DNA of 47,070 nt from Bdellovibrionota bacterium (GTDB taxonomy: Bacteria > Bdellovibrionota > UBA1018 > CAUJDS01): NCBI GenBank assembly GCA_963169695.1, contig CAUJDS010000032.1, positions 1 through 47,070 of the forward strand. The letters are read 5' to 3'. Both the position numbers and the translations under genes were made by a program. The notes beneath the pieces were generated by a model. It was given only the letters and a program-made list of their open reading frames with translations, was not told the DNA's origin and did not search any database. This document shows positions 1 to 47,070 of the stretch, piece after piece (positions within the stretch are counted from its first letter, which is position 1; every line of letters starts with the position of its first letter).

Positions 1-1102
1 TGCCAATCTTAGAATCTGCACCGATATGCGACTCTGGACGGAGGTGAGCATAGGGACCAATCTGGCACCGACTTCCAACTTGAGAGGCCGTGATCACTGA
101 TCCTACCTTGATGTGTGCTTGTTGGCCGATTTTGGCATTCTCCAAAACCACATGGGCGTCGAGTACTGCGCCTTCTTCTACAGAAGTAGCGCCTCGCAAA
201 CTCACTCCGGGACCGACATGAACTCCTTTGAACAATCGAACGCCAAGGTCCAACCAAACAGATCCGGGATCTACGAATCGAACTCCTTGAATCGCCCAGT
301 GTTTCACCAATCGACGGTTGAGGATTGCGGAAGCTTCGGACCATTCCCAAGGATTATTAACTCCCTTGAGATCCAAGTTATCTTTCCACTGCAAAACGTC
401 GATTTTCTTACTCGAGCGTGCTGCGTGCAATACGAGATCCGTGAGGTAGTATTCTTTTTGAGCATTCTTCGTGTTGAGCTTTTCTACCCCTGCCCGCAGA
501 AAACTCGTCTTAAACAAATAAACCGAAGTCGCGACCTCGTTGATTTCCTTTTCGCGCGCATTGGCATCTTTGTCTTCGACGATTCTTAATACTGGCCCCT
601 TCTTCCCTCGTCGAATAACACGTCCATATCCTGCAGGTTCTTGCGGTTGGCAGGTTACCATTCGCATTACAACTTCAGAGCCTGGAATCTCGGCCACTTG
701 CCGAATCAAATGTGCCGTCATCAAAGGCTGGTCACCCGGCAAAATGCAAGTCCAGCTCTTGCTTGACGGAAGCGCCTTACCCCAAGGTGAGTGAAGTGCT
801 GTTCGAACAGCGTCTCCCGTTCCTAAAAGTTGCTCTTGAAACAAAAAATGCAACTGCAGTTGTGGAAAATAGCACGGTGCCCTGTCGTTGATGGCTTTTT
901 CGACGCGCTCGCGCCCGTATCCAACGACGACCCCCACCGATGCCTTCGGATCAGCCTCTGCTATTGTGCGCAAAACATGAATGACCATAGGCTCGCCAGC
1001 CAGAGTCATCAGCACTTTGGGTTCATCGGATTGCATCCGATTTCCGCGCCCAGCAGCCAAAACTAAGTAGTTCACTTGAATATCAGACTTACCATTCTGC
1101 AT
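1..1102 (-). CDS. glmU: GlmU, bifunctional UDP-GlcNAc pyrophosphorylase / GlcN-1-P acetyltransferase (C-terminus off window)
   Basis: Makes UDP-N-acetylglucosamine for peptidoglycan and LPS: the C-terminal domain acetylates glucosamine-1-phosphate and the N-terminal domain uridylylates it. Translating the minus strand from the ATG at 1102 gives MQNGKSDIQVNYLVLAAGRG, then NRM and EPKV, which is the nucleotidyltransferase loop (usual form LAAGxGTxM...PKV, here with Asn for Thr). LGTGDAVRTA and LPGDQPLM follow. Beyond about residue 250 the sequence turns into left-handed beta-helix hexapeptides, including GPYAHLRPESHIG, typical of the acetyltransferase half. The frame is open to base 1, so about 367 residues are present of the roughly 450 usual. 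It is divergent from the dksA-like gene, with a 190-bp gap between the two starts. Confidence 0.93.
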   Translation of the reverse strand, partial: MQNGKSDIQVNYLVLAAGRGNRMQSDEPKVLMTLAGEPMVIHVLRTIAEADPKASVGVVVGYGRERVEKAINDRAPCYFPQLQLHFLFQEQLLGTGDAVRTALHSPWGKALPSSKSWTCILPGDQPLMTAHLIRQVAEIPGSEVVMRMVTCQPQEPAGYGRVIRRGKKGPVLRIVEDKDANAREKEINEVATSVYLFKTSFLRAGVEKLNTKNAQKEYYLTDLVLHAARSSKKIDVLQWKDNLDLKGVNNPWEWSEASAILNRRLVKHWAIQGVRFVDPGSVWLDLGVRLFKGVHVGPGVSLRGATSVEEGAVLDAHVVLENAKIGQQAHIKVGSVITASQVGSRCQIGPYAHLRPESHIGADSKIG

Positions 1103-1295
1103 GAGGATTGGTTCTCTCTGAGTCGGGTTGGAAATTCAAGAACGGAACCGCTTCGTCTCGCTGCAGCATAGAGAACTTGGGAAGTGAGTCTTTTTCTATC
1201 AACTAATCTAACTGAATTCTTGAACAAATTTATTTGTAATCTCAGACATCATTAGTAAGATATCGCATAAGTCCAAGATTGATCGGGGGATTTTC

Positions 1296-1658
1296 ATGGA
1301 TTCAAAATTATTAGAGAAATTTCGAAAGCTCTTATTCGTCGAAAAACAGAGAATCATTAACAATTCAAAGATTTCCATTTTGCAAGAGATGAATATCTCT
1401 CGCGATGACCTCCCAGATGAGACCGACCTAGCCGCAACCGAAATCAACCAAAGCTTGATCCTCAGACTACGAGACCGCGAGAGACAGCTCCTCAACAAAA
1501 TTGAGCAAGCGCTTCAGCGGATCGAAGATCGAAGCTTTGGTGTTTGCGAAACCTGCGAGGAGCCCATCGAACCCAAGCGCCTCGAGGTTCGGCCGGTTTC
1601 GACCCTCTGTATTTCTTGCAAAGAAAAACAAGAGCACCTCGAAAAAGTTTACGCGTAA
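1296..1658 (+). CDS. dksA: DksA/TraR-family zinc-finger RNA polymerase regulator
   Basis: 120 residues with the DksA layout. An N-terminal helical hairpin carries the acidic tip DDLPDETDLAATE (about residues 37-49), the part that in DksA enters the RNA polymerase secondary channel and works with ppGpp. A C-terminal four-cysteine zinc finger follows: CETCEEP at about residue 85 and CISC at about residue 108. The length is shorter than E. coli DksA (151) but usual for DksA-like proteins. The ATG at 1296 has a strong GGGGG ribosome-binding site eight bases upstream. The VKOR-DsbA gene follows in the same direction within 45 bp. Assignment to the family is firm; whether it is the main DksA or an accessory paralogue cannot be told from one locus. 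Confidence 0.9.
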   Translation: MDSKLLEKFRKLLFVEKQRIINNSKISILQEMNISRDDLPDETDLAATEINQSLILRLRDRERQLLNKIEQALQRIEDRSFGVCETCEEPIEPKRLEVRPVSTLCISCKEKQEHLEKVYA

Positions 1659-1700
1659 AACTACCTCGACGTGGGTCAGAAGGTCCTTTATTCTCGGGGT

Positions 1701-2855
1701 ATGAAAACACCTCGATTGCTCACATGGGTAAGTCTGCTTGCATTGCTTGGCGCGGGAATTGCTGCGTACCAAACGGCCCAGCATTTTCAACTGAGGTCTG
1801 TCCCTCAGAGCTTTACTTCTTTTTGCAGCGTCAATGAAGTCATTGATTGTGACGCCGTCCAACTGAGTCACTACTCGGAAGTATTTCCCGGAGTTCCCCT
1901 TGCGGGCATGGGACTTGGATGGTTTGTAGCACTTTTGATACTTACGATCATCGCTAGAAATCCATTTAAGAGAAAAGATGCGCTTCAATTTGCCTGGATC
2001 ATGGCGTCAGTCGGGTCATTAGTTTCGATCGCCTATGCCGCAATCATGATTGGGATACTTAAGAAGCACTGTCTGCTTTGCTGGGGAATCGATCTCATCA
2101 ATTGGAGTTCGTTCTTCATGCTGTTAACCCTACATCGCTCCCACAAGAACCAGGCTGCGGGAGTGGGCCGACCTTTTCTTACTTATTCTTCGATACTCGG
2201 AGGGTGCCTTGTCGTCATGATAGCGATTTCTTGGATGGTCAATTCCAATCGACCATCGGTGGACCTAGTTGAAAGAGAAGTTCAAAAAATACTTGCGCGC
2301 ACACCCGAGTCCCTGGACCTGAGCGACGGGCACCTTGTTATAGGCCCTAACAATGCGCCCATTACCATCGTCAAGTTTAGTGACTATCAATGTCCTGCTT
2401 GCCGAATGGGTGCGCTCACGCTCCATCCAGCAATGAAGCGGTATGAAGGAAAAGTCAGACTGGTTCTAAAGAATTTTCCGCTAAATGCAAGGTGCAACCC
2501 TTCGGTGAATTCAGAGATGCACCGCTATTCCTGCCAAGCAGCCAAGGCTATCCTTTGCGCAGAATCCTCCGGGAGAGTCCTACCTGTCTATCAAGCCTTT
2601 TTTGAAAACCAGGCCACACTCAGTGATGAATCCATACGAGATCTATCCCTTCAAAACGGTGTGCCCTCTCAGGACTACGATCGATGCATCAAGAGTCCAG
2701 AAACGGAGTCCCTTCTTCAGAAGCAAGTCGCTATGGGAAGCAGCCTCCAAATCCGATCTACGCCCACTTTCTTTATCAACGGCTATCGCATCGAGGGATT
2801 TTTACCGAGCGATGTTTGGAATGTATTGATTGAGCACTTTTTGAATGCAAAATAA
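1701..2855 (+). CDS. VKOR - DsbA-like thioredoxin fusion, disulfide-forming protein
   Basis: Predicted to oxidise cysteines of exported proteins and pass the electrons to quinone in one polypeptide. Residues about 10-165 form the membrane VKOR domain with its loop cysteines (SFCSVNEVIDCDAV) and the CLLC redox centre next to the quinone site. A linker with one more membrane segment (about 165-185) leads to a DsbA/thioredoxin-like domain with KFSDYQCPACRMG (active-site CPAC), further cysteines, and STPTFFING containing the cis-Pro. I start it at the ATG at 1701 (GGGG just upstream); a GTG at 1671 in frame would add ten residues. The last 11 bases overlap tatD. VKOR-thioredoxin fusions are known in bacteria lacking the DsbB route. 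Confidence 0.88.
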   Translation: MKTPRLLTWVSLLALLGAGIAAYQTAQHFQLRSVPQSFTSFCSVNEVIDCDAVQLSHYSEVFPGVPLAGMGLGWFVALLILTIIARNPFKRKDALQFAWIMASVGSLVSIAYAAIMIGILKKHCLLCWGIDLINWSSFFMLLTLHRSHKNQAAGVGRPFLTYSSILGGCLVVMIAISWMVNSNRPSVDLVEREVQKILARTPESLDLSDGHLVIGPNNAPITIVKFSDYQCPACRMGALTLHPAMKRYEGKVRLVLKNFPLNARCNPSVNSEMHRYSCQAAKAILCAESSGRVLPVYQAFFENQATLSDESIRDLSLQNGVPSQDYDRCIKSPETESLLQKQVAMGSSLQIRSTPTFFINGYRIEGFLPSDVWNVLIEHFLNAK

Positions 2856-3654
2856 ACTCGAATTTCATGGACTCATCGATACCCATTGCCACCTCGACTA
2901 TGACTATGCGCCTAAGTCTCTTGCTGACATCCTTCAAGATGCGATGGCTCAAGGAGTAGATGGATTCGTCACCATCGGAACAGAAATTCCAAGAATACCA
3001 GGGATGCAAAACATTTCTGAACGATACCCGAGAGTCTTCCATACCGTGGGCGTTCATCCCCACGAAGCTTCCACTATTCAAGAAAGTGACTATGCCGTTT
3101 TAGAGTCGGCGGTAAAGCACTCCAAATGCGTAGCCATTGGTGAAATTGGACTCGACTACTATTACGAGCACTCTCCCAAAGATTTGCAGATTCTGCACTT
3201 AGAGCGACAGCTGGACCTTGCACGTCGAACGGGGAAGCCAGTTGTCATCCACTCACGCGACGCCGAAGAAGTACTGCTCCCGCTGCTGGACCGCTACGCC
3301 AAATCCCTCGGTCATGGAAAGTGCCCAGGAGTGATCCATTGCTTCTCTGGTACGGAAGCATTTGGAAGGGCCTGTTTGGATTTAGGATTTTTTATTTCGT
3401 TCTCTGGCATTCTAACTTTTAAGAAGTCCGAGGACCTTCGAACGGCAGCAGAGCACTACCCCCTCGATCGCATCGTGGTAGAAACTGATGCACCTTTTTT
3501 AGCCCCGGTACCTTATCGAGGAAAGAAGTGCGAGCCTTCTATGGTGAATCAAACGGCTCTGACTTTGTCCCAAATTAAGCAAATTCCTCTAGATCAAGTG
3601 AAGCGCCAAACAACGCTCAATGCCCAAAAGCTCTTCGAGTTCATTTCAACTTAA
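2845..3654 (+). CDS. tatD: TatD-family metal-dependent DNase
   Basis: A 269-residue TIM-barrel hydrolase of the TatD family, which binds two metals and acts as a DNA exonuclease in characterised members. Visible signatures in order: GLIDTHCHLDYD (HxH metal ligands, about residues 9-20), VGVHPHEA, AIGEIGLDYYYEHSPKDLQ (bridging Glu and TatD signature), VIHSRDAEE, GVIHCFSGT and VVETDAPFLAPVPYRGKKCEP (C-terminal Asp and the characteristic Arg-Gly/Glu-Pro motif). Length is normal. The start ATG lies inside the end of the VKOR-DsbA gene (ATGCAAAATAA), implying translational coupling. Its 3' end overlaps the 3' end of the convergent gene by 14 bp. Confidence 0.94.
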   Translation: MQNKLEFHGLIDTHCHLDYDYAPKSLADILQDAMAQGVDGFVTIGTEIPRIPGMQNISERYPRVFHTVGVHPHEASTIQESDYAVLESAVKHSKCVAIGEIGLDYYYEHSPKDLQILHLERQLDLARRTGKPVVIHSRDAEEVLLPLLDRYAKSLGHGKCPGVIHCFSGTEAFGRACLDLGFFISFSGILTFKKSEDLRTAAEHYPLDRIVVETDAPFLAPVPYRGKKCEPSMVNQTALTLSQIKQIPLDQVKRQTTLNAQKLFEFIST

Positions 3655-4492
3655 CGGGAGACACGGGCGTTTCGTTAGAAGCGTTTTTTCGAATTTTTTT
3701 GTCTGCTTCCTCTTCGGGTATTTTCCCATCCCAAAGAGGCGAGTCTGAAGCAACCGTGTATTTGACGACGCTGTAAGCCCCCACATAAAGAATGACAATG
3801 GCAGGTACAAGGAAAATGCTCAAAACACCCCAAGCAACGGAAGCGAGACCCCACGAGACAATTCCAATTCCATGCAACATAAGTACGGCGACCGCCCCAA
3901 CTACGAGTCCCATGCAAATCCACTCAAACCCATTCCATCCTGGCTCTTCTTGAACCGGAGCCTCGTTGGATCCTGGCTCACCCTGCTTTGCAGAAAGTTC
4001 GGCTACTGCGTTTTCCAACCACGCATGAACGGAGTACGCGCCTTTAAGTGATTGATCGATCTCTTGTATCGTCCGATTAAAAAAAAGCTGATTTAGCGCC
4101 TTTGCTTGGTCACGCGGATCACGCAGAGGCTTTCGCTCCCATTTTTCGAAAAGCACGGTGAGCGCTTCGCTATCACTTGCGTACGCTCGCTGCTTCATTC
4201 CTTCTATTCTATTGTAAAGAGCGTCGACACCAGCGGCGTCCAATTGATCAATTTTCGCATTCTCTGCATCTAACCGAGGTTGAAGGGTCGATCGCAACTT
4301 GCCCCGAAATCGCTGTATTCCCTCAGGACCTTTCCATGACTCAAGCCCCTCAGAGTCTAGCGCGGTTCTCAGCGTCTGAAGGATGCTTGCCTTGTCCCGC
4401 GTAAGCCGGTCTTTCAGTGGCTCCGTGGCTTGTGCAAGGCCGCCATAGGTCCATGAATAAATGAGCAAAAGAAAAAAAGAAAATCCCCGCAT
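3641..4492 (-). CDS. hypothetical exported membrane-anchored protein
   Basis: Not recognised. From the ATG at 4492 it begins MRGFSFFLLLIYSWTYGGLA, a signal peptide with likely cleavage near AQA. About 150 charged, helical residues follow (KDRLTRDKASILQTLRTAL and similar), then at least two strongly hydrophobic segments after PGWNGFEWICMGLVVGAVAV and a basic tail. It could be a periplasmic helical domain held to the inner membrane by a C-terminal hairpin. The open frame continues 64 codons upstream, but that part is Gly/Cys-rich and unlike a leader. A GGGGG run 10 nt upstream favours 4492, although an ATG at 4507 is possible. Upstream it is divergent from the YhaM-like gene. Confidence 0.65.
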   Translation of the reverse strand: MRGFSFFLLLIYSWTYGGLAQATEPLKDRLTRDKASILQTLRTALDSEGLESWKGPEGIQRFRGKLRSTLQPRLDAENAKIDQLDAAGVDALYNRIEGMKQRAYASDSEALTVLFEKWERKPLRDPRDQAKALNQLFFNRTIQEIDQSLKGAYSVHAWLENAVAELSAKQGEPGSNEAPVQEEPGWNGFEWICMGLVVGAVAVLMLHGIGIVSWGLASVAWGVLSIFLVPAIVILYVGAYSVVKYTVASDSPLWDGKIPEEEADKKIRKNASNETPVSPVKLK

Positions 4493-4627
4493 ACCTAGAG
4501 CCCCCATTCCCGAAAAGTGACACGATCCCGGAACGAAGTCAAAGGACCCTGGCGCTGCAGTCGTTCCACTTTTAGGGTTGAATCCTCCGAGGATTCCGGC
4601 TAGGTTCGTGCCTCGGCACAAAGCGTT

Positions 4628-5659
4628 ATGACAACACCAGTAACTACTTCGACCCCTGACAGGCAGACCATTCGACAACTCCAAGATGGAGATTCCGTCG
4701 CTACTTCTTTTCTAATTAAGTACAGCGCCATCCAGACTGGTAAAACTGGCAAGCCGTACATGAATTTAATCTTTATGGACCGGACCGGAGAAATTGAGGC
4801 GCGGGTCTGGGACTTGGTTCCTCAGTACACCAACCTTGCGGTACGAGATGCGTTTGTAGAAGTCATTGGTCGCTGCAAGTACTTTCAGGGGCGACCACAA
4901 ATCACCGTCAAAACCATCAAACTATTGAGAGAAGATGAAGTGAATCCAGCCGATTTTATTGCAGATTCTCCAGTAGATCCGGAAGCATTGTACGGACAGT
5001 TGCTCCGTTTTATTGAAAGCATGGAAGATCCTCACTATCGCGCCCTCGCTGAGTCGATTCTCATCGAAGATGAAGACGTTGTATCGCGACTAAAGATTGC
5101 CCCGGCCGCAAAGTCCGTTCACCATGCCTATCGCTCGGGACTTTTGGATCACATCATTTCGGTGGTGGGTCTCTTAGATAAAGTTTCACAGCACTATGGC
5201 TCAATGGTGAATCGAGACCTCCTTCTTTTGGGAGGGTTTTTTCACGATATCGCCAAAATCTGGGAATTGAGTTACGAGCGAGTCACCGACTATACGGATG
5301 AAGGACGGCTCGTCGGCCATCTCGTAATGGGATTTGAGCTGATTTCTAAGAAAATTGACGAATTGAATGCCATACCAGGCAAGCTGCCAACACCGTTTAC
5401 GACCGAAAAAGCCCTACTCGTCAAACACGTCATCCTCGCACACCACGGTGAACTCGAGTATGGCTCTCCAAAGCGGCCCAAGGTCTTAGAAGCTCATATC
5501 GTGCACGAAATCGATGACCTGGATTCTAAGATCCAGTCCATTTCCACCATCATTCGGCAAGACCAAACCCCTGGTCGATGGACTTCTCTGAGCCGTCAGT
5601 ATGAGCGATACTTCTATAAGACTCCCTGGTTGACCCAGCCACCGCCATCTGAATATTAA
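4628..5659 (+). CDS. YhaM-like 3'-5' exoribonuclease (OB fold + HD domain)
   Basis: 343 residues matching the YhaM layout. The N-terminal OB-fold nucleic-acid-binding domain (about 10-105) contains KTGKPYMNLIFMDRTGEIEA and a YFQGRPQITV strand. A helical linker follows, then an HD metal-dependent phosphohydrolase domain with HHAYRSGLLDH (first His cluster, about 160), LLGGFFHDIAK (HD doublet, about 206), VKHVILAHHGELEYGSP and EAHIVHEIDDLDSK. YhaM enzymes degrade single-stranded RNA and DNA 3' to 5'. The end after NPADFIADSPVDPEAL matches the usual linker. No neighbour clearly shares its function. The start ATG at 4628 has no strong Shine-Dalgarno sequence. Confidence 0.87.
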   Translation: MTTPVTTSTPDRQTIRQLQDGDSVATSFLIKYSAIQTGKTGKPYMNLIFMDRTGEIEARVWDLVPQYTNLAVRDAFVEVIGRCKYFQGRPQITVKTIKLLREDEVNPADFIADSPVDPEALYGQLLRFIESMEDPHYRALAESILIEDEDVVSRLKIAPAAKSVHHAYRSGLLDHIISVVGLLDKVSQHYGSMVNRDLLLLGGFFHDIAKIWELSYERVTDYTDEGRLVGHLVMGFELISKKIDELNAIPGKLPTPFTTEKALLVKHVILAHHGELEYGSPKRPKVLEAHIVHEIDDLDSKIQSISTIIRQDQTPGRWTSLSRQYERYFYKTPWLTQPPPSEY

Positions 5660-5674
5660 ATTAATTTTTATATT

Positions 5675-5702
5675 TTGACACTATCAGCATATAAACTATT
5701 AA
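5675..5702 (+). promoter_or_regulatory. possible sigma-70-type promoter before the PilZ gene
   Basis: A perfect -35 hexamer TTGACA (5675-5680) is followed after 16 bp by TATTAA (5697-5702), in a very AT-rich 110-bp gap between the YhaM-like gene and the PilZ gene. The -10 match is only partial. Confidence 0.35.
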
Positions 5703-5769
5703 TATTATAGGTTATTTTCAAATACCCATTAATTGACTATATGCGTTAACTGAGCGATCCTAGTAGGGT

Positions 5770-6174
5770 ATGAGACCAGCACCCAGATATCCATTAGACT
5801 ATCCAGTTACACTCCTTCGTGGAACGGAGGGAATTGCGGAAGTCATTCCTGCCATGAGCTTTAACTTAAGCAAGAACGGTATTGGACTTCGGCTACAGAA
5901 GCCCTGCGACTTTAAAATTGATGAGGAGATCCGCGTCTCCCTCCAGCAGTCCGAGCCGGACGATCCAGCGGAGAGCCTCATTCTTGAAGCCAAAGTGATT
6001 TGGCAAAACGAGGACTTCTGCGGGCTGAAAATTACCAAAATTTCTGAACGCTCGCGCAAGCGATACCAGGACCTACTCGAAGGGTTCGAAGCACTTTGGA
6101 CTGCCCAGCCACTCGCCTCTTTGCCTACGTCCTCCGCTGCTCTTCCCTTAATGGCAAAGCGAAAAGCGGCTTAG
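5770..6174 (+). CDS. single-domain PilZ protein, probable c-di-GMP receptor
   Basis: 134 residues, essentially one PilZ domain. The N-terminal RxxxR c-di-GMP-binding motif is RPAPR (residues 2-6), and the second motif (D/NxSxxG) is NLSKNGIG at about residue 33. Beta-strand segments ILEAKVIWQNEDFCGLKI follow, then a helix. The last ~25 residues are Ala/Ser/Pro-rich and probably disordered. PilZ-only proteins act as c-di-GMP-responsive adaptors for motility, secretion or envelope enzymes; the target here is unknown. It starts at 5770 after TAGGGT and stands alone in its transcription unit, with ygfZ 54 bp downstream. Confidence 0.85.
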   Translation: MRPAPRYPLDYPVTLLRGTEGIAEVIPAMSFNLSKNGIGLRLQKPCDFKIDEEIRVSLQQSEPDDPAESLILEAKVIWQNEDFCGLKITKISERSRKRYQDLLEGFEALWTAQPLASLPTSSAALPLMAKRKAA

Positions 6175-6228
6175 TACCGTACGACCCTTTCTTGAAACTC
6201 TCTTGCAGATCACATAAGGTCCAAGGCT

Positions 6229-7104
6229 ATGCAGCTACGCTTGGACCCCAGAGACCACTGGTCGTGGATAGACGCAACGGGAAAGGACTTTGGAGATTTA
6301 CTCCATCGCATTGCTACAGCTGACTTTCGTAAGATTACCGTCGGAAAACAACTCCCTTCCTTCCTCCTCACCGCCTCCGGAAAAATTCAGACCCAGTGGA
6401 CCACCTTGTGCACTGGCGCAGAATCGTGGGTACTCGGCTTTGAAGAAAGAGAAGGTTTTCAGGCGAAGAAGCGTTTTCTGGACACACTGGAGTTCTATAC
6501 TTTTGCCGAAAAATATCGAATGGAACCCCCTTCGAATGAGCATCAGACTCTTTGGACCTTAGGCAATGTGCCAAGCTTGGACGCCCCTGAGCTTATCCAG
6601 ATGGCTGGCGACTCTCGCTTTGGTGAAAAGTGGACTATCTGGCGAGGACCTCCGACTCTTCTTCAGTCCATTCTTGGAACCTTCACCGAAACTACTTGGG
6701 AGTACTTAGAGCACCTACGAATTCAAAGTGGATATCCGGCCTTGGGCAAAGAACTCACGGAAGATGCGACGCCTCTGGATGTGGGTGACTTGCGGGGCAT
6801 CTCTATTTCAAAGGGTTGCTACCCGGGTCAAGAAGTCATCGAACGGACACTTGCCAAAGGTTCACCTGCAAAAAAGCTAGTTCAGCTCCAGCTCAGTGCT
6901 TCGACCAGTGAATCCGGATCTGAGCTCTTCGATGAGAATCAAGAGCGCATAGGCACGATTACTTCTGTTTCTACCTTTAGCCAACCCGCGCTAGCATTGG
7001 GATTCGTAAAAAAAACACATGCAAAAATCGGCGCTCAGGTTAGATTAGCTTCAGGTGGCACGGGTCAAATCCTCTCTATTCGCGAACTCCCTCAGAGTCC
7101 TTAG
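6229..7104 (+). CDS. ygfZ: YgfZ/GcvT-like folate-binding protein for Fe-S enzyme maintenance
   Basis: 291 residues with the diagnostic YgfZ motif KGCYPGQEVIERT (about 201-213), containing the conserved Cys of KGCYxGQE. The N-terminal half resembles the GcvT tetrahydrofolate-binding fold (DHWSWIDATGKDFGDLLHRI). YgfZ (IBA57 in eukaryotes) helps assemble or repair certain [4Fe-4S] enzymes. The C-terminal ~50 residues (GTITSVSTFSQPALALGFV) form the small terminal barrel. Its 3' end overlaps the start of the next, functionally unrelated gene by 50 bp. Confidence 0.9.
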   Translation: MQLRLDPRDHWSWIDATGKDFGDLLHRIATADFRKITVGKQLPSFLLTASGKIQTQWTTLCTGAESWVLGFEEREGFQAKKRFLDTLEFYTFAEKYRMEPPSNEHQTLWTLGNVPSLDAPELIQMAGDSRFGEKWTIWRGPPTLLQSILGTFTETTWEYLEHLRIQSGYPALGKELTEDATPLDVGDLRGISISKGCYPGQEVIERTLAKGSPAKKLVQLQLSASTSESGSELFDENQERIGTITSVSTFSQPALALGFVKKTHAKIGAQVRLASGGTGQILSIRELPQSP

Positions 7105-10045
7105 TCTCTTCGCTGCTATTTGCTTAGCAAAGACCGCATGGGGCCAAGTAGGAATCGGTGACGCCCTAGACCTCTCTCCCTATCAAGACCTTCGAGAGAT
7201 TCCGACAGAGCATTTTGTCGTAATGTTTCCGCAAGAATTAGAGTCTCATGGGCCTCGCGTTTCCCAGGCGATGGAAGAGGCCTTTGATTATGTCTCGAAG
7301 TTGCTTAAATGGGTCCCTCGTCATAAAATCCGAGTCTACCTTACAGACAATACAGACACTGCCAACGGAGCAACGCTTTTTCCTTATCGAAATGGGATGG
7401 TTCTCAATCTTACGCCACCCGAGAACACCTCCATTTTGTACTATTATGATGATTGGCTGAGGTTGCTCACCGTTCATGAACTTACGCACTACCTCAACGT
7501 CGATCCTACTCACGGATTTTCGGAAGCCCTTCGTATTCTATTTGGTGATGTCGTCCGCCTCAATGCCACTTGGTACGACTGGATGCTAGAAGGACTGGCG
7601 GTCTATGTTGAAACTCGCTTCACTCAAGCTGGAAGAGGTCGCGGAACCTATGACCGTATGCTCACACGAGCTGCAGTCGAAGAGTCCACGCTAGGCAAAG
7701 CATCCTTTGTCAGCATCGACAACATGACGCTTTCGGATCCACATTTTCCTGGCGGAGATAGGCCTTACCTTTTTGGTTATCATCTCATGCAGGAAATTGT
7801 TGACGACCCCGTCAATCAAAAGCGAAAAACAACGGACGACGGCCGCGAAGAAGTTCAATCCAGCGAAGATCTTTTGGGATGGATGTCCTATCGCTCCGCC
7901 AATCGCTTTCCTTTCTTGATCAATGGTAATTTGAAACGAATTACCGGAAAATCCTGGCCTACCTATTGGGATCAATGGATCAAAAAGCGAACCCTTAGCG
8001 CAAAAGAAGAGCTTCAGCGATTGCAAAAAGAGCCGTGGTCTCCACAAAAGGATCTTGGAGTCCTTACCACCGAAGTTCCGAGCCACGCGCTTTCTCCCAA
8101 TGGTCAATGGCTCGCCTATTCGGATCACTCAACGGATGACGACACCGAGCTAAAGCTTCTCAATCTTCAAAGTGGCCAATCACAATCGATTGAAGAGATT
8201 CGACTCTCGAATGGCAAAGTATTTGACCCCACCTCTCGCTACCTCGTTTATTCCGAGCTAACACGCAGTGGACAGTATTCCACTCACTATGACCTAAAGG
8301 CATATGACCTCAAGGAAGAGCGTATCACCACGTTAACCAAAAAAATGCGAGCCCTCGACCCTACCTTTTCCTCGGATGGAACGAAGGTTGCATTTGTACA
8401 AAAAATTCCAGGCGGCACTCAGCTCGTCGAGGCTGAATGGAAGCGTTCAAAGGACGGAACGCCCTCTCTCTCAAAGCCCAAAATTCTTTGGAAGCCGCCT
8501 CATACCTATGACGTTGTAGCAGGCCCTCACTTTGACCCTGCTGGTGAAAGCATCGTCTTTAGTTGGCATCCTCAAGGAGAGAATCAAGAAAAAATTCTAC
8601 GCCTCCATCGAGCCAGCGGACAGGTCCAGGTTCAGATTGAAAATGGACACTACAATCGGTTTCCGACTTTTGATCCTCAGGGTGTGTTGACCTTTACTTC
8701 CGATATCGACGGCACCGATCAGGTCTATCAAGGAAGCGCCACCGCCAAACTGACCAGAATTTCCAATGTTTCGACTGGCGTGTGGCAGCCCCAATTTTCG
8801 CAGGCAGACGCTCAGTCCTTCTATGCTTCGGTGCTTACATCTCGTGGATGGAAGATTTCGAAAGTCAGCAAGATCACATCCCAGAACATTCAACGCAAAG
8901 TAAGTGAAGTGCCATCGATTCCGTCAGAGTCTCCGAAGCGCAAAGACCTCGGTAAGATCGAAACTCAAGACTACAACCCTTGGGCGACTCTTGCACCGCG
9001 TGATTGGAGGCCAACCTTATTGGTGGAGGTTGCAGGAGCACAGATCGGTTATACGATTTCAGGATGGGACGCCGCTTTTCGAGATCAATACAGTCTGGCT
9101 GGCTGGTATGACTTTCGTCCCAATCGCTTTGGAGGATCACTTGAATTAGCAACGCGTGCGCTGGGACCCACACTGACATGGTCTAACTCTGCCTACACGC
9201 CCTCTAGTTCGCTCTACTATTCGAGTTCAAACAAGCTTACTCAGTTCACGCAGCGGTATCGCACTACCTTGAGCCTCTCTCAAGCCATCAAATTTCAGTT
9301 TTCTTATTTCGCTTGGGCGCTTCAAGGAATTGCTCAAAGGGACTTTACTTACCTCACCAGTGCTACGACTGCTGTACGAACAAGTCCGATTGTTCCAATT
9401 GCAGCTGTTCAGACCGCATGGTCTGACACTAGACAAAGTTCACTAGCCATTACGCCAGAGCAAGGGCAACGTATTTCACTACTTGGAGCCAGTTACTTTC
9501 TTCCAACCGAAACACGGTTGAAGATCATTGGCACTGCAACCAAATATTTCCAAACCTTTCCTCACCACGTCCTTGTTCCGAGCGTGACTTATTCTCAGGT
9601 TGACCAGCTTTCATCTACCTACAGCTCAGCAAACGTGATTTTCAATGGAATAACCTCAAGTGACCTTGCGAGTGAGAGCCTTGATTCCCGACACGATCTC
9701 GACGAGCTGCGCATCCGCGGCTATCCAAGTGCCGTATTCACAACGCGTTCCTCAGGTATAACCTCACTGGATTATCGCTTTCCTCTTTTTCGGATCTACC
9801 GTGGGCTTGGAACGGGTCCCGCTTTCTTCAAAGATGTCTTTGGTTTTTTCTACGGAGAAAATGGCTGGACCTTGTCTCCAGTGGCTCGCTCGCTCGCCTC
9901 AGCTGGAGGCGGCGTACGTGCCAGTGCAGTTCTATTAAACTTTCTGGTCACCGTCGGCGCTGAAGTGGAACATGGATTTCAGTCGGAGCACGGCGGCAAA
10001 ACAGAATTCCTTGGTGTGCTGCGCATCCAATCCGTGAATTTTTAA
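7055..10045 (+). CDS. secreted gluzincin peptidase + beta-propeller + C-terminal outer-membrane-barrel-like protein
   Basis: A 996-residue exported protein with three recognisable parts. A signal peptide (MARVKSSLFANSLRVLSLFA, cleavage after TAWG) is followed by a metallopeptidase domain with HELTH (His141-His145) and the third zinc ligand in WMLEGLAVYVE (Glu179), as in peptidase-MA-like gluzincins. Residues ~330-650 hold TolB/WD40-like propeller blades (SHALSPNGQWLAYSD, DPTFSSDGTKVAFVQ, GPHFDPAGESIVFSW). From ~690 there are alternating aromatic strands ending in a terminal Phe (QSVNF), as in surface-antigen/Omp85-like barrels. The GTG start at 7055, inside ygfZ, is chosen because it begins the signal peptide. 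It may act at the cell surface or in envelope protein turnover; the substrate is unknown. Confidence 0.8.
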   Translation: MARVKSSLFANSLRVLSLFAAICLAKTAWGQVGIGDALDLSPYQDLREIPTEHFVVMFPQELESHGPRVSQAMEEAFDYVSKLLKWVPRHKIRVYLTDNTDTANGATLFPYRNGMVLNLTPPENTSILYYYDDWLRLLTVHELTHYLNVDPTHGFSEALRILFGDVVRLNATWYDWMLEGLAVYVETRFTQAGRGRGTYDRMLTRAAVEESTLGKASFVSIDNMTLSDPHFPGGDRPYLFGYHLMQEIVDDPVNQKRKTTDDGREEVQSSEDLLGWMSYRSANRFPFLINGNLKRITGKSWPTYWDQWIKKRTLSAKEELQRLQKEPWSPQKDLGVLTTEVPSHALSPNGQWLAYSDHSTDDDTELKLLNLQSGQSQSIEEIRLSNGKVFDPTSRYLVYSELTRSGQYSTHYDLKAYDLKEERITTLTKKMRALDPTFSSDGTKVAFVQKIPGGTQLVEAEWKRSKDGTPSLSKPKILWKPPHTYDVVAGPHFDPAGESIVFSWHPQGENQEKILRLHRASGQVQVQIENGHYNRFPTFDPQGVLTFTSDIDGTDQVYQGSATAKLTRISNVSTGVWQPQFSQADAQSFYASVLTSRGWKISKVSKITSQNIQRKVSEVPSIPSESPKRKDLGKIETQDYNPWATLAPRDWRPTLLVEVAGAQIGYTISGWDAAFRDQYSLAGWYDFRPNRFGGSLELATRALGPTLTWSNSAYTPSSSLYYSSSNKLTQFTQRYRTTLSLSQAIKFQFSYFAWALQGIAQRDFTYLTSATTAVRTSPIVPIAAVQTAWSDTRQSSLAITPEQGQRISLLGASYFLPTETRLKIIGTATKYFQTFPHHVLVPSVTYSQVDQLSSTYSSANVIFNGITSSDLASESLDSRHDLDELRIRGYPSAVFTTRSSGITSLDYRFPLFRIYRGLGTGPAFFKDVFGFFYGENGWTLSPVARSLASAGGGVRASAVLLNFLVTVGAEVEHGFQSEHGGKTEFLGVLRIQSVNF

Positions 10046-10125
10046 ATTCTCGCGACAATCATTTGCATAATTAAACAAACATTGATAATTAAATAGAGTC
10101 TAGTCATTGGGTCACTGGGGGAAAA

Positions 10126-10464
10126 ATGAATACAAAGAAACAAATGCTTTTCAGTTCTATTGTCATGAGTGCCTTGTTCCTTGGCGCCACATCGGCTCTG
10201 GCTGCCGTCAAATACACCGGATGCAGATTGTCAGGCGTAGAAGCCAACTACCGTCAAAAGGCTTTTGTTTATGTCGACAATTGTGAACAGAAACTCCCCA
10301 ACGGTGAGGTCTTTTTTGAAATTTCATTGCGAGATGGCAGCGTCCCCAATGATGAAGCCATGGTCGATCTAGCGCAACACGCCCTAACATCAAATAGGCT
10401 TGTCGATGTCACAGGAGATGTCAAACCAGGCGGTGGATTTCTGCACTCTATCAAAATGAAATAA
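10126..10464 (+). CDS. small exported protein of unknown function
   Basis: 112 residues: a clear signal peptide (MNTKKQMLFSSIVMSALFLG, then ATSALA with cleavage before AVKY), followed by an ~88-residue domain with two cysteines (TGCRLSG and DNCEQ) that could pair in the periplasm. No family recognised. The ribosome-binding site GGGGGA lies directly before the ATG. It sits alone, followed by a strong terminator, so it is probably monocistronic. Confidence 0.7.
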   Translation: MNTKKQMLFSSIVMSALFLGATSALAAVKYTGCRLSGVEANYRQKAFVYVDNCEQKLPNGEVFFEISLRDGSVPNDEAMVDLAQHALTSNRLVDVTGDVKPGGGFLHSIKMK

Positions 10465-10509
10465 ATTTCTGAAAGTGTTCCTAACCAAAAAACCTAAACC
10501 CTAAAAAAA

Positions 10510-10541
10510 GGGGGAGTGAAGTTGAAAGACCTCACTCCCCC
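10510..10541. terminator. bidirectional intrinsic terminator
   Basis: A 10-bp perfect stem, GGGGGAGTGA (10510-10519) with TCACTCCCCC (10532-10541), has a 12-nt loop, an A-run on the left and a T-rich run on the right. It lies between two convergent genes, so it can end transcription from both sides. Confidence 0.85.
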
Positions 10542-10559
10542 GATTTATTTTTAAGAATT

Positions 10560-11750
10560 TTAAGCTGACTGAGTCAGCTCGCGTCTCAAGGTCCGAATCA
10601 TACTCAAGTATTGATTCCAGGTGCGAAGCCACTCTGCTCGATAGGTTTTCAACTGCGCGCGAAGCTGTTCGCGAGCTAGGCGCTGATCTTCAATCGATTG
10701 AAACTTGCGCTCGTTTTTACGCCACTGATGATATCTCTTTTTTATATCTGCCCAGCCAACTGATATTTCCTGCAAACGTGCCCGCGCTCCATCAAGTTGC
10801 GGCTTCCACGTTTCCCAGCGAGAAGAATGAGACTCTGTCTTCTGAAGCAGTAACTTGGCTTCATCATAGCGACGCTGAATGATCGCATCGCGGATGGCAG
10901 TCTCAGGGGCTCGTTGAAGGTTCCAAGCCAATCCAAGCTTACTCCAAAAATAGATAGCCCACTTCGTAGAGTCCAAATGAAACCACCGAATCCCGCACCG
11001 ATAGTCTCCAGCAAAAAGATGATGGTAGTTGTGATACCCCTCTCCAAAAGATGTCACTCCAAAAAGCCACGACTGCCGCGCCGTATTCTGTACTGTGTAT
11101 GGCCTAGTTCCAAAATAATGTGCTGCTGAATTAATGAACCACGTATTGTGGTAAGTCAGCACTTGTCGCACGACGGTACCCCAAACCAACCCACCAAAGG
11201 GTCTGCCGAAACATGCACCAATCAGAAAAGGAACCAAGAAGCCACCAACCCCCGCCATTAGGAGATAGTTGTTGTGCTCCCACATCACGATACGATCCTT
11301 CTTTAGGTCTTCGACGTTGGAATAGCCACGACCATCCATTTCATCAGCGTGATACATCCATCCCAAATGAGCCCACCAAAATCCCTTTTTGATGTTGTAG
11401 GGGTCCTTGTCGGTGTCCACATACTTGTGATGGTCGCGATGATTGCGAGACCATCGCAAACAAGACTCCTCCAATGCGGCTGCTCCAAATAGAAGACAAA
11501 GAAATTTAATCACTGGATGGGCGTCATAGGCACGATGAGAAAACATTCGGTGGTATCCAGCAGTGATTGCCATACAAGTAAGAACAAACATCACTACGGT
11601 AGAAACCAGGTCTGTCCACACAAACCCACTGTAATGGATGTACCAAATGGGCAACCCAATGGCAGCTAGGTGCAAAATAATAAAGTAAATCGCCGTCCCC
11701 CAGAGAATGGCCGGCTTTTTGGGGTGAGATGTCAAGTTGGTACTACTCAT
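10560..11750 (-). CDS. acyl-CoA delta-9-type fatty acid desaturase
   Basis: A membrane di-iron desaturase with the three histidine boxes of the stearoyl-CoA desaturase class: HRMFSHR (about residue 67), HRDHHKYVDTD (about 104) and EGYHNYHH (about 238). Hydrophobic segments lie between them. It introduces a cis double bond into acyl chains and so tunes membrane fluidity. The last ~110 residues after the desaturase domain are a charged coiled-coil-like extension (RWETWKPQLDGARARLQEIS...) longer than in many bacterial homologues. The start ATG at 11750 has AGGAG 9 nt upstream. Its 3' end is served by the shared terminator. Confidence 0.93.
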   Translation of the reverse strand: MSSTNLTSHPKKPAILWGTAIYFIILHLAAIGLPIWYIHYSGFVWTDLVSTVVMFVLTCMAITAGYHRMFSHRAYDAHPVIKFLCLLFGAAALEESCLRWSRNHRDHHKYVDTDKDPYNIKKGFWWAHLGWMYHADEMDGRGYSNVEDLKKDRIVMWEHNNYLLMAGVGGFLVPFLIGACFGRPFGGLVWGTVVRQVLTYHNTWFINSAAHYFGTRPYTVQNTARQSWLFGVTSFGEGYHNYHHLFAGDYRCGIRWFHLDSTKWAIYFWSKLGLAWNLQRAPETAIRDAIIQRRYDEAKLLLQKTESHSSRWETWKPQLDGARARLQEISVGWADIKKRYHQWRKNERKFQSIEDQRLAREQLRAQLKTYRAEWLRTWNQYLSMIRTLRRELTQSA

Positions 11751-11944
11751 AGGCGATGCTCCTGTGGATTCGCAATTCCTGGATGAATGTTGAAACGCTA
11801 ATGGCCCTTTTAGCTCAGGATACCATCAACCGAAATACAAAAGACCCCTAACCGAAAATTCTCAACCAATTAACTATACCATAACATTTTTATCGGGAAT
11901 TGAACTTGACCTTCCCGTGAAATATTTATAGGATCGGCGGGCCT

Positions 11945-13648
11945 ATGAATTCTTTTACACCCACGACAGAGTCCTCCCCAAGTCCTTCTCGCGGCGCACA
12001 GGCCACTCGGCTGGGCCATAAGCAAGAAGCCAATCTAAAAATCCTGAGCCAAGTATCTCTCAAGTTACAAGAACTTTTGACCTCGGCTGATTTTTACAAT
12101 GACGTACTAGAACTGATCCAGAAACAATTTCACTATTACTCTGCTCAATTTTGGACAGCCGCTTCTGACGGATCTGCTACTTTGCGATCCCAAGCTGGCG
12201 CTTACGACACTCACCTCAAAATAGGCCATCGCCTCCAAGTAGGCGCGGGCATTACCGGATACGTGCTACAGACCAAACGCAGCTACCTCTCCAACAACGT
12301 AGCGCTCGATCCACGTTTTACCAATCTCTCCGTACCTGTCATGACTTGCTCGCAACTCTGCGTGCCAGTGATGAAGGACCAAGAAGTAATTGCAACGCTT
12401 AATATTGAAAGTGACGAGACCGACGCCTTTGGCGAAGAGGATCGAACTACCTTGGAAGCAGTTGCGGCTCAACTTGCTGTGACAGTAACCAATCGAAGGC
12501 TCTTTGAAGAAACACGTGATTTCAATCAGAAGCTTCAAAAAGCTGTAACAGAAAAAACAGTCGAACTTAGCCAAGCGCATGAACGCATCGTTGAGCAACA
12601 AAAATTACTCGAAAAAGAAAACAAGGCTCTCAAAACGCTGGTCAATAAAGATCGGGACGTTACCGAAATGGTGGGCAAGAGCCCAGCCATCGAAAACATT
12701 CTGACCATGGTCGATAAAATTGCACCAACCATGGCGACGGTTCTTATTCAGGGTGAAAGCGGCACGGGCAAGGAATTGATCGCTCGACGTTTGCACTTCA
12801 AGAGTGATCGCGCGGGATCGCCCTACGTAACTGTCAATTGCGGAGCTCTTCAAGAATCCCTCTTAGAGTCCGAACTTTTTGGACACGAAAAAGGTTCATT
12901 TACCGGAGCTACCAGCCAAAAAGCTGGCCTGGTAGAGACTGCGGATTCTGGAACATTATTTTTGGACGAAATCGGCGAAATGACTTTGGGAATTCAGTCA
13001 AAGCTTTTGCGCTTCTTACAGGAAGGCGAATTTTATCGTATCGGCGGAAAGCGACCTCTGAAAGTTCATGTAAGGATCTTGAGCGCGACCAACCGGGACC
13101 TTGAGCAAGAGGTGCGTGCAGGAAGGTTTCGAGAAGATCTCTTTTATCGACTCAATACGATTACCCTGCGAATGCCTCCACTCCGAAAGCGCAAGGAAGA
13201 CATTCCTGCCTTGGTGGAATATTTTCTAAAAAATTCTCGCTTTGGCGGTCAATCCCATGTCATAAAAAAAATTCACCCTAAAGTATATGACGCCCTCTCA
13301 AACTACAGCTGGCCAGGCAATATCCGTGAGCTTCAGAACACCATCGAACGGATGAAAATCCTCTCCGAAAACAATGAATTTCGGCTAGACGATGTCCCTC
13401 TCAACATCCGCATGCCATCTCAAAAAAACGACGTGCCGGACTTTACAGCGACCATGCCCCTCGAAGAAGTAGAAAAGAAGCACATCCTAAGGGCCCTGAC
13501 TTTTCACCAAGGCAATAAAACCAAGACCGCCCAGGGCCTCGGTATTACTATTAAAACACTTTATAACAAGCTTCACCGTTTTGGAGTAATCAAGAGCGAA
13601 CCCGCTCAAGAAGGAAAGGTAGCATCCCATGACAACGAAGAAATCTAA
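11945..13648 (+). CDS. sigma-54-dependent activator with N-terminal GAF domain
   Basis: 567 residues. A GAF sensor domain (about 30-180; [17 protein letters not shown] and [18 protein letters not shown]) is followed by a coiled-coil linker (about 190-238) and an AAA+ sigma-54-interaction domain. The AAA+ domain has Walker A GESGTGKE (about 270), the sigma-54 contact loop GSFTGA (a Ser variant of GAFTGA), Walker [11 protein letters not shown] and the arginine-finger region. A Fis-type helix-turn-helix closes it ([20 protein letters not shown], about 518-540). There is no receiver domain, so the signal probably acts through GAF. Its last 20 bases overlap the next gene. A candidate sigma-54 promoter lies at 24781 in this window, but a link is only inference. 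Confidence 0.93.
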
Positions 13649-13994
13649 GTCCCCAAAAGCATCCAAGAAGGCACCTGCGACTAAGCAAGCCGCAGCCCCA
13701 GTGATCGAGGAAACGGCCGTACTGGAGGCGTCTGAGGTTGACTCGGATGCGGATGAATTTGAATCAGCTGGAGGCTCCTCACGGTCCTCTGGCGGCATGG
13801 ATGCCGGCCTCACTGCGGCAATGGCAGCTGGTGCAGCCTCTTCGTCCCTGAAAAATTTTCGCCACCACCCTGATATGGAAAATTTCTACCGCTTTATCTT
13901 TGAAAACGACCTTCGCTATGAGGCCCTGACCATTGTGGATGCCATCATCAAGGAAAAGCTGGAAACTCGCGCAAAAACCAAGGCAAAACACTAA
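13629..13994 (+). CDS. small protein co-encoded with the sigma-54 activator, unknown function
   Basis: 121 residues starting inside the end of the activator gene (20-bp overlap). The first ~25 residues are Lys/Ala/Pro-rich ([20 protein letters not shown]). An acidic Ser/Glu/Asp stretch follows, then a Gly/Ser/Ala-rich spacer, and a compact C-terminal ~50 residues (NFRHHPDMENFYRFIFENDL...) that look folded and helical. The low-complexity first half suggests a disordered tail. The overlap points to co-translation with the activator and possibly a role in its output. No family recognised. Confidence 0.65.
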   Translation: MTTKKSKSPKASKKAPATKQAAAPVIEETAVLEASEVDSDADEFESAGGSSRSSGGMDAGLTAAMAAGAASSSLKNFRHHPDMENFYRFIFENDLRYEALTIVDAIIKEKLETRAKTKAKH

Positions 13995-14059
13995 CGATCC
14001 GTGTCTTGCACTCCATCAGCTTCGTAGGGTAAGGTCACCTCTTCGCGTTGGAGGTTGCC

Positions 14060-15208
14060 ATGAAGACCTATTTGTTGACTCCCGGCCCTACCCCCGTACC
14101 TGAATCAATCTCAGCGATTTTCGCCAAGCCGATCCTCCATCATCGAACGCCCGAGTTTCAGGCTCTTTTTCAGGAAGTCAAAGTGGGACTCCAGGTCGTC
14201 TTCCAGACGCAGCAAGATGTGATGCTTTTGGCGAGTACGGGTACCGGTGCAATGGATGCGGCCGTTTCCAATATTTTTAAAAAAGGCGACAAAGTCCTTA
14301 CCGTCAATGCCGGAAAATTTGGCGATCGCTGGTCCAAGATCGCACGAACTTACGGTCTAGAGACGGTAGAGATCCTCGTGGAGCGAGGCTCGGCTGTTAC
14401 AGGTGCACAAATCCAAGATTGCATCAAAATGCATCCGGATGCGAAAGCCATTCTTTTCCAGGCGCATGAGACTTCCACGGGGGCGATGATGCCTGTTCAA
14501 GAGATCTGTCAAATAGCGCAAAAGCACCAACTCCTTACGGTCTGCGATGGAATTACTGGTGTTGGAGTTTTCGACCTTCCGATGGATCGATGGGGAATCG
14601 ATGTTCTCTTGACTGGTTCGCAGAAGGCTTTCATGCTTCCGCCTGGACTTGCCTTTATCGCATTAAGTGAAAGGGCTTGGCAGTACGCGAAGGATTCGGA
14701 TCTTCCGCATTTTTACTTTGATCTAAAGAAGGAAAGAAAAGCACTCGAAACTCACCAAACCGCGTGGACACCCGCCATCTCTCTCATTCAGGGCCTGCAA
14801 GAGAGCCTTCGTATGATTCGGGCTGAGGGACTGGAGAAAGTATTTAATCGGCACAAGACCTTAGGTCAGTGTGCACGCAAAGCAGTCGATAGCCTTGGAC
14901 TCGAGCGATTGGCCAAAGATTGCCCCTCGCCAGCGATTACGGGATTTTGGGTGCCCGAAGGCATAGACGGCAAGGCCATACCGAAGCTTATGCGCGATCG
15001 TTATGGAGTCACCATCACAGGCGGGCAGGATGAACTGACCGGAAAGATTATTCGAATTTCTCATCTGGGCTATGTTGGGATTTTTGACTTAACCACAGCT
15101 TTTTCATGTCTCGAGTTGGTACTGAAAGAATTGGGGCATGGATTGAGTTTTGGAACTTCAGTCGGTGCGCTCCTCAAAGAGTATGCTTCAGAGGATAGAG
15201 CGAAGTGA
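14060..15208 (+). CDS. class V aminotransferase (serine-pyruvate / alanine-glyoxylate type)
   Basis: A fold-type I PLP enzyme: LTPGPTPVPESI at the N-terminus, ASTGTGAMDAAVSN (cofactor-phosphate binding), VCDGITGVGVFDLPMD (Asp contacting the pyridine ring) and LTGSQKAFMLPPGLAF with the Schiff-base lysine. This is the signature of the small-subunit hydrogenase/AGXT-like group, whose members transaminate serine, phosphoserine or glyoxylate. Its stop is fused to the GTG start of a PGDH-like dehydrogenase, so phosphoserine aminotransferase in serine synthesis is the most economical role. I start at the ATG at 14060 because GGAGG (14050-14054) precedes it; an in-frame TTG at 14048 would overlap that site. 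Confidence 0.88.
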   Translation: MKTYLLTPGPTPVPESISAIFAKPILHHRTPEFQALFQEVKVGLQVVFQTQQDVMLLASTGTGAMDAAVSNIFKKGDKVLTVNAGKFGDRWSKIARTYGLETVEILVERGSAVTGAQIQDCIKMHPDAKAILFQAHETSTGAMMPVQEICQIAQKHQLLTVCDGITGVGVFDLPMDRWGIDVLLTGSQKAFMLPPGLAFIALSERAWQYAKDSDLPHFYFDLKKERKALETHQTAWTPAISLIQGLQESLRMIRAEGLEKVFNRHKTLGQCARKAVDSLGLERLAKDCPSPAITGFWVPEGIDGKAIPKLMRDRYGVTITGGQDELTGKIIRISHLGYVGIFDLTTAFSCLELVLKELGHGLSFGTSVGALLKEYASEDRAK

Positions 15209-16167
15209 CGGAAGAAACGCGCGTTCTGATTGCTGACGGAATGGCCGAAAATGGCTTGGACATTTTGAGAAGCCAATCTGAATTTAAGATCGACCTGCAC
15301 AAAGCAATCACCTCGTCGGATTTATTGCGAGTAATACCAGACTACCAGGTCTTGGTAGTTCGATCCGCGACTCAAGTCACTTCCGAAGTGATTGCCATGG
15401 CAAAATCCCTTAAACTCATTGTTCGAGCGGGCGCTGGCATCGACAATATCAATGTCGCAAAAGCCTCCGAAAAGAAAATTGCCGTAATGAACACTGCATC
15501 CGCAAACTCACTAGCGGCTGCCGAACATACGCTCGCGCTACTTTTTGCCTTGTGGAGAAACATCCCTCAGGCAAATCAGTCACTCAAAGAAGGTCGCTGG
15601 GACCGAGAGAAATACAAAGGCCAAGAAATCTCAGGGAAGACACTCGGAATCCTCGGACTTGGCAATATAGGCAGTATCGTTGCAAAGAAAGCCCGAGCAC
15701 TGGACATGAAGGTGCTTGGTTATGATCCCGTTGCCCCACATATTGAAGGAATTGAAAGGGCTGGATCGATGGAGGCAGTTCTTCAGCATTGCGACGTACT
15801 CAGCCTCCACTTGCCTAAATCAAAAAGTGGCAGATACCTCATTGGACCATTGGAGTTCCAACAAATGCGCAAAGGAAGTTCATTGATTCAATGTGCCCGA
15901 GGAGGCTTGGTAGATGAAGAAGCACTCTTAGCGGCATTAGAATCAGGGCACCTTGCAGGAGCTGCGTTAGATGTTTTTGAGGAAGAACCTCCCGTAGGGA
16001 TTCGTTCGCTTCTGAATCATCCTCGTGTGGTAGCAACTCCTCACCTAGGGGCCTCAACCCTGGAAGCACAAGAAAGAGTGGCTTCTACCGCAGCAGAACA
16101 GATTTTGGGATTTTTTAAAAAAAACGAAAAGAAAGGAATCATCAATCTGGATTCGCTCTCAGCTTGA
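15205..16167 (+). CDS. serA: D-3-phosphoglycerate dehydrogenase-like 2-hydroxyacid dehydrogenase (short form)
   Basis: 320 residues of the D-isomer-specific 2-hydroxyacid dehydrogenase family. RSATQVTSEVI and VRAGAGIDNINV come from the substrate domain, LGILGLGNIGSIVAKKARAL is the Rossmann NAD site, and CARGGLVDEEALLAAL and LDVFEEEPP follow, with the catalytic His in ATPHLGAST. It ends without an ACT or ASB regulatory domain, so it is the short, non-allosteric type. The GTG start at 15205 overlaps the aminotransferase stop (GTGA). Together the two genes would convert 3-phosphoglycerate to phosphoserine; other 2-hydroxyacid substrates remain possible. Confidence 0.85.
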   Translation: MTEETRVLIADGMAENGLDILRSQSEFKIDLHKAITSSDLLRVIPDYQVLVVRSATQVTSEVIAMAKSLKLIVRAGAGIDNINVAKASEKKIAVMNTASANSLAAAEHTLALLFALWRNIPQANQSLKEGRWDREKYKGQEISGKTLGILGLGNIGSIVAKKARALDMKVLGYDPVAPHIEGIERAGSMEAVLQHCDVLSLHLPKSKSGRYLIGPLEFQQMRKGSSLIQCARGGLVDEEALLAALESGHLAGAALDVFEEEPPVGIRSLLNHPRVVATPHLGASTLEAQERVASTAAEQILGFFKKNEKKGIINLDSLSA

Positions 16168-16219
16168 CTGAGAAGAAATTTGAGAAAGGATACCTACCTA
16201 TGACAACTGGAGAAAAAAA

Positions 16220-18033
<1,814 letters not shown>

Positions 18034-18054
18034 AACCAATCTTTTCAATTAGGT

Positions 18055-18130
18055 GAGTCGCTAGCTCAGCTGGTAGAGCAACGCCCTTTTAAGGCGTGGG
18101 TCCGGGGTTCAAATCCCCGGCGACTCACCA
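18055..18130 (+). tRNA. tRNA-Lys (anticodon TTT), CCA encoded
   Basis: 76 nt that fold as a cloverleaf: acceptor GAGTCGC / GCGACTC, D arm GCTC-GAGC, anticodon arm ACGCC-CTTTTAA-GGCGT with TTT in the loop, T arm CCGGGG-TTCAAAT-CCCCGG, and A-CCA at the 3' end. An intrinsic terminator follows after 13 bp. Confidence 0.97.
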
Positions 18131-18143
18131 AATTTATAAAAAA

Positions 18144-18177
18144 GGCTGTCGGCCGATGAGGTCGACGGCCTTTTTTA
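18144..18177 (+). terminator. intrinsic terminator after tRNA-Lys
   Basis: Stem GGCTGTCG (18144-18151) with CGACGGCC (18163-18170, one G-U pair), followed by TTTTTTATTTT. It closes the purA-tRNA unit. Confidence 0.85.
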
Positions 18178-18354
18178 TTTTGTGAGGAGTCTGGAACACT
18201 CGAACGCCAGTGGGCTAATCCTCAGTTTCACCATCTCTCGGCTCAAAGCCTATTCGAAATTGACACTCCAGATTTGCGCTGCTAGTCATGTCGCTTGTTC
18301 AACCAATAACAACCCAACCAAAGGCCATTACCTGGCCTTTCAAAAGGAGAATCT

Positions 18355-19104
18355 ATGTTTCTAAACTCAAAGTTTATTGCAACAGCTGGAATGCTGAGCC
18401 TTCTATCAACCGGTGCCATTGCGGCTCCGTCACGGATCAGCAAATCCGAGATCCAGTCACAGTCCTCTAGCAAAGAAAGTGTAAGTGATCTGGAGGAGAC
18501 CCAGAGCGCACGTCCATTCAAGGCTTTTCTTGGCTTGGCAATGTCCAATGGTCCTGGAGCAGAATCTACCCTATTGGGAGGAGTAGAAAAGGGAGGAAGA
18601 ATCGGATATGATTTAGGACTCGGCGTGGAAGGCCGCTTTAGCCACGACGCAGTACTAGGTGGTGAAATAGATTTAGCCTACGTTTCTAGAGGATTCAGTT
18701 ACTCCGGCGAAACTGACTTCGCATCAGTTAGAGCAAACATCAACTTCAACTATTTGCTCCTTCCAATTTTGGTTCGAGCCTATTTGCCAAACTACGTTTC
18801 ATTTGGTGTCGGACCCTACGCGGGACTTCGAGTAGGAAGTGCCGGTGTTTCTAGTAGCAGTAGTAACAAGTCACAAAATAATTCCTCTGATTCTTCTTCT
18901 GATTTTGACCTAAGAAATGCAAATTCCTTTGATTTCGGATTGGTGGCTTCCGTTGGTGTCCGTGTACCTACCAAAGCGCTCGACATTGTCGGTGACCTAC
19001 GCTTTCAGCGTGGATTGGCCAATATTTTCGATCTCCCTAGTGGTTCGACAGCAAAGAACGCCCAAAACCAAGCGGTCACCCTGAGTGCAGGAGTCGCATT
19101 CTAA
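18355..19104 (+). CDS. outer-membrane beta-barrel protein (PorT/OmpA-like barrel fold)
   Basis: 249 residues. A signal peptide (MFLNSKFIATAGMLSLLSTG, cleavage after AIAA), a Ser-rich spacer, then eight or so Gly/aromatic strands (RIGYDLGLGVEGRFS, VSFGVGPYAGLRVGSAGV) ending in a terminal Phe (LSAGVAF) as barrel proteins do. A low-complexity Ser/Asn/Asp loop (about 162-185) would be an extracellular loop. The ribosome-binding site AAGGAGA is well placed. A perfect TTGACA at 18260-18265 lies upstream, but no good -10 partners it. A terminator closes the gene. Function unknown; no operon partner. Confidence 0.75.
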   Translation: MFLNSKFIATAGMLSLLSTGAIAAPSRISKSEIQSQSSSKESVSDLEETQSARPFKAFLGLAMSNGPGAESTLLGGVEKGGRIGYDLGLGVEGRFSHDAVLGGEIDLAYVSRGFSYSGETDFASVRANINFNYLLLPILVRAYLPNYVSFGVGPYAGLRVGSAGVSSSSSNKSQNNSSDSSSDFDLRNANSFDFGLVASVGVRVPTKALDIVGDLRFQRGLANIFDLPSGSTAKNAQNQAVTLSAGVAF

Positions 19105-19132
19105 GATAGATAAGCAAACGGTTACAACTCAA

Positions 19133-19195
19133 AGGCAGTCATTGTGAGATTCCCTCTTTAAAAAGAAGCGGCTCACGGTGGCTGCCTATTTTTTT
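19133..19195 (+). terminator. intrinsic terminator after the barrel gene
   Basis: A 16-bp stem with three G-U pairs, AGGCAGTCATTGTGAG (19133-19148) with CTCACGGTGGCTGCCT (19172-19187), then a run of seven T. Its right arm overlaps the mscL stop codon on the other strand. Confidence 0.75.
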
Positions 19196-19485
19196 GTCAC
19201 TACTTTTTCTTTGAGAACGTACTTCGAAAGGGCAAATACAACAACCGCTACAATAAGAAAATCAATCGTCGCGCCCAAGACTTTGCCGTAAAGAATTCCG
19301 CCCGCACTCAGTTTGCGAATATCATCGACATTGGCTGCTCTTAGCGCAGGTTGAAAGAGTAATGGCATCAACAAATCATTTACCAAACTCGAGATCAAAT
19401 CATTGAGCTTGCCACCAATAACAACAGCAATCGCTAGTCCAATGACGCCATACTGTTTTAAAAAATCAAGAAACTCTTTAATCAT
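19186..19485 (-). CDS. mscL: large-conductance mechanosensitive channel MscL (short)
   Basis: A membrane channel that opens under hypo-osmotic shock. MIKEFLDFLKQYGVIGLAIA is the amphipathic N-helix running into TM1; VVIGGKLNDLISSLVNDLLM contains the pore-lining Gly-rich region, and GATIDFLIVAVVVFALSKYV is TM2. At 99 residues it is well below the usual ~130-150, with a short periplasmic loop and a very short C-terminal tail lacking the helical bundle. I start at the ATG at 19485 (AAGGG upstream); the open frame continues 50 codons upstream without channel-like sequence. Confidence 0.85.
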   Translation of the reverse strand: MIKEFLDFLKQYGVIGLAIAVVIGGKLNDLISSLVNDLLMPLLFQPALRAANVDDIRKLSAGGILYGKVLGATIDFLIVAVVVFALSKYVLKEKVVTKK

Positions 19486-19622
19486 CCACTTACCCTTTGG
19501 TTTCGCTTCCCTGTTGATTGACCGAATGCTAATGGCATCCCTCAGGACAGCCCAAAAATCCAATACAATCTCTATAGAAAAAGAACCTTGTAGATCCGAC
19601 CAAACTGAATTAGCCGTAGGGT

Positions 19623-19925
19623 ATGAACAAGGCATTGCGATTCACATTCATTGGAGCAGCACTAGGTGGGTTTTTAGCAGGATGGGCGGCGCCTCCTATT
19701 ATTGGCTGGTACTTTGCACCACCAGTTGAATTGGCAGTCAATTGCGGTGAAGCAGTGACTTGGGGAATTCAGACTTTTCGAGAAGTATTGCTTTTGTCCA
19801 TGGGTATAGGAGCAGGGATTGCGCTAGCGACTGTCATCGCACTCCACTTTCGCAAACCGAAGAAGCCGAAGAGTGGCGATCAAAAAGGTACTGCCGGCTC
19901 AAGCGAGACTACTCTGCCTGTTTAA
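19623..19925 (+). CDS. small two-TM membrane protein of unknown function
   Basis: 100 residues with two hydrophobic segments (TFIGAALGGFLAGWAA and VLLLSMGIGAGIALATVIAL) and a basic, low-complexity tail (RKPKKPKSGDQKG). No family recognised. Divergent from mscL. Its 3' end overlaps the 3' end of the convergent RND permease gene by 27 bp. Confidence 0.55.
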   Translation: MNKALRFTFIGAALGGFLAGWAAPPIIGWYFAPPVELAVNCGEAVTWGIQTFREVLLLSMGIGAGIALATVIALHFRKPKKPKSGDQKGTAGSSETTLPV

Positions 19926-22900
19926 GTACTTGGCTCTTCTTTTTGCTAGCCACACTACAAAGTCATCCAATACCGCGATGGCTACGGGAAAGATGAGAGC
20001 CGTCATCAACGATCCAAAGAGAAGTCCCCATCCGAGCGCCAGTGCAATAGGCACTACGAATTCATCTAGCCCACCAATTCCGTAAGCGGTAGGCAGGAGA
20101 CCCACTACCGTTGTTCCAGTAGTTAGAAAGATCGGACGGATTCGGGCACTTGCAGCTTCCAGAATACTGGCAATAGAGTCCATTCCACGCTTACGATTTT
20201 GATTCACAAAATCAATCATCACTATAGCATTGTTAACGATCACACCTCCCAATGCGATGATACCCATTCCACCCATAAAAGTAATGGGCCACCCGTGCAG
20301 AAAGAAAGCAATCAAGGCTGCCATAATGCCAAACGGAATGGTAACCATCACCAAGAGCGGCTGACTCATGTTTTGAAACGTCATCACCAAAATTAAAAAA
20401 ATGGCCATAAAAGCCACTACGAAGGCGCGTCCTAAACTTTGAAACGCTTCCACCGTATCTTGATCCTCACCTCCAAAAGAAACACCTATGCCGGGATGCC
20501 TCTTGCTAAACTCAGCAAAATAAGTCCTTACAGAATCATTGGCTTCGGTGGAGCTAGTCACACCGTAATCAATATCAGCAGCTACGTTCACTTCTCGAAG
20601 GTAGTCCTTGTGATCTACCACTTGCAGTCCTTGCCCCTTGTCAAACTCCACAACATTTCGGAGGGGAATCAACTGGCCTGAACGATTGAGTACACGAAGC
20701 TCACTCAGCGTTTGAAGTGAAGCGCGCGCTTTGGACTCAAGCAAGACCCGCAAGTCCACTTCTTCAGCAAGATTACGCAGACTCGTTGCCACGATCCCCT
20801 CAAATGCCGCTCGGACAGCTAAGCCAATCGAGGTAGCATCCAGTCCTGCCGCAACCGCTTCTTTTTGCTTAATCCTGAGCCGGATTTCTTCCTTCCCAAG
20901 CGCATAGGTATCGCTGATATCTTTGACGCCTTTGACGGTTGCTAGGTACCTCTTCAAGTCTTCGGAGGCTGCCCGAATTTTTGAAAAGTCCTTTCCTGTA
21001 ACCGAAAGACTTACCGGCTTGCCAACCGGTGGTCCCGAGGAAACGCGCGAAAACTGCAACTCCTCAAATCCCGGCGGTCGTCCTACTTTGGTTCGCATTT
21101 CTTCCATTATTGTGTCAGCGGATCGCTTTCTGGAATCAGACGGAGTCAGAAAAACTAAAATATAAGCATATTCGGTGCCCCGACGAAATCCCGGCTCCAT
21201 AGGATCGTAAGCATTCTCTCCTACCAGTGTCGTGGCACTAAGGAGCTCCTTAGGTGACATCTCATTGATCCTGGCATTGATCGGGCGCAATAATGCTTCG
21301 GTTCGATCCAGGCTAGAACCTAGATCGGCCTTCACCTTAATGGTAAATATTTCCACGCCATTCGGCGGAAAGAGAACAACCTTCATAAACGTCTTCGAAA
21401 AGAACAAGATACCAACAAAGACTAATCCAAAAATCATCAATGTTCGATAGCGTGCCACTATCAGACGCTTCATCAACGCCACATACCTGGGAAGCAATTT
21501 TTCATTCCAAGCTTGTCCTGTCCAAGTCGTAATCGAGAGAAAGCGGCTGCCGACGCTTGTTTTGGATGAATCGACTGTCTTTCTTTTTTTTATATAGGCG
21601 GCAATATGTCCCGGGAGAATCACAAAAGCCTCTACCAGGCTAATAAGGAGGGCGAGAATGACACCGTAGGAAATTTGTTTCACAAATTTTCCAAAAATTC
21701 CGCTCATAAACATCAATGGCATAAAGGCGACAATGGTCGTCAGTACGGATGCGCAAACCGATGGCCAAATTTGTTGAGTACCTTTTATTGCGGCCTCTTC
21801 GGGATTCAGCCCTTCGTCAATGAGTCGTACGCAGTTGTCGGTGACGACCACTGCGTCGTCCACCAACATTCCTGTTACTATAATAAGTCCCACTAGTGAA
21901 ATGAGATTGAGACTGACTCCAGCATTCAAGAAGCAAATCATCGTGCCCAAGAATCCAAACGGAATACCCACAGAAACTAAAAGAGCGACCTTAAATGGCA
22001 ATATCAATGAAAGAAGAAGCAAAACCAGGGTCAGACCTACTAGTAAATTGGTATTCAGAACATTGAGCCTTCTTGAAATATAAGAAGACGCATCATTCAC
22101 TTCGGAAGCATCCATGTCCTTGAGAAGCGTTGGCTTCAATTCAATTAGCTTGGCACGTAGTTCTTCCATCAACCGAATGGTGTCGGCTTTCTCTTTCTGC
22201 AAAATCAGCATTCGGATTGCACGTTTTCCTTGGTATTGCGTCAGGACCTTTGGACGCGCCTGATCGAAGTGCACCGACGCCACGTCCTTTAGTCTCAAAA
22301 CCTCGCCATAGTCATTGGCACGTATCACCGTGTTTTCGATTTCATCTTGATTGGCGTATTCTCCCAACGTACGAATCAGTTGTTCATTGGCTTGGCCCTC
22401 AAGTTTGCCCGCGGGTGTGCTTTTATTCTGATTCTGAAGGGTCGTTATGAGCTGTTCAAGAGTGATATGCTCTCTCGCCAGAGATTTGAGATTCGGTTCG
22501 ATTCGAAATTCTAAATCCTGCCAACCCGAGTATTGGACTTTAGCCACGTCTTTCAGTTGTTTGATTTCTCGCTCTAAAAGACGCGCCTGCTCTCTCAATA
22601 CCAAGGGATTGGACAATACTTCTCCTTTTGGGTAGAGGTACAGCTCAACTACTGGCTGGTATTTGGTCTCCATAGAAATGACCACTGGTTTTTCAGAACC
22701 AGCAGGCAGGTCCGTAAGGCGGTCAATAACATTTTGAATGTCGTCCTTTCCTTTGTCCGCCGTTGTTTCATCTGGATTAAGCTGAATCTTGATATCACTC
22801 AATCCTTCAGCCGAGGTGGACCGTACCGTCTTGATACCATCGACCTCTTTAATTTCTTGCTCAATTACGTTGGTAACTAAACGCTCCATCTCTTCAGGCG

Positions 22901-23066
22901 TAGCACCCTGAAAGATCGTCTGAATATTGATGACGTCAAACTTGACGTTAGGAAAAACCTCCCGTTGAATCGAGGTCATCGAGTAGTATCCGGCGACGAT
23001 CACAAAGAAAGTAAGTAGGTTGCCAAAGATTCTCTGCCGAGCAAAGAAGGCGATCAATCTATTCAT
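19899..23066 (-). CDS. RND-family efflux permease (AcrB/MMPL-like, HAE type)
   Basis: About 1055 residues with the inner-membrane proton-antiport architecture of AcrB-type pumps: an N-terminal TM (LIAFFARQRIFGNLLTFFVI), a periplasmic porter domain (TIFQGATPEEMERLVTNVIE), a TM bundle with GLIIVTGMLVDDAVVVTDN carrying the paired Asp of the proton relay, then a second repeat ending in GGVIVNNAIVMIDFVNQNRK and IRPIFLTTGTTVVGLLP. The start ATG at 23066 has GGGGAG upstream and overlaps the tolC-like stop by 8 bp. The substrate cannot be inferred. No periplasmic adaptor gene is adjacent. Confidence 0.9.
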   Translation of the reverse strand: MNRLIAFFARQRIFGNLLTFFVIVAGYYSMTSIQREVFPNVKFDVINIQTIFQGATPEEMERLVTNVIEQEIKEVDGIKTVRSTSAEGLSDIKIQLNPDETTADKGKDDIQNVIDRLTDLPAGSEKPVVISMETKYQPVVELYLYPKGEVLSNPLVLREQARLLEREIKQLKDVAKVQYSGWQDLEFRIEPNLKSLAREHITLEQLITTLQNQNKSTPAGKLEGQANEQLIRTLGEYANQDEIENTVIRANDYGEVLRLKDVASVHFDQARPKVLTQYQGKRAIRMLILQKEKADTIRLMEELRAKLIELKPTLLKDMDASEVNDASSYISRRLNVLNTNLLVGLTLVLLLLSLILPFKVALLVSVGIPFGFLGTMICFLNAGVSLNLISLVGLIIVTGMLVDDAVVVTDNCVRLIDEGLNPEEAAIKGTQQIWPSVCASVLTTIVAFMPLMFMSGIFGKFVKQISYGVILALLISLVEAFVILPGHIAAYIKKRKTVDSSKTSVGSRFLSITTWTGQAWNEKLLPRYVALMKRLIVARYRTLMIFGLVFVGILFFSKTFMKVVLFPPNGVEIFTIKVKADLGSSLDRTEALLRPINARINEMSPKELLSATTLVGENAYDPMEPGFRRGTEYAYILVFLTPSDSRKRSADTIMEEMRTKVGRPPGFEELQFSRVSSGPPVGKPVSLSVTGKDFSKIRAASEDLKRYLATVKGVKDISDTYALGKEEIRLRIKQKEAVAAGLDATSIGLAVRAAFEGIVATSLRNLAEEVDLRVLLESKARASLQTLSELRVLNRSGQLIPLRNVVEFDKGQGLQVVDHKDYLREVNVAADIDYGVTSSTEANDSVRTYFAEFSKRHPGIGVSFGGEDQDTVEAFQSLGRAFVVAFMAIFLILVMTFQNMSQPLLVMVTIPFGIMAALIAFFLHGWPITFMGGMGIIALGGVIVNNAIVMIDFVNQNRKRGMDSIASILEAASARIRPIFLTTGTTVVGLLPTAYGIGGLDEFVVPIALALGWGLLFGSLMTALIFPVAIAVLDDFVVWLAKRRAKYLNRQSSLA

Positions 23067-24621
23067 GCGATAACTCCCCAAGGGATTGGCCGGTAGCTTC
23101 CTTGCTCCACTCACTCAATATCGAATAAAGCTCTCCCTTAGCCTTCTTCAACTCATAGCTATTGGCTATCCACTGAGAATGGCTGGTAATTAAACCGACG
23201 GTCGTGCCATACCACTCGTCTCCTGCCTGGAGTACTGCGAAGGGTTGTGCGCGGGCTTGACGATAGCGCACTTCTTCAAGGTGCACACGCCGACTTTGTG
23301 CGCTCTCAAGCTTTTGATACAATTCAAAACTTCTCTGCTGAAGCTGGAGCCCGCTGCATAAACTATCAAAATCCAGTTTGCTTTGATCTTTCTCTTGGGA
23401 AAGTGCGGCGTTCAATTCAATTGCTGAAGCTCGAGCGGTTGCATCTTGAGACCGAACCAATGATCCATCAATAGACCATTCAAACTGAAGTCCAATCGTC
23501 CACGCGGGATATTTTGCAGCAAAGCTCTCACTCCAACGTGTTTCAAAATCATCTACCGACGAAAGAATCGCACGATTGGTAGCAAGTCCAAGGTTGAGAG
23601 TGAGATTTGGTCGTAGTCGATCGCTTGCTGCCAATTGCCGTAGATGTGCAGCTTCGGACTGAAGTTCCGCTGCGATGAGGGCGCGGGTCGATTCCGGAGG
23701 GCTATCGCAATGCAACTGCTCGATGGGCAGTACCGGATCTATCTCCATTGGAATCAAACGTGGATCAACTTTTTTTGCTTCAGCGGGCAATTTGGAGGTC
23801 ACGATAAGATTCTCCCAGATTCGCTGAAGGTCTCTCTGTTGTTCGAGGATTTGAATTCGATTCTGTTCGAGTGCGGCTTCAACTTGAAGTCGATCTGCTT
23901 CTTCCGAAGTTCCCAACGCCTGACGGCGTTGAAAGAGTTGTGCAAGGACAAGTCTTCGGTCAAAAGTTTTCTGGCTAGCCTGTAGGCGACGTTGAAGGCT
24001 CCAGGCTCTTAAATAAAGATTCATAAGCTGAAGCGCCCAGTCTTCTACTTTCGCTTCCCATAACACCCGATTGGCCTGTGAGAAGAGATCCCCTGACTTG
24101 ATTTGATTTCGAGTGCTGGTACCAAGGAAATCTCGCCAAAGACTTTGCCGAAGGGTTAGGGAAATTCCCGCCGACTTGCTGTCGATGGTTCCAATGGTGG
24201 AAGAGAAGAGCGAGTTATTGCGGTATTCAGTAAGCGATAGACCCAGTGCCGTTCCACTTCGAAAGTATTTTTCAAAACCAAGTGTCGCCTGAGTTTGATC
24301 ATACGAATTAGTGCCGTAGGGACTAGTGGACTGGTTGCGATTCCACTCTTTGGAGGTAGTTGCCGTAAGTTTAGCATCCGTGATGGCTTCAGCCGCTAAA
24401 GCGTCAGAAGGAATGGCTTGGGCTTGAGCAAGAATTCGCCGAAAGGAGTCAGAAGATCGCATCGAATCTTGGATCACTTGCCGGAGGCTAAGAGTGACGG
24501 CGCCCTTAACGTCGACTGGCGTTCCAAGGATTTCGCGATCCTTGCCCTGCATAACATCCTCGGCCAAAAGATTGGGGACATCACAGCACAACAACAAGCA
24601 AACCAAACAAAGTACCCGCAT
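23059..24621 (-). CDS. TolC-family outer-membrane efflux protein
   Basis: About 520 residues: a Cys/Leu-rich signal sequence (MRVLCLVCLLLCCDVPNLLA), then the TolC pattern of long coiled-coil helices in two repeats (LRQVIQDSMRSSDSFRRILA; RRQALGTSEEADRLQVEAAL) with barrel strands such as TALGLSLTEYRNN and TLNLGLATN. It would be the outer-membrane exit duct of the pump encoded just downstream. I start at the second Met (24621), which begins the signal peptide; the in-frame ATG at 24645 is possible, and neither has a strong Shine-Dalgarno sequence. Confidence 0.82.
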   Translation of the reverse strand: MRVLCLVCLLLCCDVPNLLAEDVMQGKDREILGTPVDVKGAVTLSLRQVIQDSMRSSDSFRRILAQAQAIPSDALAAEAITDAKLTATTSKEWNRNQSTSPYGTNSYDQTQATLGFEKYFRSGTALGLSLTEYRNNSLFSSTIGTIDSKSAGISLTLRQSLWRDFLGTSTRNQIKSGDLFSQANRVLWEAKVEDWALQLMNLYLRAWSLQRRLQASQKTFDRRLVLAQLFQRRQALGTSEEADRLQVEAALEQNRIQILEQQRDLQRIWENLIVTSKLPAEAKKVDPRLIPMEIDPVLPIEQLHCDSPPESTRALIAAELQSEAAHLRQLAASDRLRPNLTLNLGLATNRAILSSVDDFETRWSESFAAKYPAWTIGLQFEWSIDGSLVRSQDATARASAIELNAALSQEKDQSKLDFDSLCSGLQLQQRSFELYQKLESAQSRRVHLEEVRYRQARAQPFAVLQAGDEWYGTTVGLITSHSQWIANSYELKKAKGELYSILSEWSKEATGQSLGELSHE

Positions 24622-24780
24622 TGGCGACGAGTCTATCAAATCCATTGAGGTTTTAAAGGCATCCGTAGACCTTCTAACCCAGAAGCTGGCGCCCTTTCAC
24701 CGATACCCAAAATGGGCGCTATGGTAACTCCCTAAACGCTTATTGAGCCACCATCCCTTTAAATATCAGATAGTTACAAC

Positions 24781-24796
24781 CGGCACGCTCCTTGCC
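24781..24796 (+). promoter_or_regulatory. candidate sigma-54 promoter (-24/-12)
   Basis: CGGCACGCTCCTTGCC fits the sigma-54 consensus TGGCACG-N4-TTGC at every position except the first T, with correct GG-to-GC spacing. Transcription would start near 24806, just before the lipoprotein-like gene, whose GGGGA ribosome-binding site (24809-24813) would lie at the mRNA 5' end. No upstream activator site was identified. Confidence 0.5.
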
Positions 24797-24817
24797 CCTA
24801 CCTAAGTTGGGGAACTT

Positions 24818-26323
24818 ATGAAAGTCCGGGGTGTCCAATTTGACAGCAAGCCTGAATTCAACCTTTGGAGAACCAAGGGTATGCGGCTCCTTGCCAGTAC
24901 ATTGGTGGTAGGCCTTTTGTCGGGCTTTGAAGCTTGCGAGCGCAAAACCACTTTTGATCAAGCCGCCTGGGAAGACAACTTTGACAAGATTAGCAGCTTC
25001 GCTCCCATCGACATTGTCTTTCAGCTCGATACTTCATTGAGCATGTTGAGCATTCTCAATGCCGTTCAGTTGCAATTTGCGAGCTTTGCTAATACGTACC
25101 TCGACAGTAACAATCCGGCTTCATTAGTGGACGTGAATATTTTCAATGCACCAATGGATGGATTTTGGGAATCTCCCATCTATCTCAATCATGCTCGGCC
25201 TGGAAAAGCTAATTTTCAAAAAATTCTCAGCACCATTGACCCAGCCACTGGCCAGAGAAAAAACTCTGCGCAACTTGAGGATGAATTTAATAGTTTTATT
25301 GCAACAATGATAAGTCACATGAATGGCCACTTTATGAGCAGGCCCATTCAGAGCTTACAGACTTCACTCATTCAGCAAATCCGAAATCAATCGGCCGGGA
25401 TTCGTCAGGGCAGTACGAGAATTTTCCTACCCATCACGGATTCAGACGACAATGGGTCGGCAAGATTTCGAGGGCCCGACTATGCATTCTATGACCTCAT
25501 TCAACCCGTCTCTCTCAACTTCAAATACTTGCACGCGGTGACCCAAACATCAGGTCCGATCGCGACATTCTTTCAAAGCCTTGGGCAAACAGGCTATCCA
25601 ATGTTGATTCCGGTAGTTTCATTAGAAAATTCGATACCTCAATCTCAGGGTGCCGCTCTCGTCTATCAGAAGCAACCTCCTGAGCAGACCCGCGGTGACT
25701 TGGATCAACTTTTGAGAATCATTGATCGCTCAACGAGCAATACCGATCCGAGATGGGCGATGAAGGTACTCGCACCTATCAATCAACTTTCCGTTGCAAG
25801 CTTGCGAGGAAGTTGGAACTGGGGATGCGAAAAATCGAATAGCCCATCCGTAATCACCGCTCGATTCTTGAGTGGGACAACTTTCGTGCCGGAAGAAAAC
25901 CTCTTCGCGACACCTGCAACTTATCTTAAGAGTACAATCGAGGCTATCCAATCGCAGTCGGGCAGTGCTTTTTCAAGGCTATCCACTTTTGACGATGTCT
26001 GCGATGTGATCAATGCACCAAATGGGCTTTCGAATTTATTTTCGGGCATTGGAGAAATCTTACAAAGCTACAACGCGAAAATTGAACTGCGACAGGCCTT
26101 TCAAATTGATCGCCCAGTAGTCATCAGAGTGAGTAATGCCGAAGGTCAACTCACTCAAGAATTGACAGTGGACCCAAGTGGACAAGTTTCACCATTTACT
26201 TTTGATCCCGCCAATCGACGAGAAATTTTTATCAATAGTAATTACATCAAGGATCACCCAGGCCTTAGACTTAAAGTTTTGTACTTCCCTGACTTTTCAC
26301 AGTCGGAAGGGCAGTCGCAATGA
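24818..26323 (+). CDS. exported protein with von Willebrand A-like domain
   Basis: About 501 residues. The segment GMRLLASTLVVGLLSGFEAC looks like a signal sequence ending in Cys, but the -2 residue is Glu, so a lipobox is doubtful. It is followed by IDIVFQLDTSLSMLSILNAV, which carries the DxSxS half of a MIDAS metal site, and at about residue 213 by DSDDNGSARF. The C-terminal ~80 residues are beta-rich (QIDRPVVIRVSNAEGQLTQE). The ATG at 24818 has GGGGA upstream; starting at Met22 (24881) would give a normal signal peptide. It is coupled by a 4-bp overlap to the next gene. Confidence 0.65.
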   Translation: MKVRGVQFDSKPEFNLWRTKGMRLLASTLVVGLLSGFEACERKTTFDQAAWEDNFDKISSFAPIDIVFQLDTSLSMLSILNAVQLQFASFANTYLDSNNPASLVDVNIFNAPMDGFWESPIYLNHARPGKANFQKILSTIDPATGQRKNSAQLEDEFNSFIATMISHMNGHFMSRPIQSLQTSLIQQIRNQSAGIRQGSTRIFLPITDSDDNGSARFRGPDYAFYDLIQPVSLNFKYLHAVTQTSGPIATFFQSLGQTGYPMLIPVVSLENSIPQSQGAALVYQKQPPEQTRGDLDQLLRIIDRSTSNTDPRWAMKVLAPINQLSVASLRGSWNWGCEKSNSPSVITARFLSGTTFVPEENLFATPATYLKSTIEAIQSQSGSAFSRLSTFDDVCDVINAPNGLSNLFSGIGEILQSYNAKIELRQAFQIDRPVVIRVSNAEGQLTQELTVDPSGQVSPFTFDPANRREIFINSNYIKDHPGLRLKVLYFPDFSQSEGQSQ

Positions 26324-27462
26324 AGAGTTCGAATCAAATCCTAAATAGCCTAGTTATGAGTGCACTAGTCTTTTTGTCGGCGGGATGCAAAACGGAACAA
26401 AAGCAAACACCTTTATCAACGAGCATAAACTTAAGCAGCGCAGTTGTGCTGCCACCCGTAGATACCAGCCACCAACGCCTACGTGCGGACATGGTCTTGG
26501 TGAGTGATTTACTGTTCTTCAATGAAGCATCGCCTCCCGGAACCCTTGAAGGATTGATAACCAATCAGATTTCTCGAAATGCTTTAAATTTCTTAGCCAA
26601 TAAATACAAACCGACTTCACAGAATACCTTTCCAACACCCATTGCCATTGTTGGTGGAATAGTTGCAAGATCCCAAATGGAAGACTATCGCGCAGCTTCG
26701 CAAGCAATTCAGAGTGCTGGATCTTTGGTCAATGACAAGCTCGGAAGCAGCTCCTATCAATATCCCATGGTTGTACTTCCCATTTTGGGAGGGCTAGACA
26801 GCTATTATCAATATTGCCGAGGTTATATGAAGCCGGAGGGACAACCCGCCAATGTGGGTTGGAACTGCGAGAATTTTGCCAATAGTTCATTCTTTGGCTT
26901 TTTCCGATATTTTGAACTGGATCTACTCTTGAATCGTACGGTTTTTCAATTTCAGACATCACTCGCGGCGGGAGTCCCCACCATTTCGGACAATCAGATT
27001 TCTGCTACCTCTCCTAATTATAACGCTGCTTGGCCACAATTTACTAACCTCCGTTTTGTCTATGGCGAAGGCGGTACAGAAAACATTCTTTTTGCAAAGG
27101 ACAACTTTACTGCGAGCGGTTTCGATCCAGTGGCTGCTGTCAAAATGAAGAATCTTCTCGTCGAGTTTAAAGACATCAACCTTTTGATTTATTCCAACGG
27201 CACCTATCAGGCACCGAGGTGTTACACAATGCCCGGCCGAGAAACTCGCCCATTTTGGACAGTGGGAGTTCCTCCTTTAGCAAAAGCACAAACTTCCAAC
27301 GCAGATACCGGATACCTTCAAATGATTGCAGGGCCCAAGAATTATACCTTTACGCGCGTAGATTTGGACGGTTCGCAGACTCCCGTTGTTGAAAACATCC
27401 GATCCTCAGTGACCTTCCAAGTGGACACTACCGCGGGCTGTACGGTCTGGAATCCCTCTTAA
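26320..27462 (+). CDS. lipoprotein of unknown function
   Basis: 380 residues with a textbook lipobox (MKSSNQILNSLVMSALVFLS then AGC at Cys23), so probably anchored to a membrane by lipidation. The mature protein is polar and rich in Asn/Ser/Thr, with a C-terminal beta-like part (VTFQVDTTAGCTVWNPS). No family recognised. It overlaps the VWA-like gene (ATGA), so the two are probably made together and may form a surface or periplasmic complex. Confidence 0.65.
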   Translation: MKSSNQILNSLVMSALVFLSAGCKTEQKQTPLSTSINLSSAVVLPPVDTSHQRLRADMVLVSDLLFFNEASPPGTLEGLITNQISRNALNFLANKYKPTSQNTFPTPIAIVGGIVARSQMEDYRAASQAIQSAGSLVNDKLGSSSYQYPMVVLPILGGLDSYYQYCRGYMKPEGQPANVGWNCENFANSSFFGFFRYFELDLLLNRTVFQFQTSLAAGVPTISDNQISATSPNYNAAWPQFTNLRFVYGEGGTENILFAKDNFTASGFDPVAAVKMKNLLVEFKDINLLIYSNGTYQAPRCYTMPGRETRPFWTVGVPPLAKAQTSNADTGYLQMIAGPKNYTFTRVDLDGSQTPVVENIRSSVTFQVDTTAGCTVWNPS

Positions 27463-27522
27463 TAGCTCTGCCTATTAAATTTCTGCTTGATAAGCGCGCG
27501 ACATCTTCATAGACAGGAAGCC

Positions 27523-29358
27523 ATGTCAGACATCCATTGGAATCCTGATCCCAGTCAACTATCCGCTACCCACATTGCCCAAGAGATGCAGCGGCTTGGC
27601 GTCTCAACTTACAAAGACTACTGGAAGTGGAGCGTGGATGACCGTGAAGGGTTCTGGAAACGATACCTTGAGTTGGCAGGCATTCAATTTCGAACGGCAC
27701 CCGAAAGAATCTTCAATCTGTCTGCAGATGGTCAGACGCGGGGGTATTTGCCGGGTGCACGACTGAATATCGTGGAAAGCTGCTTCTCAGCACCCCTTCA
27801 TCAGGTCGCTGTCTATTTTCAAAAAGAAGGCGGTCCTCTTCAGACTTGGAGCTATCAGGAATTGCGAGACCTCGCCTCTCAGGTTTCTAATGGCCTTGCA
27901 GCACTGGGCTTGAAGGCAGGCGACCCCGTGGCGGTAGACTTGCCGATGACTGCAGAATCCATCGCAATATATCTTGGCATTGTGCAGGCTGGCTGTAGCG
28001 TTGTATCCATTGCAGATAGTTTTGCTCCTGACGAAATCAAAACTCGCCTTCGCATCTCTGGCGCCAAGGCTATTTTTACCCAAGATTGCATTCTACGATC
28101 TGGAAAGATCCTGCCGCTCTACGAGAAGGTCCAAAAGGCCGAGGCCCCTCAGGCCATCGTCCTCTGCGCAAAAGGTGACCTCACACTTCCACTTCGATCG
28201 GGGGACCTTGCCTGGGAGAGCTTTCTGAAAAACACAGAAAAGCAATTCGCACCTATTGCGTGTGATCCCGAAGCTACCACCACTATTTTATTTTCCTCTG
28301 GTACTACGGGAGATCCCAAGGCCATTCCTTGGTCTCAAAGCACCCCACTGAAATGCGGGATGGATGGCTACTTTCATCATGATATTCATCCAGAGGATCG
28401 AGTCGCATGGCCAACCAATTTGGGTTGGATGATGGGACCTTGGTTGATCTATGCAGCATTGCTCAACCGTGCGTCCATTGCGCTTTATGAAGGCGCGCCG
28501 TCGGGAAGGGATTTTGGCGAATTTATACAAAATGCAAAGGTCACGGTATTTGGTCTCGTGCCCTCGCTCGTCAAAGCTTGGCGCGCCAGCAAATGCATGG
28601 AGGGATTGGACTGGAGCAACCTCAAGTGCTTCAGCTCAACGGGTGAATGTTCCAACGCCAGCGACTACAGTTACTTGATGTCTCTTGCTGGTAATCGACC
28701 AGTAGTTGAGTACTGCGGGGGCACTGAGATCGGTGGCGGCTACCTCACTCAAACACTTCTCCAAGAAGCTCATCCTGCAATATTTTCGACATTGAGCTTG
28801 GGATTGGATGCTGTGATTCTGGATGAAGTAGGGCAACCTTCGGACGAGGGAGAGCTCTACCTCATTCCTCCGTCCATTGGACTCTCCACCAAACTACTCA
28901 ATCGAGATCATAACGAAGTCTACTTTGCAGATACTCCTCGAGGAGTCCATGGCGAGCAATTGCGAAGGCACGGTGATCAGGTCCAGCGCCTACCGAATGG
29001 AAACTTCCGTGCGCAGGGTCGCGCCGATGACACCATGAACCTGGGCGGAATCAAAGTCAGCTCCGCAGAATTAGAGCGCGTACTCAACGGCGTCGCTCCC
29101 ATTTTGGAAACTGCCGCTATCGCAGTTCCACCACCCGGCGGTGGCCCAAGCTTACTTGTCGTATACGCTGTTCTCAAACAAGATGCCCCTCCCACAGATC
29201 AGACTGCCCTAATGCAATCGATGCAAGTTGCCATCCGCAACCAACTGAATCCCCTGTTTAAGATTCACGAGGTCCTTGTGGTTGCGCAACTTCCAAGGAC
29301 GGCGTCGAATAAAGTAATGAGACGAGTGCTACGAACAGAATACCTCAAGGGAAATTGA
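27523..29358 (+). CDS. AMP-forming acyl-CoA synthetase (acetoacetyl-CoA/acetyl-CoA synthetase-like)
   Basis: About 611 residues of the ANL superfamily. The ATP/AMP P-loop is TTILFSSGTTGDPKAIPWSQ (about 260), followed by STGECSNASD, EYCGGTEIGGGY (A5 motif, about 400), a GDQVQRLPNGNFRAQGRADD stretch (A7/A8) and GGIKVSSAELE, with the catalytic lysine near NKVMRRVL at the C-terminus. The N-terminal WNPDPSQLSATHIAQEMQRL resembles the acetyl-CoA-synthetase N-domain. It would activate a short carboxylic acid with ATP and CoA; the substrate is unproven. The ATG at 27523 is preferred over an upstream in-frame start at 27487 because AGGAA lies 6 nt before it. Confidence 0.85.
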   Translation: MSDIHWNPDPSQLSATHIAQEMQRLGVSTYKDYWKWSVDDREGFWKRYLELAGIQFRTAPERIFNLSADGQTRGYLPGARLNIVESCFSAPLHQVAVYFQKEGGPLQTWSYQELRDLASQVSNGLAALGLKAGDPVAVDLPMTAESIAIYLGIVQAGCSVVSIADSFAPDEIKTRLRISGAKAIFTQDCILRSGKILPLYEKVQKAEAPQAIVLCAKGDLTLPLRSGDLAWESFLKNTEKQFAPIACDPEATTTILFSSGTTGDPKAIPWSQSTPLKCGMDGYFHHDIHPEDRVAWPTNLGWMMGPWLIYAALLNRASIALYEGAPSGRDFGEFIQNAKVTVFGLVPSLVKAWRASKCMEGLDWSNLKCFSSTGECSNASDYSYLMSLAGNRPVVEYCGGTEIGGGYLTQTLLQEAHPAIFSTLSLGLDAVILDEVGQPSDEGELYLIPPSIGLSTKLLNRDHNEVYFADTPRGVHGEQLRRHGDQVQRLPNGNFRAQGRADDTMNLGGIKVSSAELERVLNGVAPILETAAIAVPPPGGGPSLLVVYAVLKQDAPPTDQTALMQSMQVAIRNQLNPLFKIHEVLVVAQLPRTASNKVMRRVLRTEYLKGN

Positions 29359-29369
29359 GTCGCCGAAGC

Positions 29370-29720
29370 TCAAAGTAGCATTCGATTATCGGAGTCCATG
29401 AGAATGAGCTTGGGCTTCCAGTTGCGCGCTTCTTCTTCCGTCGTACTGACGTAGCTACAAATGATAACCATATCACCCGGCCGAGCCAAGTGCGCTGCCG
29501 CTCCATTGATACAAACTTCTCTTGCACCCTTGGGTCCGGCAATCGCGTAGGTAGTGAAACGATTGCCATTGGTGATGTTGTAGACGTCCACTTGCTCAAA
29601 CGGAAGGATGTCCGCTGCAGCCAAGAACTCCGGATCGAGAGAAATTGATCCGTTGTATTCCAAGTTGGCTTCCGTCACGGTCGCGCGATGCAATTTGGAT
29701 TTCAGTAGCGTGCGATTCAA
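29370..29720 (-). CDS. panD: aspartate 1-decarboxylase proenzyme
   Basis: 116 residues matching PanD. After MNRTLLKSKLHRATVTEANL comes EYNGSISLDPEFL, where the Gly24-Ser25 bond self-cleaves to form the pyruvoyl group. NGNRFTTYAIAGPKG, NGAAAHLARPGDMVII and a short C-terminal tail follow. It makes beta-alanine for pantothenate and coenzyme A. The start is a TTG at 29720 with AGAGGA upstream (the only ATG nearby is out of frame). Convergent with the acyl-CoA synthetase-like gene, 11 bp away. Confidence 0.93.
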   Translation of the reverse strand: MNRTLLKSKLHRATVTEANLEYNGSISLDPEFLAAADILPFEQVDVYNITNGNRFTTYAIAGPKGAREVCINGAAAHLARPGDMVIICSYVSTTEEEARNWKPKLILMDSDNRMLL

Positions 29721-29823
29721 TTAAACATCCTCTTTCTTTGGGTCGAACTCTCGTGGTTCGATTGCTTAACAAATAGTATAAGAACTGCTAGGGTTCAAGC
29801 TGAGATACGGAGACCGATTTTAG

Positions 29824-30507
29824 ATGCTTTTAACTTCACAGGACTTTGCCATCATCAGCTTATTGATCTTTCTCGAGGGTATCCTCTCCATCGACAATGC
29901 CCTTGTCATCGCCCTTCTCGCAAAAGGACTACCCAAAGATCAGCAGAAGAAAGCCCTGAGTTATGGATTGATTGGAGCCTTTGTCTTTCGAATTGGAGCC
30001 ATCAGCATGGCCGCCTGGCTCATGAAGTGGACCTGGGTCAAGTATGTTGGGGGCGCCTACCTTATCTGGGTGGCCGCTAAGGACCTGTTTTTTAAGAAAT
30101 CGGACAAGGAAGAAGCTAAGGCTACCCGACATCGAGGATTCTGGAAGACCGTGATCCTTATTGAGCTTATGGATATCGCTTTCGCGGTCGATTCAATTCT
30201 TGCAGCCGTGGCCATGACTCCTAAAATTGAAGTAGTGATCATTGGAGGTGTCTCGGGGATGATCCTTATGCGTTTTGCAGCAAGCATCTTTATTGGATTT
30301 TTGGAACGCTTCCCTCGATTCGAGAAGACCGCTTACCTCTTAGTCGGACTTGTGGGGATCAAGCTCGTGGTAGAAGGAATGCAACTTCCCTTTGTCCACT
30401 TCCACGATCCCAAGAGTCCAGCTTTTATACTATTCTGGCTGGCTATGATCCTCAGCATAGCGAACGGATTCCGTCCGGTAAAGAAGACCTCCAGGAAGAG
30501 CAAATAG
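29824..30507 (+). CDS. TerC/YkoY-family integral membrane protein
   Basis: 227 residues with seven or so TM segments and the family's two acidic motifs: FLEGILSIDNALVIALLAKG near the N-terminus and LIELMDIAFAVDSILAAVAM in the middle, whose Asp and Glu residues are thought to bind metal. TerC/YkoY proteins are linked to tellurite resistance and, in several bacteria, to manganese export and metalation of exported proteins. I looked for a yybP-ykoY manganese riboswitch in the 103-bp leader and did not see its conserved core. Stands alone; convergent with the HiPIP gene. Confidence 0.88.
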   Translation: MLLTSQDFAIISLLIFLEGILSIDNALVIALLAKGLPKDQQKKALSYGLIGAFVFRIGAISMAAWLMKWTWVKYVGGAYLIWVAAKDLFFKKSDKEEAKATRHRGFWKTVILIELMDIAFAVDSILAAVAMTPKIEVVIIGGVSGMILMRFAASIFIGFLERFPRFEKTAYLLVGLVGIKLVVEGMQLPFVHFHDPKSPAFILFWLAMILSIANGFRPVKKTSRKSK

Positions 30508-30531
30508 GGATTTCGGATTCAGGCTTGGGCC

Positions 30532-30903
30532 CTAGGCTTTCTTATTGTAGCTACGGCACCAACCGTGCGACCGGACCAGTCCTACTTGAATCATCTGGCA
30601 CTTGCCCCAACTTTCATTGGTCTTTGTGTAGAGCGCGCAAGAAGAGCAGTCCTGGCCTTTTTTGAAAGTCGGATTGGACTTCACATCCACTTTGGTAGAA
30701 TCAGGATTGTATCCAATGGCATTGGCTACGACGTCAGCCGTCGTTACTTCGGTTTCGCCCGCTGGAAGTGGAACGTCTTTTCCTTTGGCGGGAGCAGCGA
30801 GGCTACTCTGTACCAAGGACCCAAACAAGCCGCTCCAAGTCGCCGCGACTCCCAAAAAAGTAGCCAACCCCAATAAAAAACTTCGACGCGATTGATTCTT
30901 CAT
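30532..30903 (-). CDS. high-potential iron-sulfur protein (HiPIP) with Tat signal
   Basis: 123 residues. The N-terminus MKNQSRRSFLLGLATFLGVA carries a twin-arginine motif, so the protein should be exported folded with its cluster. The mature domain has the HiPIP cysteine pattern: CSSCALYTK (two Cys and the packing Tyr), GKCQM, and HGWCRSY near the C-terminus, four ligands for a [4Fe-4S] cluster cycling 3+/2+. HiPIPs are soluble periplasmic electron carriers between cytochrome complexes and oxidases or reaction centres; the partner is not in this window. GAGGAG precedes the start. Confidence 0.9.
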   Translation of the reverse strand: MKNQSRRSFLLGLATFLGVAATWSGLFGSLVQSSLAAPAKGKDVPLPAGETEVTTADVVANAIGYNPDSTKVDVKSNPTFKKGQDCSSCALYTKTNESWGKCQMIQVGLVRSHGWCRSYNKKA

Positions 30904-30970
30904 AGCTTCTCCTCAAATTAAATCCGCTGACTACCAGATACCATCAGGAACTTATTAATGCTAGGAATGC

Positions 30971-31046
30971 TAGGTACGGACTTACTTGTGGGACTGGATG
31001 CGTCATCTGGGTGCCCCGTGTCCCACAAGTAAGTCCGTACTACGAT
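30971..31046. repeat. dispersed palindromic element, copy R1
   Basis: A perfect 21-bp inverted repeat, arms 30974-30994 (GTACGGACTTACTTGTGGGA then C) and 31020-31040, with a 25-nt loop. The right end AAGTAAGTCCGTAC is shared with R3 and R5. The DUF819-family stop codon lies at its right edge, so it may also act as that gene's transcript end. Confidence 0.85.
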
Positions 31047-32221
31047 AGCACCCCATGAATCCACGAAAACACCGCGCCGTTAAGGATACCTAAATACGTC
31101 CCCAGTGCGTAGCCGAGAATTGCTAGAAGCACTCCGACAGGGGCCAAAGACGGATGAAAAGCAGATGCCATCACTGGTCCTGAAGCTGCACCACCAATAT
31201 TTGCCATGGACCCAACGGCCGCATAGAAAATGGGAGCCTTGATCCACTTGCGCACAAGGAGCACGGCAGATGCTTGAAACACCATCCATACCAAAACCAC
31301 CAAGAACACCATGGGCGTCTCTAGGATTTTTCTAAAGTCCCCACTCGCTCCAATAGTGGATACCAATAAATACAAAAACACAGAACCCACCGTACTTGCT
31401 CCTGCACTCTCCAGTCTTCTAGCCGGAGTGAACGACAATAGAATACCTACCGTAGAAACAAGTAGCACAACCCACGTAAAGCCATTGATCAAAGTACCTA
31501 CATCAGGAAGTCGCTGACCCACCCAAGTGCAAATGGCCGTGGCGCCCATACCCACCAAGAGAATTGCAAGCAAGTCGGAGAGGCTCGCCGGACGGGTATT
31601 TTCTTTTTGAAAACGCTCCATTTTCTTTCTTAGCTCTTCTAGTGCACGGCGATCTACTCCCGCCGCTCGGTCCACCTCTGCCTCACGAGATGCAAAGTAA
31701 AGGAGCAACGTCATCCAAAGATTGGCCACAGCAACATCAGCCACGACAATCACAGCCATGATCTCGGAAGGCGCTTTAAAACTCTGACCTACGGCTACAA
31801 AATTTGCGCCTCCTCCGATCCATGACCCTGTAAGCGCCGCAAACCCCTTCCACAGATCGTGATGGAGTGACATCGGCAAAAGCTTATAAAGCAGCGCATA
31901 GGCGAGTGGTCCACCGACCACCACTCCAAAGGTAGCCGTAAAGAAAAGGATCAGTACTTTTGGTCCCAATCTGAGTATGGCTGGAATATCGATACTTAGG
32001 GTCATCAAAACCAGACTCGCCGGCAAAAACCATTTCTTAATAAACCCATAAACTGGTGACTCCACAGGAAGCACCCCTGTATTAGAAAGAGCCATCGGAA
32101 TAAAATAACAAAGCACAAGTACGGGTACGTGCTTCCCCCAGCCCGGTCTCTTACCCAGCCAAAAAGCCACAAAGAGACATGCCAATAGGACACCGGTTAC
32201 CATCATGGGATCTTGAATCAT
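31040..32221 (-). CDS. DUF819 (YjcL-like) polytopic membrane protein
   Basis: About 393 residues with ten or more hydrophobic segments. GSWIGGGANFVAVGQSF, VVVADVAVANLWMTLLLYFA and MANIGGAASGPVMASAFHPS are repeated Gly/Asn motifs typical of this transporter-like family, whose substrate is not firmly known. Two in-frame ATGs are possible (32239 and 32221). I take 32221, which begins MIQDP as relatives do, with AGG upstream. The gene lies between repeat copies R1 and R2 but has no obvious toxin/immunity link. Confidence 0.8.
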   Translation of the reverse strand: MIQDPMMVTGVLLACLFVAFWLGKRPGWGKHVPVLVLCYFIPMALSNTGVLPVESPVYGFIKKWFLPASLVLMTLSIDIPAILRLGPKVLILFFTATFGVVVGGPLAYALLYKLLPMSLHHDLWKGFAALTGSWIGGGANFVAVGQSFKAPSEIMAVIVVADVAVANLWMTLLLYFASREAEVDRAAGVDRRALEELRKKMERFQKENTRPASLSDLLAILLVGMGATAICTWVGQRLPDVGTLINGFTWVVLLVSTVGILLSFTPARRLESAGASTVGSVFLYLLVSTIGASGDFRKILETPMVFLVVLVWMVFQASAVLLVRKWIKAPIFYAAVGSMANIGGAASGPVMASAFHPSLAPVGVLLAILGYALGTYLGILNGAVFSWIHGVLS

Positions 32222-32258
32222 GGACGAAACCTGACACATCTCTCGTTAGATTTCCACA

Positions 32259-32286
32259 TAGGCACGGACTTACGATGCACGATAGT
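32259..32286. repeat. short remnant of the dispersed element, R2
   Basis: ATAGGCACGGACTTAC matches the outer end of the element (TAGGTACGGACTTAC) with one change. GATGCACGATAG follows, close to the right flank of R1 (ACGATAGCA). The interior is missing, as if deleted. Confidence 0.5.
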
Positions 32287-32315
32287 GGCGACTAGGCAGC
32301 CCGACGTTATTTATC

Positions 32316-32342
32316 TTGACTAAATATATCCAGATTTATAAT
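32316..32342 (+). promoter_or_regulatory. promoter before toxin 1
   Basis: TTGACT (32316-32321), 15 bp, then a perfect TATAAT (32337-32342). It overlaps the longest possible ATG at 32341, which argues that translation starts at 32365 instead. The spacer is 2 bp short of optimum. Confidence 0.5.
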
Positions 32343-32364
32343 GAACGGTCCAGGAGCCTTAATC

Positions 32365-33321
32365 ATGAGCGATCCATTTCTGTTTTATGTAGTACAGCCA
32401 GGAGATACGCTGACGGCGATTGTACGCAACTCGTATCCGTCACTTGGTGCGCAGGGCGAAGTTGCGATGATTCAAGCCATCGCGGGCAATAATGGCCTGC
32501 GCTCGGCGAACCACATCCAAGCGGGGCAGTTGCTGATGCTGACGAGTGCACCGAGCTCGGTGTCGGCTTCCGTTCAGGTTTCTTTTCAAGAGATAAGTCG
32601 GCAATGGAACAGTCAGTTCCCTAAGGATCGAGAGCGAGCGTTGAGCTTGATGCAAATTGATAGTCCGTTGGACTTTCTGAGCGGCGCAAATGGTGGACTG
32701 AAGAGTGCAAATAAGCAGGCCGCCAAGTTGTTGGAGAATTATTTGTCAGAATACGGTGGGTTTGCTCGTGGTGAAATTTCTCATTCAGATTTCTACAATA
32801 AGGTACGCCCAAGTTGCGTAAGAGATTTTGATCAGATCTTCAAAAAAGATCTGAGATCTCTCGCTTTCCAGAACGGGGAAAAGTCGACCTCCAAATTTTT
32901 CAGGGTTCGCCCAGGCGCGAAGAATATCCTGGCAACGGGAGACCTATCCGACGTTGGAAGGGTGTCAAAAACCTTCAGAAACGTTTTTAGAGTCAACTCG
33001 CTCCTAAAGGTAGGTGGCGTGGCGATGACTGGATTGCAGCTAGTTAAAGCATGTAATGAGATTTCTAATGCGGACAACCAAGTTGCAAAGAACCAAATCT
33101 TTTCAAAGTCCATCGGAAATCTGGTGGGTGGGGAAGTAGCCCTGTATTTTGCAGTTGGATTGGTCTCCGGCCCGTTAGGATGGGGCACTATCTTGTTCGT
33201 AGCAACTGCCGTGACCTTGGGAGCGTATGGAACGGGAGAGGTAGTTTCTTATATTTATGACTCCTATGGAAATAAGCGGGACATTGTTGGAACTCTAGGG
33301 GTAGATCGGGTTTGTCACTGA
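32365..33321 (+). CDS. toxin 1 candidate: LysM domain + C-terminal hydrophobic glycine-rich domain
   Basis: 318 residues from the ATG at 32365, which has AGGAG 8 nt upstream. Residues ~7-62 are a LysM peptidoglycan-binding domain (FYVVQPGDTLTAIVRNSYPS ... IQAGQLLML). A helical middle follows. The last ~100 residues contain hydrophobic segments GGVAMTGLQLVKACNEI and GNLVGGEVALYFAVGLVSGP and a Gly-rich third (VAVTLGAYGTGEVV-like). The C-terminal layout (helix, A/N-D-x stretch, glycine-rich hairpin, GP) recurs in toxins 2 and 3. The next gene follows with no gap. I infer a membrane-inserting toxin. It has no signal peptide, so delivery by a secretion machine not in this window would be needed. 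A structural or cell-wall role cannot be excluded. Confidence 0.6.
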   Translation: MSDPFLFYVVQPGDTLTAIVRNSYPSLGAQGEVAMIQAIAGNNGLRSANHIQAGQLLMLTSAPSSVSASVQVSFQEISRQWNSQFPKDRERALSLMQIDSPLDFLSGANGGLKSANKQAAKLLENYLSEYGGFARGEISHSDFYNKVRPSCVRDFDQIFKKDLRSLAFQNGEKSTSKFFRVRPGAKNILATGDLSDVGRVSKTFRNVFRVNSLLKVGGVAMTGLQLVKACNEISNADNQVAKNQIFSKSIGNLVGGEVALYFAVGLVSGPLGWGTILFVATAVTLGAYGTGEVVSYIYDSYGNKRDIVGTLGVDRVCH

Positions 33322-33792
33322 ATGACTGAATTAAAGGATCATCCAGTATCGATTCTCATAGCAGTCTCATTCGCGGTATCGTTTGCGCTCATAATTTTAG
33401 TGAAACTATTGCATCTGACGCTTTTCTTTCTTATGCCAAAGCCTGCCTTTGAGGAGATGAAGCGTCAGTATCGCCGGTGGCGACCTAGTACAAAGTCATT
33501 TGAGTCGGAGTACCTTTTCTATAAATCCAGCACGAAGGGCAATTTCATCTATTTGGGTTTGATGTTTCTAAGATTTTGCTATGCAGTCTCAGGTCAGCGC
33601 AAGATTCATCACAATCTCTTTGGGGGTTACGACTTTAAGCCTCTTCTTCCGAGGGCCTATTTGTTTTTCGTCAGGATGATGGTGGTATTTATTGTCTTGG
33701 CTTTTCTGGGAATAGTTCTAGCGATTTTAGGCCTGGCATATCTCCAATATATGGGGGTGCTGGATGAGAAGTACTATCTGTTTCGATGGTAG
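33322..33792 (+). CDS. candidate immunity membrane protein 1
   Basis: 156 residues, beginning with the ATG directly after the toxin 1 stop codon. Two hydrophobic regions: ILIAVSFAVSFALIILVKLL and VFIVLAFLGIVLAILGLAYL. Between them are the motifs MPKPAFEEMKRQYRRW and GGYDFKPLLPRAY, which recur in the orphan at 35353 (MPKIAFEEMKRRFHHW, GGFDFKPLLTRSY). An inner-membrane partner matches a membrane-acting toxin, as in colicin immunity. Immunity function is inferred from position, size and topology. Confidence 0.6.
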   Translation: MTELKDHPVSILIAVSFAVSFALIILVKLLHLTLFFLMPKPAFEEMKRQYRRWRPSTKSFESEYLFYKSSTKGNFIYLGLMFLRFCYAVSGQRKIHHNLFGGYDFKPLLPRAYLFFVRMMVVFIVLAFLGIVLAILGLAYLQYMGVLDEKYYLFRW

Positions 33793-33868
33793 AATGCGGA
33801 TCACTGTAGCTTGAGTGGCTTACAATTCGGCTGGTCACAGTGAGTTCGCTCTTACTGTTGAGTAGAAC

Positions 33869-33948
33869 TAGGTACGGAGCTAACTTCAACTAGCCAGTGC
33901 AAAATTTCTAACGCTGCAAGTCCCATAAGTAAGTCCGTACCCACGATA
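33869..33948. repeat. dispersed element, copy R3
   Basis: 80 bp: left end TAGGTACGGAGCTAACTTCA then ACTAGCCAGTG; right end GCAAGTCCCATAAGTAAGTC then CGTACCCACGATA. Outer 7-14 bp are inverted repeats. Lies between immunity 1 and toxin 2. It is the most diverged full copy. Confidence 0.8.
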
Positions 33949-34001
33949 AAAGCCATACAACTTGACTTATCGCATTAAATTACGCTAAAGCCTGGGAATC
34001 A

Positions 34002-34817
34002 ATGGCAGATATCAAAGATTTTTTCTTAGAATGGAATAGCTGTTACGCCAACGAGGAGCCCCTCCCCGATTTCAGGCCTCTCCATAGCGAAGACGAGTGG
34101 GATACGATTGGCTTTCTCAATGGACTGGCATCAGCGAGTGACTCGGTAAGAAGCGCTTTTAATAATTACATCGGCGCTAGTCGACTTCATCTGGTCGTGC
34201 AAGACATCAATCGCGCACTCAGAGAACAAGCAGTGCTTTCTCGTTACGGACTTGTTTCTCCAGCTATCTCCGCTCAGATTGCCCGCAACAGACTAGAACT
34301 CAATTCGATCTTAAGTAACAAACTCAACAACCTCGGACAGGACTACAATCGAGCTATACGGATGGAGCGAAATCGGTTGGCCAATTTGGCCAAACGAGTC
34401 TCCAGCAACTCCCCTAAACCAACCCAACAGTCTCAATTCAATGTGCGCACCCCTGATCAGCTCTCGCCTTTGCTTCACTGGAGAAACGGAAAAGTCACAG
34501 GTGCCTTTCTTGTTGTCGATTTGGGTTTTCGCGGTCTGGATATTTTGAGGGCGGACGACAAAGTCAAAGAATCTCTCGCTCAGGCTGCTGGCTTTACGTC
34601 CAACCTTGCTGGTGGAGCTGCCGGTGCTAATTTGGGGGCACGGATGCTTGCCATGAGACTTTTTGGCCGAACAGTCTGCTCGATTGCTTTATTGGGGTGG
34701 ACCGGTCCGGCGTCGCCCTTTATTTGCAACGTTTTGATACCGGCCGGAGCGGGGTATATTGGATCAAGACTTTTTGAAGATTGGACATCAGCCAAAACTA
34801 GAGATTTGTTGCAATGA
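34002..34817 (+). CDS. toxin 2 candidate: 'DIKDFF' N-terminal module + glycine-zipper C-terminus
   Basis: 271 residues. The N-terminal 48 residues (MADIKDFFLEWNSCYANEEP ... LASASDS) form a unit that is duplicated at 46216. A helical region follows (residues ~55-130; VSPAISAQIARNRLELNSIL) that resembles the helical part of toxin 3. From ~160 comes the shared C-terminus: GAFLVVDLGFRGLDILRADD, AGGAAGANLGARML, then GPASPFICN ... GAGYIGSRLFEDW, which lines up with toxin 3. Gly spacing suggests membrane-packing glycine zippers. GGGAA precedes the start, and the ATGA overlap with the next gene fits toxin-immunity coupling. I do not recognise the N-terminal module. Confidence 0.6.
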   Translation: MADIKDFFLEWNSCYANEEPLPDFRPLHSEDEWDTIGFLNGLASASDSVRSAFNNYIGASRLHLVVQDINRALREQAVLSRYGLVSPAISAQIARNRLELNSILSNKLNNLGQDYNRAIRMERNRLANLAKRVSSNSPKPTQQSQFNVRTPDQLSPLLHWRNGKVTGAFLVVDLGFRGLDILRADDKVKESLAQAAGFTSNLAGGAAGANLGARMLAMRLFGRTVCSIALLGWTGPASPFICNVLIPAGAGYIGSRLFEDWTSAKTRDLLQ

Positions 34818-35200
34818 CAACACAAGGTGAACTGCTTTTTCTATTCTTTTTTGGCGTGCCCGCCGTCATCACATTTCTTTATCGAAAAACAAACACTCCG
34901 CCGCCTATATTGGCGCTGACTGCATTCATCTGCTTTGTTCTCTTATTTTTCACCTTTTTTTTAGACCTCTTAGCCATTCACGACTTTGGCTATGGGGGCT
35001 TTGAACTTCCAGACGGCCCCCATGGCGGGATCGTCACTCGAAGCTCCTACTACCTTGCAAAATACGGACGCGTCCTGGTACGAGAGCTTTGGTTTCAGAT
35101 TTTATTTTCGATCTTTACAGTTTGGATCACTTTCCGCATCGTTAGTGCTTTCAAAAAAAGCCGCTCCAAACCCTCTCAACAACCAAAAAAACCCTGGTGA
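34814..35200 (+). CDS. candidate immunity membrane protein 2
   Basis: 128 residues with about three hydrophobic segments (LLFLFFFGVPAVITFLY; LALTAFICFVLLFFTFFLDL; FQILFSIFTVWITFRIV) and a basic tail. Its ATG overlaps the toxin 2 stop codon by 4 bp. No sequence similarity to immunity 1 is visible, so the two partner types seem to be independent families. Function inferred from context. Confidence 0.55.
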   Translation: MTTQGELLFLFFFGVPAVITFLYRKTNTPPPILALTAFICFVLLFFTFFLDLLAIHDFGYGGFELPDGPHGGIVTRSSYYLAKYGRVLVRELWFQILFSIFTVWITFRIVSAFKKSRSKPSQQPKKPW

Positions 35201-35227
35201 ACCTCCTAAGCCTGGTTCTTATTTATA

Positions 35228-35319
35228 GATAGGTACGGAGCTAGTTTTAACTCGCCAGCGAGACACGGCACGTCTAAATGACGTGATAAGTCTCACAAGT
35301 AGGCTCCGTACCTACGATA
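35228..35319. repeat. dispersed element, copy R4
   Basis: 92 bp. The ends are perfect inverted repeats: TAGGTACGGAGC (35230-35241) and GCTCCGTACCTA (35303-35314). The internal block CTAGTTTTAACTCGCCAGCG is identical in R5. The right arm shares AAGTCTCACAAGTA with R5. Lies between immunity 2 and the orphan. Confidence 0.85.
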
Positions 35320-35352
35320 TACATAGATCGAGTTTGCTAGTGGGAGTAGTTC

Positions 35353-35787
35353 ATGATTGAAGCTGTCTATATCTATCTTGGAGTATTGGTTGGCACGTTG
35401 CTCATTGGTAGTATCGTGCTTATTGCAGTAATGCTCACATTGTATCTGACCATGCCTAAGATCGCATTTGAGGAAATGAAGCGCCGATTTCATCACTGGG
35501 ACGGGTCCGCGAAAAAACTTGTCCCCATACCTTGGTTTTACGAAAACTGTTCAAAATGGAGTTGGATGCATTTGTCCGTTCCATTTTTTCTTTTCTGCGT
35601 AGGAACTGCGGGACTTAAGCGTCCAATCCAGTTTCGCTTTGGTGGATTTGATTTTAAGCCCTTGCTCACAAGATCCTACTGTATTCTTACAAAAGTCTTC
35701 GTTGCTGCAATTCTTTTAAATGGCACTTCACTCGTTCTAATGATCCCTGCCTACATATATCTCGAATGGATCGCCAAAGTATCTTGA
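35353..35787 (+). CDS. orphan paralogue of immunity protein 1
   Basis: 144 residues with two hydrophobic regions (VYIYLGVLVGTLLIGSIVLI; VAAILLNGTSLVLMIPAYIY). It shares MPK-AFEEMKR and GG-DFKPLL-R with the 33322 product. No toxin gene precedes it: repeat R4 comes directly before and R5 directly after. It looks like an orphan immunity gene kept to protect against a toxin 1 relative, or one left after its toxin was lost. GGGAG lies 7 nt before the ATG. Confidence 0.6.
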   Translation: MIEAVYIYLGVLVGTLLIGSIVLIAVMLTLYLTMPKIAFEEMKRRFHHWDGSAKKLVPIPWFYENCSKWSWMHLSVPFFLFCVGTAGLKRPIQFRFGGFDFKPLLTRSYCILTKVFVAAILLNGTSLVLMIPAYIYLEWIAKVS

Positions 35788-35794
35788 ATCGTCC

Positions 35795-35817
35795 ATTGTA
35801 CGCATTGTACATTGTAC
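35795..35817 (+). repeat. triplicated ATTGTAC heptamer
   Basis: ATTGTAC occurs at 35795-35801, 35804-35810 and 35811-35817, directly before repeat R5. The last two copies are in perfect tandem. Could be a target-site or slippage scar. Confidence 0.6.
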
Positions 35818-35821
35818 GACT

Positions 35822-35892
35822 TAGGTACGGACCTAGTTTTAACTCGCCAGCGCATCAAGTTAATGTATCAAGTCTCACAAGTAAGTCCGTAC
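35822..35892. repeat. dispersed element, copy R5
   Basis: 71 bp: TAGGTACGGAC at the left, CTAGTTTTAACTCGCCAGCG internally (identical to R4), AGTCTCACAAGTAAGTCCGT then AC at the right. Lies between the orphan immunity gene and the convergent toxin 3 pair. Confidence 0.85.
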
Positions 35893-35904
35893 GTCCTTCC
35901 TTTG

Positions 35905-36423
35905 CTACCTGGCTTTGATTGAAAGTCTTATCCTAACGCCAGAGTACATACTTCGTAGTTCATCTACCCACAGCCAACCAGTTCTGATCCTCTCGAAGAA
36001 GCTGGCAAAGTTTCTTCTAGTTCTTGAATCAATTTTAATGCCGAGAACGCCCCGCTTCCCAAACTCAACAAAGATCTCGCTTGGAGTTTCATCTAGTACC
36101 TTCCCCAATGACGGACTGAGGGAATCCGTTAAATCGGGTGATGTATGCATCTCAAGGACCTCAAATTTTTGATTAAGAGCCACGATACAAATCGTACAGT
36201 CGTCCCAAGTATGATTGAGAAATCCAAGTAAATACCCGTTCTGAATCTCAAATTGAAAGATGGTTTCCCCTAACAAAGGGAAGCGATCGTTCACGACTTC
36301 GTCTCTATAATATAAATTTGTGTACCCGCTCGTGCTCTCGTTCACCGAGTACCCACCCAAATCAAATGAATTCTTAAAATCAAATATACGCTTTAAGCCA
36401 TTCAACGGGATAGCCACACCCAA
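35905..36423 (-). CDS. candidate immunity protein 3 (soluble)
   Basis: 172 residues, no signal peptide and no clear TM segment: a mixed alpha/beta protein (LLGETIFQFEIQNGYLLGFL, IFVEFGKRGVLGIKID). It would be cytoplasmic or membrane-peripheral, unlike the other two partners. The start appears to be the TTG at 36423 (GGAAG upstream), giving a 22-bp overlap with the toxin 3 gene; a GTG at 36417 is an alternative. No family recognised. Immunity is inferred only from the overlap and cassette position. Confidence 0.5.
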   Translation of the reverse strand: MGVAIPLNGLKRIFDFKNSFDLGGYSVNESTSGYTNLYYRDEVVNDRFPLLGETIFQFEIQNGYLLGFLNHTWDDCTICIVALNQKFEVLEMHTSPDLTDSLSPSLGKVLDETPSEIFVEFGKRGVLGIKIDSRTRRNFASFFERIRTGWLWVDELRSMYSGVRIRLSIKAR

Positions 36424-37130
36424 AGCATATCACTTCCATAGGAGGCTAGCGCCCCTCCAATGAGCAATCCCAACGGCACACAAATAAATGCTCCTGGTCC
36501 ACAAACCGCTCCGGCCCAACCACCTAATGCGGCACCTTCCAATCCGGATATTAGTCGACTTACCGAGGCCCCGGCCGCGATTGTTTTGTCCTTTGCTTGG
36601 CAAACGTCGTAAACAACCAAGCCCAAGGTAGCAAGTGCTAGCACGCCGCCAGCCTTTCCCAGCGCATTTACAATCACATTGATTCGTGTTCTGGCATTTC
36701 CCGCTCCAGTCAGTACCTTGAATAGAACAATTTCCCTCTGAACTGCCTGAGACAGTGATGAAAATTTCACTCCAAACGTTTTCACGCTATATTTCTCCAG
36801 CAAAAAGTCCAGCGAATACCCAGAAGGCTTTATTGCAAGCGCCAATGTGCGACCAACATCACTGCTTCGCGATCGAACCAAGGCGAGCAGCTCATTTCTT
36901 GCACGACTAGCCAATGCAGCGGCTTGCTCTATCGACAAAACCCCACTGTTCACTTTGATTCTCAAGTCGTTCACCACTTGTGAAATAAGCCGCTGATAGG
37001 TTCTACGAGCCGACATATCCCGGATGAATCGAGTGGAAAAGTTACCAAACGTTGATTCTAACTGATGGACCGCTACATCAAAAGATGTGTCGCCACTGGA
37101 AGAACGCACTGAAACCTGATTAGTTGACAT
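36402..37130 (-). CDS. toxin 3 candidate: helical domain + glycine-zipper C-terminus
   Basis: 242 residues. The helical N-terminal part contains GVLSIEQAAALASRARNELL and RTLALAIKPSGYSLDFLLEK, a pattern I associate with a widespread proteobacterial family of hypothetical proteins. The C-terminus GGVLALATLGLVVYDVCQAK, then DKTIAAGAS, GGWAGAVCGPGAFIC and LIGGALASYGSDMLW, matches toxin 2 at GP-x-FIC and GA-x3-GS-x5-W. Repeated small residues every four positions suggest a glycine zipper, the feature thought to drive helix packing in some pore-forming antibacterial effectors. The ATG has no good Shine-Dalgarno sequence. Its orientation is opposite to toxins 1 and 2. Confidence 0.6.
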   Translation of the reverse strand: MSTNQVSVRSSSGDTSFDVAVHQLESTFGNFSTRFIRDMSARRTYQRLISQVVNDLRIKVNSGVLSIEQAAALASRARNELLALVRSRSSDVGRTLALAIKPSGYSLDFLLEKYSVKTFGVKFSSLSQAVQREIVLFKVLTGAGNARTRINVIVNALGKAGGVLALATLGLVVYDVCQAKDKTIAAGASVSRLISGLEGAALGGWAGAVCGPGAFICVPLGLLIGGALASYGSDMLWVWLSR

Positions 37131-37403
37131 ATTTGGTTTAATACAATGCCATTACGCAGTTTGTCAAACATTAAAGAAGCAAATGCCTTGGGGGAGCGAG
37201 AGCAACAAGTGCTACTCTTTTTGTTCGCCTTTGAATGCCGTAAGTCATTGTTTCAGTTCACAGCCTAAAGGAAGAAAGAGTTTGAGCCAATTTCTTGACT
37301 GACTCTTTCCTTCAACCTATCCGGCAATATCTCCCGCTCCGCGGGAGCGGGACTTAATATTGATGTGTTATCGACCGAAATGCAGTGAGGAGGAGGGCTA
37401 CGA
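37131..37403. other. 273-bp divergent intergenic region with a GC-rich perfect hairpin
   Basis: Separates toxin 3 (minus) from the ligase-PilZ-cyclase operon (plus). It holds a 9-bp GC-rich hairpin with 3-nt loop at 37332-37352 (TCCCGCTCC-GCG-GGAGCGGGA, outer pairs T-A), no T-run, in otherwise average DNA. A divergent promoter region is expected; I could not place hexamers with confidence. Confidence 0.55.
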
Positions 37404-38417
37404 TTGCGACGAATTGGTATTGAACATGAATTTTTTTTGCTCCGCGGAAACAGTAGCCCTTCCGTTAAGGATATAAGCGAGTTTCTCAATGAGTTACTAA
37501 GATTCGGTTTCAAAGTTCGGTCACGCTATGAGGATGGCCTGATCAAGAGCGTCGGAAAGGAAATTCCTGAAAGGGGGTATTTTTCTGTAAAGAATGATTT
37601 TTGCACCCACGTCCTAGAAGTCGCCACACCCCCTTCAGAATGTTTTATGGAGCTAGTTTCGTGGCTGGGCGATTGTTTGGAAGCATTCAAGGATAGCAGC
37701 CGTGTAACAGGATTAACCGCGCTAAGTGCGGCTTCACTGGATACTTTGCCGACTGGGATCCTTATTGATACGACCCATCCCCGGTATGGCGCGTTTGATC
37801 GCCTCCCACTTTCCGTGGGTGATAAACGTTTCCAGTACCGCTTCTTTACTACACTTATGTGCGCCACACAGTTCCACTTTGAATGTGGCGATCGCGATCC
37901 CTACACTGAAGCACGAATGAGCTATGTCTTCGAGTTTTTGGTGCCTTATCTGTTTAGTAACAGTGGGAGAGTCCTCGGTGAATCGGCCCACTGTGTCCGG
38001 CCCTTGGTTTGGCGTGATAGCTTGCCGAAGTCCTACTGGCTGAACTGTATTCCAGTGCCGGCACCTCTAACACGCCAAGAAGTCTCAAAGTGGTCTCAAG
38101 ACTATGCGTCTTTTATCCGAGACTACTCTTTTGCCAAGGTTACCGATATAGGAACTATTGAATTTCGTGGCGGCTGCAGTCAGCCCGATATTTCCAGATT
38201 GTCTGGCCTCTTGAAATTGAGGCTTCTTATCTCTAAGTTAGTTAGCGAGAACACTCGCTATCTCTCTGAACTGGATCGCGATGAGTATTTTTCTGTTTGC
38301 CAAACAGGCGAATTGAGCCAGCGTCAGATTGAGCTCTTATCTACTTATCGGGCACGATTAGAAGATGCATTGGGATGTGATGTTCCAATTCGGCCCTACA
38401 AAGGCGGTCGGCCGTGA
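37404..38417 (+). CDS. GCS2-type carboxylate-amine ligase (glutamate-cysteine ligase-like)
   Basis: 337 residues. MRRIGIEHEFFLLRG at the start is the GIExE Mg/ATP motif of the GCS2/YbdK group (Glu7, Glu9). THVLEVATPPSECF, CATQFHFECGDRDPYTEARM and VTDIGTIEFRGGCSQPD follow the group's order and its metal/ATP-binding glutamates and arginine. Such enzymes use ATP to join a carboxylate to an amine, as in gamma-glutamyl-cysteine synthesis, and also occur in peptide-tagging and natural-product loci. The start is TTG at 37404 with a strong GGAGGAGGG at 37389. It overlaps the PilZ gene by 4 bp (GTGA). Substrates are unknown; the operon context suggests signalling rather than glutathione synthesis. Confidence 0.75.
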   Translation: MRRIGIEHEFFLLRGNSSPSVKDISEFLNELLRFGFKVRSRYEDGLIKSVGKEIPERGYFSVKNDFCTHVLEVATPPSECFMELVSWLGDCLEAFKDSSRVTGLTALSAASLDTLPTGILIDTTHPRYGAFDRLPLSVGDKRFQYRFFTTLMCATQFHFECGDRDPYTEARMSYVFEFLVPYLFSNSGRVLGESAHCVRPLVWRDSLPKSYWLNCIPVPAPLTRQEVSKWSQDYASFIRDYSFAKVTDIGTIEFRGGCSQPDISRLSGLLKLRLLISKLVSENTRYLSELDRDEYFSVCQTGELSQRQIELLSTYRARLEDALGCDVPIRPYKGGRP

Positions 38418-40300
38418 AAGTCGGTTCTGTCATCGATAAAAAGCGGCTGGTGCTCGGAGTTTTTCGTGAAGCGGAGGTTTACGGCACGGATGTCTGCTGC
38501 GCTCTTAAGAATGGGAAAACTGTCCATTCAAAGGTTTCTTTAGGTACAAATGATTGCCTGGTTCTGGAGGTCGGTACCTCTGTTTCAAAGGGAGAGAGCA
38601 TCCTTCTATATCTTCAGGTGCCAGAAGGCGTTTGTGAAGGCGAATCGCTCGTACTTAGTGTTAATGGACACGAAGCAATAGTATCGTTACCTCAATCGAT
38701 TTCTGTTAGTGAGCAGCGCGATCGTCCACGAACGCAACTAGGCGAAGGGCAAGTCTCAGACTATCACGTAGATATAGCAGGTGCCGGAGTACATATATTT
38801 GGGAGCCTCAGTGATATTTCTGATGATTTCCTTCGCGTTACATCGTCTCTATCAGTTCATGATTTAGAACCCGGATGCGAAGTCCAAGTGTCTGGGGTAT
38901 CCCAAGGAAAGGCAAGTCTTTCATTACATGGCACTGTGCACTTCGTACGTTGCTTTAACGGAAGATCCGACATCGTAATTCGGCGTACGGATATCTTAGA
39001 AAAAAACAAAATAATTAGTCGCGGTAATCGGCAAAATCTTAGCAGCGCGGCTACCGTCAAACTTCAGTGGGTTGGTATCGGGAACCTTGTGTCTCATCTC
39101 GTATTCAAGAACGTTTCTCTACGGGGATTCTGCGGTCAATTGATTGATGATGAGAAACTTACGATCCTAGTTGGTAGTCGGGCATACTTAGCTGAGATGG
39201 GCTTGTCCGCTACTTTGATCTGGAAGTCGATTAATGCATACGGCTTTGATTTGCAGTTTAATACTCAGGAAGCATTAAACACCTGGGCGGATGCGGTTTC
39301 CAATAGAGTTATTCAGCGAAGCCAAAGTAGTTCGCGTCCTATCACTCGGGATTTGATTCGACTCATGGTACGGTCTGGGTATCTAACAGGACTAAAGGCC
39401 AGCATCTATAAGTCCCCGGACGCTCGTATAGCCGCAATGAATTTGTCTACTTCGGAGTTGTGGCTTCGCCGGACCTTTTTTTTGGGGCCTGTTACACAAG
39501 CTGCGTCACATGTAAGCGTTCTGAGAATATCCGATATTGGATGGATGGTCCAGGAGTTAGGAAGTGTAGCTCCAAATGAGGATGCAGGTACACTCACACT
39601 CGATACGGCCTTATGGCGTCTCCTCGAGCAAGAACTTCCTGGGGTTATGCAGTCCAGTTCGTTGTATGCGTTGTATGAACCTAAATCCGAGTTTAACAAA
39701 CGATATTGGGTGAGAAGCCATTCCGGCACCACCGAAAGTCAGGTCAGTGTTTTTCCCTGGAAGGACATCGAACTTTTATCTTCCAAAATGCGTTCCGGCT
39801 TGGGGAGATTTGAATCTCTTAAAATTCGTCTCCCGACCATAGACACTTGGGCAAGTGACTACAAACAGATGGAGATGAACCATAACAAAGTACTTCTTGG
39901 TGCTATGGGCCTTTTCGAAGAGACCTACCTTTCTCCTCAGTTGGCCGATCAGATTCATGCGTCCGGCTTAATGTTTCAAAGGCGTGTAGCGATGGTTGAG
40001 AACAATGGAAAAATTATTGCCGTTTTGGCCCGTTTTGGACTGCCAAGTCTATCGAACCTTACTCTTTCCGCCGATCATCTCTGGGTATCTTCTTCGTCTG
40101 GAACGTCATTGAAAGATTTACTTGATTTGATCAAAGCATCAAATGAAATTCTTGATCTTAACAAGGGCGCGTTACAGGTTGTTATGAATTTTCAGGACAC
40201 CGGTTTTCTGTCGACAGTGGATTTACCGGGGTTAAAAAAATTGCGCCTTCTGAGAATACCTCTTAAGCATTTGAAGGAATTTCTTGAGAATGCAAAATAG
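38414..40300 (+). CDS. two-PilZ-like-domain protein with a large C-terminal region
   Basis: 628 residues, GTG start in the ligase stop. Two PilZ-like units can be read: the first with RDRPRTQL (RxxxR) at about 103 and DISDDFLRV at about 137; the second with SRGNRQNLSSAATV at about 203 and NVSLRGFCGQL (NxSxxG) at about 235. The C-terminal ~300 residues (RDLIRLMVRSGYLTGLKASI ... LRLLRIPLKHLKEFLENAK) are not recognised; an acyltransferase-like fold is possible. The second PilZ unit has the better binding motif. It probably reads c-di-GMP and may connect that signal to the ligase before it or the cyclase after it, with which it overlaps by 11 bp. Confidence 0.65.
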   Translation: MKVGSVIDKKRLVLGVFREAEVYGTDVCCALKNGKTVHSKVSLGTNDCLVLEVGTSVSKGESILLYLQVPEGVCEGESLVLSVNGHEAIVSLPQSISVSEQRDRPRTQLGEGQVSDYHVDIAGAGVHIFGSLSDISDDFLRVTSSLSVHDLEPGCEVQVSGVSQGKASLSLHGTVHFVRCFNGRSDIVIRRTDILEKNKIISRGNRQNLSSAATVKLQWVGIGNLVSHLVFKNVSLRGFCGQLIDDEKLTILVGSRAYLAEMGLSATLIWKSINAYGFDLQFNTQEALNTWADAVSNRVIQRSQSSSRPITRDLIRLMVRSGYLTGLKASIYKSPDARIAAMNLSTSELWLRRTFFLGPVTQAASHVSVLRISDIGWMVQELGSVAPNEDAGTLTLDTALWRLLEQELPGVMQSSSLYALYEPKSEFNKRYWVRSHSGTTESQVSVFPWKDIELLSSKMRSGLGRFESLKIRLPTIDTWASDYKQMEMNHNKVLLGAMGLFEETYLSPQLADQIHASGLMFQRRVAMVENNGKIIAVLARFGLPSLSNLTLSADHLWVSSSSGTSLKDLLDLIKASNEILDLNKGALQVVMNFQDTGFLSTVDLPGLKKLRLLRIPLKHLKEFLENAK

Positions 40301-43058
40301 GTACTACTCATTTCGTCATCTTGTCACTGCCTTACTTTTGTATCTTCCCGTGGCTACAGTACTGTCTCGCGATCCTGTGCTGCGCTATTTGGTTTCGCTA
40401 ACCCATACGGATACTGTAAGCGTTTCCAATGAATCTCCGCGTAATTGTGTTGCTGATTTATGTTACAAGGATACAACGGTGGTTGTGCCGGCCTCCTTGG
40501 CAAAGGTAAGTCGTTTGGCTATTGGCGTTCACAGTGCCTTTATCGACGTTGATGTATTGGATGGTCTCTCTAGGTTAGACGCCAAGAGGCCAATAGACCA
40601 CACTTGGTTTCGATTTCGCGTTTTTCCTGTTTCTTCAAAGTCCGTAGTGCTTCGGACCGTTGGTCACGCAGATTCTAAGAAACTTGGCATTGAATCTAAC
40701 GTTGTCTACTTAGGAGATGAGCAAAAATTACGGAAGCTTGGTTTGGTTTTCGAACTGTTTAATATTCATTTGTACGGCATTCTTGGGTTGGTGGCTTTAT
40801 GTTTTGGCTTGCTATTGATTACCAGCGATCGCTCCAACAGCGATTTTGGAGTTCCACGGTTTGGACTGCTAACCTTTCTGACGTTTGGAGCACTAATTCT
40901 GTATGGCCATGTGGCGGATTCGATTGTTACGCTCCTCGGAGTTAATTCAGACGTATCTAGTAGTTTAGGTAGGGCTTTTTTCGGCGCACTTTTGCTCTTG
41001 CATTTCTGGGACCGGAAATATTCGGTGCATGTGGCACTTTTTTTTCTTTTATCGTTCTGTGTGGCTTTGTCGGTCCCACAACTTCAGGCGATTTTTATAT
41101 ATAAGATCTATCGGTTTTTGGTTTTAGGTCTTTGTCTCCTCGTCTTTTTTCGTGCAATTAAACGTGACCGCCTGGCGATTTGGTTTTTTCCTCTTATTGC
41201 TTTGGACTCTCTAGTCATTTTCGGAATTTGTGAAGCTCGTTCGGGAGTTTATCTTAGCCCGTTAGGCTTATTTGGTTTATTGATTTCTTCTGAGTTTAAT
41301 CGAGCCGCTCGAGTTATAAATCAGCACCGCGAATGGTATCGCAGAAATTTTGTTTCTCGTCATTTGGATTCGTTGCGAGAGAAACAGCAAGCCTCGATTG
41401 AGGATTGGAAGGAACTGTTTGCTCCTATCGGGAGAAGTCTTAGTGTGATTACAAAGGCAAGGAAGGTTGGCATAATCTATCTTGGCCCTGACGGTCCGGT
41501 AATTCTCTCCTTCTGGCACGGGCGTTTAGCGGTCTACAAAGATGGGAAAATACCTCCGGTATTTGCGCGCGTTTTTCAGACAAAGGAACCACTGTGGTGG
41601 ATTCATGCCAGCGAACTCGAAAAACTTAACGGGCGCCCGATATCGCCAATCCCTCATTCTTATGAGAGCGATTACGCCGTAATAATTCCTATTGTTTGTG
41701 GAGGTGACGTATACGGGGCAATCTCTTTAACCGACTTTGATTCAGTTGAGCGCATTATAGAAGACAGTGATAGCAGAACGAGTATACAAGGCACTATTTC
41801 TAGCTTTGTGGACTTATTATCTACGAAACTAATTCAAGTAAAAGAGAAAAGCAACAGTAACACCCTACGGATGTCGAACGATATAGTTAGCCTCATGGGT
41901 AGCCAGAGTATTGAAAGTGTGCCTTTTTCCGGTTTAATGGCACTTTACTGTGAAAACATAAGCCGTGTATTGAGCTGTAAGACATTGTTCTTCAAGTTTG
42001 ATTCTCGCTCTAGGGGACTTGAACTTGTGGCATTCCATGGTTTCGTCGAGTCCTCTATCTCGATCTGGAAAGGCATTCCTTTCAAGGCACGGCTCGAAAA
42101 CAAAATAAGTCCTTTTGCTATAGCGGTCAATGAAAGTAGGCCGATATGGATAGATGATATAAGGCCGTTTTTCAACTTACTTACCGACGAGAGTATTACG
42201 GCATTGAAAGCATCACAAACACGGTCTTTCTTTTGCGCACCGGTTTGCTTCGGGGAGGCTACGTTAGGGCTGGTCGCATTGCTAGATTCTGATACTAAGA
42301 AACTCGACTCAGACACCGAGGCAGTGATGAGGCTGCCCCTGGAACACCTGGGGTTTTCGACCCATCATAAAGCTACTGGCACAGCCTTGGCCCGTTTTGC
42401 GGACTCCGAAGTTGTCGGTTCGCTGGTGCAAAATGGTAAAGCCAATTTTTTAGGTTCTACCTATTCCGGAACACTGTTCATTGCTGATCTGCGAGATTCA
42501 AGCCTTGCTGCACACGCCAAGTTCCGTGATCCGAGTCTTTACGCCAAAGCGTTGTCTCGATTTTATTTGAGCGTTGAGAGCGTAGCGGCCGAATATGGCG
42601 TGGATATGGATCGAACCGCTGGAGATGGCATATTGGCTTTTCTACTGAAAGGGTCAGAAACTAACAGCCTGGCGTTTGCTATTAGTCTTTTGAAAAGGGT
42701 AAAACTTGCAGGCTTTTCAACTATGGGTACTAGTGACGCGATTGTAACCGTGCACTTCGGAAGCGTTTTTCGTGGTGTGCTAGGAACTAGAAAAAATCTT
42801 TCTCGGGATATCGTTGGCGCTGACTTAAATGACACGTTTAAATTGGAAAAAACGGGCAAATCTATGCCAGGAACGCAAATGGTTCTCTCGTCCGCTTACA
42901 TCGATAGTCTTCCACATCTCTTGGTTCCTAAAGTACGGTCGCTTTGTGTGTCGGAATTTACTTGTCCTGACACAAGACTTCGCTGGTATTCGATTGGTGA
43001 AGAATCTGTGGTATCTCTTGAGGCCCTCCTATTTAGCTTGGAAAGGAAGGCTGGGTAG
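40290..43058 (+). CDS. membrane-anchored GAF-containing class III nucleotide cyclase
   Basis: About 922 residues from the ATG at 40290 (AAGGAA upstream). One N-terminal hydrophobic helix, an extracytoplasmic segment (~30-155), then about seven TM segments (~165-345; 7TMR-like). Two GAF-like regions follow (about 400-520 and 555-690; YAVIIPIVCGGDVYGAISLT and FFCAPVCFGEATLGLVALLD), then a C-terminal class III cyclase domain. The first metal Asp is in FIADLRD (Asp733) and the second in AGDG (Asp779). The usual substrate Lys is Arg775, the base-reading position is Ala844 in VGADLN, Asn847 is kept and the triphosphate Arg is Lys851. It may make cAMP, cGMP or another nucleotide, or be an altered, sensing-only cyclase. 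Confidence 0.75.
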   Translation: MQNRYYSFRHLVTALLLYLPVATVLSRDPVLRYLVSLTHTDTVSVSNESPRNCVADLCYKDTTVVVPASLAKVSRLAIGVHSAFIDVDVLDGLSRLDAKRPIDHTWFRFRVFPVSSKSVVLRTVGHADSKKLGIESNVVYLGDEQKLRKLGLVFELFNIHLYGILGLVALCFGLLLITSDRSNSDFGVPRFGLLTFLTFGALILYGHVADSIVTLLGVNSDVSSSLGRAFFGALLLLHFWDRKYSVHVALFFLLSFCVALSVPQLQAIFIYKIYRFLVLGLCLLVFFRAIKRDRLAIWFFPLIALDSLVIFGICEARSGVYLSPLGLFGLLISSEFNRAARVINQHREWYRRNFVSRHLDSLREKQQASIEDWKELFAPIGRSLSVITKARKVGIIYLGPDGPVILSFWHGRLAVYKDGKIPPVFARVFQTKEPLWWIHASELEKLNGRPISPIPHSYESDYAVIIPIVCGGDVYGAISLTDFDSVERIIEDSDSRTSIQGTISSFVDLLSTKLIQVKEKSNSNTLRMSNDIVSLMGSQSIESVPFSGLMALYCENISRVLSCKTLFFKFDSRSRGLELVAFHGFVESSISIWKGIPFKARLENKISPFAIAVNESRPIWIDDIRPFFNLLTDESITALKASQTRSFFCAPVCFGEATLGLVALLDSDTKKLDSDTEAVMRLPLEHLGFSTHHKATGTALARFADSEVVGSLVQNGKANFLGSTYSGTLFIADLRDSSLAAHAKFRDPSLYAKALSRFYLSVESVAAEYGVDMDRTAGDGILAFLLKGSETNSLAFAISLLKRVKLAGFSTMGTSDAIVTVHFGSVFRGVLGTRKNLSRDIVGADLNDTFKLEKTGKSMPGTQMVLSSAYIDSLPHLLVPKVRSLCVSEFTCPDTRLRWYSIGEESVVSLEALLFSLERKAG

Positions 43059-43854
43059 ATCTTTTTATTTTCGGTATTTCTTTGAGTAGGAACGATGCTA
43101 CCAAAACGCCGCCAATTGCTTCTTTCATTCCTACATTGCTTTTTATTACTAAAAATTCGATTAGCAGCGTTGCAGGTATTCGGATCAGGAGCAATGTCGA
43201 GACTTGTGTGTAGCTTAGGTGTTTCCATATACGCATATACCAAAGCTGGGTTAGGATCACTAGCAGTGCAAAGGGCCAAGTTTTTAATGGAATGTGTGTA
43301 TCAACATTAAGACCGTAACACACGCCCACTGAGATTGGCGTGGCAACGAGAAGCATTGCAGAAGAATGAGCGCAAAGGTCGAATGATGATTTTGCCTGGC
43401 GGTGGGTAGAAAGACTGTTCATTGCAGAGAATATTCCTCCTACAATCGGCAGGAGCGAAAAACCAGACAACAGGGAAGCCAAAAGTATCAGTACTACAGT
43501 ATAATACGCGTGCGCGTCGCGGGGCATTTTGTCCTGAGACTTTTTAGCATTCATAACAATTTGTCCCGTTAAGAAGCCAACCGTTAGCGAGGTCACTGCA
43601 TTGTACGAAGAGCTCACACTCTGTGCATAAAAAACGATGGAATTGGTAGCTACGAATGCGCATGCGCGTAGAATATTGAGTTTTGTAAAAGCAATTCTTC
43701 GGGTTCCATTTGGAGAACAAATTAATAATATTAGTCCCGCGATGCCTGACGCAGCAGGGAATATATCCAGTCCGCCCTTCGTCCCAAAGTGGTTGAAAGC
43801 AGGATAGATAATGCTGATAAAAAGTCCGTAGGACACTACAGAAAACACTTTCAT
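43033..43854 (-). CDS. DMT/EamA-like permease
   Basis: 273 residues with about ten hydrophobic segments (VSYGLFISIIYPAFNHFG; GIAGLILLICS; VTSLTVGFLTGQIVM; TWPFALLVILTQLWYMRI; EAIGGVLVASFLLKEIPKIK), a size and layout like drug/metabolite exporters. The C-terminal GGVLVASFLL fits the terminal EamA helix. Convergent with the cyclase gene, overlapping by 26 bp at the 3' ends. Substrate unknown; possibly the exporter for the ligase's product, which is only a guess. Confidence 0.6.
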   Translation of the reverse strand: MKVFSVVSYGLFISIIYPAFNHFGTKGGLDIFPAASGIAGLILLICSPNGTRRIAFTKLNILRACAFVATNSIVFYAQSVSSSYNAVTSLTVGFLTGQIVMNAKKSQDKMPRDAHAYYTVVLILLASLLSGFSLLPIVGGIFSAMNSLSTHRQAKSSFDLCAHSSAMLLVATPISVGVCYGLNVDTHIPLKTWPFALLVILTQLWYMRIWKHLSYTQVSTLLLIRIPATLLIEFLVIKSNVGMKEAIGGVLVASFLLKEIPKIKRSTQPSFPS

Positions 43855-44177
43855 CCGCTATCCGAACCCGATCCTAGCTTGATTCTGTAACTGGAGCTGC
43901 CGCATTTTTTCATTTCCTACCCATAGCTATAATATATCGAAGTTTGCATTTGAGCTTCAAGTCTTCGACTGCCTTACTTTTGTTCGAGCCCCTGCGGCAA
44001 ACATGGTGCTACCTTCTTTCCAAAAAAGCGTTGTCTTAGCGATAAAAGAAGAAAAGGCAGCGTAGACCGACCTGATGCCGCCGTTGTCTACTTGCTAAGT
44101 TAGGTAGATCTTTTAAAACCTTTGAGAAATTTTTCTGTCTTATTTTAGGGGGAGTGTGGTTTCTTTTATGGGGAGTT
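43855..44177. other. 323-bp gene-free stretch with the left direct repeat
   Basis: No convincing gene in either strand. It contains the left 30-nt direct repeat at 43996-44025 that reappears on the other side of vapBC, AT-rich sequence around 43930 (CTATAATATAT), and a G-run GGGGGAG near 44150 downstream of vapC. No T-run terminator was found. Confidence 0.55.
43996..44025 (+). repeat. left direct repeat flanking vapBC
   Basis: GGCAAACATGGTGCTACCTT followed by CTTTCCAAAA. The copy at 44879-44908 differs at three of 30 positions, in the same orientation, 883 bp away. Weak similarity continues beyond (TTGTCTTAGCGA versus TTGTCAGGCGA). Confidence 0.75.
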
Positions 44178-44615
44178 TTAGGGCCCAGAGGCCGAAACAA
44201 ATTCAAATTCCACATATTTTTGGATTTTTTTAAAATCTGTCTCATTCTCAGTCACCAAAAGAGCGTTATTTTCTTGGGCGGATAGGGCGATTAAAATGTC
44301 CCAGGTGAGGCGCCTTCGTGTTCGAGGCTCATTGGCTTGTGTTTTAGACATCTTCTGCATTATTTGCCCGGCTATGATGAAATTATCATCGGAAAATCCA
44401 ATAAGGGGGATAGTCTTTTGATGTTGTTTCAATGTGCTTTCTTCGAACTTAGTTTTTGCGCCTGCCCGAAGTTCCATTAAAACGATCTTACTTAAAGTGT
44501 AAAGGTAGGCCCCTTGTAAAAAGCACTCGATCTTGCGCTCGTAATCTGGCGAGCGAAGGAGGTTAAGGTAGACGTTGGAGTCAAAAAAGACTGATTCAGG
44601 CTTCTTGATGTTCAT
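44178..44615 (-). CDS. PIN-domain toxin (VapC-like)
   Basis: 145 residues of the PIN endoribonuclease fold. The acidic metal site is visible: FFDSNVYLNLL (Asp at about 12), VLMELRAG (Glu at about 48), LTWDILIALSAQE (Asp near 105) and LLVTENETDF (Glu/Asp at about 122). VapC toxins cut tRNA or rRNA to stop growth until antitoxin is restored. Its start overlaps the antitoxin gene by 20 bp. Downstream it ends in the gene-free stretch. Confidence 0.85.
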   Translation of the reverse strand: MNIKKPESVFFDSNVYLNLLRSPDYERKIECFLQGAYLYTLSKIVLMELRAGAKTKFEESTLKQHQKTIPLIGFSDDNFIIAGQIMQKMSKTQANEPRTRRRLTWDILIALSAQENNALLVTENETDFKKIQKYVEFEFVSASGP

Positions 44616-44808
44616 CAGTCAGTGCCATAAACCCTTCCCACTTGCTTTTCCCCGTAGTCTTTCGCAATAGGTCTATCGCTTTGCGATTATTGATGATGTT
44701 TCGCAGTGCCATTTCTACGGTGGCGGTGGTTTCTTTTTGACCTAAGATCTTCTTTGCTTCGTTTAAGATTTCTTTATCTAATCGCATGTTGATGCTTTGT
44801 TTTGCCAT
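44596..44808 (-). CDS. VapB-like antitoxin
   Basis: 70 residues. MAKQSINMRLDKEILNEAKK followed by LGQKETTATVEMALRNII resembles the ribbon-helix-helix DNA-binding fold of small type II antitoxins. The C-terminal tail (GKSKWEGFMALTDEHQEA) would wrap the toxin. AGAGG lies 9 nt before the ATG. Tandem palindromes just upstream suit autorepression with VapC. Located upstream of and overlapping the toxin gene, as in vapBC operons. Confidence 0.8.
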   Translation of the reverse strand: MAKQSINMRLDKEILNEAKKILGQKETTATVEMALRNIINNRKAIDLLRKTTGKSKWEGFMALTDEHQEA

Positions 44809-44825
44809 AATTTGAAACCTCTGAA

Positions 44826-44857
44826 TGTATCTACACTATGGCCGATTGTATATACAA
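44826..44857. promoter_or_regulatory. tandem TGTA-N2-TACA operator-like sites for vapBC
   Basis: TGTATCTACA (44826-44835) and TTGTATATACAA (44846-44857, perfect 12-bp palindrome with core TGTATATACA) have centres 21 bp apart, two helical turns. They sit 18-50 bp upstream of the antitoxin start, where the antitoxin-toxin complex usually binds. No clear -35 box was found. Confidence 0.6.
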
Positions 44858-44878
44858 AGGCAAAGATGCCCTCTCCTT

Positions 44879-44908
44879 GGCAACCATGGCGCTACCTTCT
44901 CTCCAAAA
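44879..44908 (+). repeat. right direct repeat flanking vapBC
   Basis: GGCAACCATGGCGCTACCTT followed by CTCTCCAAAA; second copy of the repeat at 43996. The two copies bracket the whole vapBC operon including its operator-like sites. Confidence 0.75.
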
Positions 44909-44943
44909 GCAATGGGTTTGTCAGGCGAGCTTTCGGACGGTAA

Positions 44944-45022
44944 ACCCACAAAGATACCCTTAAATACCCTATAAGATCGCTTTATGTTGACCTATAGGGT
45001 ATTTAAGGGTATTTTTGTGGGT
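44944..45022. repeat. near-perfect 30-bp inverted repeat abutting the Fic start
   Basis: The left arm (44944-44973) starts ACCCACAAAGATACCCTTAA and the right arm (44993-45022) ends TTAAGGGTATTTTTGTGGGT; 29 of 30 positions pair, with a 19-nt loop. Each arm contains the motif ATACCCTTAAATACCC or its complement. The right arm ends 2 nt before the ATG at 45025, so any Shine-Dalgarno (GTGGG) is inside the stem. Candidate operator, attenuator or recombination site. Confidence 0.8.
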
Positions 45023-45024
45023 AT

Positions 45025-46119
45025 ATGAGAGCTCCAAAAATAAATCTAATCCCGCGTGAAGTGCTAAGTCTCATTTCTGAAATTGATGAATTTAAAGGTC
45101 GCTGGAGGGCCACTCAGGTACTTGCGCCTGATAAGCTTTTGGCACTTCGGCAGGCAGCTACAATTGAGTCAGTGGGCTCTAGCACTAGGATTGAGGGAGC
45201 AAAACTTAGCAATTTGGAGATTGAAGCGCTCCTTAGAGGTGTAAAAAGTTATTCTTTTAAGTCTCGGGATGAGCAAGAAGTCGCAGGTTACGCAGAAGTA
45301 ATGGAGATGATTTTTTCGTCCTATGAGAGCATCTCTTTTTCTGAAGGCCACTTAAAACAACTGCATAATGTTTTATTAAAATACAGCGTTAAGGATGAGC
45401 GCCATCGTGGCGAGTATAAGAAATTTTCAAATAGCGTAGAAGCATTTGGACCAGACGGGAAAAGTAAGGGAGTGATTTTTCATACCGCTAGTCCTTTTGA
45501 GACTCCAAAATTGACTCAAGAGCTTATCGATTGGACGAATGCTGAGTTTAGGCAAAAAGAGTTGCATCCGTTGATTGTGGTGAGCCTATTTGCAGTGGTT
45601 TTTTTACATATCCACCCATTTCAAGATGGCAATGGACGACTGTCACGAGCACTAACGACACTTCTTTTGTTAAAACATGGCTATACTTATGTGCCTTATA
45701 GTTCATTTGAGCGAGTGATAGAGGAGAATAAAGACTCCTATTATATGTCGCTACGCAAAGCTCAGGCTGAACTTGAGATTTCTAGCGAGAATAAGGGTAT
45801 AAAGCGAGGCTCTAAGTCAATGAATGAAGGAGTGTTTGCATGGGTCATTTTTTTCCTAAAATCCATGCAAAAGCAGAAATTAGTACTTGAAGGCAAATTA
45901 AATACGGAACTCGCAGCGAGTAGTATCCCTCGGCTTTCTCTTGAGATCATTGAAATCGTGAAATCCAGAGGTTCTATTACCTTAGGCGAAACGCTTAGGT
46001 TACTTAAAGCCAATCGCAACACACTAAAGGTTCATTTTCGAAATTTAGTGAAATCTCAAGTGCTTGAAAGAAATGGTGTTGGACGCGCGATCTATTACAA
46101 GATGAAGTCAAAATTTTAG
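45025..46119 (+). CDS. Fic-domain AMPylator-like protein with N-terminal autoinhibitory motif
   Basis: 364 residues. SVGSSTRIEGAKLS (about residue 50) fits the (S/T)xxxE(G/N) inhibitory helix of class II Fic proteins, whose Glu blocks ATP. The catalytic loop HIHPFQDGNGRLSR (about 195-208) has the full HPFxxGNGR core. A C-terminal winged-helix-like region (GSITLGETLRLLKANRNTLK, about 315-350) may bind DNA. Fic proteins transfer AMP or another nucleotide part to a target protein; the internal inhibitor suggests self-control. The start abuts a large inverted repeat. No Doc/Phd-type partner gene is adjacent. Confidence 0.88.
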   Translation: MRAPKINLIPREVLSLISEIDEFKGRWRATQVLAPDKLLALRQAATIESVGSSTRIEGAKLSNLEIEALLRGVKSYSFKSRDEQEVAGYAEVMEMIFSSYESISFSEGHLKQLHNVLLKYSVKDERHRGEYKKFSNSVEAFGPDGKSKGVIFHTASPFETPKLTQELIDWTNAEFRQKELHPLIVVSLFAVVFLHIHPFQDGNGRLSRALTTLLLLKHGYTYVPYSSFERVIEENKDSYYMSLRKAQAELEISSENKGIKRGSKSMNEGVFAWVIFFLKSMQKQKLVLEGKLNTELAASSIPRLSLEIIEIVKSRGSITLGETLRLLKANRNTLKVHFRNLVKSQVLERNGVGRAIYYKMKSKF

Positions 46120-46215
46120 GGACAATGCCAGGACTCAACCCCAAATGGGAGTGGCTGGACGATTAACGATACATCTTAATCTATCGCATCAAATGAAACT
46201 AAAGCCTTGGAATCA

Positions 46216-46430
46216 ATGGAAGATATTAAAGACTTCTTCTTAGAATGGAATAGCTGTTACGCCAACGAGGAGCCCCTCCCCGATTTCAGGTCTCCCCATA
46301 GCGAAGACGAGTGGGATACGATTGGCTTTCTCAATGGGCTGGCATCAGCGAGTGACTCGGCAATTCGCGGTCTGGATATTTTGAGGGCGGACGACAAAGT
46401 CAAAGAATCTCTCGCTCAGGCTGCTGGCTT
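46216..46430 (+). repeat. duplicated segments of toxin 2
   Basis: 46216-46360 duplicates 34002-34146, and 46364-46430 duplicates 34528-34594 exactly. Both are in direct orientation about 12 kb apart, so recombination between them could delete the intervening accessory genes. Confidence 0.8.
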
Positions 46431-46563
46431 GCGATTGCCAAAAATGAGTTTGGTGACAGCATTGATTTGTTCCGTGATTGCCCTCTACCACTACAGAACC
46501 GATGCACTTCAGAGCCAAAATGAAGGGCCATCGGGCATTTCTCTCTATTTCGTCCTCCCGTAG
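46216..46563 (+). pseudogene. rearranged partial copy of toxin 2, fused to a hydrophobic tail
   Basis: The first 145 bp (46216-46360) match toxin 2 (34002-34146) with few changes. The next 67 bp (46364-46430) are identical to 34528-34594; the 380 bp between them in toxin 2 are missing. The zipper C-terminus is replaced after AAG by LRLPKMSLVTALICSVIALY and onward, ending at 46563. The 110-residue product keeps the DIKDFF module but loses the pore-like end, so it is probably inactive or a chimaera. The true start is the ATG at 46216 by homology (a TTG at 46207 is in frame). Upstream sequence also resembles that of toxin 2 (CTAAAGCCTTGGAATCA versus CTAAAGCCTGGGAATCA). Confidence 0.7.
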
Positions 46564-46658
46564 CTCTCCTAGCCATTATCGGTTGCGTAAGGACATTATT
46601 TCGAATTCACTCCATTTATCATATTGTTTTTATTATGTTTTTTACTTCTATTTTTTGA
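46444..46658 (+). pseudogene. possible decayed immunity-like membrane gene
   Basis: An ATG at 46444, in frame with the broken toxin, opens MSLVTALICSVIALYHYRTD. Near 46557 (a CCC run) the frame ends, but the next frame continues with PVALLAIIGCVRTLFRIHSI and YHIVFIMFFTSIF to a stop at 46658. A single-base indel would join two hydrophobic stretches into one small membrane protein, as expected for an immunity partner. Speculative. Confidence 0.35.
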
Positions 46659-46804
46659 CAATCCAAACATTATCTGCTTTATCCTTTATTTTCGTATGGT
46701 TAGGTCTTGCCATTTGTAAGATCTAGTTGAAGGCGCTTTGTCAGAGAACGACTTAGTTTCACCTCATCGGCGGACATGAGTTTGCCGGGACAAAGAGGTG
46801 AAAG
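46659..46804. other. AT-rich intergenic stretch
   Basis: No gene seen. A TTGACA at 46655-46660 has only a poor -10 (TTTATC) 17 bp downstream. AAGAGGTGAAAG at its right end is the ribosome-binding site of the GNAT gene. Confidence 0.5.
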
Positions 46805-47070
46805 ATGGAAGCAACAGTTATCCAAAGAGACGCACTATCAGGGGCAACGGAAACTGCTACCCAGGTAAGAATTGTGACTGACGAGAGGGATTTGGAGCTC
46901 TGTCTTAGGCTTCGTCGTCTTGTATTCGAAAATGAATTGGGTGAGCGAGATGTGAGGCTCAAGCACACAACGCGAGATTCTCTAGATGATACAGCGATTC
47001 ATATCGGGGCATTTGCGCAGGGTCGCTGCATAGGCTACCTACGGCTGAATCTTGGGGATCACAGCTCTAA
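46805..47070 (+). CDS. GNAT-fold acyltransferase, N-terminal part (runs off window)
   Basis: Starts at the ATG at 46805 after AGAGGTGAAAG and stays open to the edge (88 residues). VRIVTDERDLELCLRLRRLV then FENELGERD and IHIGAFAQGRCIGYLRLNL follow the first helix and beta strands of the GNAT fold. The R-xx-V(F/Y)-xxE start resembles N-acyl-amino-acid and autoinducer synthases within GNAT, but the acyl-CoA-binding motif lies beyond the window, so the substrate class is open. Confidence 0.65.
   Translation, partial: MEATVIQRDALSGATETATQVRIVTDERDLELCLRLRRLVFENELGERDVRLKHTTRDSLDDTAIHIGAFAQGRCIGYLRLNLGDHSS

Follow-up and report, generated by a model that had tools for sequence, protein, structure and literature searches.

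The question raised by this locus is why a predicted carboxylate-amine ligase should be produced together with a PilZ protein of the c-di-GMP-receptor type and a membrane protein that carries a cyclase-homology domain (CHD). Receptors of the c-di-GMP type, receptors of the cyclic-nucleotide type, and amide ligation by GCS-superfamily enzymes are not known to work together, and a literature search for the trio or its gene pairs found nothing relevant. The three genes occupy positions 37404–43058 on the forward strand of a 47,070-nucleotide stretch of contig CAUJDS010000032.1 from a Bdellovibrionota bacterium (hereafter the window), where the following features were located:

37332–37352, forward strand: hairpin resembling a terminator, in the gap between the operon and the divergently oriented gene upstream of it (consensus scan; 9 pairs, 7 of them GC)
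37389–37397, forward strand: strong Shine-Dalgarno sequence of the ligase gene, GGAGGAGGG, 5′ of the TTG at 37404
37404–38417, forward strand: gene 1, predicted GCS-superfamily carboxylate-amine ligase (337 aa, TTG start, TGA stop)
38414–40300, forward strand: gene 2, YcgR-like tandem PilZ protein, referred to as PilZ-X (628 aa, GTG start, TAG stop)
40290–43058, forward strand: gene 3, multi-TM protein with an extracytoplasmic N-terminus, GAF and cyclase-homology domains (922 aa from ATG 40290, or 924 aa from 40284; TAG stop)
43033–43854, reverse strand: convergent gene for a multi-TM membrane protein assigned to no family (ORF listing), at most a candidate member of the system

The ORF listing of the window confirmed the preliminary description, which had proposed a single transcription and translation unit with overlaps of 4 and 11 bp. 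Genes 1 and 2 share the nucleotides GTGA at 38414–38417, the 11-bp overlap of genes 2 and 3 applies to the gene 3 start at ATG 40290, and a GAAGGAA motif is located 5′ of gene 3. The hairpin likely marks the upstream boundary of the operon; the number of terminator-like sites in this region is near that expected by chance.

A gene-neighbourhood search across genomes showed that the arrangement is not limited to this bacterium. The ligase clade comprised 17 loci; at 15 of them, in 14 genomes from seven families of one phylum, ligase and PilZ-X genes were adjacent, and gene 3 adjoined this pair in 12 of the 14 genomes. The trio is one overlapping unit that is kept together in many genera, and the partnership of a ligase with a c-di-GMP-receptor-type protein, which had been pointed out as unexpected, is real and conserved. 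Overlaps in the pair or trio elsewhere were mostly 1–23 bp, and gene order and overlaps persisted in several families at 13–30% protein identity. The three proteins also co-diverged (Mantel r = 0.94, 0.81 and 0.80, p ≤ 2 × 10−4), although species phylogeny may explain part of this signal, since all homologs belong to one phylum and many are derived from metagenome assemblies. A scan of named genomes returned four metagenome-assembled relatives only, all already in the set. Carriage of the ligase or PilZ-X by plasmids or viruses was considered and discarded, as searches of such sequences gave no matches.

Recurrence of the pair or trio across 14 genomes, with co-divergence of its proteins, takes the arrangement beyond chance. 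The ligase matched in 9 of 58 genomes of the class, and this patchy distribution, together with the position of the window copy in a low-GC region flanked by direct repeats, would fit a neighbourhood without functional link that arose by drift or on a shared mobile island. The recurrent overlaps, held across families at such low identity and accompanied by co-divergence, largely refute this explanation, which we regard as highly improbable. The conservation of the trio in at least a dozen distantly related Bdellovibrio-type bacteria instead suggests a ligation pathway under signal control that has no published description.

Gene 1 had been described as a GCS2 ligase. In profile searches its product did not match the Pfam GCS2 model (PF04107), and that annotation was dropped; no Pfam or NCBIfam family matched the ligase, GshA models included, and TIGR02050 remained below threshold (E = 0.19, 11 bits versus a cut-off of 176 bits). 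The protein was recognised only through structure and profile comparison. The best PDB match of its AF2 model (pTM 0.83) in Foldseek was plant GCL (2gwc, E = 4e-13), followed by YbdK (8e-10) and then by GshA and PafA/Dop, while hhalign aligned it with GshA-type (E = 5e-14) and YbdK-type (E = 1.5e-10) GCS2 (98% and 97%, respectively). The window ligase contains the conserved residues E7xE9, E72, H158, and E253-F-R255, and the metal/ATP ligands ExE, His, and (T)xExR are kept in 15 of the 16 aligned members in which the stretch is present; a paralog at locus L049 has lost H158, E253, and R255. The predicted structure and the alignments show that gene 1 combines a GCS-superfamily fold with conserved catalytic residues, and this part of the earlier assignment stood. 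As judged from the models, the ligase is a new clade with the GCS/YbdK/Pup-ligase fold, missed by current family models, and not demonstrably a glutathione enzyme. It resembles plant and bacterial GCL and YbdK in fold (TM 0.60–0.70) and in the layout ExE ... H ... T-x-E-F-R, whereas it shares about 15% identity with them, escapes their family models, is shorter in the window, and is nearly always encoded beside PilZ-X.

Plain glutamate-cysteine ligation of the glutathione type, co-transcribed with signalling genes by chance, would agree with the GCS fold, with a plant GCL as the nearest solved structure, and with a source genome that is without a Pfam GCS2 gene. This genome also contains ATP-grasp genes, but the GSH-S_ATP search is uninformative on glutathione synthesis because the model also matches generic ATP-grasp proteins. 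Glutathione synthesis would be a core function, whereas the ligase is confined to a minority of the class, genome G335 has a strong canonical GCS2 besides this ligase, and the ligase itself has no GshA match in Pfam or NCBIfam. Since it diverges from GshA-type as well as YbdK-type GCS2 proteins and has a near-invariant signalling partner, we consider plain glutathione ligation improbable. The residues lost in the L049 paralog and the signalling nature of the partner proteins could also mean that the ligase senses an amino metabolite, as an allosteric protein or a pseudo-enzyme, with cyclic-nucleotide and c-di-GMP signalling as the true output. Retention of the catalytic set in nearly all members argues against such a role, which appears quite improbable.

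The second gene encodes the following parts:

38414–38713, forward strand: YcgR-N-like domain, aa 1–100 (pLDDT about 85; profile and structure comparison)
38711–38998, forward strand: PilZ domain 1 (RxxxR = R102/R106, invariant; D134/S136)
39047–39268, forward strand: PilZ-like domain 2 (NVSLRGF, S235/G238/F239)
39311–40297, forward strand: C-terminal region X, aa 300–628 (alpha/beta, GNAT-like by eye only)

Profile and structure comparison supported the PilZ identity given to this gene beforehand and revealed a YcgR-N plus PilZ architecture. The PilZ part matched YcgR by sequence profile (E = 0.0044) and MrkH, YcgR, and VCA0042 by fold (E down to 5e-10). The motifs RxxxR and (D/N)xSxxG are complete in most family members; the window protein has R102xxxR106 and D134xS136, with F replacing the motif G. 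These comparisons show a predicted YcgR-like PilZ protein of the c-di-GMP-receptor type. It is like the c-di-GMP receptors YcgR, MrkH, and VCA0042 in its two N-terminal domains, the RxxxR motif, and mostly DxSxxG; unlike these, it adds a second PilZ-like domain and a roughly 330-aa C-terminal region without family, and is not tied to flagella or transcription. The AF2 model of the whole protein was poor past the PilZ part (pLDDT 58). A relationship of region X to GNAT or FeeM found no support in Pfam, NCBIfam, or PDB, and hhalign was negative, with a weak positive control.

Gene 3 contains three recognisable domains:

41442–41732, forward strand: GAF-type stretch 1, aa 387–483 (Pfam GAF_2, E = 3e-5)
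42114–42326, forward strand: GAF domain 2, aa 611–681 (Pfam GAF, E = 1.4e-5, above cut-off)
42465–42902, forward strand: class III cyclase-homology domain, aa 728–873 (D735 and D781 kept; Lys853 replaces the transition-state Arg)

Domain searches show its product to be a predicted membrane protein that carries GAF domains and a CHD. The CHD matched 6fht (E = 5e-4, single sequence) and CyaB 3r5g (E = 1e-7, profile), and the metal-binding aspartates D735 and D781 are kept in all CHD copies. However, the transition-state Arg is replaced by Lys or Ala in all 13 copies, the transition-state Asn is absent from 11 of them (kept only in the window and at L009), and the base-selecting Lys is missing from most. 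The label “nucleotide cyclase” in the preliminary description is therefore unsafe; the class III homology of the domain holds. Gene 3 resembles CyaB-type class III nucleotidyl cyclases, which take GAF input, in its GAF-CHD order and its two metal aspartates; it differs from them in its altered active site and its multi-TM extracytoplasmic sensor. A PilZ-X relative also adjoins a class III cyclase, of the V4R-GAF type, in another family (f28, L106–L108, with the PilZ-X relative and cyclase side by side at L107), where the cyclase residues are canonical and no ligase is present.

Genes for mutually homologous PP2C-cNMP-binding proteins adjoin family members in several genomes. At L179 such a gene overlaps gene 3 by 4 bp, and at L014 it follows gene 3 after 49 nt. 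At L012 it is separated from the ligase gene by 120 nt, in G021 it precedes the ligase gene by about 0.2 kb, and in G039 it is found at a distance of 4.7 kb. At L043, a lone cNMP-binding protein is encoded beside gene 3. The loss of canonical residues in the presence of cNMP-binding partners defines a CHD clade whose members would act either as cyclases of a non-canonical kind or as relays that bind nucleotides.

With a probability of about 0.4, we interpret the trio as a patchily distributed, co-evolving signalling-plus-enzyme module in which second messengers gate an amide ligase that makes a small molecule. Gene 3 would sense an envelope or extracellular cue and relay it through the CHD, with an output probably tied to cyclic-nucleotide signalling, given the PP2C-cNMP-binding partner genes. 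Gene 2 would act as c-di-GMP reader and coupling partner, probably binding the ligase and/or gene 3, and its region X may contribute an acyl-transfer step. As the gated output, gene 1 would use ATP to activate a carboxylate as acyl phosphate, which would then be joined to an amine. The product may be a small amide, a gamma-glutamyl-type compound serving as signal, osmolyte, or protectant, and some lineages would modify it further and export it. The altered active site of gene 3, the incomplete first PilZ motif in the window, and the lack of a family match for region X weigh against this reading.

The ligase could alternatively attach an amino compound to a protein carboxylate, for example of gene 2 or 3, or act like a Pup ligase or deamidase, and thereby switch a signalling protein on or off. 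Its fold also matches PafA and Dop, it is co-conserved with two signalling proteins and not with a fixed metabolic pathway, and the neighbouring PP2C-cNMP genes suggest that it belongs to a regulatory circuit. The pupylation ligases are nevertheless weaker matches than the small-molecule ligases GCL and YbdK, neither a Pup-like small acceptor protein nor a proteasome context was seen near the trio, and genes for metabolism and export accompany the ligase at some loci, so that protein modification seems unlikely, if still credible. More speculatively, a receptor with an unorthodox CHD and a c-di-GMP receptor might jointly gate a GCL-fold enzyme, whose activity would be either the synthesis of a new amide-linked signal or the modification of the signalling proteins themselves. 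This would be a new kind of pathway bridging second messengers directly to amide ligation, a reading that we consider unlikely.

For the favoured small-molecule synthesis, the surrounding genes provide support at a minority of loci, as most, the window included, have no clear additional biosynthetic gene. At L012, the operon continues with a lipocalin-like gene, a Cupin_8/JmjC oxygenase gene, and a transporter-like membrane gene. EamA genes are present at L043 and L010, and L009 and L043 encode homologous methyltransferases.

Three genes arranged head to tail on the same strand were delineated by ORF calling:

37404-38417, + strand: gene 1, a ligase of the glutamate-cysteine ligase (GCS) superfamily
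38414-40300, + strand: gene 2, PilZ-X, with YcgR-N and PilZ, a second PilZ-like domain and a C-terminal region X
40284/40290-43058, + strand: gene 3, a membrane protein with a GAF and a cyclase-homology domain

The overlaps of 4 and 11 bp reported in the preliminary description are exact, given ATG 40290 as the start of gene 3. A strong Shine-Dalgarno sequence precedes the TTG start of gene 1 (37404). Because the upstream neighbour is divergent and the downstream neighbour convergent, the operon comprises just these three genes.

Gene 1 matched no Pfam or NCBIfam family. A good AF2 model built from 16 homologs (pLDDT 81, pTM 0.83) had a plant glutamate-cysteine ligase as its best solved structure (E = 4e-13, TM 0.70), followed by YbdK and bacterial GshA, and then by the depupylase Dop, the Pup ligase PafA and glutamine synthetases. 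The gene 1 profile matched GCS2 proteins collected from the phylum with E = 5e-14 (GshA type) and 1.5e-10 (YbdK type). The metal and ATP residues of the GshA/YbdK superfamily are an ExE pair, a His, and a Glu-x-Arg near the C-terminus. Since E7, E9, E72, H158, E253 and R255 are conserved, gene 1 very likely encodes, as judged from sequence and model, an active ATP-dependent carboxylate-amine ligase of an undescribed clade. The absence of this ligase from most genomes of the class makes glutathione-type ligation unlikely, as does the strong canonical GCS2 protein that one ligase-bearing genome (G335) encodes in addition.

A single-sequence search with gene 1 found seven matching genomes, other loci included, among 55 genomes of the order, and a search with an alignment of these sequences matched 16 of the 369 genomes of the phylum. 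Two of these 16 (G277 and G363; loci L050 and L051 in the profile mapping) were outliers closer to ordinary GCS2 proteins. Named relatives were metagenome assemblies labelled Bacteriovoracaceae, Bacteriovorax, Bdellovibrionales and Lysobacteraceae, the last probably a mislabelling; these labels assign the system to bacteria of the Bdellovibrionota type.

Profile mapping on the fetched neighbourhoods located a PilZ protein directly after the ligase at 15 of 17 ligase-clade loci (the window, L009, L011-L015 and L041-L048; 14 genomes, 7 families), and the partnership is thus not peculiar to one genome. Of the two exceptions, L010 lies at a contig start and the L049 ligase lacks H158, E253 and R255. 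Twelve of the 14 genomes also carry gene 3 there; it lies downstream at most loci and upstream at L043 and L045, and at L048 a fragment of it remains. Gene overlaps of 1-23 bp recurred. Pairwise protein distances across 12 loci were strongly correlated (ligase-PilZ 0.94, ligase-cyclase 0.81, PilZ-cyclase 0.80; permutation p ≤ 2e-4), which is explained in part by common species history. L011 and L009, which come from two other families, are among the window's nearest relatives, and presence is patchy inside genera; transfer of the whole unit, or the existence of old subtypes, would fit this pattern.

Several copies appeared damaged. L049 (8385-9671, - strand) is a second ligase copy that has lost catalytic residues, in a genome with a fuller trio. 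L048 (7765-11077) is a decaying second trio with the cyclase fragment, a ligase with an internal deletion and an intact PilZ-X, and a fuller trio likewise lies elsewhere in that genome. PilZ-X at L012 (6112-8071, - strand) and both PilZ-X and gene 3 at L041 (6855-8854 and 8827-11590) are split across several frames, reflecting assembly errors or broken genes.

The first ~160 residues of gene 2 matched YcgR (YcgR-N and PilZ; E = 0.0044), and the N-terminal part of its model matched MrkH, VCA0042 and YcgR with E down to 5e-10. RxxxR is invariant in the family. Most members have (D/N)xSxxG intact; in the window and L009 copies, F takes the place of G. Behind this PilZ domain comes a second PilZ-like motif. 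Region X, the last ~330 residues, is conserved; we think that it looks GNAT-like, a reading supported by none of the tests run. A protein at L118 (685-2157), in another family of the phylum, has a FeeM N-acyl-amino-acid-synthase match after two stretches that look PilZ-like by eye.

PilZ-X relatives also occurred without the ligase, two of them with ketosynthase genes:

L104, 3740-9435: PilZ-X relative and KAS III-type ketosynthase genes, with the same gene 3
L105, 5532-9424: PilZ-X relative after KAS III-type ketosynthase and methyltransferase genes

Pfam PilZ detected the L105 relative directly (E = 3e-9), and genes judged by eye to be of the ACP and radical SAM types lie nearby. At L106-L108, relatives stand beside a V4R-GAF-class III cyclase. 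From these ligase-free loci it follows that PilZ-X and a cyclase-type protein are a core pair, the ligase being the commonest third partner.

Hydropathy indicated an extracytoplasmic N-terminus and several TM segments in gene 3, ahead of a GAF and a cyclase-homology domain (CyaB match, 1e-7). The name nucleotide cyclase, used in the preliminary description, holds for this homology and for both metal aspartates, present in every copy, and is weakened by the transition-state residues: Arg is replaced by Lys or Ala in 13 of 13 copies, and Asn is retained in the window and L009 only. Because of these alterations, "cyclase" here denotes homology, and cyclase activity is putative. In contrast, the class III cyclases at L106-L108 (family f28) have the full canonical residue set. 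A protein at L181 (6770-8653) joins the multi-TM half of gene 3 to a histidine kinase in place of the GAF and cyclase-homology domains; the sensor part is therefore modular.

Cyclic-nucleotide-binding genes lie beside the gene 3 family or trio:

L179, 6948-11224; L014, 4881-6134; L012, 9343-10632; L015, about 1639-2859: PP2C phosphatase and cNMP-binding proteins
L043, 13905-14231: lone cNMP-binding domain

The mutually homologous PP2C-cNMP fusions adjoin the family at L179 (4-bp overlap), L014 and L012, and the lone cNMP gene adjoins gene 3 at L043; simple decay of the cyclase domain is therefore disfavoured. In G021 a relative is located about 0.2 kb upstream of the ligase, and in G039 one is located 4.7 kb from gene 3. 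Phosphatases of this kind are common throughout the order. Among its trio or ligase-PilZ genomes with a full-length copy (G009, G015, G021, G030 and G039), four of five have one <5 kb from the operon, far above the rate expected by chance (about 10 kb out of 3 Mb). The only PP2C match in the window genome falls short of the cNMP domain. The PP2C and cNMP-binding proteins listed above are candidate downstream effectors.

Synteny, predicted folds and residues are what was observed here; the signal path in all its steps, the product and any contact among the trio proteins are our inferences. Most likely, gene 3 would be the sensor and gene 2 a c-di-GMP-type receptor, together gating the amide ligase. 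A small-molecule product is favoured over the main rival, modification by the ligase of its protein partners, since some loci also contain genes for modification and export: the L012 operon has a lipocalin-like gene, a Cupin_8/JmjC oxygenase gene and a transporter-like membrane gene, L043 and L010 have EamA genes, L042 an MFS gene, and L009 and L043 mutually homologous methyltransferases. A literature search found no description of the trio or of a GCS2-PilZ pair. The parts are of known kinds; no earlier description appears to exist of their combination, of the ligase clade or of the altered cyclase domain.

Direct repeats (33955-34167 and 46169-46381, 213 nt, 88%; 34528-34594 and 46364-46430, 67 nt, 100%) flank a 12-kb stretch containing the trio, where GC drops from about 0.49 to 0.43-0.47; an island, or a duplication with a deleted second copy, is possible. 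At 32341-37130, LysM/glycine-zipper proteins (32341-33321, 34002-34817 and 36402-37130) alternate with small membrane proteins, and by eye those at 33322-33792 and 35353-35787 look homologous; the cluster, in which LysM is the only confirmed assignment, resembles effector-immunity pairs. Two further genes follow the trio:

44178-44615, - strand: PIN-domain protein
45025-46119, + strand: Fic/DOC protein with an HTH-like C-terminus

An inverted repeat with 33-nt arms (44941-44973/44993-45025) ends at the Fic start.
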